Assembly: GCA_003222085.1 (NCBI GenBank)
Contig: QHUK01000014.1
Coordinates: 1-64,000, forward strand
Source of the DNA: Gemmatimonadota bacterium
GTDB taxonomy: Bacteria > Gemmatimonadota > Gemmatimonadetes > Gemmatimonadales > GWC2-71-9
Length of the DNA stretch: 64,000 bases
Direction of reading: 5' to 3'
Numbering within the stretch: position 1 is the first letter of the stretch; every line of letters begins with the position of its first letter. The position numbers were made by a program, and so were the translations under genes. Positions 1-64,000 of this stretch are shown piece by piece. The notes beneath the pieces were generated by a model. The model made no database searches and was not told where the DNA came from. It was given only the letters and a program-made list of their open reading frames with translations.

Positions 1-39
1 TACTTCGTGCCGTACGACTTTTAGTCAAGGATCGAGTCA

Positions 40-252
40 GTGAAACCCGGGATTCACCCCGCCTATCAGCGGGCTACCGTGCAGTGCGCGTGCGGCAACA
101 ACTTCGTCACGCGCTCCACCGTGCCCGTGATTCATGTCGAGGTCTGCGCCAAGTGCCACCCGTACTTCACCGGCAAGCAGAAGCTGATGGATACGGCCGG
201 GCGGGTGGAGCGTTTCCGCCAGAAATACGGGACCGAGAAGGCCGCAGGCTAA
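40..252 (+). CDS. rpmE: 50S ribosomal protein L31
   Basis: GTG-start [29 protein letters not shown]...[32 protein letters not shown]; classic L31 with Cys motifs. Confidence 0.95.
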
Positions 253-255
253 CGC

Positions 256-1314
256 GTGGAGGCCCGACTCCGCCAGGCGCTCGCGCGGGCGGAGGAGGTC
301 GCCCGAGAGCTGGCCGACCCCGAGACCGCGCGGAATCCGGCCAAACTGAGACAGCTGGGCCGCGAGCACGCCCGGCTCGACCAGATCCGCCAGGGGTACG
401 AGCGGCGGGAGCGGCTCGAACGGGAGCTCGCCCAGGCGCTCGAGCTGCTTCCGGACCGCGATCCCGAGCTGTCGCAGCTGGCGCGCGCGGACGTCGAGCG
501 GCTGCGTCCCGAGATCGAGCGGCTCGAGCGGCGGCTTGCCGACCTGCTCACCCCCGCGGACCCCCTCGATGACCGCGACGCCATCGTGGAGATCCGCGCC
601 GGCACGGGCGGTGACGAGGCGGCCCTGTTCGCCGCCGAGCTGTTTCGCATGTATACGCGATTCTGCGAGCGGCGGGGCTGGAAGGTCGAGGTCGTCTCGC
701 TCTCAGAAGGAAATCTCGGGGGCCTGAAGGAGGCCATCTTCGCCGCCCGCGGGCCCGGCGTCTACGGGACGCTGCGATACGAGTCGGGGGTCCACCGGGT
801 CCAGCGCGTTCCCGTTACCGAGGCGCAAGGGCGCATCCATACGTCCGCCGCGACGGTGGCCGTGCTCCCGGAAGCGGAGGAGGTCGACGTGAAGATCGAA
901 GAGAAGGACCTCCGGATCGACGTGTTCCGCTCCCAGGGACCCGGCGGCCAGAGCGTCAACACGACCGACAGCGCCGTGCGCATCACGCACCTGCCCACGA
1001 ATCTCGTGGTCCAGTGCCAGGACCAAAAGAGTCAGCTGCAGAACAAGGTCAAGGCGCTCGAGGTGCTGCGCTCCCGCCTGCTCGACAAGATGATCGCCGA
1101 ACAGGAAGCCGCCCGCGCCCGCGAGCGCCGAGCCCAGGTCGGCACGGGAGACCGCTCGGCCAAGATTCGCACGTACAACTTCCCTCAGAACCGCGTCACC
1201 GACCATCGCATCCATTACACCGTCCACAACCTCTCCGAGGTGCTGGACGGTAGCCTCGACGACCTGATCAACGCCCTGCGGCTCGCGGGTGAAAAGGAGC
1301 GGCTCAGTGCCTGA
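256..1314 (+). CDS. prfA: Peptide chain release factor 1
   Basis: Contains the GGQ motif ([22 protein letters not shown]) and RF-1 family sequence; directly follows rpmE. Confidence 0.96.
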
Positions 1315-2212
1315 GCGCGCTGCGCACCAGACCTCGATCGGCGAGGCGCTGCAGGACGCCGCCGACCGTCTCGCCGCCTCGGGCCTGCCCGGCCCGCGCC
1401 GCGAAGCGATGATGCTGTGGGCAGCCGTAGCCGGTGCGGGGACCAATCCGGGCGACGTGTGGCTGCGACGCGCCCAGGAACCCGCGGTGGAGCTCGTGGA
1501 GCGGTTCTGGCACGCGGTGGAGCAGCGTTCGCGCGGCGTTCCCTTCGCGTACGCCGTCGGCCGCACGGGCTTCCGCACGCTCGACCTGAAGCTCGACCCG
1601 CGGGCCCTGATCCCGCGACCGGAGACCGAGGGGCTGGTCGATTTGGTGCTGCGGGAGACCGGGATGCGGGATGCGGGATCCGGGAGGCGTGGTGTCGTCG
1701 CGGACATCGGTACCGGGTGCGGTTGCATCGCGCTCTCGCTCGCGGTCGAGGGCACCTTCGAGCGCGTGGTCGCGGTCGAGCGCTCTGCGGAGGCGGCGGC
1801 GTTGGCGCGCGAGAACGTGGCGGTCGTGCAGCCCGCGGTGCCGGTCGAGGTGCGCGAGGGCGATTGGCTCGCCCCCCTCGCCGGGGAGCGCTATCGGGCC
1901 ATCGTCTCGAATCCTCCGTATCTGACGGAGGCGGAGTATGGCGCGCTCGATCCGGCGGTCTTGCAGTTCGAGCCGCGTGAGGCGCTGGTGAGCGGGGCCG
2001 ACGGCCTCACCGCGACGCGGGCCCTGCTGGCGGGCGCGAGCGCGCTGCTCGAGCCTGGCGGGTTCGTGGCGCTCGAACTCGACGAGCGGCGCGCCGATCA
2101 AGTGCGGGCGCTCGCGCTGCGACACGGCTGGTCGCCGGTAGCGGTGTACGATGATCTTTTCGGCCGGCCGCGGTTCTTGATGGCGGGCCTCGACGCGGAG
2201 GGGGGCACGTGA
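1308..2212 (+). CDS. prmC: Release factor glutamine methyltransferase (HemK/PrmC)
   Basis: SAM motif VVADIGTGCGCIALSLA, SNPPYLTEAEY; follows prfA; likely GTG start at 1308. Confidence 0.93.
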
Positions 2213-2562
2213 TCGACCAGAAGGCGAGCGAGCTGGGGCGGCTCTTGGGACAAAGCGAAGAGTACAAGGTGCTGCTCCGCGCGAGCGAGCGGATGAAGGA
2301 GGACGCCACGTGCCGGCAGCTCCTCGCCGAGGTCGAACGCATCGCCCAGGAGATCGAGCGGTCCGCGCAGGAGGGGCGCGAGCCCGCGAAGGATCAGGTG
2401 GAGCGGTACGACCGAGCGCTCCAGAGCGTCCAGGCGAATTCGGTGTATCAGCAGGTCGTAGCCGCGCAGGCGAATTTCGAGAAGTTCATGGCCAAGGTGA
2501 ACGCGCGGATCTACGAAGGCATGAAGCAGGGGGCGGCGAGCCCCATCATTACATTGGGCTGA
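2209..2562 (+). CDS. YlbF family regulator
   Basis: Small helical ORF SELGRLLGQSEEYKVLLRASERMKEDATCRQLLAEVERIAQEIE typical of YlbF/YmcA; ATGA-type overlaps on both sides. Confidence 0.75.
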   Translation: MIDQKASELGRLLGQSEEYKVLLRASERMKEDATCRQLLAEVERIAQEIERSAQEGREPAKDQVERYDRALQSVQANSVYQQVVAAQANFEKFMAKVNARIYEGMKQGAASPIITLG

Positions 2563-3191
2563 TGGGCGTCTTCATCGTCGTGGAGGGCCCGGAAGGGGCG
2601 GGGAAATCCACGCTGGTGCGCTGGCTCGCGGCGCGGCTCGCCGCCGAGGGCCTCCAGGTGACGGCGGTGCGCCAGCCGGGCGGCACGCCGGTGGCGGAGG
2701 CGGCGCGCAAGGTGGCGCTCAAGTTTCCCCATGAGATGTCGCCGGTCGCGGAGCTGTTCCTGTTCCTCGCGGCCCGGGCCGACCTGGTCCACCGGGTCAT
2801 CCGGCCGGCGCTCGAGGCCGGGGAGGTGGTCGTGGCGGACCGGTTCGACCTCTCGACGATGGCATACCAGGTGGCGGGGGGCGGACTCCCCGCCGAGGCG
2901 GTCGCGCACGCCATCCGGCTCGCCACCGGCGGCCTCGTCCCGGACGTCACGCTCGTCCTCGATGTGCCGGTCGAGGTGGGCCGGGCCCGGCAACAGGCCG
3001 CGCGCAAGGTCCAGGATCGGTTCGAGCGCCAGGACGACTCGTTTCACCGCCGCGTGCTCGAGGCGTACCGCCGCGCGGCAGGGCCGGGCGTGGTGCACGT
3101 CGACGCGACGCAGTCGAAGAAGGCCGTGCAAGAGGCCGCCTGGCGCGAGGTCATGGCGGTGACCGCACTCTCACCACGAGGCGTCTCATGA
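2562..3191 (+). CDS. tmk: Thymidylate kinase
   Basis: MGVFIVVEGPEGAGKSTLVRWLAARL P-loop, ADRFDLSTMAYQ. Confidence 0.93.
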   Translation: MGVFIVVEGPEGAGKSTLVRWLAARLAAEGLQVTAVRQPGGTPVAEAARKVALKFPHEMSPVAELFLFLAARADLVHRVIRPALEAGEVVVADRFDLSTMAYQVAGGGLPAEAVAHAIRLATGGLVPDVTLVLDVPVEVGRARQQAARKVQDRFERQDDSFHRRVLEAYRRAAGPGVVHVDATQSKKAVQEAAWREVMAVTALSPRGVS

Positions 3192-4807
3192 AGCTCCGGA
3201 ATATCGTGATCGTGACCACAGTGGCTGGATTGGCGCTCGCCACTGGAGGCTGGCTGCTGCAGCGCCAGACCGAGCCGACGGGGTCCGTCTACCAGCAGGC
3301 GCGGCTGTTCGAAGACGTCCTCGCACACGTGGCCGACTTCTATGTGGACTCGATCGAGGAGCGCCGGCTCTACCAGATGGCGATCGACGGCATGCTCGAC
3401 CAGCTGCACGATCCGTATTCGGTGTTCCTGAAGCGGGACGACTTCCGGGCCTTGAACGAGGCGACGACCGGCAACTACGGCGGCCTCGGCATCCAAATCG
3501 ATGTCCGGGACGGATGGATCACCGTCGTGGCGCCGCTCCCCGACACGCCCGCGGAGCGGGCGGGAATCCAGTCGGGCGATCAGATCATCGCGCTGGACGG
3601 TCGCTCGACCGAGGGCTGGAAGAACGATCAGGCCGTGAAGCAGTTGCGCGGCGACCCGGGCAGCGCGGTGGAGCTCAGGGTGCGCCGGGTCGGGGTCGAC
3701 CAGCCGCTCATCTTCAAGCTCACGCGCGCCACGATTCACATCCGCTCGGTCCAGGTCTCGATGATGCTCGATGACAAGGTCGGCTACGTGCTGCTCACGC
3801 CCGTGAGCGAGACGTCCGCCCAGGAGCTCACCGACGCGGTGAACGGTCTCGTGCAGAAGGGGATGAAGTCGCTGGTGCTCGATCTGCGGGGGAACCCCGG
3901 CGGATTGCTGGACCAGGGCGTCGCGGTGAGCGAGCTGTTCCTCGACCCGGGACAGGAAGTCGTGGAGACCCGGGGCCGCGCGCCCACCACGTCGAAGACT
4001 TACCGCGACGCGAAGCCACAGCCGTGGCCGCACCTGCCGGTGGTAGTGCTCACAAACGGCGGCACCGCGAGCGCGGCCGAAATCATTACCGGCGCGCTGC
4101 AGGATCACGACCGCGCGGTCGTCGTCGGAACGCCGACCTTCGGGAAGGGGCTGGTGCAGTCGCTGTGGCAGCTCACGCCCGAAACGGCGTTGAAGCTCAC
4201 GACCGCGCGCTGGTTCACGCCGAGCGGCCGGACGATTCAGCGCAAGAGCAAGAACGAAGAGGACCAGTTCGCGCAGGCCGAGGCCGCCGAGCTGGGCCAC
4301 GACAGCACGAAGGTCGATTCCTCCCTGGTCTTTCACACCGACCACGGCCGGGTCGTCCTGGGCGGCGGCGGGATCCGGCCGGACCTGTTCGTCACGCCCG
4401 ACACGTTCACGACCGCGGAGCGCGCCTTCGTCAAAGCATTGGGCAACAAGATCCCTACCTATTGGGACGTGCGCACCGCCTACGCGCTCGAGATCAAGAC
4501 GTCGGGCCGCGTGAAGAGTCCTGACTTCTCGGTCACGGCGGAGATGGCGGACGAGGTCATCCGGCGGCTGCGGGCGCGCGGCGTCGCGCTGCCGGACAGT
4601 GTCATCGCGGGCGCCCACGATGTCATCACCCAGGACCTGGGATACGAGATCGCACGCTACGTGTTCGGTCGTCCGGCGGAAGTGCGCCGCCAGAAGGAGG
4701 AAGACCGCCAGGTGCAGGCCGCGCTGGGCCTGGCACGCCGCGCCAAGTCACCGCAGGATCTCCTCGCCTTAGCGGCCGCCCAGGCACCGGCGACCCTGCG
4801 GAATTGA
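3188..4807 (+). CDS. S41 family C-terminal processing peptidase (PDZ + protease)
   Basis: PDZ region GGLGIQIDVRDGWITVVAPLPDTPAERAGIQSGDQIIALDG; catalytic region TNGGTASAAEIITGALQDHDRAVVVGTPTFGKGLVQ; N-terminal hydrophobic segment. Confidence 0.93.
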   Translation: MKLRNIVIVTTVAGLALATGGWLLQRQTEPTGSVYQQARLFEDVLAHVADFYVDSIEERRLYQMAIDGMLDQLHDPYSVFLKRDDFRALNEATTGNYGGLGIQIDVRDGWITVVAPLPDTPAERAGIQSGDQIIALDGRSTEGWKNDQAVKQLRGDPGSAVELRVRRVGVDQPLIFKLTRATIHIRSVQVSMMLDDKVGYVLLTPVSETSAQELTDAVNGLVQKGMKSLVLDLRGNPGGLLDQGVAVSELFLDPGQEVVETRGRAPTTSKTYRDAKPQPWPHLPVVVLTNGGTASAAEIITGALQDHDRAVVVGTPTFGKGLVQSLWQLTPETALKLTTARWFTPSGRTIQRKSKNEEDQFAQAEAAELGHDSTKVDSSLVFHTDHGRVVLGGGGIRPDLFVTPDTFTTAERAFVKALGNKIPTYWDVRTAYALEIKTSGRVKSPDFSVTAEMADEVIRRLRARGVALPDSVIAGAHDVITQDLGYEIARYVFGRPAEVRRQKEEDRQVQAALGLARRAKSPQDLLALAAAQAPATLRN

Positions 4808-4808
4808 G

Positions 4809-5687
4809 GTGGCGCCCCACGTCGTGGGGATCATCGGACCCGGCCGCGCCGGTGTCGGCTTGGCGCTCGCGCTCGCGCGCGTGGGGGAGGGGAGACGCTA
4901 CGACGTCCGCCTCCACGGCCGCAGCAAGAAACCGGTCCCGAAACCCCTCTCGCTGACCGTTGGCCCGGAGAACGCCGCGCCCGCCTGGATCGCCGAGGCG
5001 GGCGTCGTCATTCTGGCCGTGCGGGACGACGCCATCCGGCCCCTCGCCGAAGCACTGGCCCGCGCAGGAGCGATCCACCGCCACCAGGTGGTGCTGCACC
5101 TCTCCGGCTCCCAAGGTCAAGAAGCGCTCGGCCCCCTGGTCGGGTCCCGCGCGGCCCTCGGGTCCCTCCATCCGCTCCAGACCATCTCCGATCCGTCGCA
5201 CGCAGCGGACCGGCTGAAGGGCGCCTGGGCGGCAGTCGAGGGAATGCCCCCCGCGGTGCGGGCGGCCGAGGCGCTGGCGCACGATCTCGGCCTGCGGCCG
5301 TTTCACATCCCGTCCAAGGCCAAGCCGATGTATCACGCGAGCGCGGTGTTCGCTTCCAACTATTTCGTGGTGGTGGAGGCGGTGGCGCAGCGGCTGTTGC
5401 GGCATGCCGGGCTCTCGGACGCGGAGGCGTGGCGGGCACTGCGGCCGCTGGTGGAGGGGACGTTCGAGAACCTGACCCGCCAGGAGCCGATGGCGGCGCT
5501 CACCGGTCCCGTAGCGCGGGGGGATGCAACGACCATCCGCCGCCATCTCGAGGCCTTGACGCACGACGACGCCGTGCTGTATCGCGCGCTCGGGCGAGCG
5601 GCCCTCGAGTTGGCGCAGAAGGGGGGGATGGACGAAGCGACCGCCGCCCAGGTCGCAGGGGCGCTCGCGCCGGACCAGCTCCAGTAA
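4809..5687 (+). CDS. Rossmann-like / DUF2520 domain protein (NADP-dependent oxidoreductase-like)
   Basis: VGIIGPGRAGVGLALALARVG...HLSGSQGQEALGPL...ALGSLHPLQTIS. Confidence 0.85.
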   Translation: MAPHVVGIIGPGRAGVGLALALARVGEGRRYDVRLHGRSKKPVPKPLSLTVGPENAAPAWIAEAGVVILAVRDDAIRPLAEALARAGAIHRHQVVLHLSGSQGQEALGPLVGSRAALGSLHPLQTISDPSHAADRLKGAWAAVEGMPPAVRAAEALAHDLGLRPFHIPSKAKPMYHASAVFASNYFVVVEAVAQRLLRHAGLSDAEAWRALRPLVEGTFENLTRQEPMAALTGPVARGDATTIRRHLEALTHDDAVLYRALGRAALELAQKGGMDEATAAQVAGALAPDQLQ

Positions 5688-5709
5688 ACATCAGATAACA
5701 TCACTAAAC

Positions 5710-5738
5710 TTGACATAACAGTAGTAAAAAGATAACTT
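5710..5738 (+). promoter_or_regulatory. sigma70-type promoter: TTGACA (5710-5715), 17 nt, TAACTT (5733-5738)
   Basis: Perfect -35, canonical 17-bp spacing, AT-rich pocket in a GC-rich genome, 30 nt before the next ATG. Confidence 0.75.
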
Positions 5739-5768
5739 GGGTCTCACACCCGCGGTGGGGCCCCGGCC

Positions 5769-6581
5769 ATGGCTCGAGACCAGCCGATCACGAGCTACTC
5801 CGATTTCCTCAAGGCGCTGCTGAGCGACCGAGAGCGCTTCTTCGAGGAGGTCGTCGAGGGCGTCGCGCTTCGGAGCAAGCTTCGCTACGCCGTCGTCACG
5901 ATCATAGTCCTTGCCGGGTTCTTCGGCCTCGTCGCGGGCGCCTATTCGGGTCCCGCGCAGGCCGTGTCCGCGGGCGTCAAACTGCCGTTTCTGTTCTTCG
6001 CGACGTTCGCCGTGTGTTTTCCCGCGTTTTTCGTGGTGCAGGTTCTCGTCGGCTCCCGGTTGCGCCTGCTGCAGGTGGCCGTGCTGGTGTTCGGCGCGCT
6101 GGCGCTCACCTCCGTCTTGCTCGCCGCCTTCGTGCCGATCACGGCGTTCTTTCTCATCACCGGCGCGAACTACTACTTCCAACACCTGCTGAACATCGCG
6201 ATCGCCGGCGTAGCGGGGCTGTTCGGGATGTATGCACTGCATGAGGGGCTCAGTGTGGTCTGCGAGAAGCGCGGCGTCTATCCTCGGAAGGCTCTCACCA
6301 TCATGCGCGCGTGGGCGCTGTTGTTCGCCTTCGTCGGCATCCAATTGGCCTGGAGTCTTCGCCCGTTCCTCGGCGACCGCAACCAGCCCTTTCAGGTGTT
6401 CGGCTCGTATCAGGGCAACTTCTACGCCGCGATCATCTACGCGGTGAACAAGCTCATGCACGGAGACGAGAAGCCGACTCCCTCACCCGGCAGGCAAGAC
6501 TCGATCCCCCGATTTCGCGGCTTCGTCATTCCGCCGATCGACACGGTGGCCGACTCGAGCCATCGACGCAAGCGCCCATGA
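5769..6581 (+). CDS. Polytopic membrane protein (Yip1-like)
   Basis: Multiple TM segments (LRYAVVTIIVLAGFFGLVAGAY..., LPFLFFATFAVCFPAFFVVQVL). Confidence 0.65.
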   Translation: MARDQPITSYSDFLKALLSDRERFFEEVVEGVALRSKLRYAVVTIIVLAGFFGLVAGAYSGPAQAVSAGVKLPFLFFATFAVCFPAFFVVQVLVGSRLRLLQVAVLVFGALALTSVLLAAFVPITAFFLITGANYYFQHLLNIAIAGVAGLFGMYALHEGLSVVCEKRGVYPRKALTIMRAWALLFAFVGIQLAWSLRPFLGDRNQPFQVFGSYQGNFYAAIIYAVNKLMHGDEKPTPSPGRQDSIPRFRGFVIPPIDTVADSSHRRKRP

Positions 6582-6772
6582 CTCGGGATGGTGACAACGA
6601 GATCTTGACACTCGAAGAAGTCGCTCGGTATCTGCGGCTTACCCCGCAGACCATCTACAAGTGGGCACAGGAGAAACGGATTCCGGCCGCGAAGCTGGGA
6701 AAGGAGTGGCGCTTTCGGAAGAGCATCGTCGACCGTTGGTTGGACGAGCAAATTCTGCGGGATCAATCCTAG
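6578..6772 (+). CDS. Excisionase/MerR-type helix-turn-helix DNA-binding protein
   Basis: EILTLEEVARYLRLTPQTIYKWAQEKRIPAAKLGKEWRFRKSIVDRWL; ATGA overlap with upstream gene. Confidence 0.85.
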   Translation: MTRDGDNEILTLEEVARYLRLTPQTIYKWAQEKRIPAAKLGKEWRFRKSIVDRWLDEQILRDQS

Positions 6773-6801
6773 GAAGGCCTGCGGCACTCACAAGCAGATC
6801 C

Positions 6802-6910
6802 TTCGCGCCTGCGGCGCTCAGGATGACAGTCTCGCTCCGTTCGGGAATAGGGAAAGGAGGGAACGACACTCTGTCTTCTATTCTTCCTTCTATTGCCGCC
6901 GCCTATTGCC
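6802..6910. repeat. Intergenic repeat region with a GATCCTTCGC..GGCGCTCAGGATGACA segment and degenerate short repeats (ggaatag/ctattgcc)
   Basis: Read directly between convergent genes; two arms of short degenerate units, gggaatagggaaaggaggga and tctattcttccttctattgccgccgcctattgcc. Confidence 0.5.
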
Positions 6911-6937
6911 GCCGCGCGGCGCTGTCAAGGATCTGTT

Positions 6938-7684
6938 TTACTGATCCACCACCCGCACGCCGGCCGGGGTGGAAAACGTGAGCTCGCGACCGGGCACGCC
7001 GGCGTTCACCCGGATGTTTCGCAGGATCACGGTGCGCTCCTGGCCGGAGCTCTCGACGATGTCGACACGATACACCAGCGCGTCCTCCCGACTCACCCAG
7101 ATCGTCGCTTCGCTGTAGGGCGCGTCGCGCCCCTTCGGCACGAGCCGGATGACGTCGAGGGTGCCCCCGCCCCCACCCACCCTGTCCGGCAGCGAGTCTG
7201 CCCGGACGTAGTGCCCCGTATAGCGCTCGCGCGGTTGCTCCACGAACTGTCCGATCAGATTGGGGCCGGTGGTGCCGTATTCGGGGATGCGTGACCGGAT
7301 GACCTGACCGGGCGTGGTGCTCGGCGTGTACAGCCAGAGGAAGCGGCCGTCCGCCACGATGCGATCACCCTTCGGGGCCGTGAACCGCATGGAGAAGCGG
7401 CTGGGGCGCATCTGGTACAGCCTGCCGCGCGTTGTGTCGGGCGTGCCGATCATCGGATTCGTGATGATCTGGACGAAGTCGGCCGAGAGGCTGGTGACCG
7501 TTTGATAGGTCTGGCTCGCGCGGTCGAGGATGGGCCAGGGGTCGGGGCTCTGGAGCGCGAGGGAGAAGCCGAGCGCGGCGATTGCGGAGTGCGGATTGCG
7601 GATTGCGGATTGTACGCGCGCGCGTCGTGCCGCGAACGGTCCCTGGCTGGGCCGACGCCATCCGATCAAATCCGCAATCCGCAT
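6938..7684 (-). CDS. lolA: Outer-membrane lipoprotein carrier protein LolA
   Basis: SLSADFVQIITNPMIGTPDTTRGRLYQMRPSRFSMRFTAPKGDRIVADGRFLWLYTPSTTPGQVIR; the N-terminal ~40 aa are repeat-derived. Confidence 0.85.
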   Translation of the reverse strand: MRIADLIGWRRPSQGPFAARRARVQSAIRNPHSAIAALGFSLALQSPDPWPILDRASQTYQTVTSLSADFVQIITNPMIGTPDTTRGRLYQMRPSRFSMRFTAPKGDRIVADGRFLWLYTPSTTPGQVIRSRIPEYGTTGPNLIGQFVEQPRERYTGHYVRADSLPDRVGGGGGTLDVIRLVPKGRDAPYSEATIWVSREDALVYRVDIVESSGQERTVILRNIRVNAGVPGRELTFSTPAGVRVVDQ

Positions 7685-7700
7685 TCCGCAATCCGCAATT
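7581..7700. repeat. Inverted array of 7-nt GCGGATT/AATCCGC units (arms 7581-7612 and 7667-7700)
   Basis: attgcggagtgcggattgcggattgcggattg ... aaatccgcaatccgcattccgcaatccgcaatt; imperfect inverted repeat. Confidence 0.9.
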
Positions 7701-7703
7701 GTC

Positions 7704-8744
7704 TCAAGCGCCCACCGACGCCGGCTCGGCCACCCGCCGCCCGATCACCTCTGCGATCACGCGGACCTCGCGCATCAGCTGGGCGAACTGGTCGGGGAAC
7801 AGGGTCTGCGCACCGTCCGACAGCGCCTGCTCGGGGTTGGGATGCACTTCGACCATGATGCCGTCCGCCCCGGCGGCGACGGCCGCGCGGGCCATCGGGA
7901 TCACCTTGTCGCGCAGTCCCGTGCCGTGCGACGGATCCGCGATGATCGGCAGGTGCGACAGTTTGTGCACTACGGGGATGGCGGTGAGGTCGAACACGTT
8001 GCGCGTGGCGGTGTCGAACCCGCGGATGCCGCGCTCGCACAGGATCACATCGTGGTTGCCCTCGGCGAGCAGATACTCCGCCGAGAGGAGCAGCTCCTCG
8101 ATGGTGGCGGCCATCCCGCGCTTCAGGAGCACCGCTTTCTTCGCCCGGCCCGCGGCCTTGAGCAGCGAGGAGTTCTGCATGTTGCGGGCGCCGATCTGGA
8201 TGATGTCCGCGACCTCGGCCACGTAACCCACGCCTTCGGGATCCATCGCCTCGGTGCAGATGAGGAGGCCCGTCTCCTCACGTGCCTTCGCGAGCAACTT
8301 GAGCCCCGGCCGTCCCAGCCCCTGGAATGCGTACGGTGACGTGCGCGGCTTCCAGGCGCCGCCACGCAGGATCACGGCTCCGGCCTCCTTCACCTGCCGC
8401 GCCGCATCGATGATCTGCCGCTCGCTCTCGACCGAGCAGGGTCCCGCGATGGTAACGACCTCGGTGCCGCCCACCGCGACGCCGCCCGGGAGCCGCACCA
8501 CGGTGTTCTCGGCCTTCCACTCCCGGCTCACCTGCTTGTACGGCTTGGTGACGTGGATGACGTCCTGGACGCCGGGGAGGCCTTCCAAGCGCGAGGCGTC
8601 GACCCGGCCGTCGTTCCCGACCAGCCCGATGGCCGTGCGCTGCGCCCCCGGCATCGGCCGGGCCTTGTACCCCATCTCCTCGATCACCGCGATGACGCGC
8701 CGGACCTCCGCCTCCGTCGCGCCGTGGCGCATCACGATCAGCAC
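7704..8744 (-). CDS. aroF: 3-deoxy-7-phosphoheptulonate synthase (AroF/AroG-beta type with N-terminal domain)
   Basis: [74 protein letters not shown]. Confidence 0.93.
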
Positions 8745-8746
8745 CG

Positions 8747-9514
8747 CTACTTCCCTCCGATGGTGAACCGGTCGCCATCGCGGGCCGCCGTCACCCGTCC
8801 GGTGAACCGCGTCCCCGCCGTCCGCGCCGGGTCCGAAGTTTCAACCGGCGGATAGAAGTGCGTCAAGACGAGCTGCCGCGCCTTGGAGTCCCGGGCCAGC
8901 TCGCCCGCCTGCTCCGGGGTGAGATGGCTGTCGATGGCCATCTCCTTGGGGAGCGAGCACTCCGCGAGCAGCAGGTCGGCACCGGCGGCCCACCGGGCCA
9001 GCTCGCTCGAGGGCCCGGTGTCGCCCGTATAGACCAGCCGTCCCTCGGGCGCGGTGAGCGACAGCGCCACGCTCTCGGGGGTGTGGGGCACCGGGAAGGT
9101 CTCGAGGCTCACCTCGGCATCGAGCGGGAACGGCTCGCCGTTCTGCAGGTCGAGAATGCCGATCGGGAAGCCGGGGTCGAGCAGCCACGACCCATAGCCC
9201 TCGGCGAGCTGCTTCACGAGCCGCACCACCCCGCGGGGGCCGAGGATCACCAGCGACTCGCGGCGCGGCGGCACCGTCGTGTGCTTGAGGGCGAAGACGA
9301 GCATCGGCAGCTCGCCCCAATGGTCCGGGTGGAAGTGCGACAGGATCACGTGGGTGACCTGGTGCCACGGCAGGCCGAATTGGGCGAGGCGGTGCAGCGC
9401 CCCCGCGCCGCAGTCGAGCAGGATCTTGAGGTTCCCCCGGCTCACCCAGTGGCATGCCGACGTCCGGGTGGCCGACGGCGCGACCGTCCCGGTGCCGACC
9501 GTGACCAGGTCCAA
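8747..9514 (-). CDS. MBL-fold metallohydrolase (RNase Z-like)
   Basis: [52 protein letters not shown]. Confidence 0.88.
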
Positions 9515-12500
9515 TTAGACCGGCTCCATCTGACCGAGTCGCACGCCGACGATGGTCGAAACGCCGGGCTCCTGCATGGTGACGCCGTACACGGCGTCGG
9601 CGGCCTGCATGGTGCGGGGGTTATGGGTGATGACGATGAACTGCGTCAGGTCCTTGAACTCCGCGAGTAGGCGCACGTAGCGGCCCACGTTGGCGTCGTC
9701 GAGGGGGGCGTCCACTTCGTCGAGCAGGCAGAAGGGGCTCGGCTTGGTGAGGAAGATCGCGAACAAGAGCGACACCGCGACGAGGGTGCGCTCGCCCGAC
9801 GACAGCAGGTGAATCCGCTGCGTGCGCTTGCCGCGCGGCGCCGCGTGGATCTCGATCTCGCTCTCGAGCGGCTCGTCCTCGTTGGCGAGGCGCACGTCAC
9901 ACTCGCCGCCGCCAAACAGCGTCTGGAAGACCGTGCGGAAGTTGTCCCGCACCTTGCCGAACGAGTCGAGGAACATCGCCTTCGCGGTCTGGTCGATCTC
10001 GCGCGCCGCTTGCTGGAGCGACTGGCGCGCGGCCACGAGGTCATTCCGCTGCGTCATCAGGAACTCGAGGCGCTTGACCTCTTCGCCGTGCTCGTCCACT
10101 GCGAGGGCGTTAACGGGTCCGACCGCGTCGATCGCCGCCCGCAATCGCTCGTCCTCCTGGCGCAGCCACTCGAGGTCGCCGGCTACCACGGGTGCCTCGG
10201 CGAGGAGCTGATCGAGGGGCTTGCGCCACTCGGCCTCGACCCGCGCGACGAGCCCGCGTCGGCGGCCCACGATCTCCGTGCGCTCGAGCTCGAGCTTGTG
10301 CTCCTCCGCGCCACGGGCGTCCAACGCCTTGCGCACGTCCTCGAGCGCCGTTTCGGTCTCGGCCACGCGTGCGTCCGCCGCTTCGACCTCTGCCCCCGCC
10401 TCCCCGGCGGCCGCCTCCAGCGCGACGAGCGCGAGGCGGCGCTCCTTGAGCTGGTCCTCCCACTGGGTCCGCTGCGCCGTGAGGGTCGCGGTCTCGTGCT
10501 CGAGCGCGCTCATCTCGTCGGCGAGCGCCGTAGACTGGCGGCGTGCTTCCTCGGCCTCGGCCGCGGCGCGGCCGGCCCGCTCGCGCGCGGCGCCGAGCCG
10601 TGCCTCGACCTGGGCGGCATCCACCTGCCATCGCACCCGCTGCTCCCGCGCCGCCTCCTGCTGCGCCTCGAGGTCGACGAGCCGCGCGCGCTCCCCGCCG
10701 AGGCGCTCGTCGAGGCGCACGCGCTCGACCTCGTGTCGCTCGACATCCGCGTGCAAGGCCGAGAGCCGGGTTTCCACCTCCGCGAAGCGAGTCGACAGCC
10801 GCTCGACCTGCGCGGTCGCCTCGGTTGCCTCGCGCTGCGCGTGGGCGGCGGCGCGCTCGGCGTCGTCCTTTACCGCGCCCGCTTCGAGCTCCTGCTGCCG
10901 AGCGCGCTCGGCCGCTTCCCCCGCGGCGGCACACGCGGCCTCGGCGGCGGCGAGCTCGGCGAGCGTTCGCTCCAGCGTCGTGGCAGCGTCGCCCCCGTTG
11001 ACCTGTGTCTCTCGCACTTCCTGCTCGAGCCCCTCGAGCTCGGCGCGCCGCTCGAGAGGACCCCCGGCCGTGGTCCCGGCCAGGAACACGGCACCGTTAG
11101 CCCGTCGCAGCGCGCGCCCCCCCGTCCGCCCTGCCTCGCCACCGTCGAGGACCTCGTTGCCCGCGAGGAGCGCCCGCACCCACGCGGCCGCCGGGCCGTC
11201 CACGCGCAGGTCGTCGTTCAGGGGATTTCCGTCGGCGGCGAGCCGCGGCCCGGGCACGCTGGGCAGCAGCACCAGGGGCCCGGGCTGCACCTCCTCGTGC
11301 CAGCGGCGGATCGTCTCGACGGCGTTGGCGTCGCGCACCAGCACGGCGTGCAGCCACTCGCCCAAGAGCTGCTCCGCGAGCACCGCGTCGCGCCGGCTGG
11401 TGCGCAAGAAGTCCGACAGCGGCCCGATCACCGCGTCGCCGAACCGCGCCCGCGCTTTGAGCAGCGCTTGGGCCGCCGGTGCGAGCCCCACGCGCTCGCG
11501 CTCGAGCTCGGCGAGCGCGTCGCGCCGCGCCGTCACCTGTGCGAGCGCCGCCTCGGCTTGGCGCCGTGCGGTGCGCTCATGCGTCTCTTGCTCCTTGAGC
11601 TCGGCCACGCGCCGCCGCGCCTGCTCCAATGCGGCTGCCGCCTCGGCCGCGGCGCGAGCGAGGGCCGCCGCCTCCTGCGCCCGCGCGCCCACCTGGGCGG
11701 TCGCCGCCCACTCGGTCTCCGCGCGCCGGGCACGCTCCTGCGACGCGTCCGCGAGCTGCTGCCCCAGCTCGGCCCGCTCCCGCTCGAGCGCCGCCCGCTC
11801 GCCCTCGAGTGCGCGGACCGCCTCCGCCCGCCGCTGCAAGTCCTCCTCGAGCTCGCGCACCGCCGCCCGCTGGGCCAGCAGCCGGTCGCGCCCCTCCTGC
11901 TCCAGCGTGCTCCGCCCTGTCAGCTCCTGCCCGACCGAGGCGAGGTCGCGCTCCGCCGCCTCGCACTCGGCGGTGGCCGCCGCTCGCTCCCGCTCCGCCT
12001 GCAAGGCGCGGGCTTCTTCCTGGTCCCGCCGCCGCCCGGCGGTGGCGCGCCCTTGGCCGGCGTTGTGCAGCCGCTCGGCGGCGAGCGCCAGGTCGCCCTC
12101 CAGCCGCCCCGACTCGAGCTTCGCATCTGCCAGGCGGCGCTCCACCTCGGTGCGACGCGCCTCGGCCGTGTGCCGCGCTAGGACCGCCGCCTCCCGCTCC
12201 CGCTCCGCCGCTTCGAGGCGGGCCCGCTCCTCGGGCAGGGCCGCCGCCAGCTGCTCGGCCTGCTGACCCAGACCGCCGAGCGTCAGATCGAAGTCTTCGA
12301 GCTCGCGGCGCACCAGCGTCAGGGCGATGCCGAAGCGCTCCTCGATCATTTTCCCGTGGCGCTCCGCTTTGCCGCGCTGGCGCGCCAGGCTCCGCACCTG
12401 CGTCTGGACCTCGCTGACCAGGTCCTCGAGCCGGGCGAGATCCGCCGCCGTCTCCTCGAGCCGGCGCTCCGTGCTCGTCTTGCGATCGCGGTACAGCCCG

Positions 12501-13000
12501 ATCCCGGCGGCCTCTTCGAACAGGGCGCGCCGCTCCTCCGCCTTTTCGGAGAGCAGCGCCTCGATCATTCTCGCCTCCATCACCACGGCGGCGTCGGCCC
12601 CCAGGCCGGTGCCGCGCAGCAGGTCCTGGATGTCACGCAGCCGCACCGCCGAGCGATTGAGCAGGTACTCGCTCTGCCCCGAGCGGGAGAGCCGGCGTGT
12701 GACGAGGACTTCCTGATACGCGATCGGGAGGGTTCCATCCGAGTTGTCGAAGACCAGGGAGACCTCCGCCACGTTCACCGGCCGGCGCCCGGTCGAGCCC
12801 TGGAAGATGACGTCTTCCATCTTGCCGCCGCGCAGCAAGCGCGGCGACTGCTCGCCCAGGACCCAGCGGACGGCATCGGAGATGTTGGACTTGCCGCAGC
12901 CGTTCGGCCCTACGATCGCGGTGACTCCCGCTTCGAACGGCAGCTCGACCGCGCCCGCGAACGACTTGAAGCCCGACAACTCGAGTCGGGTCAGCCTCAT
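9515..13000 (-). CDS. smc: Chromosome segregation protein SMC
   Basis: MRLTRLELSGFKSFAGAVELPFEAGVTAIVGPNGCGKSNISDAVRWVLGEQSPRLLRG; coiled coils; C-terminal LLSSGERTLVAVSLLFAIFLTKPSPFCLLDEVDAPLDDANVGRY. Confidence 0.97.
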   Translation of the reverse strand: MRLTRLELSGFKSFAGAVELPFEAGVTAIVGPNGCGKSNISDAVRWVLGEQSPRLLRGGKMEDVIFQGSTGRRPVNVAEVSLVFDNSDGTLPIAYQEVLVTRRLSRSGQSEYLLNRSAVRLRDIQDLLRGTGLGADAAVVMEARMIEALLSEKAEERRALFEEAAGIGLYRDRKTSTERRLEETAADLARLEDLVSEVQTQVRSLARQRGKAERHGKMIEERFGIALTLVRRELEDFDLTLGGLGQQAEQLAAALPEERARLEAAEREREAAVLARHTAEARRTEVERRLADAKLESGRLEGDLALAAERLHNAGQGRATAGRRRDQEEARALQAERERAAATAECEAAERDLASVGQELTGRSTLEQEGRDRLLAQRAAVRELEEDLQRRAEAVRALEGERAALERERAELGQQLADASQERARRAETEWAATAQVGARAQEAAALARAAAEAAAALEQARRRVAELKEQETHERTARRQAEAALAQVTARRDALAELERERVGLAPAAQALLKARARFGDAVIGPLSDFLRTSRRDAVLAEQLLGEWLHAVLVRDANAVETIRRWHEEVQPGPLVLLPSVPGPRLAADGNPLNDDLRVDGPAAAWVRALLAGNEVLDGGEAGRTGGRALRRANGAVFLAGTTAGGPLERRAELEGLEQEVRETQVNGGDAATTLERTLAELAAAEAACAAAGEAAERARQQELEAGAVKDDAERAAAHAQREATEATAQVERLSTRFAEVETRLSALHADVERHEVERVRLDERLGGERARLVDLEAQQEAAREQRVRWQVDAAQVEARLGAARERAGRAAAEAEEARRQSTALADEMSALEHETATLTAQRTQWEDQLKERRLALVALEAAAGEAGAEVEAADARVAETETALEDVRKALDARGAEEHKLELERTEIVGRRRGLVARVEAEWRKPLDQLLAEAPVVAGDLEWLRQEDERLRAAIDAVGPVNALAVDEHGEEVKRLEFLMTQRNDLVAARQSLQQAAREIDQTAKAMFLDSFGKVRDNFRTVFQTLFGGGECDVRLANEDEPLESEIEIHAAPRGKRTQRIHLLSSGERTLVAVSLLFAIFLTKPSPFCLLDEVDAPLDDANVGRYVRLLAEFKDLTQFIVITHNPRTMQAADAVYGVTMQEPGVSTIVGVRLGQMEPV

Positions 13001-14274
13001 GGAGTGGTCTCCCCCGCGATCCGGGTGACGAGCGTGGCCTGGACGCCGGCCCGTTTGAGCCGCGCTTCGAGGAGGCTGGCTTGCTCGGGCGTCTCGAACG
13101 CGCCCGCCAACAAACGTGATCCCGTGCCCCACGACACGGCTGGAATGCCCCGCGCCCGCAGGCGGCTGGCGGGGGGCGCTCGATCGCTGAGGGAGAAGGA
13201 GTACGGAGCGCGCAGCACATCGCCCTGGCCGCGCGCGGCGAGCCCGTGCTTCCACATCCCGGAGCGGGCGCCGACGGCGGCGTCGCGCGTCGGGAACGCG
13301 CCGGCGAGCACGCGATACCACACCGTGCTGCCCCCTCCCGGATCGTCCAGCGCGATCGGCGTCACGAACGGGGTGACGCCGTCCGCCGCCAGGCGGTCCG
13401 CGAGCGCGAGCGCCTTGTCGAGTCTCGCATAGGCCGCGAGCTGCACGGTCCAGGGGAGCGAATCGACCTGCCGGGCCGGCGCCGCGGCGACCGGTCGTGC
13501 GCGCACCGGGGCGGGGGAGGCGGGGAGCGGCGTGGGCGCCCGGCGGTGCTCGGCCCCGCGTGCGAGCAGCCCCCAGCCGCCCGCCGCGCCCACGGCCAGC
13601 GTCGCGGCCACGAGCGCGGGCCGGGCCAGCCGATGCGAAGGACGCCGCACCGCGGCCGAGACGCGCCCCGGCGGCGGCGCGACCGATCGGGGGTCCGCTT
13701 CGGGCGTCCAGCGCTCGCGCACCACGCCCAGCAACGGAACGCCGCGCTCCATCACCGCCGTGATCCCCTGGCCGATCGACGACTCGGGTTCGTAGCCGTC
13801 GGGCGACAGCACGATCATTCCGTCCGGGACCGCGGAGAGCCGGGCGAGCGCGCCCGCGGAGAGGTACAGGAGCAGCAAGGCGTCCTCGACCCTGAAGCCG
13901 CCCTGCAGCTTCTTCCAACGGGGGTTGGCGAACAGGTCGCCGGCGCGCGCCGTTACGGTGCCCGCGGCGATGAAGAACACGCGGTCGACCTCGTGCGCCG
14001 CCTTGGTGAGCGACACATCGTACTCGAACGCATCCACGATCCCCTCGGTGGGCGTGAGCCCGACCGTTTCGTGCAACGTCGGGTGCTCGAGCCACAGGTC
14101 CACGAGCGCGATCCGCCGGTCGGCGAGCGCCGCGGCCCGAGCCACGTCCCACGCGGCACCCGCAGCCCATTTCAGGTCCCCCGTCGCCGGCACCAGCGCC
14201 ACGAGTGCTTGCCCGGTGACCAGTGACGGCACCAGCGCGTCGAGACGCGAGCGTGGCAAGGGGCGAACCGTCAC
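12997..14274 (-). CDS. SPOR-domain protein with N-terminal ATPase-like/MinD-like region and central TM
   Basis: C-terminal PWTVQLAAYARLDKALALADRLAADGVTPFVTPI and second SPOR-like repeat; TM ALVAATLAVGAAGGWGLLA; GTG start overlapping upstream TGA. Confidence 0.7.
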   Translation of the reverse strand: MTVRPLPRSRLDALVPSLVTGQALVALVPATGDLKWAAGAAWDVARAAALADRRIALVDLWLEHPTLHETVGLTPTEGIVDAFEYDVSLTKAAHEVDRVFFIAAGTVTARAGDLFANPRWKKLQGGFRVEDALLLLYLSAGALARLSAVPDGMIVLSPDGYEPESSIGQGITAVMERGVPLLGVVRERWTPEADPRSVAPPPGRVSAAVRRPSHRLARPALVAATLAVGAAGGWGLLARGAEHRRAPTPLPASPAPVRARPVAAAPARQVDSLPWTVQLAAYARLDKALALADRLAADGVTPFVTPIALDDPGGGSTVWYRVLAGAFPTRDAAVGARSGMWKHGLAARGQGDVLRAPYSFSLSDRAPPASRLRARGIPAVSWGTGSRLLAGAFETPEQASLLEARLKRAGVQATLVTRIAGETTP

Positions 14275-15743
14275 GGCGTCGGCTGGTAGATCCAGAAGGG
14301 GCGGCCGAGCTTGCGACCGATGCCCTCGGCCTGCGCCCGGGTGGGGTACGGCCCGAGCACCACGCGGTAGCCGTCGTCGGGATTGCGGGGCTGGAGCACC
14401 CGCGCCTCGAGTCCCGCGCGCGTGAGCTGCTGCGCCATCTCCGACGACCAGGCCTCGTTCTGCGATGTCGATACCTGCACGTACATCGGTCCCTCGGGCC
14501 CCGCCGTATCGGAGGCCACACCCTGGTCGGCCGGCGCGCCCGCGTCTCCGAACGCGCCGCGATACGCGCCGCGGGGTCGCCACCCGGTGAGCATCCACAG
14601 GTCCGTACCGCCTCCCTTTACCCGTCCCGTGGCCGCGAGCGAGTCGGGCCGGTACGCGACCACGTCGTCGCCCTGGCGCACCAGCAGCGCGCCGTCCGGG
14701 GCGATGGCCGGCAGATCCGTACGCCACGCGCTCGCCAGCGTCCCGACGAGCCGTTTCACCGGCAGGTCCACGACGAACACGGAGTCCCCAGCAGCCGGCT
14801 TGGCCAGCAACCACCGCCCGAGCGGGTCGAGCCGGATGGTGGCGGCGGGCAGCGGGAGCGCGATGCCGTCGATCTCCTCGCGGTCGTAGCGGTCGATCGC
14901 CGCCAGGCCGGGCTCCGTGCGTCGCGCGACGTAGATCCGGTGGCCCGACGGCGAGAACACCAGCGCGCGCGGGTGATCGGCGAGCGGAACGAAGCCGGCC
15001 TCGCGGCGGCCGAGCGGATCCATGAGGACGACACCTGAGTCGGCGGCCACCCCGACCAGGTCGCCCCAGCGGGTCGCCGCCACGTCGCTGCCGGCCGGCA
15101 GGGGCCGACTGGTGGGCGGTTGATCGGCGGCGGCGGTAATGAGCGCCGGGGGGTCGGCCACGACGAGCCGCTGGTCGGCGGCGCCGAACAGTTGCAGCGG
15201 CACGCCTGGCAGAGGCTGCGGCCAGGCGACCCGCACCCGCCGCGCGAGCGTCACGACCCGGCGCTTCGCGTCCACGGTGTAGAGCGTGCCGTCCGGACCG
15301 AGTGTCGCCTGCTCGATGCCGCTGGCCACGGTGTCGACTCGGGCGCTGCCGAGATCGAGTGCGAGGACGTCACTCTTCGGGCGCGCGACGCTCGTGTCCT
15401 TTTTCGCGTGCGCATCCTTCTTCTTCGCGGTCGTGTCCTTGGTGGCGGTCGTGACGTAGAGGAACTCCGCCTCGGTGTCGAGCCCAATCACCCGGGTGAC
15501 CGGCGGGAGCTTGCCCCGAATCGCGGTGGGCATCTCCACCATGGTGGGGAGGCGATACACCCTGGGGGTGCCCCCTTTCGTCGGGATGCGGATAGCGACC
15601 CCGGCGGTACGAGCGGCGCCCGCGGCTGCTCGGCTAACAGCCTGTTTGGCAGGCGGTTGCGACGATGGTGCGGCGGGCGCCCGGGACCGGCAGCCCCAGA
15701 GCGCCAGGCTGGTGAGGAGGAGGTACGATCCGCAGGTGCGCAA
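14271..15743 (-). CDS. Lipoprotein with beta-propeller and C-terminal SPOR domain
   Basis: MRTCGSYLLLTSLALWGCRSR lipobox; MYVQVSTSQNEAWSSEMAQQLTRAGLEARVLQPRNPDDGYRVVLGPYPTRAQAEGIGRKLG. Confidence 0.75.
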   Translation of the reverse strand: MRTCGSYLLLTSLALWGCRSRAPAAPSSQPPAKQAVSRAAAGAARTAGVAIRIPTKGGTPRVYRLPTMVEMPTAIRGKLPPVTRVIGLDTEAEFLYVTTATKDTTAKKKDAHAKKDTSVARPKSDVLALDLGSARVDTVASGIEQATLGPDGTLYTVDAKRRVVTLARRVRVAWPQPLPGVPLQLFGAADQRLVVADPPALITAAADQPPTSRPLPAGSDVAATRWGDLVGVAADSGVVLMDPLGRREAGFVPLADHPRALVFSPSGHRIYVARRTEPGLAAIDRYDREEIDGIALPLPAATIRLDPLGRWLLAKPAAGDSVFVVDLPVKRLVGTLASAWRTDLPAIAPDGALLVRQGDDVVAYRPDSLAATGRVKGGGTDLWMLTGWRPRGAYRGAFGDAGAPADQGVASDTAGPEGPMYVQVSTSQNEAWSSEMAQQLTRAGLEARVLQPRNPDDGYRVVLGPYPTRAQAEGIGRKLGRPFWIYQPTP

Positions 15744-15806
15744 ATGGCCTCGCCGGACAAGATAGGCAACCGGCGAGGCCAGGACAAGTGGTTTAGGGAT
15801 GCGGAG

Positions 15807-18800
15807 TTAGAACGTTGGGCCGAGGCTCACCGTCCAGTACGGATTGTTGTGCGGCCGGCTCAGGGGCTTGGTGTAGTCGAACCGCAGCACGACGAAACCC
15901 AGGAAGTTCATCCGGATCGAGCCGCCCCAGCTGCGAAGTGGCGCGCGCACGGTCTCGGGATCTTCGGTGCTGGATCGGCTCCACTCGAGCTTGGAGTTCG
16001 AGTCCCAGGCGAGCCCCGCGTCGTAGAAGATGGCGCCTTCGATGGGAGGGAGTCCCACGGGGAGGAATCCAAGCACCAGGCTGCGCGTCAGCGGGAAGCG
16101 CAACTCGGCGTTCACGACGGCGAACCGCGAGCCAATGAGCTGGTCCAGCTCGGGGCAGCCGCTGGTCGCCGCGAGACACTCGTTGTTGATGAGCGAGCCG
16201 GCGGTGTAGCCGCGTATCAAGTTGGTGTTCCCGAGGAACTGGGGGAACAGGTCGCCGTCGCGCCCGAAGCGACCGAAGAACAGCCCGCGCAGGGCGAGCG
16301 TGACAGGTCGGGCAAAGAAGTAGCGCCGCCAGTCGACCAGGCCGGAGGTGAATTTCCACGAGCCGAAGCTGGGAGCGACCTCGAGGCGCCAGCGAGAGCC
16401 GGCGAACGGTCCCACCCACCCGAACAGCGAGTTGTCGTGGACCAGCGCGAGCTGCGGTCCGTAGTAGCTGACGGAGGGGCCGCTCCCCGTCACGGGGTCC
16501 GCGATGCCCAGGACGGCGCCGGAACCCCGATCCAAGAGGTAGTCCTGCCGCAGCGTATCCTGGGTGATGTTGGCAAAGTGCCCGCCGATCTCCACGCGGG
16601 TAAAGCGGCTGAACGGATAGTATCCCTGCGCGAATATGTCGCGGATCACGAACCGCTCGAGCCGCGGCGTGAGGATCACGGTGTTCGGGTCGGACGGGTT
16701 GGATTGAACCTGGGTCGGCAAATAGAAGTACAGCGGATCCTGCGACCCGCCGAACGCCCAGTTCAGGCGGTGCGCCTGATTGATGTAGGCGGCCAGTACC
16801 TGGGCTTCGCTCAGACGACCGTTCACCGAGCCCGAGAACACCATGGTGTGGTTGCCGAGAATGTCCGACAGCGAGATGGCCGTGCCGCCGAAGAACCCGC
16901 GGCCGAAGTTATCCCGCTCGTACCCGATCGTCGGTCGCGCGACGAAGTCCGGGCTGTACCGGGTGTGATAGGGCCTGAAGGTGAACTCGTTCGTGTCCGG
17001 CAGGGCGGGCGACGAGTCGATGAGGGTTTTTATCGACACCTGCCCCGGCGCCGCACCGGTATCGGACGATTGCGTGGTGCCTGACGCCCGGAAGCCGGTG
17101 GGCGAGCGATACACCGACGTGCCGGCGCGGGGCCCCGGGTCGACCGGCGCCGCCGTGGCGGTCGCGACCGCGGCCGGCCCGCCGAGCGCCCGGCGCTGGG
17201 CGGCGAGCAGGGACGTCACGGGGGGCGTGGCCGGTGCCTGGTACGGCTGGCGCTTGAGGGAGCGCGGGTTGTCGACCGCGTACACGTTGTATTCGCCGTC
17301 CTCATAGTAGGCGAACGCGAGCCGGTCGGCTTCGTGCGCCCAGGAGAGGCACGGCGAGAGCGCGGTGATTCCGGAGACTCCCGTGAACACGTCGGTGAGC
17401 TGGTAGATGTTCCCGTCGGACAAGTCGTACAGGAAGATGTTGCTGATCCCGTTGCGATCGGAGACGAACGCCAGTGACCGGCCGTCCGGGGCCCAGGCGG
17501 GATCGATGTTCTTTCCCTGGTCCATGTGGCGGAGCACCTCGATGGAGCCGTTGTCGAGGTGGAGCAGGGCGATCCGCAGGTTGCCGAACTTGAGCGCGTT
17601 GAAGTCGGTCGCGGCTCCGCGGTCGGTCGCGAACGCGATCGTCTTCCCGTCGGCGGACCAGGAGGGCTCGAGATCGGCGTACTTGTCGTTCGTGAGGCGA
17701 CGCAGGTTCGAGCCGTCGGCGTTCACGACGAACAGGTCCGAGAGGCCGCCGTCGTATCCCGTGAACACCAGCTGTTTCCCGTCGGGCGACCACGCCGGCG
17801 TGGTGAGCCCGTTCAGCGGGACGCGGATGCGGCGGACCTCTTCATCCTTCTTCACATCGAGGATCACGAGATCGTCGCGGTCCTTGCGCTTCGCGGCGAT
17901 GGCGAAATAGCGCCCGTCGGGCGAAAACGAGCCGGCCGAGTTGATGAAGCGGAGGCTCTCGTAGTTCGAGTTCAGGGTGGACTTCACGAGCCGCCGCTTG
18001 ACCCGGCCCGTCTCCGCGTCGGCGAGGTAGAGATCGACGAAGAAGGAATTCTTCTCGCTGAAGTACGCGATCTCACGCCCGTCGGGGGACAGGGCGGGGG
18101 CGAGATGCAGCGTGCCTTCGGAGCGCTTCTGGGTGAGCAGCGGCTGGGCGATGCGGCGCGCCCGGTAGTGGTCGGCGAGCTGGGGCAGGTACGTGGTCTG
18201 CACCGCGTCGCGCCACTCGCTCGACAGGTCGTCGAGCGTGATGCCGAGCGCGCGCTTGAAGCCGCCCTCGACGCCGCTCGACACGGACGCCTGGAGGATT
18301 TGCCCGATCGCCTCGTCGCCCCACTTCTCCCCGACGTAGGCCAGCAGCGCGTGCCCGAACCGATAGGGGAAGATCCGCGGGTCGTACGTCATCTCCTCGA
18401 CGGTCGGCAGGTGACCTTCCAGCGAGGCGTCGCGCAGCCACATGGACGTGAGTGGGTCGATCGGGCCGATCGAGAGGTACTCCGCCATGCCCTCCATGAA
18501 CCAGCCGGGGAGGTTGGCGTTGACCAGCGTCTGCACGCCGGCCCCGATGCGGCCGCGACTGATCACGTCGTACTGGAACTGGTGCACCATCTCGTGGCCC
18601 AGCACGTGCTCCAAGTCCGCGTAGGCCCCGGTAAAGGGCAGCACCATGCGATGCTTGAAGAACTCGGTGAAACCGCCGGTTCCCTCGCCGAGGTCTTCGG
18701 TAGTCGTGTTGGTCTGTTGGAAGTCGGATTGCGACGCGTACAAGATGATCGGCTTCCGGCCCTGGAACTGGTGGTGCAGGACGCGGGACAGGCGGGCGTA

Positions 18801-19007
18801 CCACCGCTCCGCCATCCGCGCCGCGTCCAACGCCGCCGTTCGCTCGACCGGATAGTAGTAGATCTCGAAGTGCTCGGTCTGGATGATCCGGAAATCGAAG
18901 GCCTGGTACTGGACTTTGTTTTGCCCGAAGTACTGCGCTGCCAGCGGCGCCACGCCGAACAACGCGAGCGCCGCCGCAATCCCGCCGATACGTCGCATGA
19001 CGATCAT
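15807..19007 (-). CDS. Exported HExxH metallopeptidase + TolB/PD40 propeller + Omp85/BamA-like beta-barrel
   Basis: Signal peptide MRRIGGIAAALALFGVAPLAAQ; LGHEMVHQFQYD and GWFMEGMAEYLS; repeated SPDGR/DLFVVNADGSNLRRLT propeller motifs; C-terminal barrel ending in a terminal aromatic (SLGPTF). Confidence 0.85.
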   Translation of the reverse strand: MIVMRRIGGIAAALALFGVAPLAAQYFGQNKVQYQAFDFRIIQTEHFEIYYYPVERTAALDAARMAERWYARLSRVLHHQFQGRKPIILYASQSDFQQTNTTTEDLGEGTGGFTEFFKHRMVLPFTGAYADLEHVLGHEMVHQFQYDVISRGRIGAGVQTLVNANLPGWFMEGMAEYLSIGPIDPLTSMWLRDASLEGHLPTVEEMTYDPRIFPYRFGHALLAYVGEKWGDEAIGQILQASVSSGVEGGFKRALGITLDDLSSEWRDAVQTTYLPQLADHYRARRIAQPLLTQKRSEGTLHLAPALSPDGREIAYFSEKNSFFVDLYLADAETGRVKRRLVKSTLNSNYESLRFINSAGSFSPDGRYFAIAAKRKDRDDLVILDVKKDEEVRRIRVPLNGLTTPAWSPDGKQLVFTGYDGGLSDLFVVNADGSNLRRLTNDKYADLEPSWSADGKTIAFATDRGAATDFNALKFGNLRIALLHLDNGSIEVLRHMDQGKNIDPAWAPDGRSLAFVSDRNGISNIFLYDLSDGNIYQLTDVFTGVSGITALSPCLSWAHEADRLAFAYYEDGEYNVYAVDNPRSLKRQPYQAPATPPVTSLLAAQRRALGGPAAVATATAAPVDPGPRAGTSVYRSPTGFRASGTTQSSDTGAAPGQVSIKTLIDSSPALPDTNEFTFRPYHTRYSPDFVARPTIGYERDNFGRGFFGGTAISLSDILGNHTMVFSGSVNGRLSEAQVLAAYINQAHRLNWAFGGSQDPLYFYLPTQVQSNPSDPNTVILTPRLERFVIRDIFAQGYYPFSRFTRVEIGGHFANITQDTLRQDYLLDRGSGAVLGIADPVTGSGPSVSYYGPQLALVHDNSLFGWVGPFAGSRWRLEVAPSFGSWKFTSGLVDWRRYFFARPVTLALRGLFFGRFGRDGDLFPQFLGNTNLIRGYTAGSLINNECLAATSGCPELDQLIGSRFAVVNAELRFPLTRSLVLGFLPVGLPPIEGAIFYDAGLAWDSNSKLEWSRSSTEDPETVRAPLRSWGGSIRMNFLGFVVLRFDYTKPLSRPHNNPYWTVSLGPTF

Positions 19008-19411
19008 CCTTTCGACCCGCTGTCCGGAGCACCCGCGGCCAGCACGGGTGCGTCGCCCCACAGCCGCTCGAGCTGGTAGAACTCCCGCAATTCCGGATGA
19101 AAGACGTGCACCACGAAATCCACGTAATCCAACAGCACCCACCGACCCTGTGTGAGTCCCTCGACATGATGTGGCACGACACCGCGCGGCGCCAGCGCGT
19201 CCATGAGGTGCTCCGCCATGCCCCGCACGTGGGCGTCCGAGGTGCCCGACACGATGACGAAGTAATCGGCGGCCGCCGTCAGGCCGCGCAGATCGAGCAC
19301 CACCGGGTCGATCGCCTTGCGGTCGGCGAGCGCGGCCGTCACCACTCGGAGTGCGGCCAGCGCGTCCGGCCCCGCACGCCCCACCGGGCGCCCGCTCCGT
19401 CTGCTAGTCAT
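19004..19411 (-). CDS. rsfS: Ribosome silencing factor
   Basis: DRKAIDPVVLDLRGLTAAADYFVIVSGTSDAHVRGMAEHL...EGLTQGRWVLLDYVDFVVHVFHPELREFYQLERLWGDAP. Confidence 0.93.
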   Translation of the reverse strand: MTSRRSGRPVGRAGPDALAALRVVTAALADRKAIDPVVLDLRGLTAAADYFVIVSGTSDAHVRGMAEHLMDALAPRGVVPHHVEGLTQGRWVLLDYVDFVVHVFHPELREFYQLERLWGDAPVLAAGAPDSGSKG

Positions 19412-19452
19412 AGCGCGCCTGTCACCCGTTTGTTCCGTCCTCCCGCGGCCCG

Positions 19453-19896
19453 CTACTCCTTCACCACGCTGACCTGGATCTCGGGGCGCACGTCCGGGTG
19501 CAGCTTGATCCCGATGCGGAACTCGCCCAGCTCCCGGATCGGCTCGGGGAGGTCCACGCGGCGCTTATCGACGCGGATCCCGAGCTCCTCGAGCTTGCGC
19601 TGAACGTCGCTCGCCGTCACCGAGCCGTACAGCTTGTCCTCTTCCCCCACCTTCACCGAGAAGGTGAGGCGGACTTCGGCGATGCGGGCTGCCTCCGTTT
19701 CGGCGCTGCTCTTCTCCGCCGCGCGTTGCTTGGCGATGCGGGCCGCTTCGTAGGCGATCTTCTTCTTGTTCGCGTCCGTCGCCGGGTAGGCGAGACCCTT
19801 CGGCAGGAGATAGTTGCGCGCGTAGCCGTCCTTTACCTTGACCACGTCGCCCGCCGCGCCCAGATGCTGTACGTCCTCTCGCAGGATGACTTCCAT
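19453..19896 (-). CDS. rplI: 50S ribosomal protein L9
   Basis: MEVILREDVQHLGAAGDVVKVKDGYARNYLLPKGLAYPAT. Confidence 0.96.
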   Translation of the reverse strand: MEVILREDVQHLGAAGDVVKVKDGYARNYLLPKGLAYPATDANKKKIAYEAARIAKQRAAEKSSAETEAARIAEVRLTFSVKVGEEDKLYGSVTASDVQRKLEELGIRVDKRRVDLPEPIRELGEFRIGIKLHPDVRPEIQVSVVKE

Positions 19897-19912
19897 AGTC
19901 CGTCGTTCCTCA

Positions 19913-20461
19913 TCAATGGTTCAAACCGGCCGCGGAGAGCGGCGTGCGCGCGATCAAGGCGTGGCCATGCCAGGCCAGTGCCAGCCCGGCCAGGCTCTCC
20001 GCCACGAGCCAGAGCGGCCAGGCGGCGAGCAGGCGCACGGCGGGCTCGAACGCCGGATACAGACCGGGCGCGACCTCGACGACGTACCGCACGGCCCGGC
20101 TCGCGTCCCGGGTCGCCTCCCACTGCACCTCCGTCCAGAACGCAGGCCCCGTGGCGCTGCGACCGACCAGCACCGTGATGCCCGCGGCGGCGTAGAGGCA
20201 GGCTCGCAGGGCAAGCGGCCAGAAGCCCGTGGGGGAGAGCCTCGCGCCGGCGGCGAACGCCACCGTCACCAGCACGATCCAGGTGCGACTCAGCGCGTCG
20301 AAGACGCCGTGCTCCGGAGCGGCCAGGAGGGCCACCCCGGCGCCCCCCGCGAGCCCCACCGCCAGCCACTCGCCGCGCGTCCCCGGGTGCGCGGCGACCA
20401 GGAGCGCCGCCAACGGCAGCGCCACCAGACTGACCGGCGCCAGGGCGGCGAACAGCAGCAC
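19913..20461 (-). CDS. Integral membrane protein between rpsR and rplI (DUF2232/YybS-like position)
   Basis: Hydrophobic ORF VLLFAALAPVSLVALPLAALLVAA...; location in the rpsF-rpsR-x-rplI cluster; start uncertain. Confidence 0.65.
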   Translation of the reverse strand: MLLFAALAPVSLVALPLAALLVAAHPGTRGEWLAVGLAGGAGVALLAAPEHGVFDALSRTWIVLVTVAFAAGARLSPTGFWPLALRACLYAAAGITVLVGRSATGPAFWTEVQWEATRDASRAVRYVVEVAPGLYPAFEPAVRLLAAWPLWLVAESLAGLALAWHGHALIARTPLSAAGLNH

Positions 20462-20484
20462 GCCCGCCGCGAGGCGCCAGCGAC

Positions 20485-20706
20485 TCAGCCGACGTACCCC
20501 TTGATGTAGGGCAGCAGCGCGAGCTGGCGAGCCCGCTTGATCGCGGTGGCGAGCTGGCGCTGATGTCGCGCACACATCCCCGACAACCGGCTCGGGAGAA
20601 TCTTGCCGCGCTCGGTGAGAAACCGGCCGAGCGTGCGGTCGTCCTTGTAGTCGAGCACCCGCACCCCGGACTCGCACACGGGGCACGTCTTCGCGGGCCG
20701 CCTCAT
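20485..20706 (-). CDS. rpsR: 30S ribosomal protein S18
   Basis: [50 protein letters not shown]. Confidence 0.95.
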
Positions 20707-21074
20707 GCTTCATCCTCCTCGATCTCGTCCACCACCACATCCGCGGCGATCACGGCGGGCGGGGGTTCGGGCTTCGCCGGCAAACCTTCCGACACGACGA
20801 CCAGGAAGCGCACCACGCCCTCTTCGAGCTTCACGGCGCGCTCGTACTCCGGCAACAGCTCGGCCGCGGTCTCGAACTGCGCCACCACATAGTAGCCCGT
20901 GTCCTTCTTCTTGATCGGATAGGAGAGGGTGCGTTTGCCCCAATGAGCGACGTTCGTGATCGCGCCCTTGGCGTCCTTGGTCAGGAGGGCGTGGAACCGC
21001 TCCAACCGCTCCGTGATTGCCGGCTCTTCCAACGCGGGATCGAAGATGTAGACGGTCTCGTAGCGACGAGCCAT
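20703..21074 (-). CDS. rpsF: 30S ribosomal protein S6
   Basis: [63 protein letters not shown]. Confidence 0.94.
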
Positions 21075-21255
21075 GCCACCTCCCTTTGGTCGTGGGCGAC
21101 CCGACGCAGGTGCGGCGCCGAGTAGGGGATTGTGAGGCGCGAAAGATAGGCGGAGCGCGAGGGCGGGGGAAGACCGGTGCACGCTCGACACGTGACCCCC
21201 CTCACATCGTCTCGCCCCTGGGAACGTCCGGCCTTGACGCGCCGTTGACGGCAAA

Positions 21256-21269
21256 GTGATGGGAATCAC
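21256..21269. promoter_or_regulatory. CRP/FNR-like inverted repeat GTGAT-N4-ATCAC
   Basis: gtgatgggaatcac, perfect inverted repeat in the upstream region of the JAMM gene, just after two TTGACG hexamers (21234-21239, 21245-21250). Confidence 0.35.
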
Positions 21270-21346
21270 GCAACCTGGCGTGCTGGCCAATCATCCTTTG
21301 AAGGGTAGAGGCGGTCGAAGACCCGGAACCTGGGAAGGACGGTCGG

Positions 21347-21973
21347 ATGCGGGTTCGAGGGACCTGGTGGTTCGCGCGCGTGACGCGCGGCGCGGCGGCG
21401 GCGGCGGGCCTCATGGTCCTGCTGGCGCTCCAGCCGGAGCCTGCCGGTCTGGTCGAAGCGGCGCCGAATCGCGCCGGCTCGCACGCGCGCGCCCTCATCC
21501 TGTCCGACCAGGCGCGTCGCTACCTCTCGCTCCAATACCGCTCCTACCCGACCGAGTTCATGGGTTGCATGATCGGAGAGATCCACGGGAATGCGGTGAT
21601 CGTGCGACGGATCGCGCCCGCGGACGTGGAGCCCGGGCACTCCACGCCAACGCGCGTGGTGCCGGAGCAGACCTGCGAGGACGCGGGCTGGGCGGGCACC
21701 GTCGGCATGATCCACAGTCACCCCGACGGCCAGCGCTGCTGGTACTACTTCCCGGGGACCCGGGTGGCGAGCTCCGACGCGCACTCGTTCGCGCGGCAGG
21801 CGTACCCCGTGGACGCGATCATGTGCGGCAACCGCGTGGTGTGGCTCAGCCGTGACATGGTGGAGCAGCAGGTGCGGCTGTCGGACCCGGACGGCCATCT
21901 CGCGCCGCCGCCGCGGCCGCAGCGCGGCAATCGGGTGCATGCGGGAGCGGCGGCAGCGGAAGGTCAGGACTAG
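21347..21973 (+). CDS. Mov34/MPN/PAD-1 (JAMM) metalloprotease-like protein with N-terminal hydrophobic segment
   Basis: EFMGCMIGEIHGNAVIVRRI...TVGMIHSHPDGQRCWYYFPGTRVASSDAHSF; N-terminal ITR GAAAAAGLMVLLALQP-type hydrophobic stretch. Confidence 0.75.
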   Translation: MRVRGTWWFARVTRGAAAAAGLMVLLALQPEPAGLVEAAPNRAGSHARALILSDQARRYLSLQYRSYPTEFMGCMIGEIHGNAVIVRRIAPADVEPGHSTPTRVVPEQTCEDAGWAGTVGMIHSHPDGQRCWYYFPGTRVASSDAHSFARQAYPVDAIMCGNRVVWLSRDMVEQQVRLSDPDGHLAPPPRPQRGNRVHAGAAAAEGQD

Positions 21974-22017
21974 GAATCCCCTGGCGCGGGGCGGGCTGCT
22001 CGCATACCATCGACGTC

Positions 22018-22287
22018 ATGCCGCGCGTGACGTTCACCCAAAACATCCAACGACACGTCCCCTGCCCCCCGACCGAGGCGGACGGCGGTACCGTGCGCGA
22101 GGTCTTGGAGCGGGTGTTCGCCGCGAACCCCCGGGCGCGCGACTACGTGCTCGACGATCAGGGCGCCGTGCGGCGTCACATGGTCGTGTTCGTCAACGGC
22201 CGACAGATCCGCGACCGGACGCACTTGAGTGATGCCGTCCCCAGCAACGGCGAAGTCTGCGTCATGCAGGCGCTCTCCGGCGGATGA
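22018..22287 (+). CDS. MoaD/ThiS-family ubiquitin-like protein ending in GG
   Basis: VTFTQNIQRHVPCPPTEADGGTVREVLERVFAANPRARDYVLDDQGAVRRHMVVFVNGRQIRDRTHLSDAVPSNGEVCVMQALSGG*. Confidence 0.85.
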   Translation: MPRVTFTQNIQRHVPCPPTEADGGTVREVLERVFAANPRARDYVLDDQGAVRRHMVVFVNGRQIRDRTHLSDAVPSNGEVCVMQALSGG

Positions 22288-23405
22288 GCGACCGGCTCTA
22301 TGTCGCCACCCGCAAGGGTGTGTTCACGATCGCGCGCCGCAAAGGACGGCCACGCGCGCGGTGGGCGATCACGCGCGCGGACTTCCTGGCCGACAACGCG
22401 TCGATCGTGCTCCCGGACCGACGCGAGGGCGCCGTGTACGTGGCGCTCGGGCACGGGCACTTCGGCGTCAAGTTGCACCGCTCGCGGGACGGAGGACGCA
22501 AGTGGGAGCCGTGCGCGACGCCCGCGTACCCACCCAAGCCCGAGGGGATCGAGGACCGGGAGCCCAATTCCGGCAAGCCCATCCCGTGGAGCACGGAGCT
22601 GGTGTGGGCGTTAGAGGCGGGACACGACAGCGAGCCGGGGACGCTGTGGTGCGGCACGCTGCCCGGGGGGCTGTTCCGCTCCCGCGACCGGGGGTCGTCG
22701 TGGCAGCTGGTCGAGTCGCTGTGGCGCCACCCCAAGCGTCGCGAGTGGTTCGGCGGCGGCGCGGAGCTCCCCGGCCTCCATTCGATTTGCGTGGACCCGC
22801 GCGACGCGCGCCACGTCACCGTCGCCGTCTCGTGCGGCGGCGTGTGGCTGACCCGGGACGGCGGCACGAGCTGGGAATGCCGCGCCCAGGGCATGCGCGC
22901 GGCGTACATGCCGGCCGAGCGCCAATATGATCCCCACGTCCAGGATCCCCACCACCTGGTCCAGTGTCGCGCCGAGCCCGATGCCCTCTGGGTCCAGCAC
23001 CACAACGGCGTCTTCCGCTCCACCGATGGCGCGGCGTCCTGGGAGGAGATCCCCACCGTCAAGCCCGCGGTGTTCGGCTTCGCGGTGGCGGTGCATCCCG
23101 AGGACGCGGGCACGGCCTGGTTCGTGCCCGGGGTGAGCGACGAGCAGCGTATCCCGGTGAAGGGTCGAGTGGTCGTGGCGCGCACTCGGAACGGGGGAAG
23201 CAGCTTCCAGGTGCTCACGAAGGGCTTGCCGCAGGAGCACGCCTACGATCTCACCTACCGCCACGCGCTCGACGTGGACGAGACGGGAGACCGGCTCGCG
23301 TTCGGCACGACGACGGGCGCGCTGTGGGTGAGTGAGAACCAGGGGGACAGTTGGGAGACGATCTCGGAGCATCTCCCGCCGGTGTACTGCGTGCGGTTTG
23401 CGTGA
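22284..23405 (+). CDS. BNR/YCF48/sialidase-like beta-propeller protein
   Basis: Repeated SRDGGRKWE, SRDRGSSWQL, TRDGGTSWEC, STDGAASWEE, SENQGDSWET Asp-box motifs; ATGA overlap with the MoaD-like gene. Confidence 0.88.
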   Translation: MSDRLYVATRKGVFTIARRKGRPRARWAITRADFLADNASIVLPDRREGAVYVALGHGHFGVKLHRSRDGGRKWEPCATPAYPPKPEGIEDREPNSGKPIPWSTELVWALEAGHDSEPGTLWCGTLPGGLFRSRDRGSSWQLVESLWRHPKRREWFGGGAELPGLHSICVDPRDARHVTVAVSCGGVWLTRDGGTSWECRAQGMRAAYMPAERQYDPHVQDPHHLVQCRAEPDALWVQHHNGVFRSTDGAASWEEIPTVKPAVFGFAVAVHPEDAGTAWFVPGVSDEQRIPVKGRVVVARTRNGGSSFQVLTKGLPQEHAYDLTYRHALDVDETGDRLAFGTTTGALWVSENQGDSWETISEHLPPVYCVRFA

Positions 23406-23420
23406 AGGGGGAGATAGGCG

Positions 23421-24524
23421 CTACACGTTGAACCGAAACAGCAGGATATCGCCGTCCTGCACCACGTAGTCCCGCCCTTCGCTCCGCACCAATCCCTCCT
23501 CCCGGGCCGCCTTGTAGGAGCCTGCCCGCACGAAATCCTCGAATGACACGGTCTCGGCGCGGATGAAGCCGCGCTGGAAATCGGAGTGGATCTCCCCCGC
23601 GGCCGCGAACGCGGTGTCACCCCGGTGCATCGTCCACGCGCGCACTTCGTTCTCCCCCACGGTGAAAAAGGTCTCGAGGCCGAGCAGCCGGTAGCCCGCG
23701 TGAATCAGGCGGTCGAGTCCCGGCTCGCTGACGCCGGCGCTCGCGAGATACTCCGCCCGCTCGTTCCCTGACAGCTCGCCGAGCTCCGCCTCGAACTTGG
23801 CGGAGAAGAGGACGATCTCGGCCTCCTCGTGGTGCGCCTGCACGGCCGCGCGCAGCTCGTCGAGCCACTGTCCGCCGCCCGCCGCGAGGTCGTCCTCGTT
23901 CACGTTCGCGGCGTACAGGATCGGCTTCGCCGTGAGCAGCCCGAGCTGCCGCAGGAATTTCACCGCGTCCTCGCTCTCGCCGGCTTCCCGCGCGCCGCGC
24001 CCCGCGTCGAGCTCGGCCACCACGCGCTCGAGCACCACCAGCTCGGCCTGGGCGTCCTTGTCGCCGGCACGGGCGGTCTTGCGGGTCTTCTCGAGCCGGC
24101 GCTCCACCACGGCGAGGTCGGCGAGGGCGAGCTCGCTGGTGATCACGTCGTGGTCGCGCACCGGGTCCACCGGCCCCATCACGTGCACCACATCGGGGTC
24201 GTCGAAGCAGCGGATCACGTGCACCACCGCGTCCACTTCGCGGATGTGCGACAGGAACTGGTTGCCGAGCCCCTCTCCCTGGGACGCGCCCTTGACCAGG
24301 CCGGCGATGTCCACGAACTCGACGACGGCGGGGACCTTCTTCTTGGGCTTCACGAGCTGGTTCAGTCGCTCGAGCCGGGGATCCGGGACCTCGACTACAC
24401 CGACGTTCGGCTCGACGGTGCAGAAGGGATAGTTCTCCGCGGCGGCCGCTTTGGAGGAAGTCATGGCGTTGAAGAGCGTGGATTTTCCCACGTTGGGTAA
24501 GCCCACTATTCCGAGGCGGAGCAC
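23421..24524 (-). CDS. ychF: Redox-regulated ATPase YchF
   Basis: MLRLGIVGLPNVGKSTLFNAMTSSKAAAAENYPFCTVEPNVGVVEVPDPRL; ends ...DILLFRFNV. Confidence 0.96.
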   Translation of the reverse strand: MLRLGIVGLPNVGKSTLFNAMTSSKAAAAENYPFCTVEPNVGVVEVPDPRLERLNQLVKPKKKVPAVVEFVDIAGLVKGASQGEGLGNQFLSHIREVDAVVHVIRCFDDPDVVHVMGPVDPVRDHDVITSELALADLAVVERRLEKTRKTARAGDKDAQAELVVLERVVAELDAGRGAREAGESEDAVKFLRQLGLLTAKPILYAANVNEDDLAAGGGQWLDELRAAVQAHHEEAEIVLFSAKFEAELGELSGNERAEYLASAGVSEPGLDRLIHAGYRLLGLETFFTVGENEVRAWTMHRGDTAFAAAGEIHSDFQRGFIRAETVSFEDFVRAGSYKAAREEGLVRSEGRDYVVQDGDILLFRFNV

Positions 24525-24529
24525 GTCAG

Positions 24530-24601
24530 AACGCGGAAGTCGGAACGCGGAACGCGGAACAGTCGAGGTTGTTCCGCGTTCCCACTTCCGCGTTCCGCGT
24601 T
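24530..24601. repeat. Inverted array of 7-nt CGGAACG/CGTTCCG units between ychF and pth
   Basis: acgcggaagtcggaacgcggaacgcggaaca ... gttccgcgttcccacttccgcgttccgcgtt. Confidence 0.9.
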
Positions 24602-24602
24602 A

Positions 24603-25136
24603 TCACGTGCGCAGCCACTTCTCGACCTCGTCCATCATCTGAGGCATCAGCGCTTTCACCTTGTCTCGCTGCTCGGGCGTGAACGGCTCGAGCACGTACT
24701 CGGACCAGTCGCTCACGCCCTCGGGCAGCGGTCCCACGCCGATGCGGAGGCGCGGATACTGCTGCGACTGGAGGGCGGCCTCGATGCTCTTGAGGCCGTT
24801 GTGCCCGCCCGCCGAGCCCTCGCTCCGCAGGCGGAAGGTGCCGGTGGGGATCCGGAATTCGTCCACGAGGACGAGCAGGTCCGTTGCGGGGTTGAACGCG
24901 GGGTCGGCGCGGAGCGAGGCGAGGGCGGCGCCGCTGGCATTCATGTACGTGGTGGGCTTGAGGACCCGCACGGGCACGCCCGCCACGTCACCCTCGGAGA
25001 CCCGGGCGCGCTCGCCGCGGCGGAACGGGGGAAACCGCCACCGCTCCACGAGCGCATCGGCCAACCAGAAGCCCGCATTGTGACGCGTCGCCGCGTACTC
25101 GGGCCCCGGGTTGCCAAGGCCGACGACGGCGCGCAA
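24603..25136 (-). CDS. pth: Peptidyl-tRNA hydrolase
   Basis: MRAVVGLGNPGPEYAATRHNAGFWLADAL; TYMNASGAALASL; GSAGGHNGLKSIEAAL. Confidence 0.95.
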   Translation of the reverse strand: MRAVVGLGNPGPEYAATRHNAGFWLADALVERWRFPPFRRGERARVSEGDVAGVPVRVLKPTTYMNASGAALASLRADPAFNPATDLLVLVDEFRIPTGTFRLRSEGSAGGHNGLKSIEAALQSQQYPRLRIGVGPLPEGVSDWSEYVLEPFTPEQRDKVKALMPQMMDEVEKWLRT

Positions 25137-25139
25137 ACG

Positions 25140-25907
25140 TCAGCTCTCTTTGCCGCCCTTGGGCTTCTCGGCCTTCTCCGCTTTGGCGGGTGCCGCGGCG
25201 CCCCCAGCACCCTTGACTTCGGGCTTGGACGCCGCGCCGGCCTCGGGGGCCGCCTCGCCCTCCTCCTCCTCACCTTCCCGGACCTTGCGGATGAGCTCGG
25301 GCTCGGCCACTTCGGTCGCCGCTTCGGGGCTCGGGGCCGCCACTTCCTCGGCGCGCGGCGGCACCACCGTGGCGATCGTCAGATCGGCCTCGGTGAGGAT
25401 CTTGGCGTTCGCGATGCTCAGGTCGCGCACGTGCAGCGAGTCGCCGATCTTGAGCGCGTTCACGTCGAGCTCGACGCGGTCCGGGATGTTCTCCGGGAGC
25501 ACCTCGATCTCCACCTCGCGCGTCACCTGGTCGAGCACGCCGCCGGCGTTGCGCACGCCGTCGGGGCTGCCCACGAGGTGCACCGGGATCTTGAGCTTGA
25601 CCTTCTCCGCGGCATGGATCTCGTAGAAATCCACGTGAATGATGTCGGGCCGGATGGGGTGGCGCTGGATCTCGCGAATCAGCGTCTTCACCGTCTTGCC
25701 GTCCACGGCGAGCTCGATGATCGTGCTCGCGGGCTCGACTCCCTGCAGCGCCTTTTCGAGCGCCTTGGCCTCGAGCTCGAGCGGCTGCGCGTTCCGTCCG
25801 TGGCCGTAGATCACCGCCGGGACCTTGCCGTGGAAGCGCGCCTGCCGAGCGGCGCCCTTGCCGGTCGCCTGGCGGGGAGCTGCCGAGAGGGAGACTGTTT
25901 GTGCCAT
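25140..25907 (-). CDS. rplY: 50S ribosomal protein L25/general stress protein Ctc
   Basis: ARQARFHGKVPAVIYGHGRNAQPLELEAKALEKAL...HPIRPDIIHVDFYEIHAAEKVKLKIPVHLVG. Confidence 0.93.
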   Translation of the reverse strand: MAQTVSLSAAPRQATGKGAARQARFHGKVPAVIYGHGRNAQPLELEAKALEKALQGVEPASTIIELAVDGKTVKTLIREIQRHPIRPDIIHVDFYEIHAAEKVKLKIPVHLVGSPDGVRNAGGVLDQVTREVEIEVLPENIPDRVELDVNALKIGDSLHVRDLSIANAKILTEADLTIATVVPPRAEEVAAPSPEAATEVAEPELIRKVREGEEEEGEAAPEAGAASKPEVKGAGGAAAPAKAEKAEKPKGGKES

Positions 25908-25908
25908 A

Positions 25909-25945
25909 CGTTATCCGTCGTCCGTTATTCGTTGTCCGTCAATCG
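25909..25945. repeat. Single-arm array of 7-nt CGTTATC-like units overlapping the 3' end of prs
   Basis: cgttatc cgtcgtc cgttatt cgttgtc cgtcaat cg. Confidence 0.75.
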
Positions 25946-26892
25946 AACAGTGCGCTGACTGACTGGTTCGAGTGCTCGTAGCCGATCGCCTTGGCCATCA
26001 GCCCCGCGATCGACAGCACTTTCAGCTTGTCGAACGTCCGCTCCTCGGGGATGCGGATCGTGTTGGTCACTGCCACCTCGTTGATGGCCGAGGCGCGGAG
26101 CCGCTCCACCGCCGGCCCAGACAAGAGCGCGTGCGACGCGAACGCATAGATCTTGCGCGCGCCGAGCCCCTTGAGCGCCGCCGCGGCCTCGGTGACCGTC
26201 CCCGCCGTGTCGATCATGTCGTCCGGGATGAGGCAGTCCTTGTCGGCCACCTCACCGACCACGTTCACGACCTCGGCCACGTTCGCGGAGGGCCGCCGCT
26301 TGTCGATGATCGCGAGCGAGGCGTTCAGCCGCTTCGCGAATCCCCGCGCCATCTTCGCCGACCCCACGTCGGGGGCCACCACCACGGGGTCGTACAGCTG
26401 CTTCTGGCGGAAGTGGCTCACGAACACCGGTGCCGCGTACAGATGGTCCACCGGAATGTCGAAGAACCCCTGCAGCTGATGGGAATGGAAATCCATCCCC
26501 AGCACGCGATCCGCGCCGGCCGCCGTGATCAGGTTCGCCATGAGCTTGGCGCTGATCGCCACCCGCGGCTGGTCCTTGCGGTCCTGGCGCGCGTAGCCGA
26601 AGTACGGCAGCACCGCCGTGATCCGCGCCGCGCTCGCCCGTCGCGCGGCGTCGATCAGGAACAACAGCTCCAGGTGGTTCTCCGCCGGCGGGTTGGTCGG
26701 CTGGATGATGAACACATCGCGGCCGCGCACGTTCTCGTCGATCTTGACGAAAATCTCCCCATCCGCGAAGCGGCGGATCGTCACCGCGCACAACGGCTGC
26801 CCCAAGTGCTCGGCCATCTCCTCGGCGAGCGGCCGGTTGGCCGTCCCGGCGAGGAGCAACAGCTGGCTCCGCGAGAGCGAGAGGTCCGCCAT
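25939..26892 (-). CDS. prs: Ribose-phosphate pyrophosphokinase
   Basis: LAGTANRPLAEEMAEHLGQPLCAVTIRRFADGEIFVKIDENVRGRDVFIIQPT; VVAPDVGSAKMARGFAKRL; DDMIDTAGTVTEAAAALKGLGA. Confidence 0.96.
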   Translation of the reverse strand: MADLSLSRSQLLLLAGTANRPLAEEMAEHLGQPLCAVTIRRFADGEIFVKIDENVRGRDVFIIQPTNPPAENHLELLFLIDAARRASAARITAVLPYFGYARQDRKDQPRVAISAKLMANLITAAGADRVLGMDFHSHQLQGFFDIPVDHLYAAPVFVSHFRQKQLYDPVVVAPDVGSAKMARGFAKRLNASLAIIDKRRPSANVAEVVNVVGEVADKDCLIPDDMIDTAGTVTEAAAALKGLGARKIYAFASHALLSGPAVERLRASAINEVAVTNTIRIPEERTFDKLKVLSIAGLMAKAIGYEHSNQSVSALFD

Positions 26893-26936
26893 GGAAGCCC
26901 TGCAAAATAGACGGCAAACTGCGCGAAGCCAAGGGG

Positions 26937-27860
26937 TTACTTCTTGGCGGGTACCAGCGATCGACTGGCCGGCGTGATTCCGTCGACATCCCACGTGTTC
27001 ATGCGATAGACCGTCGATCCTTCGCCGCCCACGCCCGCGAGATGGCGCACGATGAATCCCGTCGCCCCGGAATCGCACGCGAGCGACAGCAGCACGCCCC
27101 GGCCGCCGCGCACGGTGAGCCGGCGGGCGGCGCGGAGCGCTTTGGTGGAGTCCACGTCCTTGGGCGTCGCGAACCCCGCGGCGGTAATGACCTTCAGCCG
27201 GTCGAGGTAGCGGGCGACGGCCGCGGAATCGGTTGCCCGCCCGTTCAACGTCCAATGCTTGCCGGCCCGCTTCAAGGTGTAGCGGTCCTTCCCGCGCACC
27301 ACATCCAGCCCCGCGATGCTGTCGGGCTCGAGCCCGGCGATGCGCTTGTCCCTCCACCCGTCGACGGGGCGGTCCGCCACGGAGGCGAGGCGGCCGCGCC
27401 AGAGATAGACGTGCGTGTCGCCCGGGCGACGGACGTAGACGCCCTGGAAGTCGGTGGAGCGCGTCCCGACAATGAGCTTGAGCAGCGGCTTCCCGCCGCG
27501 GGAGAGGCGCAACCACCGGCCGGCGGCGCTGTCCACGCCGAGACGGGCGAACGACGCCGGCTCCTGGGCGACGAGCTCGGGGCGGGCCGTATCCGCGAGC
27601 GCCTGAAACACCTCGCCCACCGCGTCGAGCGCCGCGCGGTGGCCATTCGCGCTCCACGCCGTAGGCGACTGCCGGGCCAGCACGATCGAGTCCGCGCCCT
27701 TGATGACGGTGACCGTGTCCACGTCCGTCTGGGAGAGCGCGGGCAGCGCAAGCGACCCGGTCACCGAGTCTGAGCCGCGCGACAGCAGCTCGCTACCGCC
27801 CCACAAGAGCAGCAGGACGACGAGGCCGACGGCGATGAGCTTGAGCTGCTTGGCGCTCAT
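26937..27860 (-). CDS. DUF4340 domain-containing protein
   Basis: MSAKQLKLIAVGLVVLLLLWGGSELLSRG...; position downstream of a GldG-type gene. Confidence 0.75.
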   Translation of the reverse strand: MSAKQLKLIAVGLVVLLLLWGGSELLSRGSDSVTGSLALPALSQTDVDTVTVIKGADSIVLARQSPTAWSANGHRAALDAVGEVFQALADTARPELVAQEPASFARLGVDSAAGRWLRLSRGGKPLLKLIVGTRSTDFQGVYVRRPGDTHVYLWRGRLASVADRPVDGWRDKRIAGLEPDSIAGLDVVRGKDRYTLKRAGKHWTLNGRATDSAAVARYLDRLKVITAAGFATPKDVDSTKALRAARRLTVRGGRGVLLSLACDSGATGFIVRHLAGVGGEGSTVYRMNTWDVDGITPASRSLVPAKK

Positions 27861-30106
27861 GCCGGGCTGCCCGCGGCGAGCGGCCGATACGTCCGGCGCG
27901 TCATCTGACGCCGCCGCCACAGCCGGAGGATCCCGGCGCCGACCAACAGCACCGGCACGCCGATGACGTTGCCGTACTTGACCGCGCCACGCGTGGTCGC
28001 GCTCGTGAACACGAGCGGCGGCGGCGCGCGGTTCTTGGAGCGGATGGCGATCAGCGCGTCGTCCTGGGCGAGCCAGTCGATCGCGTTCTCGACGAACACG
28101 AGGTTCTCGGGGGAGTTGCGCGTGTAGCGGTCGCTCGCGAAGTCGCCGCTCCCGACCACCACGAGACGGCCGCGCGGGGCGCCCTTCGTGGTATCGGGTC
28201 CCGGCGCGCTCGCGAGCAGCGCCACGACCCGCCGTCGCAGGCTGTCGCGGCTGAACGCCCGCGACGGGTCGAGGAACGCCATCGTCTCCTGCACACCGCC
28301 GGCGCGGCTCGTGACCAGCAGCGGCGTCACCGTCCCGGCCGTGACAGGAGGCGTGTCGATCTGGCTCGTCCACGGCAGCAGCACGGCTTCGAGGTCGGCG
28401 TTCACCGGCGAGGCCTTCGTGCTGAGCGCCCGCAGCCAGAACGGATAGGGCACCAGCACCTGGCCGAACTGGGCCGGGATCCCGACCTGCACGTTCGACG
28501 CCAGGTCGTACACCATGTTGGAGGCGATCGAGACGCCGTACGGCTTGAGCAGCGCGTTCCACCCGACGCGCCGCGACGCCGCGAACGGCGGCCCCTGCTG
28601 GGAGAGCTGCAGTTGCATGCCGCCGGCCATCAGGAGCAGACTGCCCCCCCGGTCGAGGAACCCGCGCAGCCGGGTGACCTGGGCGTTGTCGAGCGAATCG
28701 GGCGTACCGGCGACGGCGATCACCCGAACGCCCGGGGCGATCGACGTGTCGGTCACACCGAAGGGGCGGACATCATAACGGCTCGCGAGCCGCTCGCGCA
28801 GCGCCTCGAAGCTGCGTTGGCCGCGCGCCGCCGCCGCATCGCTGATCTCGCCGAAGGCGATCACGGTTTTCTCTGGATGGGTCAGTGCCCGGATGTCGGA
28901 GGTGAGCCGGTACTCGAGATCGTTGGACTGCTGCACGAAGGGGATGGTCTTCACCCCGTCGGCGTGGCGGATCGCCAGACCCAGGTAGCCCTCCTTCACC
29001 TGCAGCTCCGCCTGCCCCAGCACGTTGAACTGGACGGGCGGGATCCCGAGGGTGCGGGCCTCCTTCATTGCGGCGCTGTCGCTCGCCGGGTCTGCGATGA
29101 CCACCTTCACCTTACCGCGCCCGGCCGCGCGGTAGTCGTTCAGGAGATCGTCGACGTCGCGCTTCAAGAACGCGACTTCGGGCGGCAGCGCCGCCGAAGC
29201 GAACAGCTTCAGGGTCACGAGGTCCGGGAGGGTGCGCAGCAGCTGACGCGTGGCGCGGGACAGTGTGAACGAATTCCCCGGCGTCAGATCGAGCCGGCCG
29301 CCGATGTGACGACCGAACAGGTTCACCACGATCGTCGCGAACGCCAGGAACACGGTGCCCAGCCGCAGCCGTCTCAGGGCCTCTCCGTGCGGCGTGACCC
29401 TGCGGGACTCGAGCGCGAAGTACGCGAAGACCAGGAACAGCACGGCGAGCGTGACGAAGTAAACCGCATCGCGCAGGTCGATCACGCCGCGGCCGATGCT
29501 CGAGAAGTGTGACAACACGCCGAGCGACGCGGCGATCGCCCCCAGCGAGGCCGGGAGACCCACGATCAGGGGATCGAGCCCGACGAGGATCAGCGCGAAC
29601 ATCACTGTCACGGCGAGAATGAAGGCGGTGATCTGGTTGCGCGTGGCGCTCGACGCCCAGACTCCGACGCCCCCGAGCCCGAGGATCAACAGGGCCGCGC
29701 CGACATATTGCGCAACCACGATCCCGAGCTGAGGCGCGGTGCCCAGCACGAGACCGAGCGGGATGGTGAGCGTGATCGCCAGCGCGAGCCAGAGGAAGAG
29801 CACCTGGCCGACGTACTTGCCGAGCAGCAGCTCCAGCTCGGTGATCGGCTGTGCCAGCACCACCTCGAGCGTACCCGAGCGGGCGTCTTCGGCGAGGGCG
29901 CGCATCGTTACCGCCGGCACGAGCAACAGGAGCACCCAGGGCAGGAAGTCGAACATCGGGCGCAGCGACGCGACGCCGTACAAGTCCAGTTGACGGAAGC
30001 AGAGGAAGCCGTTCACGGCGGTGAACACGACCAGCAGGATGTAGGCCGTCGGCTGGTCGAACAGCGCCTTCAGCTCGCGCCGTGCGATGGTCCACACCGG
30101 CCGCAT
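27857..30106 (-). CDS. ABC-2 permease fused to GldG-type auxiliary domain
   Basis: N-term WTIARRELKALFDQPTAYILLVVFTAVNGFL, LAEDARSGTLEVVLAQPITELELLLGKYVGQVLFLW; C-term GldG-like region and terminal TM. Confidence 0.85.
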   Translation of the reverse strand: MRPVWTIARRELKALFDQPTAYILLVVFTAVNGFLCFRQLDLYGVASLRPMFDFLPWVLLLLVPAVTMRALAEDARSGTLEVVLAQPITELELLLGKYVGQVLFLWLALAITLTIPLGLVLGTAPQLGIVVAQYVGAALLILGLGGVGVWASSATRNQITAFILAVTVMFALILVGLDPLIVGLPASLGAIAASLGVLSHFSSIGRGVIDLRDAVYFVTLAVLFLVFAYFALESRRVTPHGEALRRLRLGTVFLAFATIVVNLFGRHIGGRLDLTPGNSFTLSRATRQLLRTLPDLVTLKLFASAALPPEVAFLKRDVDDLLNDYRAAGRGKVKVVIADPASDSAAMKEARTLGIPPVQFNVLGQAELQVKEGYLGLAIRHADGVKTIPFVQQSNDLEYRLTSDIRALTHPEKTVIAFGEISDAAAARGQRSFEALRERLASRYDVRPFGVTDTSIAPGVRVIAVAGTPDSLDNAQVTRLRGFLDRGGSLLLMAGGMQLQLSQQGPPFAASRRVGWNALLKPYGVSIASNMVYDLASNVQVGIPAQFGQVLVPYPFWLRALSTKASPVNADLEAVLLPWTSQIDTPPVTAGTVTPLLVTSRAGGVQETMAFLDPSRAFSRDSLRRRVVALLASAPGPDTTKGAPRGRLVVVGSGDFASDRYTRNSPENLVFVENAIDWLAQDDALIAIRSKNRAPPPLVFTSATTRGAVKYGNVIGVPVLLVGAGILRLWRRRQMTRRTYRPLAAGSPA

Positions 30107-30108
30107 CG

Positions 30109-31065
30109 CTAGGCCCCCTTTTGCGTGAGCTGCTGGAACAGGTCCTCGAGGGTCCCGGCCTGCCGGTGCAGCTCGTACAGCGTCCAGCCGCGGGATTGGG
30201 CGAGCGCGAAGATCTCGGGACGCAGGTCGCGCGAGCCGTCGGCGGTGAGCGTCACGGCGACCCGGCCGTCGACCGCGACGGGTGCCGGCGTCACCCGGCG
30301 AACGCCGGACAGCCGCCCGAGGGCTTCCGCGACACCCGCCCCGGCCGCCTCGACGGCGATTTCGATCGCCCCCGCCCCCGCTCCCGCCCCCGCCGCCTTG
30401 GCGATCAGCTGGTCCACCGGTCCGTCGGCCACGATCTTCCCCCGGCTGATGATCAACAGGCGGGAGCAGGTCTGCTGCACTTCGGAAAGCACGTGGGTCG
30501 AGAGGATGACGGTGCGGTCCTTGCCGAGCGCCCCGATCAGGCGACGGATCTCGACGCGCTGGTTGGGGTCGAGCCCCTCCGTCGGCTCGTCGAGCACGAG
30601 GAGGTCGGGGCGATGTAGAATCGCCTGTGCCAGGCCCACCCGCTGCCGGAACCCCTTCGACAGCTCCGCGATCGGCCGGTAGTAGACGCTCTCGATGCCG
30701 GTCGCCGCGACTGCGGCGTCCATCGCCTGCCCGCGGGGCGGGCCCGCGAGCTCGCGCAGGTCCGCGATGAAGGCGAGGTAGTCGTGGACCAGCATGTCTT
30801 CGTACAGGGGGTTGTTCTCGGCGAGGTACCCGATGCGGCGCTTCGCCGCCCGGCCTGAGTCCGCGAGCGGGACGCCGTCGAGGCTGATCGTGCCGGCGTC
30901 CGGCTCGTAAAACTGCGTGATCATGCGCATGGTCGTGGACTTGCCCGCCCCGTTCGGACCGAGGAAGCCCACCACCTGACCGCGGTCGATCGCAAATGAG
31001 ACCTGGTCGACCGCCGTAACGCCGCCGAATCGCTTAGAAATGCCGTCGACAGACAGGAAGGGCAT
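30109..31065 (-). CDS. ABC transporter ATP-binding protein (GldA-like)
   Basis: Walker A GPNGAGKSTTMRMITQF; LSKGFRQRVGLAQAILHRPDLLVLDEPTEGLDPNQ. Confidence 0.93.
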   Translation of the reverse strand: MPFLSVDGISKRFGGVTAVDQVSFAIDRGQVVGFLGPNGAGKSTTMRMITQFYEPDAGTISLDGVPLADSGRAAKRRIGYLAENNPLYEDMLVHDYLAFIADLRELAGPPRGQAMDAAVAATGIESVYYRPIAELSKGFRQRVGLAQAILHRPDLLVLDEPTEGLDPNQRVEIRRLIGALGKDRTVILSTHVLSEVQQTCSRLLIISRGKIVADGPVDQLIAKAAGAGAGAGAIEIAVEAAGAGVAEALGRLSGVRRVTPAPVAVDGRVAVTLTADGSRDLRPEIFALAQSRGWTLYELHRQAGTLEDLFQQLTQKGA

Positions 31066-31125
31066 ACGCGGACAGATGCTAACAGCCCCCCGCCCGGTTC
31101 TTCAAGCCCCCGCCTGGGGCGTTTC

Positions 31126-32265
31126 TTACAGAGACTTAAGGAAGGCGACGAGCGCCGCGCGGTCGGCCGGTGGCAGGGCCTTGAAGCGGTCGCGTGCGCC
31201 GGCCCCCTCCCCACCGTGCAGCTCGATCGCCTGCTCGAGCGTGGTCGCTCGGCCGTCGTGGAGGAAGTGCTCCGCACCGCGGAGGTCGAGGAGCGGCTCC
31301 GTGCGGAAGTCCGCCGGGGTGGCGAGGCCGAGGCAGATGTCGGCCAGCTCGGCTCCCATATCGTGCAGCAGCAGGTCGGTATAGGCGGCGAACGTCCGGT
31401 ACCGCAAGGCCGGCACCGGGCTGTCCCCGGTGCGGAGCGTCGGGATGTGGCAGGTCGCGCACCCGATCCGGGAGAAGAGGTCGCGGCCGCGCCGCCCGTC
31501 CTTGCCCACCTTCAACGGCGTCGGCGGCGCGAGGAAGCGCACGAAGTCGTCGGTGAGGTCGAGCGCCTCCTGGGTGATCTCGGGGTCGGCCGCGGGGTCG
31601 ACGCCGGCCGGGATCGGCTTGCCCCCGATGTCCTCCTCGGTCGGCTGCTGCGGGTTGGTGACGCTCATCTCCGCCGCGAACGCGCCCGCGTTGAACTCCC
31701 GCAGGGTGGGGACGAACGCTTTGCGGCCGAACCGGCCGATGCGGCCGTCCAGGGAGCGGTTGGGCCGTCCTCTGACCCCATCGTGGTTCCGGTCGCCGGG
31801 GTCCGCGTAGGCGAGGAGAACGGAGTCGGGCACGAGGTCGAGCAGGCCGCGGCCGAAGATGACCGGCGACGTCCGCATCGCCCGCGCCGTCGCCGACGGG
31901 GGAAAGGGCTCCTGGTCGATGCCGAGGGCCTGCTTGAGGGCGGGGGTGGTGTGCTGCTGAATCACCGGTCCCCCCTCCTGGGCGAGTGGGTCGCAGAAAG
32001 GACTGTGGAACGCGGTAGCGTGGACTTCGACTTCGTCGCCGCGCCCGCCCGCCGGATCCTCGTGGCACTCGCCGCAGCCGGTCGCGTTGAAGAGGGGACC
32101 GAGCCCCGTCTCGGGTGTGAACACGCTGTCGAACACGACCTTCCCCCGGTTGAACCGGTCGCGCTCCGTCTTCGAGAGCTGGGGGAGGGGATCGCCCGGC
32201 TTGACGGGCTTCTGACAGCCTACCGCGACGAGTAAGAGAGCGACCGCGACCCGCGGCCGGGTCAC
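31126..32265 (-). CDS. Di-haem oxidoreductase family (DUF1111) lipoprotein
   Basis: Two CxxCH motifs (GCGECHEDP; GCATCHIPT); lipobox LLVAVGC; FLHDGRATTLEQAIELHGGEG. Confidence 0.9.
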   Translation of the reverse strand: MTRPRVAVALLLVAVGCQKPVKPGDPLPQLSKTERDRFNRGKVVFDSVFTPETGLGPLFNATGCGECHEDPAGGRGDEVEVHATAFHSPFCDPLAQEGGPVIQQHTTPALKQALGIDQEPFPPSATARAMRTSPVIFGRGLLDLVPDSVLLAYADPGDRNHDGVRGRPNRSLDGRIGRFGRKAFVPTLREFNAGAFAAEMSVTNPQQPTEEDIGGKPIPAGVDPAADPEITQEALDLTDDFVRFLAPPTPLKVGKDGRRGRDLFSRIGCATCHIPTLRTGDSPVPALRYRTFAAYTDLLLHDMGAELADICLGLATPADFRTEPLLDLRGAEHFLHDGRATTLEQAIELHGGEGAGARDRFKALPPADRAALVAFLKSL

Positions 32266-32621
32266 GGTGTGCTCACCGCGAGCTTTTCGATGCGATCGGC
32301 GACCAGCCCCGTGGGGGTGCGTCGACACTCGGTGCGCACGACGTCGCCGGGCTTCAAGTCGGCGAGGCGGGGCGCCCCGCCGGCGGCCACGAGCTGTGTC
32401 GTCGGTGCCGTGGTCATCCGCACGACCCGCAGGGACATACCGACCCCGGTGATCAGCTCGAGCGTACCGGTCCGCGCGTTGACGGCGCGAATGGTGCCGC
32501 GGTAGGTGTACGACGCCGCCGGCTGCGCCGAGTTGAGCGCGCGCCAATCCGCCGGGGCGGAGGTGATCAGCGGCACCAGCAGGATGGCGGTCAGCGCCGC
32601 CGTTCGGATCTCACGTCGCAT
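32262..32621 (-). CDS. Exported hypothetical protein (OB/DUF5666-like)
   Basis: Signal peptide MRREIRTAALTAILLVPLITSAPA; TYRGTIRAVNARTGTLELITGVGMSLRVV; overlaps the DUF1111 start. Confidence 0.55.
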   Translation of the reverse strand: MRREIRTAALTAILLVPLITSAPADWRALNSAQPAASYTYRGTIRAVNARTGTLELITGVGMSLRVVRMTTAPTTQLVAAGGAPRLADLKPGDVVRTECRRTPTGLVADRIEKLAVSTP

Positions 32622-32690
32622 GCGCGCCTCCAGGGTCGCGTTCTTCGACTCGCATTGTAGGCGGTCGGACCGGACGGCGTCAACCGTGGC

Positions 32691-34982
<2,292 letters not shown>

Positions 34983-35017
34983 GAGGTGAGGAGGAGGCTG
35001 CGACGAGTCATCGAGTC

Positions 35018-36763
35018 CTAGTATTCCAGCTCGTGCCGGGTGTACACCTCACCCCGGCGCACCACCAGCGCGATCCGGCGGACGTTGCGGATCTCGGCGA
35101 GCGGATCGGCGTCCAGCACGACCAGGTCGGCCACGGCGCCGGCGGTGACGGTGCCGGTGCTGTCGAGCCCGAGCGCCCGGGCCGCGCTCGCGGTCGCGGC
35201 GACGAGCACATCGCGCGGTGCGAGGCCCGACGCCTGCATCGCCTCGAGCTCCATGAACACCGACGCGCCGTGCAGCGTCAGCGGGTTGCCGGCATCGGTG
35301 CCGAGGGCGACGGGAATGCCGGCGTCGTGGACCCGTTTGAGGTTCGCCTGCGCCTGGGCGAACGATCGCCCGGTCCGGGCGGTGCGCTCCTCGAGCGCGG
35401 CGCTGCTGGGTCGCTGCGCCGGAGCCACGGTGTCGGTCGCGAGCGCCCTGGCGCGGGTCGCGGGATCGACGCACGCCAGCGGCTGCCGCTCGCCAGCGAA
35501 GTGTCGCGCCGCCACCTGGCGATAGCCATCGGGGACCATGAGCGTCGGGACGTAGATCGTGCCCTGGCGCCGGGCGAGGGTCAGGAACTCGTCGTCCACG
35601 GGAGCGGTCCAAACGGAGTGTACCAGCACCCGCGCCCCGGCACGCAGCGCGTCTTTCGCTTCCCACAGGCCCGTGGCGTGCACGATGAGGGGCAGCCCGA
35701 CCTTGCGAGCTTCGTCGCCGGCGGCGCGCACCAGGGCGGACACGCGCGCCGTGTCGGGCGGCTGCGGCGGCATGATGTACCACACCTTGATGGCCGCGGC
35801 ACCCCACGTCTTGTGCGCGCGTACCGCCTGCCGCACGGTGGCCTCGTCCGCCATATAGATGAATTGGCGTTGGTCGGGCAGGTTGAGCCAGAAGTCGATG
35901 GTCGAGAGGAGCGACCCGGCGGCCCTGACCCGCGGGGCCGTCGTGCTCCGGGCCGTCCGCTCCTGGAGCTCGAGGGTCCAGGGATAACCGCCCACGTCGA
36001 AGACCGAGGTGACGCCGCTGCACAAGTAGGAGCGGAAGAACCGTTCGGGTCGGGCGTGCAGCTCCGCCTCGACCACCTCGTAGGGGTAGCGATCCCGCAG
36101 GTCCAACGCGTCGGGTCGGCCGTCGACCCAGCCCGTTTGGGAGAAGTGTACGTGAGTGTCGATCAATCCCGGGATGATCCATTTGCCGGTGGCGCTCACG
36201 GTGTCGGCGTCGGCCGGCACCGGGCAGGTGGCGCGCGGGCCCGCGCAGGCGATCCGGCCCTCACGCATCACGACGACGGCGTTCCGGACCGCCGCCGCGG
36301 CGGTGCCGTCCACGAGCGTGGCGCCGACGATCGCGATCGGTGGGGGCGCCGCGTCGGGAGTCGGGAAGGCGGTCGTCACCGCAACCTTCCAGCCTGCGGG
36401 CGTCCGGACCAGCACGCGCTCGCTCACGCCGCGTGCGCTGCCGCTCGAGTCGACGACGCGGTAGCGGTACACGCCGTACGCCACGTCCGGCGTCACGGGT
36501 ACGATGCGGAAGTGCGTCGCGACGAGCGTGTCCGGCCAGCCGGCGCCGGCTCCCCGGGCGAACTCCTCGTATCCCTGGCGGAGCCCGTCCGGACCCACGC
36601 GGGCGAGCGCCGGCGTCTGGAGGTAGTGGGAGAGGTAAGCCGCGCGATCGCGCGCGTGGATCGCTGCGATGTTGTCGCGGAAGGCGTCGAGCGGCGCGCC
36701 CTGACCTGGGAGCGGAGCGGCGGTGGGGAGCAGGCCGAGCGCGACGGCGACGATCGGTCTCAA
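35018..36763 (-). CDS. Amidohydrolase family protein with N-terminal SnoaL/NTF2-like domain
   Basis: GKWIIPGLIDTHVHFSQTGW, ALGTDAGNPLTLHGASVFMELEAM, GTVTAGAVADLVVLDADPL; TTGA overlap start. Confidence 0.88.
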   Translation of the reverse strand: MRPIVAVALGLLPTAAPLPGQGAPLDAFRDNIAAIHARDRAAYLSHYLQTPALARVGPDGLRQGYEEFARGAGAGWPDTLVATHFRIVPVTPDVAYGVYRYRVVDSSGSARGVSERVLVRTPAGWKVAVTTAFPTPDAAPPPIAIVGATLVDGTAAAAVRNAVVVMREGRIACAGPRATCPVPADADTVSATGKWIIPGLIDTHVHFSQTGWVDGRPDALDLRDRYPYEVVEAELHARPERFFRSYLCSGVTSVFDVGGYPWTLELQERTARSTTAPRVRAAGSLLSTIDFWLNLPDQRQFIYMADEATVRQAVRAHKTWGAAAIKVWYIMPPQPPDTARVSALVRAAGDEARKVGLPLIVHATGLWEAKDALRAGARVLVHSVWTAPVDDEFLTLARRQGTIYVPTLMVPDGYRQVAARHFAGERQPLACVDPATRARALATDTVAPAQRPSSAALEERTARTGRSFAQAQANLKRVHDAGIPVALGTDAGNPLTLHGASVFMELEAMQASGLAPRDVLVAATASAARALGLDSTGTVTAGAVADLVVLDADPLAEIRNVRRIALVVRRGEVYTRHELEY

Positions 36764-37509
36764 AGCTTCGCGGCGTGACGCCACCGCTCTGCGATGACGG
36801 CATGTCCGGCGGGCGTGGGGTGGACGCCATCGGCGGCCCAGTACTGCGGGGCGATCTTCCGCGCCAATTCGTCGAACACCTGCTGGAGTGGCACGAACGC
36901 CGCTCCCGCGCGGTGGGCGACGCGCTCGGCTGCCGCCCGACGCTGGTCGAATTCCGGAAACCACCGATCGTCCACGGCGCCGCAGCGCAGCACGAACGGC
37001 TCGAGCACGATGAGCCGCGCGCGCGGCAGGGTGCGCCGGGTCTCATCGAGCAGGGCGGCGTACTGATTCTCGTAGTCCTCGACGGTGCCGGTGTAACCCT
37101 TCCCGAGCTTGTGCCAGAAATCGTTCACGCCGATCAGGATGCTCAGCACGTCCGGTGCCAGAGCCAGCGTGTCGGCGGCCCACCGCGCCGCGAGGTCCGG
37201 TACTTTGTTGCCGCTGACGCCGCGATTGTAGAACCTCAGGCCACGATCGGGGTGTGACGCGAGCGCGGCTGAAGCGACGAGCAGCGGATACCCCGAGCCG
37301 AGGGCGCGCGCCGCGTTCGGGTCGGTGGCGGCTCGGTCCCGACCGGCGTCGGTGATCGAGTCGCCCTGGAAGAGGATCACGGTGCCGTCCGCCGGCGGAT
37401 GAGACCGAGTCCGGGGCCCGTCGGCTCGCCCTGTGTGGGGCCAGAGGCCGGCGCCGACGAGCGTGCCGGCAGCGCTTACGAACTCGCGTCGCGTGACGTC
37501 GTGGGTCAT
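36760..37509 (-). CDS. SGNH/GDSL hydrolase, exported (Tat-like leader)
   Basis: TRREFVSAAGTLVGAGLW; VILFQGDSITDAGRDR; ILIGVNDFWHKLGKGYTG; ADGVHPTPAGHAVIAERW. Confidence 0.92.
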   Translation of the reverse strand: MTHDVTRREFVSAAGTLVGAGLWPHTGRADGPRTRSHPPADGTVILFQGDSITDAGRDRAATDPNAARALGSGYPLLVASAALASHPDRGLRFYNRGVSGNKVPDLAARWAADTLALAPDVLSILIGVNDFWHKLGKGYTGTVEDYENQYAALLDETRRTLPRARLIVLEPFVLRCGAVDDRWFPEFDQRRAAAERVAHRAGAAFVPLQQVFDELARKIAPQYWAADGVHPTPAGHAVIAERWRHAAKL

Positions 37510-37511
37510 CC

Positions 37512-38792
37512 TCATCTGCCTTTCACACTGGCGTACACCAGCCGCTGAAACTGGGCGTCCAGCGACCACGCGGGCGGGAGGTACTGGGTCCAGACCATCG
37601 CGACCAGATCGGTCTGGGGATCGACCCAGAAAAACGTCGTCGCGCCCCCCGCCCAGCGGAGCGTACCTGGTGATCCGGGGACCATGGTGTCCGAATCCAC
37701 CCGCACGGCACCTCCGTACCCGAAGCCGTTTTTTCCTGGGGGCCAGTCGGGGGCGACCGTGATCGGCGTGAGCCCGGGCGGCAGGTGGTCCCGCATCATC
37801 ATGGCCACGGTTTCGCGCTTGAGGACCCGATGTCCGTCCAGCTCGCCGCCCTTCAACAGCATCTGGGCGAATCGGAGGTAGTCGCTCGCGGTCGATAGCA
37901 ACCCGCCTCCCCCGGAGAGCATTTTGCCCTCAGAGGTATACTCCGGTGCGATCAAGGGCGCAGACGCCTGCAGTTTTCCATCGGGGCCGCGCGTGTAAAG
38001 TGTGGCCAGATGACCTTCCATCCCGGGCGTGAGGTGGAAGGCGGTCATCGACATCCCAAGAGGCCGGAAGAGGGCGCTATCGAGGTAGCGATCGAACGTC
38101 ATGCCTGACACCACTTCAACGATGCGGGCGAGGACATCGATGGAATAGCCGTAGTTCCATCGGGACCCTGGGGAGAATGCCAACGGGAGGTGCGCCAGGC
38201 TGTCGGACAGCTGGGCGAGAGTCCAGTGGGGGTTGTTGAGGCCCGCGCGGCGATAGATCGAATCGGCGGGCGTGTTGCCGATAAAGCCGTAGGTCAGCCC
38301 CGAGGTGTGCGTGAGCAGGTCGGCGATGGTCACGGGCCGCTCGGGATCGCGCAGCACCGGCGTCGCGGCCCCACCGCCGGCGTAGACCTTCACCCCGGCG
38401 AAAGCGGGAATGTATTTCGAGACCGGGTCGTCGAGGCGCAGCTTCTTACGCTCGTACAGCTGCATGACGGCCGTGCTCGTGATCGGCTTGGTCAGGGAGT
38501 AGATCCGAAACACCGCGTCCGGGCTCATGGCGTGCTGGTGCTCCGCATCCATCCAGCCCACGGAGGACAGGTACGCCAGCTTGCCGTGCCGAGCGACTAC
38601 GGTGAGGAGGCCGGGAAATTGTCCGGAGTCCACATACGATTGCAGCGTTGTTGTGATGCGCTCAAGTGCGGTGGCCGAGAGGCCGACCTCCTCGGGACGG
38701 GCGCGGGGGAGGCCCTGTGCAATGACGGATTCCGTCAGGAGACAGCACGACACGAGCGTGGAGAGGGCTCTGACCGTCGGCTGAGGAGTCAT
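37512..38792 (-). CDS. Serine hydrolase (beta-lactamase/class C-like)
   Basis: FRIYSLTKPITSTAVMQLYE (SxxK), NYGYSIDVLARIVE (YxN-type), GGATTFFWVDP. Confidence 0.9.
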   Translation of the reverse strand: MTPQPTVRALSTLVSCCLLTESVIAQGLPRARPEEVGLSATALERITTTLQSYVDSGQFPGLLTVVARHGKLAYLSSVGWMDAEHQHAMSPDAVFRIYSLTKPITSTAVMQLYERKKLRLDDPVSKYIPAFAGVKVYAGGGAATPVLRDPERPVTIADLLTHTSGLTYGFIGNTPADSIYRRAGLNNPHWTLAQLSDSLAHLPLAFSPGSRWNYGYSIDVLARIVEVVSGMTFDRYLDSALFRPLGMSMTAFHLTPGMEGHLATLYTRGPDGKLQASAPLIAPEYTSEGKMLSGGGGLLSTASDYLRFAQMLLKGGELDGHRVLKRETVAMMMRDHLPPGLTPITVAPDWPPGKNGFGYGGAVRVDSDTMVPGSPGTLRWAGGATTFFWVDPQTDLVAMVWTQYLPPAWSLDAQFQRLVYASVKGR

Positions 38793-38814
38793 CGGCCTTG
38801 CGCGTGAAGGGGAT

Positions 38815-38884
38815 TGGCCCCGGTGGATTCGAACCACCATACCCAGATCCAAAGTCTGGTGTCCTGCCGTTGGACGAGGGGCCA
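38815..38884 (-). tRNA. tRNA-Gln (anticodon TTG)
   Basis: Reverse complement TGGCCCCTCGTCCAACGGCAGGACACCAGACTTTGGATCTGGGTATGGTGGTTCGAATCCACCGGGGCCA folds as a cloverleaf; anticodon loop CTTTGGA. Confidence 0.93.
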
Positions 38885-38887
38885 GCG
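38851..38887. repeat. 37-bp direct repeat copy 1 (5' half of tRNA-Gln; putative att)
   Basis: aaagtctggtgtcctgccgttggacgaggggccagcg, identical at 40034-40070. Confidence 0.95.
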
Positions 38888-38936
38888 ATGTCGCAGGGTC
38901 CTAACTTAGCGACTCGCTCGACGGCGCGGCACCCGT

Positions 38937-38958
38937 CAACTATGCCGCAACTATGCCG
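38937..38958. repeat. Tandem 11-mer CAACTATGCCG x2
   Basis: Read directly: caactatgccgcaactatgccg, ~50 bp inside the mini-island edge. Confidence 0.9.
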
Positions 38959-39074
38959 TTCACGTTGATCCTCGTCGGCGTCTCGACCGGCGGCCGAAGT
39001 CGTTTGACGCGATAGCGCTCAGGGTGTAGATAAACCAAGGGGCTGCCCATGGGAGGCCTAACATCTCGGCGCCG

Positions 39075-39716
39075 ATGTCGCGTTTGCTGGACCTTCGCCT
39101 CCGCTGGCACGTGTTCCGGTGTCGGCGGCAGAGCGACACGTCTTCCCGTTTCCTGCTCCAACTCGCTCGCTGGGTCGCGAGCACTCCGCGCGCGCCGGAC
39201 GCGCCACCCTTGCTCGAGATCGGGACGCGGAGCGGAGGTTCGGCACTCCTGATGCTTCGAGTGCTGGAGATGATGTACCGAGGCGAAGGCCGTCCACCCA
39301 CGGTCTTGACTGTGGACCCTTATGGGGCCCGCCCGATCGAGGGGGCCTCCTTCGTCTATGACGAACGGTTCTACCGAGCGATGAAGCGCAACCTCGCTGG
39401 GTTCGCGAACCACGTCCACTACATGATGGATTCCGAGCTATTTCTACGTGAGCTGGACAACCTCTACGTCTGGGGCGACGGAGCGAAGCGGCCGCTCAAT
39501 CGGTTCACCCTTGTTTACTTAGACGGCAGTCACGATCCGGAGATCGTGTGGTTTGAGATCGAGCGACTGCTTCCCCGTGTGATCCCTGGTGGGTTTCTCA
39601 TTGTGGACGACACGGACTGGTTTGGGGGCGAGACACGTCGCCGGCTCGAAGCCGCCGCCCCCCAGTTCGACGTGCAAGTGAGTCACCACGGCAAGCAGAC
39701 CCTGGTGGAGGTCTAG
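39075..39716 (+). CDS. Class I SAM-dependent methyltransferase (methyltransferase_24/CmcI-like)
   Basis: PPLLEIGTRSGGSALLMLRVLEMM...TVDPYG...LVYLDGSHDPEIVWFEIERLLPRVIPGGFLIVDDTDWFGGETRRR. Confidence 0.8.
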   Translation: MSRLLDLRLRWHVFRCRRQSDTSSRFLLQLARWVASTPRAPDAPPLLEIGTRSGGSALLMLRVLEMMYRGEGRPPTVLTVDPYGARPIEGASFVYDERFYRAMKRNLAGFANHVHYMMDSELFLRELDNLYVWGDGAKRPLNRFTLVYLDGSHDPEIVWFEIERLLPRVIPGGFLIVDDTDWFGGETRRRLEAAAPQFDVQVSHHGKQTLVEV

Positions 39717-39840
39717 CGCTGCGCCGCCGCGGCCGAGCCCAAGCCTTCGTCCGTCCTCCCGAGTGCGGTCGTCCTGACCGTTAGGGGATTGGCCCCCAAT
39801 TGGGCCGACGCGTCGACTCGTACTCGGCCCCTCGTGCGGA

Positions 39841-40033
39841 TCATGGATCCGGCAGTTGGCCACCCCAGTACCAGCTCCCAATTGCATCCTGCCAGGTCAC
39901 ATAAGGGAGTCCGTTGCTCGCGCCCAGGCCGATCACTTGCAGGTAGCTGCTATTGCCGCTACCGGTCGCGACAGCGCTGAATGGAACGCCGGGATCGGGC
40001 AGTTGGCCGGCCCAGTGCCAGGGTGCGTTTCCA
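39841..40033 (-). pseudogene. 5'-truncated PLL-type lectin/tectonin-like repeat gene (C-terminal remnant)
   Basis: GNAPWHWAGQLPDPGVPFSAVATGSGNSSYLQVIGLGASNGLPYVTWQDAIGSWYWGGQLPDP*: one repeat unit plus flanks, with no start; the frame runs into the duplicated tRNA segment. Confidence 0.6.
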
Positions 40034-40070
40034 AAAGTCTGGTGTCCTGCCGTTGGACGAGGGGCCAGCG
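40034..40070. repeat. 37-bp direct repeat copy 2 (duplicated 5' half of tRNA-Gln)
   Basis: Identical to 38851-38887; lacks the 3' half of the tRNA. Confidence 0.95.
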
Positions 40071-40263
40071 CGACGGCAAGAATCTGCATTGCGACCCCGT
40101 AAGACGTGGAAGCTCAGGATGCTGCGCTCCTACACGACGTCTCGGGTCAGGCGTTCTCGCCGGCCCTAACCTCCCCAGGGCCGACGTTGCGGCCGCACCA
40201 CAGTTGCGCTCACCAAACTGGAGTTGTACGGTAGTGTCGAACACCACCCGAGGAGGTGGGGCC

Positions 40264-40320
40264 GTGAATCAACAAGACGGCCACAAGCGAAGCGGTGCTC
40301 TCGCTCGCCTCGGCGAGTGA
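40264..40320 (+). CDS. Candidate 18-aa small ORF
   Basis: AGGAGGT (40251-40257), 6 nt, GTG: (M)NQQDGHKRSGALARLGE*; followed at once by a terminator. Confidence 0.35.
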   Translation: MNQQDGHKRSGALARLGE

Positions 40321-40325
40321 GCGCC

Positions 40326-40365
40326 AAGCCCCCGAGGGTCGGCTAGGGCCTCTCGGGGGCTTTTG
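40326..40365 (+). terminator. Rho-independent terminator
   Basis: aagcccccgag ggtcggctagggcct ctcgggggctttt: 9-11 bp GC-rich stem and T tract. Confidence 0.85.
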
Positions 40366-40381
40366 CTTGTCGGGGCGTCGT

Positions 40382-41011
40382 TCACGGCTCGAGCTCCACC
40401 CCCTGCGTCTGGCCGTGCTTGGTCTGCAGGTCGTACGCCCGATTCCGCGCGCGGCCATCCGCCACGATCCGCTCCGCCAGGCGCGTGGCCTCGTTCGCGA
40501 GGCCTTCACACGAGGTCCCGCGGAGCGGCGTCAGGGCGGTCATGAGCTCGCGCGCATTCCGCTCGGCGATCGTCCGGTGCCCCCCCTCGTGCACCCTCAC
40601 GTTCCGGAGGTAGGTCCGCCATGAGTCTTTCAGCCGTGCGGTCGCAGTCGCGGGAGGAGTCCAGCGCGGCAGGGTGACGGACACGTTGAGCGTAACCCGC
40701 ACGTCCTTCAGCGCGCAGCTGTCCCCTCGCTGCGCCGTGCCGTAGGCCCACTCGAGGCTCCAGACGGTCAGGGCGTCGTGCGAGGTGCCGCTCTCGTCCT
40801 TGGGGCCGAGCCGGCGGATCTGGTCCCGCAGCGCTCCGGCGCTCGATCCGTCGATATCGTAATATTGCTCGCGAGCCGTGATCGACGTGCGCAGCGCCGC
40901 GCGAGCGAGCGCAGCGGAATCGGCGGCCGGTGTGGGTGCAGACGCCATCTCGGGGGACGAGGACGCGCACGCACCGGTGAGCATCAGCGCCGCGAGTATC
41001 GGTGGTCGCAT
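40382..41011 (-). CDS. DUF922-type secreted Zn-dependent protease-like lipoprotein
   Basis: Lipobox LAALMLTGAC; YDIDGSSAGALRDQIRRLGP; VRVHEGGHRTIAERNAREL. Confidence 0.78.
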   Translation of the reverse strand: MRPPILAALMLTGACASSSPEMASAPTPAADSAALARAALRTSITAREQYYDIDGSSAGALRDQIRRLGPKDESGTSHDALTVWSLEWAYGTAQRGDSCALKDVRVTLNVSVTLPRWTPPATATARLKDSWRTYLRNVRVHEGGHRTIAERNARELMTALTPLRGTSCEGLANEATRLAERIVADGRARNRAYDLQTKHGQTQGVELEP

Positions 41012-41019
41012 GGCGGCGC

Positions 41020-41226
41020 TTACGCCAACGTGATGTCCTGCTCGATCACCAGATTCGTCGGCAACCCCTGGATCTCGAGCCGGGCTCGCGCCTTGAGGGT
41101 CTCGGTGCCCTTGAGCTTGCCGGCGCTCAACGCCGCGTCCACGCTCTTCTCGATCTCGCGCTGCGCGGTCACGCCGAAGTGCTTGAGGAACTTGCGGACG
41201 GACAGATTGAACGCTTGCTCGTTCAT
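41020..41226 (-). CDS. DUF6494-like small conserved protein
   Basis: MNEQAFNLSVRKFLKHFGVTAQREIEKSVDAALSAGKLKGTETLKARARLEI. Confidence 0.6.
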   Translation of the reverse strand: MNEQAFNLSVRKFLKHFGVTAQREIEKSVDAALSAGKLKGTETLKARARLEIQGLPTNLVIEQDITLA

Positions 41227-41480
41227 GGGGTCACCTTGAAGACTTGATCGTGCTGGCGGGTGCGGTCAGTGACCTGGATGGCGACCTCGTCGCCGGCCTT
41301 CGCTTGCGGGACCTTCTGATGGTTCACTTCCATCGAGGTGATCTGCTCCGTGAATTCGGTCGTGTGGCCGTGGAAGCGGATGCGGTCGCCGACCGCCAGC
41401 GTGCCCTCGGTCACGCGCACGACGGCCACGCTCGGCCCCTTGAAGTAGTGCACCACCGTCCCGATGAGTTGTTCGGGCAT
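41223..41480 (-). CDS. Translation elongation factor-like (EF-Tu domain 2-like) protein
   Basis: IGTVVHYFKGPSVAVVRVTEGTLAVGDRIRFHGHTTEFTEQITSMEVNHQKVPQAKAGDEVAIQV; RBS gggaggt; ATGA overlap. Confidence 0.8.
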   Translation of the reverse strand: MPEQLIGTVVHYFKGPSVAVVRVTEGTLAVGDRIRFHGHTTEFTEQITSMEVNHQKVPQAKAGDEVAIQVTDRTRQHDQVFKVTP

Positions 41481-41518
41481 CGCGACCTCCCCCAGAAAAG
41501 AAGCGGTCTCCTCGCTCG

Positions 41519-42430
41519 CTAGGGAAGGGGCTCCGGGCCTGGCGCTGCCGCCGCCCTGGTGGTCGTCTTGATCAGGCGCTGGTGCCGCTCGCCCAGCAGC
41601 ATGGCCGCCTCGTCCCGCAGCGCCGCGGTCGCGTAAATCGCGGCCACGGCGCTCCCCGAGCCGCAGAGCCGCACCCAGTACGGATGCGTTCCCGCCAGTC
41701 GCTCGTACAACGCGCGCAGCGGCGGATGCTTCCCGAAGACGGGGATTTCGAAGTCGTTTCCACCGAGTCGCCCGATGCTGCCCCACCCGGTGAACGCATC
41801 CGGGTCGAGCAGCAGCGGACCGCGCGGCGCGGGTTGCGGGTGCATGTCGTCCCACCAGCGGTACGCGTCGGGGGTGGCGACGGCGACTGGCGGGAGCGCC
41901 AGGGCGACGAGGACGGGCGCAGTCGGCGGGGCGGGAACCCGGAACAGCCGCTCGCCCCGGCCCCACCCCAGCGCCGCCGGCGCGCCGCTCGCGAAGAACG
42001 CGACATCGGCGCCGAGCCGCGTGGCTAAGTGGAGCAGCTCGTGGCGGGGGACCGCGTTGCCGGCGAGCGCGTTCACCGCGTGCAGCGCGGCCGCCGCGTC
42101 GCTCGATCCACCGCCGAGGCCCGAGCGCACGGGAATTCGCTTGGTCAGCTCGAGCGCGACGCCGAACTTGTGCCCGGTCGCCTCCAGGACGGCGCGCGCG
42201 GCGCGCACGGCGAGGTTCTGCTCCGGCGGGCCCAGGTCGTCGGGGCCGTGCACGGTGAGCTCGACTCCGCTCGTCGTGCGCGTCACCACCAGCTCGTCCG
42301 CCTGCTCGAGCAAGGCGAACGCGGTCTCGATCTGGTGATAGCCCGCCGGCGCTTCGCGCGCGAGAATGCGCAGCAGGAGATTGAGTTTGGCGTGCGCCGC
42401 GATGCGGACCCGCTCAGCGGAAGCCGCCAC
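41519..42430 (-). CDS. ispE: 4-diphosphocytidyl-2-C-methyl-D-erythritol kinase
   Basis: AHAKLNLLLRILAREAPAGYHQIETAF; IPVRSGLGGGSSDAAAALHAVNAL. Confidence 0.93.
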   Translation of the reverse strand: MAASAERVRIAAHAKLNLLLRILAREAPAGYHQIETAFALLEQADELVVTRTTSGVELTVHGPDDLGPPEQNLAVRAARAVLEATGHKFGVALELTKRIPVRSGLGGGSSDAAAALHAVNALAGNAVPRHELLHLATRLGADVAFFASGAPAALGWGRGERLFRVPAPPTAPVLVALALPPVAVATPDAYRWWDDMHPQPAPRGPLLLDPDAFTGWGSIGRLGGNDFEIPVFGKHPPLRALYERLAGTHPYWVRLCGSGSAVAAIYATAALRDEAAMLLGERHQRLIKTTTRAAAAPGPEPLP

Positions 42431-42433
42431 GGA

Positions 42434-43426
42434 TCAATCTTCCGCCGCGGCCGCGCTGCGCAGCTCGGCGAGGTGCAGCCGCATCCGCGAGAGCGAGGCG
42501 AGTCCGAGCAGGGTGATCGGAAAGAAGGTGCCGATGTGGTAGGCCACCGCGTAGCTCACCGCCCGGGTCGCATCCACGCCGTAGATCGCGAGCGTGCCGC
42601 GCGTCGCCGCCTCGAACACGCCGACGAACCCCGGGGAGGACGGCAACGCGACCCCGAACCCGATCACCCCCTGCAACAGGAAGGCACCCTCGGCCGGCAC
42701 TCCCAGCCCGAAGGCGCGGAAGCACACGGCGAACGATGCGGCGTTCACGAGCCACAGCAGGAGCGACCATGCGACCACGCCGAGGAAGCGGCCCGGGCGC
42801 TTCAGGACGTCGAGCCCCGCCACGAGCCCCTCGGCCAGGTGGGTGACGCGATCGGCGAGCCGCGCCGGAAGCACCGCGTGCGCCACGCGGCCGAGCAACG
42901 CAATCCATGCGGCCGGACGGTGGACCACGAGCAGCGCCAGGAGCAGGATTCCCGCGAACATCGCGGCGCCCGCGGTCGCCAGGCCCGCGAGCCGCACCCC
43001 GCCGATCATCGCGTCGCGCGGGAATGAGGGGACGACGAGGGCCACCGTGAACAGTCCGACCAGCAACAACCCGTCGAACACCCGTTCCACCGCGATCGAA
43101 GCGAGGGCGGTGGTGAACCGCACCGGGAGCGCCTGGCGCGCCGCATACGCGCGCGCGAGCTCGCCGGCCCGCACCGGGAGCAGATTGTTGGCCATGAATC
43201 CGATCGCCGTGGCGTGCCACAGCGAGCCGAGCGGCAGCGGGCTGCCGCCCGTACCGCGTAGGATCAGCCGCCACCGGATGGCTCGCAACGGGAAGGTGCA
43301 CGTGGCGAGCGCGATCGTCTCCAGCATGAGCCAGGGGTTGGCACGGCGCAGGTGATCGATCAGCGCGCGGGCATCTACGCCGTGCAGCGCCCAGGCGAGG
43401 AGCCCGAGGGTGACCACGAGCCCCAC
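42434..43426 (-). CDS. Lysylphosphatidylglycerol synthetase/flippase-like integral membrane protein
   Basis: Polytopic; LRAIRWRLILRG, GFMANNLLPVRAGELARAYAA, GFGVALPSSPGFVGVFEAA; start approximate. Confidence 0.82.
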   Translation of the reverse strand: MGLVVTLGLLAWALHGVDARALIDHLRRANPWLMLETIALATCTFPLRAIRWRLILRGTGGSPLPLGSLWHATAIGFMANNLLPVRAGELARAYAARQALPVRFTTALASIAVERVFDGLLLVGLFTVALVVPSFPRDAMIGGVRLAGLATAGAAMFAGILLLALLVVHRPAAWIALLGRVAHAVLPARLADRVTHLAEGLVAGLDVLKRPGRFLGVVAWSLLLWLVNAASFAVCFRAFGLGVPAEGAFLLQGVIGFGVALPSSPGFVGVFEAATRGTLAIYGVDATRAVSYAVAYHIGTFFPITLLGLASLSRMRLHLAELRSAAAAED

Positions 43427-43463
43427 GAGCCACGCCTGTCTCCAGCGCGAGGCCGAGGCGCGC

Positions 43464-45191
43464 CTAGGGGCTGGGCTCGAGGGCGAGGGCAACGAGATCG
43501 CAGACTTCTTCGACGAGCTCGCGGAGCGCCTCGCCTGAGGTCTGCTTGGCCGCCGCGCGCAGCTCCTGGGCCCGGCTGAGCGCGCGCTCGCCTCGGTACA
43601 ACAGGGCCCGCACGTCCACGGCCGACGGCGCGGGAGCCGGGAGCCCTGACGGAGTCCCAGACGGTCCCGGGGGGCCGGGAGCAGGGGCGACTGGTGCGCT
43701 CTGGGCGCCGCCAACGAGCTCCGCGAGCGACGCCGCCCCGATCCCTCCCTCCGCCAGCCGCTGGTACGCGGCCCAAGACCCGACGAGGTCGGGCGTTTCG
43801 GATATCACCGGCTCGACGCGAGGCGCGGGGGCGGGGGCGGGGGCGGGGGGGGGAGCGGCTCTCTCTACGGGAACCACCGGTGCCGCGCGCGGCGGCGGTG
43901 GCGGCGCGGGACGCGGGCCGGGAGAGAGCGGGGGAGCAGCCGCAGGAGCGCCCGGCTGGATGCCGCGGAGGGCCGCGGTGAGGGCGTCGAGCTCGGTCGC
44001 GAGCGCTTCTTCGTCGCCCGTGCTCGAGCGGGCGAGCAGGTCGCCCGCGCGCCGCAGCTCGGCGGCGAACGCGGCCGGGCTGCTCACGGCGATCCCCGAC
44101 GCCACCGCTTCGCGCGCGGCCGCGGCGAAATGAGCCGCGCGGTCGGCGAGCACGCCGCCGCCCGCGTTCGCGAGCGCCCGGAACGTGCTGCCGAGCGTGT
44201 GGGCTCGCAGCTCCCGCTGGGTGGCGGACGGCGCGCGCTCGAGCGAGTCGGCCGCCTGGCGGAGGTGCTCACCATGGCTCACGAGCTCCAGCTTGCCGAG
44301 CGTGGACGGACGCGCCGCGGGGACGCCGCGCTGTACGATGTGAGGACCGGAGTCGCTGTAATAGAGGGAGCCAATCGAGACGGCGTCCGGCTCGCTTTCC
44401 ATGAACTTCACCAGCAGGCCGGCGAACTGCCGGAAGTCGGCTCCGTCGGGGTCGGGTCGACCGCGCTCGGCGACTTCGCGGGCGGCGCGCGCGATCGCGC
44501 TCCCGGCGACCTGGAACAGCTCGCCCACGTTGGCCGGGGGCTCGAGTCCGGAGCCCGACAGCTCGCCGATAGCGCGCTCGATGCCCTCCAGGAGGTCCGG
44601 GAGCGGCGGCAGGTCGGTGAGCGCGGCGAGCCCGCGCAACGGCTGGAGCGCGCGCACGACGTGCTGGAGCGGATCGTGCGCCAGCGGATTGGCCCGCAGC
44701 GCCTGCGCCGCGCGCTCCAGCGCGCCCGCGATCGCCGCGCCCTCGCGCGCCACGAACGCCCGCGCGCCCGCATCGAGCCCCAGGGCCTCCACCGCGCGGA
44801 TCTGGGCCGACGGACGGCCCGCGAGCTGCTCGAGCTGCTGGGCCAGCGCCTCGGCCTTCGCGGTGTCGGCTTCGGTCCAGCTACCCGCCCGGCGCACGAA
44901 GATCTTCAAGTCGTCCACGCCGCGGAGGGCGAGCTGTTGCGTTTGGGGATCCCAGGCGCGCCGTCCTTCGCGCACCGCGCGCGCCACGGCCTCGAGCCCG
45001 GCGGCGGTGCGCGCGATCGCGGGCTGGCTCGCCATGAGGGCGCTGCCGCGCAGCGCCCGAGCGAGCCGCACGATCTCGTCGGCGCTGGGGCTCGAGCCCT
45101 TGGCCAGCAGGCCGTCGAGCCGCTCGAGATACTCCCCCGCCTCGAGGGCGAAGAAGTCGGACATCCCGAGGGGCTTCTGGGACTCGGTCAT
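43464..45191 (-). CDS. Hpt-domain-containing regulatory protein
   Basis: MSDFFALEAGEYLERLDGLLAKGS...IVRLARALRGSALMASQPAIARTAAGLEAVAR; Pro/Ala-rich linker. Confidence 0.6.
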   Translation of the reverse strand: MTESQKPLGMSDFFALEAGEYLERLDGLLAKGSSPSADEIVRLARALRGSALMASQPAIARTAAGLEAVARAVREGRRAWDPQTQQLALRGVDDLKIFVRRAGSWTEADTAKAEALAQQLEQLAGRPSAQIRAVEALGLDAGARAFVAREGAAIAGALERAAQALRANPLAHDPLQHVVRALQPLRGLAALTDLPPLPDLLEGIERAIGELSGSGLEPPANVGELFQVAGSAIARAAREVAERGRPDPDGADFRQFAGLLVKFMESEPDAVSIGSLYYSDSGPHIVQRGVPAARPSTLGKLELVSHGEHLRQAADSLERAPSATQRELRAHTLGSTFRALANAGGGVLADRAAHFAAAAREAVASGIAVSSPAAFAAELRRAGDLLARSSTGDEEALATELDALTAALRGIQPGAPAAAPPLSPGPRPAPPPPPRAAPVVPVERAAPPPAPAPAPAPRVEPVISETPDLVGSWAAYQRLAEGGIGAASLAELVGGAQSAPVAPAPGPPGPSGTPSGLPAPAPSAVDVRALLYRGERALSRAQELRAAAKQTSGEALRELVEEVCDLVALALEPSP

Positions 45192-45203
45192 AGGGCTACC
45201 AAG

Positions 45204-45923
45204 CTAAGGCCTCCTGGCCTCATCGACCAACTGCCGCATGCGCCGCACCGCTTCTTCCATGCCCAGGAAGATCGCGTGGCTCACGATCGAATGTCCGATG
45301 TTCAGCTCCTCGATGTCCCGGAGGGCGGCGACGGGCTGGACGTTGTCGTAGGTCAGACCGTGCCCCGCGTGCACCGCCAGGCTGCGCCCGCGGGCGTGGG
45401 CCGCCGCGCGTTCCAGCGCGCGCAGTGCGGCATCGCTCTTCCGCCACGAGCGAGCGTAGCGGCCGGTGTGCAGCTCGACCGCGGCGACCCCGAGCGCGGC
45501 GGCGCGATCGATGGCGCCCGGGTCGGGGTCGATGAAGAGACTGACGCGAATGCCGGCCGCGGTGAGGCGCGCGATGGCCGTCCGGATCTTGGGAGTGGCG
45601 CCGCCGAGCGCGAGGCCGCCTTCGGTCGTGATCTCCTGGCGCCGCTCGGGGACGAGCGTCGCCTGGAAGGGCTTCAGGCGGCCGGCGATCCGCACGATCT
45701 CGGGCGCCGCGCCGAGCTCGAGATTGAGTACCGTGCGCACGGCGGTGCGGAGCGCGCGGACGTCGGCGTCCTGGATGTGGCGACGGTCCTCGCGCAGGTG
45801 CACGGTGATGCCGTCGGCGCCGCCCCGCTCGGCCGCCGCCGCGGCGCGCACGGGATCGGGCTCGTCCGTGCGGCGCGCCTCGCGCACCGTCGCGACGTGA
45901 TCAATGTTGACGTAGAGCCGCAT
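45204..45923 (-). CDS. pdxJ: Pyridoxine 5'-phosphate synthase
   Basis: [55 protein letters not shown]. Confidence 0.96.
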
Positions 45924-45969
45924 GCCGTCTTACCTTCGGTTCACTCCGCCCACACTCGAGGTACCGCTC

Positions 45970-46416
45970 GTGAGACCACGACTGACCGTGCTCGTCGCGC
46001 TGGGCTGCCTCGCGTGCGGTGGCGGCGCCGGCCCGGGAAAGCTCGCACCGCAGTCGCCGCAGGAGACGCTCGCGCAGTTCATGTCGGCGGTCAAGGACAA
46101 CAACATCGAACGGATGGGCACGCTGTGGGGCTCGGAGCGCGGCCCCGCGACGAGCTGGATGAAATCCGACCAGCTCCGGGAACGCCTCTCGGTGGTCCAA
46201 AAGTACGTGGATCACGCGGGCTACCGCGTGATCGAAGGGCCCCTCGCGGTGCCAGGGCACGACAACTTGAAAAGCTTCCGCGTCGAGCTGCAGCGGCAGG
46301 GAGGCTGCACGGTCGTGTTTCCGGTCGATCTCGTGCGGACCAAGAGCGGCGGCTGGGTGGTGAACGACGTGCACCTGGGGAGCATTCCCACGCCGGGGAC
46401 GGCGTGCCGGCAGTGA
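45970..46416 (+). CDS. Hypothetical lipoprotein
   Basis: VRPRLTVLVALGCLACGGGAG lipobox; SPQETLAQFMSAVKDNNIERMGTLWGSERG. Confidence 0.6.
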   Translation: MRPRLTVLVALGCLACGGGAGPGKLAPQSPQETLAQFMSAVKDNNIERMGTLWGSERGPATSWMKSDQLRERLSVVQKYVDHAGYRVIEGPLAVPGHDNLKSFRVELQRQGGCTVVFPVDLVRTKSGGWVVNDVHLGSIPTPGTACRQ

Positions 46417-46450
46417 GCGAGGGGAACGTTTCGGCCGGGTGGCGCGTTTG

Positions 46451-46849
46451 TTACTCGGTGAGCTCCAGCAAGATGCCGGCCGTCGTCTTCGGATGCAGGA
46501 AGGCGATGCGTCGACCGCCGGCGCCGCGCCGCGGCACCTCGTCGACGAGACGATACCCCGCCGCCCGGCAGCGCTCGAGCGCCTGGTCCAGATCCGGCAC
46601 GCGGTAGCAGACATGATGGATGCCCGGCCCGCGTTTGGCGAGAAACTTCGCCACCGGGCCGTTCGGATCGCGGGGCTCGAGCAGCTCGACCTGGACGTCG
46701 CCGAAGGACAAGGGGACGATCGTCGCGCCGTCGGCCGTCTCGGGGCGCCCCGGCTGGAGGCCGAGGACGTCTCGGTAGAAGCCGAGGGCGGCGTCGATGG
46801 ATGGAACGGCGATGCCGACGTGAGCGACGCGGGCGCGTGACTCGGTCAT
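46451..46849 (-). CDS. mce: Methylmalonyl-CoA epimerase (VOC family)
   Basis: VAHVGIAVPSIDAALGFYRDVLGLQ; GPGIHHVCYRVPDLDQALERCRAAGYRL; AFLHPKTTAGILLELTE. Confidence 0.92.
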   Translation of the reverse strand: MTESRARVAHVGIAVPSIDAALGFYRDVLGLQPGRPETADGATIVPLSFGDVQVELLEPRDPNGPVAKFLAKRGPGIHHVCYRVPDLDQALERCRAAGYRLVDEVPRRGAGGRRIAFLHPKTTAGILLELTE

Positions 46850-46894
46850 GACGCCCGTCAACATAACGATTGCACGAGAGGGAGTGGAGAGGTC

Positions 46895-47227
46895 ATGGCA
46901 GCGGAGAATCTCACGGCCGTCACGGATGCCACGTTCGGGTTGGAGGTCGAGCAGCACCAGGGGCTCACGATCGTGGACTTCTGGGCCACGTGGTGCGGGC
47001 CGTGTCACATGGTGGCGCCGATCCTGGACCAGCTGGCGGGAGAGTATCAGGGCAAGCTGAAGGTGGCCAAGGTGGACGTGGACGCCAATCAGAAGACGGC
47101 GATGCGCTTTAACGTTCGCTCGATACCGAGTATTCTATTCTTCAAGGACGGGCGGCACGTGGATACGCTGGTGGGCGCGTACCCGAAGCCGGTCTTCGTG
47201 CAGAAGATCCAGCAGCATCTGTCGTAG
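46895..47227 (+). CDS. trxA: Thioredoxin
   Basis: LTIVDFWATWCGPCHMVAPILDQLAGEYQGKLKVAKVDVD. Confidence 0.96.
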   Translation: MAAENLTAVTDATFGLEVEQHQGLTIVDFWATWCGPCHMVAPILDQLAGEYQGKLKVAKVDVDANQKTAMRFNVRSIPSILFFKDGRHVDTLVGAYPKPVFVQKIQQHLS

Positions 47228-47245
47228 CATCCTCCGCGGAGGACC

Positions 47246-48262
47246 ATGCGCGCGAGCACCGCTCGCCTGATGAATTCGCCGGTTCGCCTCGCGGACCTGA
47301 CGTTCCCGCAGGTGAACCGGCTGATTCATCGCACCCGCCTCGCCTTCATCCACCTCGACAACCTCCTCGCCTTCGGCAAACGCGACCGGGACGGCCGCGT
47401 CGACGGCTACATCACGGCCTATCTCCCGGACGAATGCCTGCTGCTGTTTTTCCGCAAGGGCGAGGCGGTGAACGCCGCGTCCCTGCACACCACCGGGCGA
47501 CACGTCATCACCATCACGGAAGCGCTGAAGCGCATGCGCGCCGAAGTCGAGCGCGGGGAGCTCGCCTACTCGGCCGCGCCGATGGAGCAGCTCGCCTGGA
47601 TGTATCAGTCGTGCGCGATCCCGGTCGAGATGCGCACCGTGGATGCGTCACAGCCGGGCGCGTTCTTTGCCGGGTTCGCGCGGGACAAGACCAGCGGGAT
47701 CCTGGAGCTGACGTCGAACGCGCACGTGTCGTACGTGCGGTTCGACGGCGGACGCTACCACAGCGGCTACTTCTGCGACAAGCCGGAGGTGATGGCCATT
47801 CCGAAGTTTCTCGAATCACAGTTCCACCCCGGCGCCGGCGGGCAAACGCCCGTGCTCACGGCAGCCGTGTTCCCGTACGTCGCCGACCTGCCGCAGCAGG
47901 CGCCCAACGCCCTCATCAACACCTACCGCGAGCTGTACTGGCGCATCGTCGATGAGGTGGACAAGGAGTTTCCGGGCGAGGCGAAGCGCCGGGCACAGAA
48001 GGTGAGCGCCGGCATCGTGGATGCCCACAAGGCCATCACGATCCTCTCGGCGCCGCGCGGGACCGATACGCCGGACTCGGTGGTGCAGCCGGAGGAGCTG
48101 TCCAATGCGCTCACGGATTGGTCGCTCCAGCTGCTCGAGGGCGTCGAGGTGATGATGCCGGGGACGGCGCCCAAGATCCTGCGCGAGGCGACGCGCGAGC
48201 ACCGCTACGTCCTGCAGTCGGCGGGTTACTACGGTCGTCTGCCGTGGCCCGTGTCGTGGTGA
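47246..48262 (+). CDS. Conserved hypothetical protein
   Basis: Long non-repetitive ORF with in-phase neighbours; family not recognised by eye. Confidence 0.6.
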   Translation: MRASTARLMNSPVRLADLTFPQVNRLIHRTRLAFIHLDNLLAFGKRDRDGRVDGYITAYLPDECLLLFFRKGEAVNAASLHTTGRHVITITEALKRMRAEVERGELAYSAAPMEQLAWMYQSCAIPVEMRTVDASQPGAFFAGFARDKTSGILELTSNAHVSYVRFDGGRYHSGYFCDKPEVMAIPKFLESQFHPGAGGQTPVLTAAVFPYVADLPQQAPNALINTYRELYWRIVDEVDKEFPGEAKRRAQKVSAGIVDAHKAITILSAPRGTDTPDSVVQPEELSNALTDWSLQLLEGVEVMMPGTAPKILREATREHRYVLQSAGYYGRLPWPVSW

Positions 48263-48263
48263 G

Positions 48264-49097
48264 ATGGCCGGCACCCTGTACGTCGTGGCGACGCCGTTGG
48301 GCAACCTCGAGGACCTCTCCCCGCGCGCGGCCGCGACCCTGACGCGCGCGGCGGCGGTCGCGGCCGAGGACACGCGCCACACCAAGCCGCTGCTCGCCCA
48401 CGTCGGCTCCCGCGCCGAGCTCATCAGCTTCCATGCGCACTCGAGCGACGCGGCGCTGCGCCGAATCCTGCATCTGCTGGCGAGCGGTAAGGATGTGGCG
48501 CTCGTGACGGACGCGGGGACGCCGACGGTGAGCGACCCGGGCGCCCGGCTCGTCGCCGCCGCGCGGGAGCGTGACGTCCCCGTGGTCAGCGTCCCGGGGC
48601 CGACAGCCGTGGCGGCCGCGTTGTCGGTCTCGGGACTCGGCGCCGATCGCTACCTGTTCCTGGGCTTCGTCCCCCGCAAGGGCGCGGAGCGGCGGCGGCT
48701 GCTCGACGTGGTCGCGAAGAGCGAGTGGACGGTGGTGCTGTTCGAGGCGCCGCCGCGCGTGGCCGAGCTGCTTGAGGACCTCGCGGCGGCGTGCGGCGCG
48801 GAGCGACCCGCGGCCGTGGCGCGCGAGCTGACCAAGCTGTTCGAAGAGACCCGCGCCGGGACCTTGGCCGAGCTCGCGGGTTACTACGCCGAAGCGCCCG
48901 CCCGCGGCGAGGTGACGGTGATGGTGGCCGGCACCGGCAAGCCCGCGCGGGAGGAGCGCGCGTCGCCCCCCGACCCCGAGGCGCGGGCTCGCGCGCTGCT
49001 GGCCCAGGGGATGACGCGCCGCGACGTGGCCGAGCAGCTCGCGGTGGAGACGGGACTCACGCGCAATACGGCGTATCGGTTGGTGAACGAGCTGTGA
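48264..49097 (+). CDS. rsmI: 16S rRNA (cytidine(1402)-2'-O)-methyltransferase
   Basis: LYVVATPLGNLEDLSPRAAATLTRAAAVAAEDTRHTKPLL; ALVTDAGTPTVSDPGARLV; FEAPPRVAELL. Confidence 0.95.
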   Translation: MAGTLYVVATPLGNLEDLSPRAAATLTRAAAVAAEDTRHTKPLLAHVGSRAELISFHAHSSDAALRRILHLLASGKDVALVTDAGTPTVSDPGARLVAAARERDVPVVSVPGPTAVAAALSVSGLGADRYLFLGFVPRKGAERRRLLDVVAKSEWTVVLFEAPPRVAELLEDLAAACGAERPAAVARELTKLFEETRAGTLAELAGYYAEAPARGEVTVMVAGTGKPAREERASPPDPEARARALLAQGMTRRDVAEQLAVETGLTRNTAYRLVNEL

Positions 49098-49837
49098 AGC
49101 GCTTGACGGTCTTACTGTGCGTCCTCGCGCTGCCCTCTGCCGGCCGGCGGGATTGCGGATTGCGGATTGGCGATTGCGGATTCGTCGGGACCGAGGTCTC
49201 GTCCATTCCGCAATCCGCAATCCGCAATCCGCAATTAGCGTCTCTGACGATTGGCCGCCTGCACTATGACGGTGGGGGAGATTGGTACGCCGGCCCTTCC
49301 GCCCTCCCGAACCTCCTCGCGGCCCTCCGCCAACGCACCGCCCTCCCCGTCGCCGAGCGCGAGCGCGTCGTGACGCTCACCGGCCCCGAGCTGTGGGACG
49401 TTCCCTACGTCTTCATGACGGGGCACGGGAACGTGCATTTCTCGGACGACGAGGTGCAGCGGCTGCGTCGCTGGCTCGAGCAGGGGGGCTTCCTGCACGC
49501 CGACGACGACTACGGCATGGACAAATCGTTCCGCCGTGAGATCGCGCGGGTTTTCCCCGATCACCCGCTGGTTGAAGTCCCGTTGAGCCACCCCATCTAT
49601 CACCTGGTGTACGACTTCCCCAAGGGCATCCCCAAGATCCACGAGCACGACGGGCTTCCCGCGCAGGGCTTCGGTGTCTTTTTGGGGACGCGGTTGGTCG
49701 TGTACTATTCCTATCAGACCGACTTGGGCGACGGGTGGGAAGATCCGGAAGTCCACCACGACCCGCCGGAGCTTCATGAGGCGGCACTACGGATGGGGGT
49801 CAACCTGTTCACCTATGCCGTGAGCGCGACGCGGTGA
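49094..49837 (+). CDS. DUF4159 domain-containing exported protein
   Basis: GTG start, signal peptide KRLTVLLCVLALPSAG, then repeat-encoded linker, then LTIGRLHYDGGGDWYAGPSALPNLLAALRQRT...HADDDYGMDKSFRREI. Confidence 0.85.
   Translation: MKRLTVLLCVLALPSAGRRDCGLRIGDCGFVGTEVSSIPQSAIRNPQLASLTIGRLHYDGGGDWYAGPSALPNLLAALRQRTALPVAERERVVTLTGPELWDVPYVFMTGHGNVHFSDDEVQRLRRWLEQGGFLHADDDYGMDKSFRREIARVFPDHPLVEVPLSHPIYHLVYDFPKGIPKIHEHDGLPAQGFGVFLGTRLVVYYSYQTDLGDGWEDPEVHHDPPELHEAALRMGVNLFTYAVSATR
49151..49236. repeat. Inverted array of 7-nt GCGGATT/AATCCGC units inside the DUF4159 CDS (arms 49151-49182, 49204-49236)
   Basis: gattgcggattgcggattggcgattgcggatt ... attccgcaatccgcaatccgcaatccgcaatt; same unit as at 7581-7700. 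Confidence 0.92.
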
Positions 49838-52800
49838 CCGACACGGCCGTTCGGCTGCGGCGGCTGGGTGGGCCGCACGCGCGCGCGCGCGCCGGAGCGA
49901 TGCTGCTCACGAGCGCGGGCGTCGCGTTGGCCATCGCGGCCGCTGGGCTGGCGCTCGCGCCGCGCGTCGCGGCGGTGGTGGTCGCGTGGCTCTTGATCGC
50001 AGGGATCGCCGCGGCGGCCGTATGGCTCGTCCGCCGGGCGGGACGTCCCGCTGCGCCTGCTGCCGTCGGACGGCTCGTCGAGACGGCGGCCGGCACTCGT
50101 GCCGGGAGCGTCGTGGGCCTGCTCGCGCCCGCGGCGAGTGCGGGTGCGAGCGCGGAGCTCTTGGGGTTGGCGGACGCGCGAGCGGCCGCGGTGGTGGAGC
50201 GGGCGGCGCCGGTCGTCGGCAGGTTGCTGGCCCGCGGCACGCGGACGTCGCTCGCGATGGGCGCGGGCACGGCGGCGCTCGGTGCGGCGCTGTTCGTGGC
50301 GTCGTCCCCCGGGGCGGGACGGGCCGCCGCGTTCTGGCATCCCCTCCGGGCCATCGTCGACGCCGGGGCGCCGCTGCGTCTCGCCGTGGACCGCGTCACC
50401 GTGCGCCGCGGCGACAGCGTCACGGTCACGCTGCAAGTGCCCGCGGCGACGCGGGCCATCCTGTGGACCCGCGGACCGGGAGAGCCGTGGCGCCCGGCCC
50501 CGGTCGCGCTCGATTCGCTGGGCTATGCCACCCGACGGATCGGCCCGCTCGAGTCCGATCTGTATCTCCGGGCGTCGAGCGGGAGCCGCCGCAGCGGCGA
50601 GCGCCGTGTCAGCGTGACCCTGCCCGCATTCGTCGCCGGCCTCGAGCTCACCGCCCGGTATCCCGAGTACCTCGCCCGTCCCGACGAGCCGCTCGTTCCC
50701 GGTCCGGACCCGGTGGCGATCCCCGAAGGCACGGTGATACTCACGAGCGGGGCGGCGAGCGTCCCGCTGGCGGCGGCCGCGTGGCGTCGCGGGGACGGAC
50801 GCGCGCGGCTCGCCGTGAAGGGAACTCGGTTCTCGGGCCGGTTGGCCGCCCTGGCGTCGGCCTCGGGCACCTGGCAGCTCGAGCTCGCCACTGCGGATGG
50901 CGCTCCGCTCGAGGGGGACGTCGCGGAGCTGCGGCTGCGCGTCGTGCCCGATTCCGCGCCGGTGGTGACGGTCCCCGTCCCGGGCCGCGACACCACGCTG
51001 CCGCTCTCGCTCAGGCAGCCGCTCGTGATCGACGCGCGGGACGATCACGGTCTGACCCGGCTGGAGGTGGTGAGCTGGCGCGTGAGTCAAACGGGGAAAG
51101 TGGGGGCGGCCGTGCGTGAGTCGCTGGACGTGTCGGGCGCGGGCGAGCGGGCAATCGTGCAGGGGGATCTCGACGCAGAGCGACGCGGGCTCTTGCCCGG
51201 CGACACGCTGCGGCTCCGCGTCGAGGCGTGGGACAACGTCCCGTCGCCCGGGACTCACGTCGGGCGGAGCGAGGAGATCGCGCTGCGGCTCCCGAGCTTC
51301 GAGGAGCTGCGGGCCGCCACCCGAGCGGCGGCGCAGGACATCGCCGCCGCGGCAGACTCCCTGGCCCAGGCGGAGCGCGAGCTCGGGGGGCGGACGCGGG
51401 ATCTCGCCCAGCAGCGCTCCCGCGATGCCGCCGGGCAACGCAGCCCTGCGGAGGGGCGGGACGGACCGCTTCCTTTTCAGGCGACGGAGCGCGCGCAGGC
51501 CGTGGCGCGGGAGCAGGAGGCGCTGCAGCAGCGGGTCCAGGAGCTGTCGCGCGCGGTGGAGGAGATCACGCGCGCGGCCCAGGCCGCCGGGCTGGGCGAC
51601 ACGGCATTCCAGGCGCGGCTGCGCGAAGTCCAGGAGCTGCTGCAGCGCGCGGTGACGCCGGAGCTGGCGGCGCGGCTCCGTGAGCTGCAGGAAGCAGTGG
51701 CGCGGCTCGACCCCGAGGCGACGCGCCGGGCGCTCGAGCGCCTCGCCGAGGCGCAGCAGCAGCTCAAGGCGGAGCTCGAGCGCAGCGAGGAGCTGTTCCG
51801 CCGGGCCGCCGTCGAGGGTGCGCTCGCGTCGCTCGCGGCCGACGCCGAGGACTTGCGGCGGCGGCAGGGGGAGTGGAATCGCGAGGACGCGCCGCGGCCG
51901 GATAGCGGCGGCGCCGCGCGCCAGCGCGCGCTCGCCGACCGCGCGGACTCGCTGGCGCGCGGCATCGAACGGGTGGCCACCGACCTTCGCGCGGCTCCCC
52001 GTACACCGCTCGCCGCGCCGCAGCAGGCGACACGCGACGCGCGCGCGGCGATGCAACGCGCGGCGCAGGCCGCGGACGACGCGCGGGCGGCGCCCGCGAG
52101 CGAAGCGGGAAGCGACGCGGAGCGGCAGCTCGCGGGCGTGCCCGAAGCGTTGCGCGGTCAGCGCGACTCGCTGGCGCGGGAGTGGCGCGGCGAGACGCTC
52201 GCCGCGCTCGACCGGGCGCTGTCGGAGACGGCGGCGCTCGCCCAGGGGCAAGAGGGCGTGGCCGAGGCGCTGCGGCGCGGCGAGGCGGGTGCCGGCACCC
52301 GGTCGCGGCAGGCGTCGGTGGAGGAAGGGACCGATGCGGTGGCACGCCAGATCCGCGAGGCGGCCGGGAAGCACGCGCTCGTGTCACCGCAGCTCGACGC
52401 GGCGCTGGGGTATGCGAAGCGACAAATGGCGGCGGCGCGCTCCGAGCTCGAAGAAGCCGACCCCAATGCCTCCGAGGCGGCTTCGCTCGCCGAGGACGCC
52501 CTCGACGCCCTCAACGCCACCGCCTTGGCGCTGGCCCGCAGCCGCAGCCAGGTCGCCGGCGGGAAGTCGGGGAGCGGGTTCGCCGAAGCGGTGGAGCAGC
52601 TGGCGCGCCTGGCGCGCGATCAGCAGGGGCTGAACGGGCTGGCGCAGGGTCTGGTGCCGTTGATGGGCGTGAGCGGCGAGGCGATGCTGCAGCGACTCCG
52701 CGCCCTGGCCGCCCGCCAGCGCGCTCTTGCCGAGCAGCTCGAGCGGCTCCAGGCCGGAGGCGCGAGCGCCGCCGCCGGACCACTGGCGCAGGAGGCGAAA

Positions 52801-53112
52801 GAGCTCGCGCGTCAGCTCGAGGCCGGGCGCCTCGACCAGCAGACCATCGAGCGCCAGCAGCGGCTGTACCGCCGATTGCTCGACGCGGGCCGCACGCTCT
52901 CGAACGACGAGCCCGACGAGACCAAGGAGCGCGTCAGCCGCTCCGCGACCGGGGACAGCGTTCACATCCCCGACATCCTGAAACCCGGGGCGACGGGCCC
53001 GGGCCCGCGGCTCCGCTACCCCACGTGGGAGGAGCTCCAGGGTCTCACTCCCGAGCAGCGTCGCCTGGTGCTCGAGTATTTCCGGAGACTGAATGAGCCC
53101 AGGTTGCCCTGA
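49834..53112 (+). CDS. DUF4175-like large membrane/coiled-coil protein
   Basis: N-terminal TM helices, central Ig-like region, long Gln/Glu/Arg/Ala coiled coils; GTGA overlap with DUF4159 gene. Confidence 0.65.
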   Translation: MTDTAVRLRRLGGPHARARAGAMLLTSAGVALAIAAAGLALAPRVAAVVVAWLLIAGIAAAAVWLVRRAGRPAAPAAVGRLVETAAGTRAGSVVGLLAPAASAGASAELLGLADARAAAVVERAAPVVGRLLARGTRTSLAMGAGTAALGAALFVASSPGAGRAAAFWHPLRAIVDAGAPLRLAVDRVTVRRGDSVTVTLQVPAATRAILWTRGPGEPWRPAPVALDSLGYATRRIGPLESDLYLRASSGSRRSGERRVSVTLPAFVAGLELTARYPEYLARPDEPLVPGPDPVAIPEGTVILTSGAASVPLAAAAWRRGDGRARLAVKGTRFSGRLAALASASGTWQLELATADGAPLEGDVAELRLRVVPDSAPVVTVPVPGRDTTLPLSLRQPLVIDARDDHGLTRLEVVSWRVSQTGKVGAAVRESLDVSGAGERAIVQGDLDAERRGLLPGDTLRLRVEAWDNVPSPGTHVGRSEEIALRLPSFEELRAATRAAAQDIAAAADSLAQAERELGGRTRDLAQQRSRDAAGQRSPAEGRDGPLPFQATERAQAVAREQEALQQRVQELSRAVEEITRAAQAAGLGDTAFQARLREVQELLQRAVTPELAARLRELQEAVARLDPEATRRALERLAEAQQQLKAELERSEELFRRAAVEGALASLAADAEDLRRRQGEWNREDAPRPDSGGAARQRALADRADSLARGIERVATDLRAAPRTPLAAPQQATRDARAAMQRAAQAADDARAAPASEAGSDAERQLAGVPEALRGQRDSLAREWRGETLAALDRALSETAALAQGQEGVAEALRRGEAGAGTRSRQASVEEGTDAVARQIREAAGKHALVSPQLDAALGYAKRQMAAARSELEEADPNASEAASLAEDALDALNATALALARSRSQVAGGKSGSGFAEAVEQLARLARDQQGLNGLAQGLVPLMGVSGEAMLQRLRALAARQRALAEQLERLQAGGASAAAGPLAQEAKELARQLEAGRLDQQTIERQQRLYRRLLDAGRTLSNDEPDETKERVSRSATGDSVHIPDILKPGATGPGPRLRYPTWEELQGLTPEQRRLVLEYFRRLNEPRLP

Positions 53113-54970
53113 GTCCGCGGCTGAAGCCGCGACTCGGCACTGGCCGGTAAACCGGCCTTGTCCCGCTTTAGCGGGTGATGCCGAGCCGCGGGTTTACCCG
53201 CGAACGCGGCCCCGGACCCCGAGTGGATTCCTCCGGCTGACTCTTCTCGGGCTGCTCGTCCTGGCTGCTCGCTCGTTGCCGGCCCAGGCCATCGGCCAGG
53301 GCTTCGAGCTCGAGCGCGCCGGCCAGTATGAGCAGGCCGCGGGCATCTATCTCGCGACCCTGCGGGCCGATCCCACCAACCTGTCGGCGCTGCTCGGGCT
53401 CGAGCGCGTCCTGCGGCCGCTCAATCGCCTGGGCGAGCTGCTGCCGGCGGCCCAGCGGGCGGCGGCGGCGAGTCCGACCAACGCCGCCCTGCGGGGTGTG
53501 CTGCTCCGCACGTACGTGGCGCTCAACGAGCCCGACAGCGGGCGGGCGGTGGCGCTCCGGTGGGCCGCGGCCGCGCCGCGCGACGAGGCCCCGTACCGCG
53601 AGTGGGCGATGGCGCTCGAGGACGCGCACCGCCACGCGGCGGCGCGCGACGTGCTGCTCGTCGGCCGGCGCGCGCTCGGCCGGCCCGGCGCGTTCGGGAT
53701 CGAGCTGGCGGAGCTGAGCCGGCTCTCGGGCGATTGGGAAGGCGCGGCGCGTGAATGGGCGGCAGCGCTCGAGGACGCGCCGGTGCAGCTGCCCAACGCG
53801 GCAAGCGCGCTCGCCGAGGCGCCCGACGCGGCACGCGAGCGCATCGCGCGCCTGCTCACCGCCGGGACCCCGTCGCCCCTCACGCGCCGGCTCGCCGGCG
53901 AGCTGCTGTTGGGCTGGGGGCAGCCGCAGCGCGCCTGGGCCGTGTTCGAGCCGAGCGTCGCTACGCCGTCCGCGGACGCGGCGTTCGCGCTGCGGCGCTT
54001 CGCCGACCTCGCGAGCGCGCGCAGCACGCCCGATGCCCGTCGCGTGCGCGCCCTCGCGCTCGCACGCTACGCCGACCTGACGCCGGAACCGGGAGGGGCG
54101 GCCGCCCGGGCGCGGGCCGACGCGGCACGCGCCTTCATCGACGCAGGCGATCGCGCCGCCGCGCGCGCCGTGCTCGAGCGCGTGGCCCAGGACTCGAGCG
54201 CGCCCGCTGACGCACAGCGGCTGGCCCAGCGCGCGGTGGTGGAGGCCCTGATCGATGGGGGCCAGCTCGACACGGCGGCGCGACAGCTCGCGACCAACGG
54301 CCGGCTATCCGCCGACGACCGCGCGGGGCTGCGCCTGCGGCTCGCGCGCGCCCGCATCGCGACGGGAGACCTGGACCGGGCGGACTCGGCGGTGGCGCGC
54401 GATTCCAGCGTCGAGGGGCTCGCGCTCCAGGGGTGGATCGCCTTGTATCGAGGGCGACTGAAGGACGCCCAGGGGCTGTTCCACGCCGCCGGGCCCTACG
54501 CCGGCGACCGGCACGAGGCGACCGAGCGCACCGCGATGCTGGCGCTGCTGCAGCAGGTGCCGGCCGAGTCGTTCCGCGAGCTCGGCGGCGCGTTGCTGTT
54601 GCTCGCCCAGGGCGACTCGCTGCACGCCGTGCAGGCCTTACGGCTTGCGGCTGGGCGTCTGGCAACGGGGGCGGGCGGGGGAGGGCGGCCGGACCTCCTG
54701 CTCCTGGCCGGCCGCGTCGCGGCCCGGCTCGATAGCGCGCAACAGCAGACCGCGCTCGCTCTGTTCGACGAAATCGTCCACACCGCGGGGGAGGGGGCGG
54801 CGGCGCCCGCTGCCGAGCTCGAGTGGGCCCGGCTGCTGGAACGGCGGGCGCAGACGGCGGAAGCGATGCGGCATCTCGAGCACTTGATTCTCACGTATCC
54901 CGGGAGCGCCGTAGTGCCCGAGGCGCGACGCGAGCTCGAGCGGGCGAAGGGGGCGATTCCGAAGTCATGA
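53093..54970 (+). CDS. Exported TPR-repeat protein
   Basis: Signal-like FLRLTLLGLLVLAARSLPAQA then ERAGQYEQAAGIYLATLRADPTNLSALLGLERVL TPRs; N-terminus includes palindromic repeat; start uncertain. Confidence 0.75.
   Translation: MSPGCPESAAEAATRHWPVNRPCPALAGDAEPRVYPRTRPRTPSGFLRLTLLGLLVLAARSLPAQAIGQGFELERAGQYEQAAGIYLATLRADPTNLSALLGLERVLRPLNRLGELLPAAQRAAAASPTNAALRGVLLRTYVALNEPDSGRAVALRWAAAAPRDEAPYREWAMALEDAHRHAAARDVLLVGRRALGRPGAFGIELAELSRLSGDWEGAAREWAAALEDAPVQLPNAASALAEAPDAARERIARLLTAGTPSPLTRRLAGELLLGWGQPQRAWAVFEPSVATPSADAAFALRRFADLASARSTPDARRVRALALARYADLTPEPGGAAARARADAARAFIDAGDRAAARAVLERVAQDSSAPADAQRLAQRAVVEALIDGGQLDTAARQLATNGRLSADDRAGLRLRLARARIATGDLDRADSAVARDSSVEGLALQGWIALYRGRLKDAQGLFHAAGPYAGDRHEATERTAMLALLQQVPAESFRELGGALLLLAQGDSLHAVQALRLAAGRLATGAGGGGRPDLLLLAGRVAARLDSAQQQTALALFDEIVHTAGEGAAAPAAELEWARLLERRAQTAEAMRHLEHLILTYPGSAVVPEARRELERAKGAIPKS
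53111..53205. repeat. Cluster of four palindromes (cgcggctgaagccgcg, ggccggtaaaccggcc, cccgctttagcggg, cgcgggtttacccgcg)
   Basis: Direct reading; the middle two are nested between ctcggca...tgccgag. Confidence 0.9.
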
Positions 54971-56268
54971 AGCGGCGAAACTTCCTAAAGCAGCTAAGCG
55001 GCTACGTGGCTACGGGGCTAAGCGGTGACATCGCAGCCCTGTTAGCCCCTTATCGCTCTAGCCCCTTAGCCTCTCTGCTCGTCCCCATGGACGATGCTCA
55101 GAGCGATCACCTGAAGGCTTACGGCGTCACGTATCACGTCGTGCAGGCGGGGATCAAGGCGGAGTGGCTCTTGAACTACCGCGGCGGTTCGTTCCTGCTG
55201 CCGGACGGGCCCGCGATCCGACGCGACGCGGCGCTCGCGGGCGTGAGTGTCGAGCCGGTGGAGGAGTCGCGCGTGACGGCGATCCGTGGGGAGATCGAGG
55301 CCAGTAACATGGATGCCGTCCCGCTGGAAAAAGCGCCCAAGGTGGCCGTGTACGTGCCGCCCAATGCGCCGCCCTGGGACGACGCCGTCACGATGGCCCT
55401 GCAGTACGCGGGGATCCCCTTCGACAAGGTGTGGGATTTCGAAGTCCTCGGCGGGAAGCTCCCGGGTTACGACTGGCTGCACCTCCACCACGAGGACTTC
55501 ACGGGGCAGTATTCGAAGTTTTACCTCATCTACGCCGGTCAGCCGTGGCTCGCCGAGATGGTGCGGTTCAACGCGGATGCGGCGAAGCAGCTGGGTGCCG
55601 CGACGGTCCCCGCGTTGAAAAAAGCCGTGGCCCGGCACATCCGGGACTACGTCGGCAACGGGGGATTCCTGTTTGCGATGTGCACCGCCACGGAGACCAT
55701 CGACCTGGCGCTCGCCGCGGAGCGCGTGGACATCGCCGCCGCGTTTGCGGACGGCACGCCCATGGACCCGGAGGCGGATGCGAAGCTCGATTGGTCGAAG
55801 ACCCTCGCGTTCACGGGTGCGCACATCGAGCCCAGCCCGCAGATCGCGAGCTTCTCCGACATCGACGGACACCAGGTCAACGCCCCGGCGCGCCGCCAGC
55901 CGCTCGGGGCGTTCAAGCTCTTCAACTTCAGCGCGAAAATCGATCCGGTCCCGACGCTCCTGGTGCAGAACCACCGGCAGGTGATCCCCGATTTCTACGG
56001 GCTCACCACGTCGTTTCTGCGCAGTCGCCTGAAGCCGAGCGACGTCGTGCTCGCGGACGAAGAAGGCGCGCCCTGGGTCAAGTACATCAACGGCAACCAC
56101 GGGAAGGGGACCTGGACCTTCTTTGGCGGCCACGATCCGGAGGACCAGCAGCACCAGATCGGCGATCCGCCGACCGACCTCTCGTTGCATCCCCATTCCC
56201 CGGGCTACCGCCTGATCCTCAACAACGTGCTCTTCCCGGCGGCCAAGAAGCGCGAGCTGAAGACGTGA
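54967..56268 (+). CDS. Conserved exported hypothetical protein
   Basis: MKRRNFLKQLSGYVATGLSGDIAALLAPYRSSPLASLL leader, then LNYRGGSFLLPDGPAIRRDAALAGVSVEPV...; clear single ORF. Confidence 0.65.
   Translation: MKRRNFLKQLSGYVATGLSGDIAALLAPYRSSPLASLLVPMDDAQSDHLKAYGVTYHVVQAGIKAEWLLNYRGGSFLLPDGPAIRRDAALAGVSVEPVEESRVTAIRGEIEASNMDAVPLEKAPKVAVYVPPNAPPWDDAVTMALQYAGIPFDKVWDFEVLGGKLPGYDWLHLHHEDFTGQYSKFYLIYAGQPWLAEMVRFNADAAKQLGAATVPALKKAVARHIRDYVGNGGFLFAMCTATETIDLALAAERVDIAAAFADGTPMDPEADAKLDWSKTLAFTGAHIEPSPQIASFSDIDGHQVNAPARRQPLGAFKLFNFSAKIDPVPTLLVQNHRQVIPDFYGLTTSFLRSRLKPSDVVLADEEGAPWVKYINGNHGKGTWTFFGGHDPEDQQHQIGDPPTDLSLHPHSPGYRLILNNVLFPAAKKRELKT
54985..55079. repeat. Degenerate inverted array of 8-nt CTAAGCGG/CCCCTTAG units inside the leader of the 54967 CDS
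   Basis: ctaaagcagctaagcggctacgtggctacggggctaagcgg ... ttagccccttatcgctctagccccttagcctc. Confidence 0.75.
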
Positions 56269-58805
56269 GCGTCGAGCGCCTCGCGCCCGCCGTCCGCGAG
56301 CTGCTGCGCGCCGAGATCGCGGGCGCTCGCGGGCGGGAAGTGTCGTTCGTGGCGCGCCTCGACTCCGACGGACTGATCGTCGACGCGCGGGTCGTCGCGC
56401 GCGGGACGGTGGACGCCGTGCTCGCCCTTCCCGGGATCGCGGTCCGCGGCGAGCTGCTGCTCCACAACCACCCGAGCGGCGTGCTCGAGCCGTCGGGCGC
56501 GGATCTGAGCGTCGCGGCGCGGCTGCACGACGGCGGCGTCGGGTTCGCGATCGTGGACAACGACGTCACCGACTGCTACGTGGTGGTGGAGTGCCCGCGG
56601 CCCCGCGCCACCACCCGAATCGATCCGATCGACGTGGCGGCGCTCCTCTCGCCGAGCGGTCCCGTGGCCCGCGCGCTCGGCAGCTTCGAGGATCGCCCCA
56701 GCCAGCGCGACATGGCGGCGTACGTCTCCGACCTCTACAACGACGGCGGCATCGGGATGCTGGAAGCGGGGACGGGAGTGGGGAAGTCGTTCGCGTATCT
56801 CGTACCGGCGCTCGTGTGGGCCCGTGAGAACGGCGAACGGACCGTCGTCTCGACCAACACGATCAACCTCCAGGAGCAGCTCGTCGGCAAGGATCTCCCG
56901 ATCCTCGCCCGTGCGCTCGGCACGGGCGACCATTCCCCGACGTTCGCGCTGCTCAAGGGGTGGCGGAATTACATCTGCCTCTCGCGGCTCCAGCAGGCGC
57001 GGGAGCAGGGAGACTCGTTGTTCGAGGACGAGCGCCGGACCGAGCTGGACGGCCTCGCGGCGTGGGCCGCCCGGACGAGCGACGGCTCGCTCGCCGACCT
57101 CACGGACGAGCCGAGCGGCGAGGTATGGGACGCGGTGGCGGCCGAGTCGGATCTGTGCACGCGGCTCAAGTGTCCCCATTTCGACCGCTGCTTCCTGTTC
57201 CAGGCGCGGCGGCGCGCGGCGGAGGCGGACATCGTGGTCGTCAACCACCATCTGCTCGCGTCCGACCTCGCCGTGCGCATGGCGTCCGACAACTGGCAGG
57301 AAGCCGCCGTGCTCCCCCCGTATCGGCGGCTGATCCTCGACGAGGCCCATCACCTCGAGGACGTGGCCGCCATGCATCTCGGCGCGCAGGTCAGCATGCT
57401 CGGGGTGCAGCGGCTCCTCTCCCGGCTCGAGAAGAACGGTCGCGGACTCCTCCCGACGCTGCGCTCGGTGCTGTTCGGGCGCGACGATCTCCTGTCGGCG
57501 GCCAGCCGCGAGCTGGCGCAGCAGGGCCTGACGGACGCGCTCGCGGCGGCGCGGCGCGCGGCGGACGACGTGTTCACCCGGCTGGCGCGACGGCTCGACG
57601 GCGAGCCGGGTCCGGCCCCGGTCCTTCGGCTGCGCGATGAGTTCCTGAGGGACGGGGTGTGGGACGACGGATTGGGCGTGGAGCTCGACAATCTGCTGCT
57701 CGCGTTTTCGCGACTGTCGGAGGGCGCCGCGATGATCGCCGACCGGCTGACGCTCGACGACCCGTCGGAGCGGCGCGCCCAGCTGGTCGGCGAGCTGCGG
57801 GGCGTCGTGCGGCGGCTCGACGCCGCGGCCGCGGGTCTCACGGCGACGCTGCGACCGCCGGCTGCCGGTCCCGCCGCAGTACGCTGGCTCGAGCGGCGCG
57901 GGCGGAAGACCCCGAACGTCTCCCTCGCCGCCGTGCCGCTCGATCTGGCGCCCGTCCTCAAGGAGAGCCTGTTCGACCGGATCGAGACGGTGGTGCTCAC
58001 GAGCGCCACCCTCGCGGCAGGAGGAGACTTCGGCTACCTCGAGGAGCGGCTCGGGCTCGACCTGCCGCCGTCACGGACGAAGATACGTGAGATCCATGCG
58101 TCGCCCTTCGACTACGCCGCGCAGTGCCTGTTTGGGATCCCGACCGACCTCCCCGAGCCGCGTGACGACGAATCGGGTCACGGCGCCGCGGTCGCGCGGG
58201 TGCTCGTGGAGCTGGCTCATGCGTCCGACGGCGGCATGTTCGTGCTGTTCACGAGCCACCGAGCGCTGCGGAGCGCGGCGGACGCCGTGCGCGACTCGAT
58301 CGGCGGCCGGTGGCCCTTGTTCGTGCAGGGCGAGGGGCAGCGTGACCACCTGCTGCGACGCTTCCGGGAGGCAGGCTCGGGGATTCTCCTGGGAACCGAC
58401 TCGTTCTGGGAGGGCGTTGACGTACCGGGGCGCGCGCTGCGGGTGTTGATCCTCGCCAAGCTCCCCTTCAAGGTTCCGACTGAGCCCCTCACGGCCGCGC
58501 GGCTGGAGCGTCTGGAGGCGCGGGGGCTGAACGGCTTCGCTCACTACCTGGTCCCGAACGCCGCCCTCAAGCTCAAGCAGGGATTCGGGCGCTTGATCCG
58601 CAGCCGCGGGGACGTCGGGGCGGTCGTGTTGCTGGATCCGCGGGTGGTTACGAAACGTTACGGTGCGATGATCCTCGAAGGGCTGCCCCCCGCGACGCGG
58701 CTCGTGGGCCACTGGGCCGATGTGCGCGGCGCTTGCGAGGAGTTCTTTGCGCGACACGGCATTGGAGCGGAAACGGGGGCGGTAGAGGGCGGTACAGGGC
58801 GGTAG
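56265..58805 (+). CDS. DinG/XPD-family Fe-S helicase with N-terminal RadC-like JAMM domain
   Basis: N-term GELLLHNHPSGVLEPSGADLSVAARLHDGGVGFAIVDND; EAGTGVGKSFAYLVPALVWA; four-Cys patch CTRLKCPHFDRCF; VVVNHHLLASDL; LDEAHHLEDVA; GTDSFWEGVDVPG. Confidence 0.9.
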   Translation: MSVERLAPAVRELLRAEIAGARGREVSFVARLDSDGLIVDARVVARGTVDAVLALPGIAVRGELLLHNHPSGVLEPSGADLSVAARLHDGGVGFAIVDNDVTDCYVVVECPRPRATTRIDPIDVAALLSPSGPVARALGSFEDRPSQRDMAAYVSDLYNDGGIGMLEAGTGVGKSFAYLVPALVWARENGERTVVSTNTINLQEQLVGKDLPILARALGTGDHSPTFALLKGWRNYICLSRLQQAREQGDSLFEDERRTELDGLAAWAARTSDGSLADLTDEPSGEVWDAVAAESDLCTRLKCPHFDRCFLFQARRRAAEADIVVVNHHLLASDLAVRMASDNWQEAAVLPPYRRLILDEAHHLEDVAAMHLGAQVSMLGVQRLLSRLEKNGRGLLPTLRSVLFGRDDLLSAASRELAQQGLTDALAAARRAADDVFTRLARRLDGEPGPAPVLRLRDEFLRDGVWDDGLGVELDNLLLAFSRLSEGAAMIADRLTLDDPSERRAQLVGELRGVVRRLDAAAAGLTATLRPPAAGPAAVRWLERRGRKTPNVSLAAVPLDLAPVLKESLFDRIETVVLTSATLAAGGDFGYLEERLGLDLPPSRTKIREIHASPFDYAAQCLFGIPTDLPEPRDDESGHGAAVARVLVELAHASDGGMFVLFTSHRALRSAADAVRDSIGGRWPLFVQGEGQRDHLLRRFREAGSGILLGTDSFWEGVDVPGRALRVLILAKLPFKVPTEPLTAARLERLEARGLNGFAHYLVPNAALKLKQGFGRLIRSRGDVGAVVLLDPRVVTKRYGAMILEGLPPATRLVGHWADVRGACEEFFARHGIGAETGAVEGGTGR

Positions 58806-58825
58806 AGGCGGTAGAGGGCGGTAAC
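58775..58825. repeat. Tandem array of ~10-nt GGGCGGTAGA units spanning the helicase stop codon
   Basis: gggggcggtagagggcggtacagggcggtagaggcggtagagggcggtaa. Confidence 0.9.
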
Positions 58826-58867
58826 GAGCCGCAGCGGGGGAGCGTAGATTCATCGAGAGGCGACATC

Positions 58868-60037
58868 GTGACCCAGTTCAGCCGGCGCCTGGCGGCGCTC
58901 CCCACCTACCCGATGGCCGAGATTCCGGCGATCAAGCGCCGGCTTGCGCAGCAGGGCGTCGACGTCATCGACGTCGGGGCGGGGGACGCCGACTTCGCGC
59001 CGCCGGAGGTGGCGGTGGAAGCGCTGGCGCACGCCGTCCGCGATCCGGCGATGAGCCGCTATGCGTTTCAGCTCGGCCTGCCGGCGTTTCGCGAGGCGGC
59101 CGCGGCGTATATGAAGCGGCGGTTCGACGTGCGATTCGACCCGTTCACCGAGCTGCACCCGCTCATCGGATCCAAGGAAGGCATCGCGCATCTCGCGACG
59201 GCCCTGCTCGACCCGGGTGATGTGGCCATCGTGCCCGAGCCGGGCTACGCCGTGTACGAGGGCGGGACGGTGCTCGCGGGCGCGGAGCCGTATCGGTACG
59301 CGCTGACGCCGCGCACGGGCTTCCTGCTGGAGCTCGACGAAATCCCCGCCGATGTCCTCCGCCGCGCCAAGCTCGTTTACTTGAACTATCCCAACAATCC
59401 GACCGCCGCGATCGCGCCCCGAGAGTACCTCGCGCGCGCGGTCGCGGTGTGTCGGAAGCAGGGGATCGTCATCGCGTACGACAATCCCTACTGCGAGATC
59501 ACGTTCGACGGCCACGTCGCGCCCAGCGTCTTCGAGATCCCGGGCGCGCGCGACATCGCGGTCGAGTTCCACTCGCTGTCCAAGACCTTCTGCATGACCG
59601 GGTGGCGGCTCGCGTGGGCGGTGGGACGGCCGGAGCTCATCGCGGCGCTGGCGCGGGTGAAGAACTATGTGGACACGGGCGCCTTCCTCGCGGTACAGGC
59701 CGCGGGGGCGGCCGTGTTGCCGCAGGCGGAGGCACTGGCGCGCGGCTACGTCGCGCGCTTCAAGGAGCGGCGTGATGCGATGCTGCCGGCGCTCCGCGCC
59801 CAGGGTTTCGAGCCCGAGACCCCCGAGGCCACGATGTACGTGTGGGTGCCGCTCCCCGAGGGCGTGGCCTCCGCGGCGTTTTCGCGGCGTGCGCTCACGG
59901 AGGTAGGGGTCGTGACGCTCGCCGGAAGCGGGTTCGGGGCCGGCGGCGAAGGATTTTTCCGTATCGCACTCACCGTCGGCACGCCGCGGCTGGTCGAGGC
60001 CGCCGAGCGGCTGGGAAAGGTGCTCGCCGCTGTTTGA
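58868..60037 (+). CDS. Class I/II PLP-dependent aminotransferase (LL-DAP aminotransferase-like)
   Basis: VYLNYPNNPTAAIAPREYL; VIAYDNPYCEITFDG; FHSLSKTFCMTGWRLAWAVG. Confidence 0.92.
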   Translation: MTQFSRRLAALPTYPMAEIPAIKRRLAQQGVDVIDVGAGDADFAPPEVAVEALAHAVRDPAMSRYAFQLGLPAFREAAAAYMKRRFDVRFDPFTELHPLIGSKEGIAHLATALLDPGDVAIVPEPGYAVYEGGTVLAGAEPYRYALTPRTGFLLELDEIPADVLRRAKLVYLNYPNNPTAAIAPREYLARAVAVCRKQGIVIAYDNPYCEITFDGHVAPSVFEIPGARDIAVEFHSLSKTFCMTGWRLAWAVGRPELIAALARVKNYVDTGAFLAVQAAGAAVLPQAEALARGYVARFKERRDAMLPALRAQGFEPETPEATMYVWVPLPEGVASAAFSRRALTEVGVVTLAGSGFGAGGEGFFRIALTVGTPRLVEAAERLGKVLAAV

Positions 60038-60092
60038 GATCCGGAGGCCCGGCCCCGAGTTTCGGCGGCTCACCTGGGTCGCCAGCGGCGCA

Positions 60093-60878
60093 GTGCACGT
60101 GGCGATCATCGTCCTGGCGTTCAGCGGGTCGTGGCGCATCGACCGGCCGCAGGGGCTGATCACGATCATTCCGCCTGCACGGCCCCAGCCGCCCGAGCTC
60201 CCGCCGTTCGGCGGCACGCGACGCGGCAAGGGGCCGAGCGGCGGGCTGGGACGGCCGGTGCCGAGCGCCGCGGCGCCCGACACGACGCCGCCCGTCCCGG
60301 CCCCGGTGGGCAGGCCCGACTCGACGCTCGCCGCGAGCCCCGCCGCCGTCGGCCCTCACATCGTGGACATGCCCCAGGTGGGCGACGGTCGGCTCTGGGT
60401 GTTGCCGCGCCCCGCGCTGCCGTCCGACGTCGCGGACGCGCTGTACGAGCCCCATGAGAGCCGGGACACCACGGTGGTGCGCCGGCTGCGGGCCATGGTC
60501 GACTCGCTCAACGTATTGATCGATCAGGATCAGCGCGCTCGGCAACGCCCCGTCTGGACCACGGACGTGGCCGGAAAGGTGTTCGGCATCGACTCCCAGT
60601 TCATCCACGTGGCCGGGATCAAGATTCCGACGGCGGCGCTCGCGCTGCTGCCCATCAACCTGCCCCAGGGGAACTACGACGAGCAAATGCGGGCACGCCA
60701 GTTGGACGAGATGCGGCAGGACCTGATGCAGGCGGCGCGGCGCACCGAGACGCTGCGGCTCTTCAAGCAGTACGTGCGCGAGCTGCGGGCGCGGAAGCAG
60801 GCCGAGCGGGACGCCGAGCGCCGGGCGCGGGGGGACACGTTAAATGCCGCCGTAGATACTGTGAAAGCGGTTCCCTGA
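60093..60878 (+). CDS. Hypothetical membrane-anchored protein with Pro-rich segment (TonB-like architecture)
   Basis: VHVAIIVLAFSGSWRIDRPQGLITIIPPARPQPPELPPFGG; start uncertain, frame open upstream to 60030. Confidence 0.55.
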   Translation: MHVAIIVLAFSGSWRIDRPQGLITIIPPARPQPPELPPFGGTRRGKGPSGGLGRPVPSAAAPDTTPPVPAPVGRPDSTLAASPAAVGPHIVDMPQVGDGRLWVLPRPALPSDVADALYEPHESRDTTVVRRLRAMVDSLNVLIDQDQRARQRPVWTTDVAGKVFGIDSQFIHVAGIKIPTAALALLPINLPQGNYDEQMRARQLDEMRQDLMQAARRTETLRLFKQYVRELRARKQAERDAERRARGDTLNAAVDTVKAVP

Positions 60879-60895
60879 GGCGTCGTGTCACGCAG

Positions 60896-62188
60896 TCATG
60901 TCTCGCGAGCCGCGGCCTCCAACCTGCGTAACGCGGCATCTCTGCCCACCACATACAGCAGCTCGTTCACCGGCTCCGAAACGGTGCCGCCCGTCAGCGC
61001 GATCCGGATCGGCTGGAAGATTTTCCCCGCGGCGACGCCCTTCTGCTCCGCGAGCGCGCGCAACGTCCGCTCCAGCGCCTCCGGGGTCCACTCCGTGGCC
61101 TTCAGGACAGCCAGGCTGGCCTCGAGCGACGCCTTGTAGCCGGCCGGATCCTTCGCGATCTCCTTTTTGGCCTTCTCGTCAACGACGACGTGCTTCGCAT
61201 CGAGCCGGGCGGCCACCTGGCGCGCGACGTCGAGCGTGGTGCGCGACCGGGTCTTCACGGCGGCGATCGCCTTGAGCACCGCGTCGCGGTTGCCGTTCAC
61301 GCCGAGCTGCGCGAGCTGCGGGGCCACGAGTGGGTAGAGGTCCTCGGCGGGCGTCATCGAGAGGTACTGCCCGTTCATCCACTCGAGCTTCGTCATGTCG
61401 AAGATCGCGGCCTTTTGCTGGATCCCGGCGAAGGAAAACAGCCGGATCATCTCGTCCAGCGTCATGATCTCGCGATCCCCGCCGGGACTCCAGCCGAGCA
61501 GGGCGAGGAAGTTGCGCATCGCGGCGGGGAGGATGCCCATGTGCTGGTAGTCCCCGACTGCCGTCGCGCCATGGCGCTTGGAGAGCTTCTTGCCGTCGGG
61601 TCCGTTGATCATGGGGACGTGGCCGAACACCGGGAGCGGGGCGCCGAGCGCCTGGTACAGCGCGATCTGTTTGGGGGTGTTGGAAATGTGATCGTCGCCC
61701 CGCAACACGTGGGTGATCCGCATGTCGAGATCGTCCACGACCACGGCGAGGTTGTAGATCGGCGTGCGGTCCGAGCGCAGGATGATGAAGTCCTTGATGT
61801 CCGCACCCTGGAATGAAATCCGGCCGTGCACCGCATCCTCCCAGGCGATCTCGCCGGGCGGCAGCCGGAACCGGATCGCGCCCTCGTCCATGTAGGCCTT
61901 GCCTTCGGCGAGGAGGCGGTCGGCGGTTTCCTGGTGGCGCTTCACGCGGGCGCCCTGGAATACCAGCTCCTCGTCCCAGTCGAGGCCCAGCCAGGTAAGG
62001 CCGTCGAGGATCACCTGCGTATGCTCGTCGGTGGAGCGTGCCTTGTCGGTGTCCTCGATGCGGAGCAGGAACTTGCCGCCCTCATGACGGGCGTACAGCC
62101 AGTTGAAGAGGGCCGTGCGGGCGCCGCCGACGTGGAGGTAGCCGGTGGGGGAGGGGGCGAAACGCAGGCGGGGTGCCGTGCTCGTCAT
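60896..62188 (-). CDS. gltX: Glutamate--tRNA ligase
   Basis: RLRFAPSPTGYLHVGGARTALFNWLYARHEGGKFLLRIEDTD; GKKLSKRHGATAVGDYQ. Confidence 0.96.
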   Translation of the reverse strand: MTSTAPRLRFAPSPTGYLHVGGARTALFNWLYARHEGGKFLLRIEDTDKARSTDEHTQVILDGLTWLGLDWDEELVFQGARVKRHQETADRLLAEGKAYMDEGAIRFRLPPGEIAWEDAVHGRISFQGADIKDFIILRSDRTPIYNLAVVVDDLDMRITHVLRGDDHISNTPKQIALYQALGAPLPVFGHVPMINGPDGKKLSKRHGATAVGDYQHMGILPAAMRNFLALLGWSPGGDREIMTLDEMIRLFSFAGIQQKAAIFDMTKLEWMNGQYLSMTPAEDLYPLVAPQLAQLGVNGNRDAVLKAIAAVKTRSRTTLDVARQVAARLDAKHVVVDEKAKKEIAKDPAGYKASLEASLAVLKATEWTPEALERTLRALAEQKGVAAGKIFQPIRIALTGGTVSEPVNELLYVVGRDAALRRLEAAARET

Positions 62189-62201
62189 GGGCCCGGGTGA
62201 G

Positions 62202-62287
62202 TCGGGAAACGGGAAAGGGGAAACGAGAAACGTGATGCGGCGAGACGCGGTCAGACGTTTCCCGTTTCCCGCTTCCCGTTTCCCGGC
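62202..62287. repeat. Inverted array of 7-nt GGGAAAC/GTTTCCC units between tRNA-Ser and gltX
   Basis: cgggaaacgggaaaggggaaacgagaaacg ... cgtttcccgtttcccgcttcccgtttcccg. Confidence 0.92.
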
Positions 62288-62294
62288 CCTTCAC

Positions 62295-62384
62295 GGAGAG
62301 GGGGGGATTCGAACCCCCGATAGGGGTATTAGCCCCTATAACGGTTTAGCAAACCGCCGCCTTCAGCCACTCGGCCACCTCTCC
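62295..62384 (-). tRNA. tRNA-Ser (anticodon GCT)
   Basis: Reverse complement GGAGAGGTGGCCGAGTGGCTGAAGGCGGCGGTTTGCTAAACCGTTATAGGGGCTAATACCCCTATCGGGGGTTCGAATCCCCCCCTCTCC; long variable arm; loop TTTGCTAAA. Confidence 0.95.
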
Positions 62385-62484
62385 AACTGCTTGTCTCGCT
62401 ACGTCTTCGCCGTCACCGCCAACCCGCGCCCGGCCCGTTTGGGTACAGCCTTGGGTACATAACGCAGGGTTCGGGGGCGGCGGT

Positions 62485-62514
62485 AGACAAACGGCGACAA
62501 ACGGAGACAAACGC
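62485..62514. repeat. Tandem 10-mer AGACAAACGG x3
   Basis: agacaaacgg cgacaaacgg agacaaacgc. Confidence 0.9.
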
Positions 62515-62537
62515 TAACATGGGGCGGAAGCTAGTAC

Positions 62538-62575
62538 GCGCGCCCCCGGCTGCGCCAGCCGCCACGGGGGCGCGC
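62538..62575. other. Strong hairpin gcgcgcccccg...cgggggcgcgc
   Basis: 11-bp perfect stem; no T tract afterwards; upstream of two small ORFs. Confidence 0.6.
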
Positions 62576-62600
62576 TCGTCCATCGTGGAGGGGGTGCCTC

Positions 62601-62831
62601 ATGCGGCTCACCTTGCAGCTGCTCTCGGTGGTGATGTCGTTGGTCTCCGCATGGCTGTGGTGGCGTGCCTCGCGCCAGCCCCCGCCCACCTCGTTTGAGG
62701 TGCGGCATACGGGCGAGCTGGACCAAGGTTTCCAGGGCTGGGTGCGCTCCTCCGCGCGAGCGAACAGCTGGGCCGCCCGGTGCACGGCCCTGGCCGTCGT
62801 GCTGCAAGCCATGACCAAAGTGTGTCGGTAG
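62601..62831 (+). CDS. Small hypothetical membrane protein
   Basis: 76 aa MRLTLQLLSVVMSLVSAWLWWRASRQ...; ggaggggg ahead of ATG. Confidence 0.45.
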   Translation: MRLTLQLLSVVMSLVSAWLWWRASRQPPPTSFEVRHTGELDQGFQGWVRSSARANSWAARCTALAVVLQAMTKVCR

Positions 62832-62833
62832 GC

Positions 62834-63394
62834 ATGCACATCTATCCGGATCGGCCGCTCACCAAAGCGCTAACCGCACTCCAACTCCGGTGGACGATAG
62901 GAGCATTCAAGTTTGCGCCCGTTCACCTCCCCTATGTGAACGCGGTGCACGGCATAGGCCGACTGGACGTTGCTCTGCGGGTGGTAGCGCCCGAAGTGTT
63001 CTCGGCGCTTCGGACGAGCGCGGTCGGCGACCCTGCAGAGTCTCTTATCGACTACGAGTGCTTGTCCAACCTTTGGGTCATGGGGGGCTACGAGTTCGTA
63101 CGCTCGCTCTCTCAGCGGCTTGGGCGAGGCACCGCGCAAGGCGAGGCGGCGCGCGACGTGAAGGTTCGCTTTGAACGCGTCCGCATACCGCTGGCAAAGT
63201 TTGAGGCGGCGGCGCGGTTCCGAGCAACCGACAAAGAGAGTCCAGACCGGATCAGCCGCACAGACGTGGGCGCTGGCTGGATCGTGAACCCGTCCACCGT
63301 CATCTATCGCGTGGACCTTGCCGACGCCCTAGTGGCGGTATTCGATCTCTTCGCAGAGACGAACGACACCAGGGTCATACGCGCCAGCAGCTAG
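62834..63394 (+). CDS. Hypothetical protein (accessory)
   Basis: 186-aa ORF starting 3 nt after the previous stop; less GC-biased wobble positions; no family recognised. Confidence 0.5.
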   Translation: MHIYPDRPLTKALTALQLRWTIGAFKFAPVHLPYVNAVHGIGRLDVALRVVAPEVFSALRTSAVGDPAESLIDYECLSNLWVMGGYEFVRSLSQRLGRGTAQGEAARDVKVRFERVRIPLAKFEAAARFRATDKESPDRISRTDVGAGWIVNPSTVIYRVDLADALVAVFDLFAETNDTRVIRASS

Positions 63395-63510
63395 GAGGTT
63401 ATGGGGCGCTCTCCCACCCCATCCGCGCCCGCCCGGCGCCGCCCTAACTAGCCCTGTTTCCAACCCTGTTTGTCCCAACGGAGGCAGCCCTGGAACGGGA
63501 GGTCCCAACG

Positions 63511-63867
63511 ATGAAGCCGCTGCACATCATGCTCGCTCTGTTGCTGCTCGGCGGCGGCGGACAGCAACGCAGTGCCCAGCAAGAGGTCGCCTTTCAGGAC
63601 AGCGTAGCCGCTCTACAGCGCCACCGCGAGTTTCAAGCCATGCAGGCTGAACAAGCCCAACGAGCGCAAGAAGACTCGACGCGGCGAATGCGCGCACGCG
63701 AAGCCGTCGCGCGCGACCGGGCAGTCCTTCGTGCTGTCCGTGAGGAGCACGAACGGTGGCGCCGCTGCGTTCTCGTCATCACGAAGGATTCGCTGAGCAA
63801 TGGGGAGCCGAGCATGGAAACCGCCTCCTCCGATGAGGTACGGGCCAGGTGTGGGGACCCCCGGTGA
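63511..63867 (+). CDS. Hypothetical exported charged coiled-coil protein
   Basis: Signal-like MKPLHIMLALLLLGGGG; RBS gggaggtcccaacgATG. Confidence 0.5.
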   Translation: MKPLHIMLALLLLGGGGQQRSAQQEVAFQDSVAALQRHREFQAMQAEQAQRAQEDSTRRMRAREAVARDRAVLRAVREEHERWRRCVLVITKDSLSNGEPSMETASSDEVRARCGDPR

Positions 63868-64000
63868 GACTCTGATTACCACGGCTGATACCTGGCGCAA
63901 CCGACACCGGAGCCGTTCCGGGCGGCCAGCCCGCTCAGCCCAAGACTCTGCCGAACAATGCGCGGTGCTCCGGCGGCAACGCCGTGACGAACGCCAGCGC

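Follow-up and report, generated by a model that had tools for sequence, protein, structure and literature searches.

The hairpin at positions 49152–49235 of the 64,000-nt stretch of DNA from a Gemmatimonadota soil bacterium analysed here (the window) is an in-frame insert of tandem heptamers and their inverted copies in a gene for a DUF4159 protein. We consider it probable that this feature belongs to a dispersed class of non-autonomous palindromic repeats, which proteins tolerate and whose two arms evolve in concert. Repeats of this kind are usually filed as intergenic junk; here they lie within the reading frames of housekeeping and exported proteins, a case in nature of palindromic DNA contributing to proteins in hosts other than Rickettsia. 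The register is kept across genera while the repeated word changes in both arms, so that concerted evolution can be observed at one small locus.

The in-frame hairpin of the DUF4159 gene

The DUF4159 gene (49094–49837, + strand, 247 aa) starts with a GTG codon overlapping the stop codon of the upstream gene rsmI (48264–49097, + strand, PF00590 tetrapyrrole methylase domain), and a single open frame runs from this GTG through the hairpin to 49837. The frame opens with the putative signal-peptide segment VKRLTVLLCVLALPSAG (49094–49144, + strand), for which the hydropathy maximum, our proxy for the h-region, was 2.67 over LTVLLCVLALP. Direct reading of the sequence then gave a G-rich left arm (49152–49182, + strand) consisting of ATT and four GCGGATT-type units (GCGGATT, GCGGATT, GGCGATT, and GCGGATT), a loop of 22 nt (49183–49204, + strand) in which RNA folding also placed a small inner stem, GGGACC/GGTCTC, and a C-rich right arm of four inverted heptamer units (49205–49235, + strand), which the repeat search also recovered. 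When the inner stem was counted, the repeat search gave arms of 41 nt with 85% complementarity, and the RNA fold of 49094–49260 contained a long stem (−88.1 kcal/mol, z = −5.7). The DUF4159 domain (PF13709, aa 53–242) follows at 49250–49819 on the + strand, with a profile match of E = 1.1e−65 and 221 bits, against a cut-off of 25.9. An earlier note on this DNA had placed the GCGGATT hairpin at 49151–49236, bounds that proved essentially exact.

Downstream of the hairpin, direct reading found no in-frame ATG, GTG, or TTG before the conserved SLTIGRLHYDGGGDWY block, so a translation start after the repeat would lose that block; the sole later start option is a TTG inside the left arm. Most likely, the hairpin lengthens the N terminus behind the signal peptide, an addition that the protein tolerates and that is not a functional domain. 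Hairpin repeats also explain the heptad peptides, SAIRNPQ among them, of the proteins predicted here.

The DUF4159 protein was searched for in 103 genomes of the family, and the N-terminal junctions were read at the best 30 loci. In 27 of the 29 scorable orthologues, an NTGA start overlapped the rsmI stop; the distance from this start to the conserved LHYDGGG motif ranged from 27 to 207 nt and was in all cases a multiple of three with the frame open. The genomes are related, and these 27 are not independent events; they represent about 16 different lengths. The two exceptions were G017, in which the frame was shifted, and G010, in which the start had moved into the left arm. In G007 (L023) and G002 (L025), the hairpin and the signal peptide were both absent, and these proteins are apparently cytoplasmic. 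The orthologue data support in-frame coding and speak against ribosomal bypass, translation starting farther downstream, and a role as UTR alone. The proposal of the earlier note, an in-frame coding insertion between a signal peptide and the DUF4159 domain, is thus supported by the single open frame and by the frame kept across differing lengths; the upstream signal peptide, whose absence would have counted against it, is present in orthologues, and at the original locus translation starting after the repeat would lose the conserved block.

The word itself differed among the orthologues. GCGGATT hairpins occupied the DUF4159 junction in the genome under study (G000), G014, and G027; GCGGAGT/GCGGAAT hairpins in G020, G022, G024, and G025; GATGCGG hairpins in G017–G019 and G021; and a GCGGAAC hairpin in G028. 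Other relatives carried octamer hairpins at this junction (e.g., GTCGGACC, GGTTGGAC, GATGGAAC, and GGGCGGTT). GCGGATT is the insert in its own genome, as the earlier note had it, but it is not a conserved feature, since its place in orthologues is taken by other units of 7 and 8 bp.

Copies in the window, the genome, and other phyla

The window contains four hairpins of the heptamer type, not two, in three words (GCGGATT, GCGGAAC, and GGGAAAC). A second GCGGATT hairpin (7581–7699) lies at the DAHP synthase/LolA junction and reads into LolA; the earlier note had given it the same unit as the DUF4159 element (as 7581–7700), correctly. A GCGGAAC hairpin (24529–24595) separates pth and ychF at a site that is empty in other genera, and a GGGAAAC hairpin (62203–62285) stands between gltX and a tRNA gene, the latter read by eye; no strand is assigned to these three. 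With up to two mismatches, (GCGGATT)2 had 14 matches in the window, compared with 0.61 expected and a maximum of 2 in any of 100 shuffles. In the whole genome, exact (GCGGATT)2 occurred 29 times and the reversed-pattern control 0 times. The genome was examined for hairpins as sampled stretches, with genes around them called by a simple codon-usage caller: 16 hairpins were called in 464 kb, a density of about 30 per Mb, and a 400-kb subset held 13 of them versus 0 in its codon-shuffled control. The repeat is a genome-wide family with roughly a hundred dispersed copies. Two hairpins with a repeat period of 10 bp were also seen (L050:8916–8984 and L050:16905–16997), one of them within the GlcF linker.

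Across genomes, (GCGGANT)2 had 10–309 matches per genome versus 0–2 per strand for the reversed control. Exact GCGGATT hairpins were found, among the matches listed, on contigs named Gemmatimonadetes, Acidobacteria, Planctomycetes, Chloroflexi, Bacteroidetes, Nitrospirota, Proteobacteria, Hydrogenedentes, KSB1, and Opitutaceae. The same exact hairpin pattern had 0 matches in a viral contig collection, and virus-borne spread was rejected on this basis. Literature searches with the repeat strings found no report of them. One Chloroflexi contig carried a long TTGCGTA array of about eight units facing a similar inverted array (L188:5681–5878).

In-frame copies were present in UvrA, the LigD linker, PdxA, the GlcF linker, and the GlcD tail, and, beside putative signal peptides, in a DUF6807 protein and a PD40 protein; LolA also holds an in-frame hairpin. 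Neither strand of the common GC-rich units contains a stop codon, so a copy with a total length divisible by three is simply translated. Freedom from stops is by itself weak evidence for coding selection, because about 61% of random 7-mers with four G/C are likewise stop-free on both strands. Junction copies fitted closely between genes, with median gaps of 4 nt from the preceding stop codon and 13 nt to the following start codon; in the isolate Fibrella rubiginis, a like hairpin fills a stop–start junction. Codirectional junctions (20 of 23) did not differ from the background orientation of gene pairs (p = 0.59). In the genome under study, the purine-rich arm came first in 11/11 hairpins; the G-rich arm came first in 10 of its 11 period-7/8 hairpins, and in 47 versus 6 hairpins of other words and species with loops of ≤60 nt.

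Shared sites, changing words, and loops

Among related genera, the position of the hairpin at DUF4159, LolA, and UvrA was kept while the repeat unit was replaced, both arms having switched together. At the DAHP synthase/LolA junction, relatives had hairpins of differing words, and the heads of the LolA genes were open through the hairpins in the genomes tested; G099 LolA had no hairpin. Between two sister species of one genus, G019 and G020 (L086 and L088), the LolA loop showed 91% identity solely as the reverse complement, with a score of 38 against a shuffled maximum of 10.5 and a forward score of −1. Such an inverted loop is the outcome that recombination between the inverted arms would give.

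In 10 genomes, the UvrA interaction domain carried, always at the same position, an insert of exactly 4 + 4 heptamers, in four word types. The arms agreed more within a locus than between genera (0.88 vs 0.76; permutation p = 6.5e−4). By sequence alignment, the insert site is a short loop in solved UvrA proteins. One-armed versions occurred in G005 and G058, and the insert was absent from G086, G001, and G009. At this site, G025 (L284) carried an unrelated perfect palindrome, GTAGGGGCGCAGCATGCTGCGCCCCTAC, so several palindrome classes use one permissive loop. The pth/ychF hairpin was present in G000, G026, and G027 only, and the junction was empty in several other genera; a possible TGA duplication at the hairpin was inexact against the empty site.

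At unrelated loci of G000, G014, and G016, 8 of the 35 loops tested resembled one seed loop (p ≤ 0.01) and 27 did not. This likeness between loop sequences suggests whole copying of at least some elements. Furthermore, GCGGAAC occurred at all three loci (DUF4159, LolA, and UvrA) of G028, where GCGGANT doublets numbered only 10 genome-wide. Words correlated across loci in this way suggest an additional role for exchange between copies or for a trans-acting factor.

The position of the hairpin relative to the hydrophobic core varied with its type and gene. In DUF4159, heptamer hairpins followed the core, and in LolA they preceded it; of 19 octamer hairpins, by contrast, 18 held the core in the loop (DUF4159, 10/10; LolA, 6/7; CcmH, 1; M16 peptidase, 1). 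The placement "between signal peptide and mature domain" given in the earlier note consequently describes the DUF4159 heptamers, but neither the octamer alleles nor the LolA heptamers. An example of an octamer putative signal peptide is MRGVGPSDSRTVGLLLLAAVAVPSDRPTVRPSDA. The CcmH homologue and the M16 peptidase had their octamer hairpins at the gene start (L376:9673–9774 and L391:18927–19037); they come from sampled stretches of G009 and G016, and the genes were identified by eye. These cases suggest that the arms and loop of a hairpin can together make up a signal peptide. A bolder reading, which we hold only tentatively and think unlikely in full, takes the hairpins to be a recombining source of protein parts: octamers would be ready-made signal peptides, with the arms as n- and c-regions and the loop as hydrophobic core, loops would flip by recombination between the arms, and a dedicated factor would rewrite the word genome-wide while the sites are kept.

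Origin of the hairpins and comparison with known repeats

In the reading that we prefer, that of a tolerated, dispersed palindromic repeat, the element would be about 70–120 bp long and consist of G-rich tandem 7-bp units (with 8- and 10-bp variants), a short loop, and an inverted copy of the array. It would disperse by copying of the whole element through some activity, and copies would persist chiefly where an insert does little harm, namely in short junctions after a stop codon, signal peptides, surface loops, linkers, and tails. Slippage may maintain the tandem units, and the arms may stay matched because each templates the other during hairpin-templated or slipped-strand repair, with recombination between copies possibly contributing. 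No enzyme that could mobilise the element was found, a Y1 transposase match being absent from the element's own genome, and no clean target-site duplication was seen. Since most of the loops tested (27/35) were unlike the seed, the support for whole-element copying extends to a minority of copies. In some genomes, unit types are correlated across loci, which purely local copying from arm to arm does not predict. The tolerated-repeat reading also leaves the G-rich-first polarity unexplained, which counts against it, and the persistence of hairpins at DUF4159, LolA, and UvrA in many genera could reflect selection instead of tolerance.

A rival reading is that of a selected functional module, either an mRNA stem-loop or a G-quadruplex controlling operon expression, with the octamer form built into signal peptides. 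Tight placement after stop codons, the polarity, and retention across genera all fit such a module, as do the octamer hairpins, which almost always have a hydrophobic core in the loop, and passages of PMC4692102 describe G-quadruplexes formed in vitro by GGGAATC oligonucleotides. However, hairpin-free orthologues are common (G007 and G002 for DUF4159, G099 for LolA, and G086, G001, and G009 for UvrA), copies sit in loops of unrelated proteins, and codirectional junctions are not enriched; we give this explanation about one chance in several. Somewhat less plausible is that each hairpin arose where it stands, through slippage and template switching and without mobility, the words recurring by mutational bias. 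The one-armed UvrA inserts resemble intermediates of such an origin, or else decay products, and unit changes do happen in place, but a single heptamer present in dozens to hundreds of copies per genome, with the reversed word near zero, and similar loops at unrelated loci both call for copying.

An element of the REP/REPIN type moved by a RAYT (Y1 HUH) transposase would share the inverted pair with a short spacer and the intercistronic placement, and REPs too have been reported with intragenic copies in repair genes (PMC3733652). We nevertheless judge it improbable: neither G000 nor G019 had a Y1_Tnp match, no hairpin lay within 1.5 kb of 30 Y1_Tnp loci in relatives, a Y1_Tnp search of 18 genomes showed no association, and the units, with arms and flanks inspected by eye, are tandem heptamers without GTAG/CGTC-tagged palindromes. 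It is more improbable still that the hairpin is not decoded, whether through ribosomal bypass or as a 5′ UTR or promoter element with translation starting after it. Strong RNA folding at the 5′ end of the mRNA would suit this idea, but bypass would need no multiple-of-three lengths and the inserts have them, no start codon lies between the hairpin and the conserved domain, and the octamer-allele hairpins themselves encode the signal peptide by the hydropathy proxy. Bypass and a downstream start were rejected on these insert lengths together with the lack of a usable start. Assembly artefacts scarcely deserve credence even though most of the genomes are metagenome assemblies, for independent studies and phyla agree, frames are preserved, and the isolate F. 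rubiginis has a like hairpin.

The tolerated repeat described here shares features with three known families. Rickettsia palindromic elements (RPEs; Ogata 2000, 2002, reviewed in PMC10969869) are also palindromic, dispersed, and non-autonomous, and lie in frame within unrelated protein genes, with which they are fused in translation (PMC10969869); the hairpins here are likewise in-frame insertions in otherwise intact protein genes. In contrast, RPEs are about 150 bp long with an element-specific conserved sequence, whereas the arms here are tandem 7/8-bp units that differ between species at one site, in hosts spanning several phyla. Judged by the description of RPEs, variable heptamer or octamer arms in a Gemmatimonadota family take the place of an RPE-family sequence or peptide and a Rickettsia host.

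Passages of PMC4692102 describe GGGAATC in Xanthomonas and GGGGA(C/T)T in Nostoc as G-rich tandem heptamers, mostly intergenic and near ORFs. According to the same passages, Xanthomonas has 70–75 convergent (G-rich first) pairs per genome that can form stem-loops, 7–11% of its repeats overlap genes, and Nostoc repeats rarely form inverted pairs. Two convergent, G-rich-first tandem heptamer arrays close together are what we found as well; however, the units were GCGGATT, GCGGART, GCGGAAC, GATGCGG, GGGAAAC, and others rather than GGGAATC/GGGNATC, and those passages hold no mention of conserved in-frame inserts, unit turnover in orthologues, loop inversion, or signal-peptide hairpins. REPs, REPINs, and their RAYTs resemble the hairpins in having short inverted pairs in intercistronic DNA, some within genes, including repair genes (PMC3733652, PMC3116915), but a REP/REPIN is a 20–40 bp palindrome with a GTAG or CGTC tag, whereas the arms here are tandem heptamers, no tag was seen by eye, and no linked RAYT gene was found (no Y1_Tnp in G000, and 0/30 Y1_Tnp loci of relatives near a hairpin).

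The hairpins behave like RPEs, are built of DNA like the Xanthomonas heptamer pairs, and are placed at junctions like REPs; because they lack at least one defining feature of each, they belong to none of the three. We know of no coding hairpins among the STRR heptanucleotides of heterocystous cyanobacteria, which are 7-bp tandem units dispersed in the genome and in this respect resemble the repeats described here.
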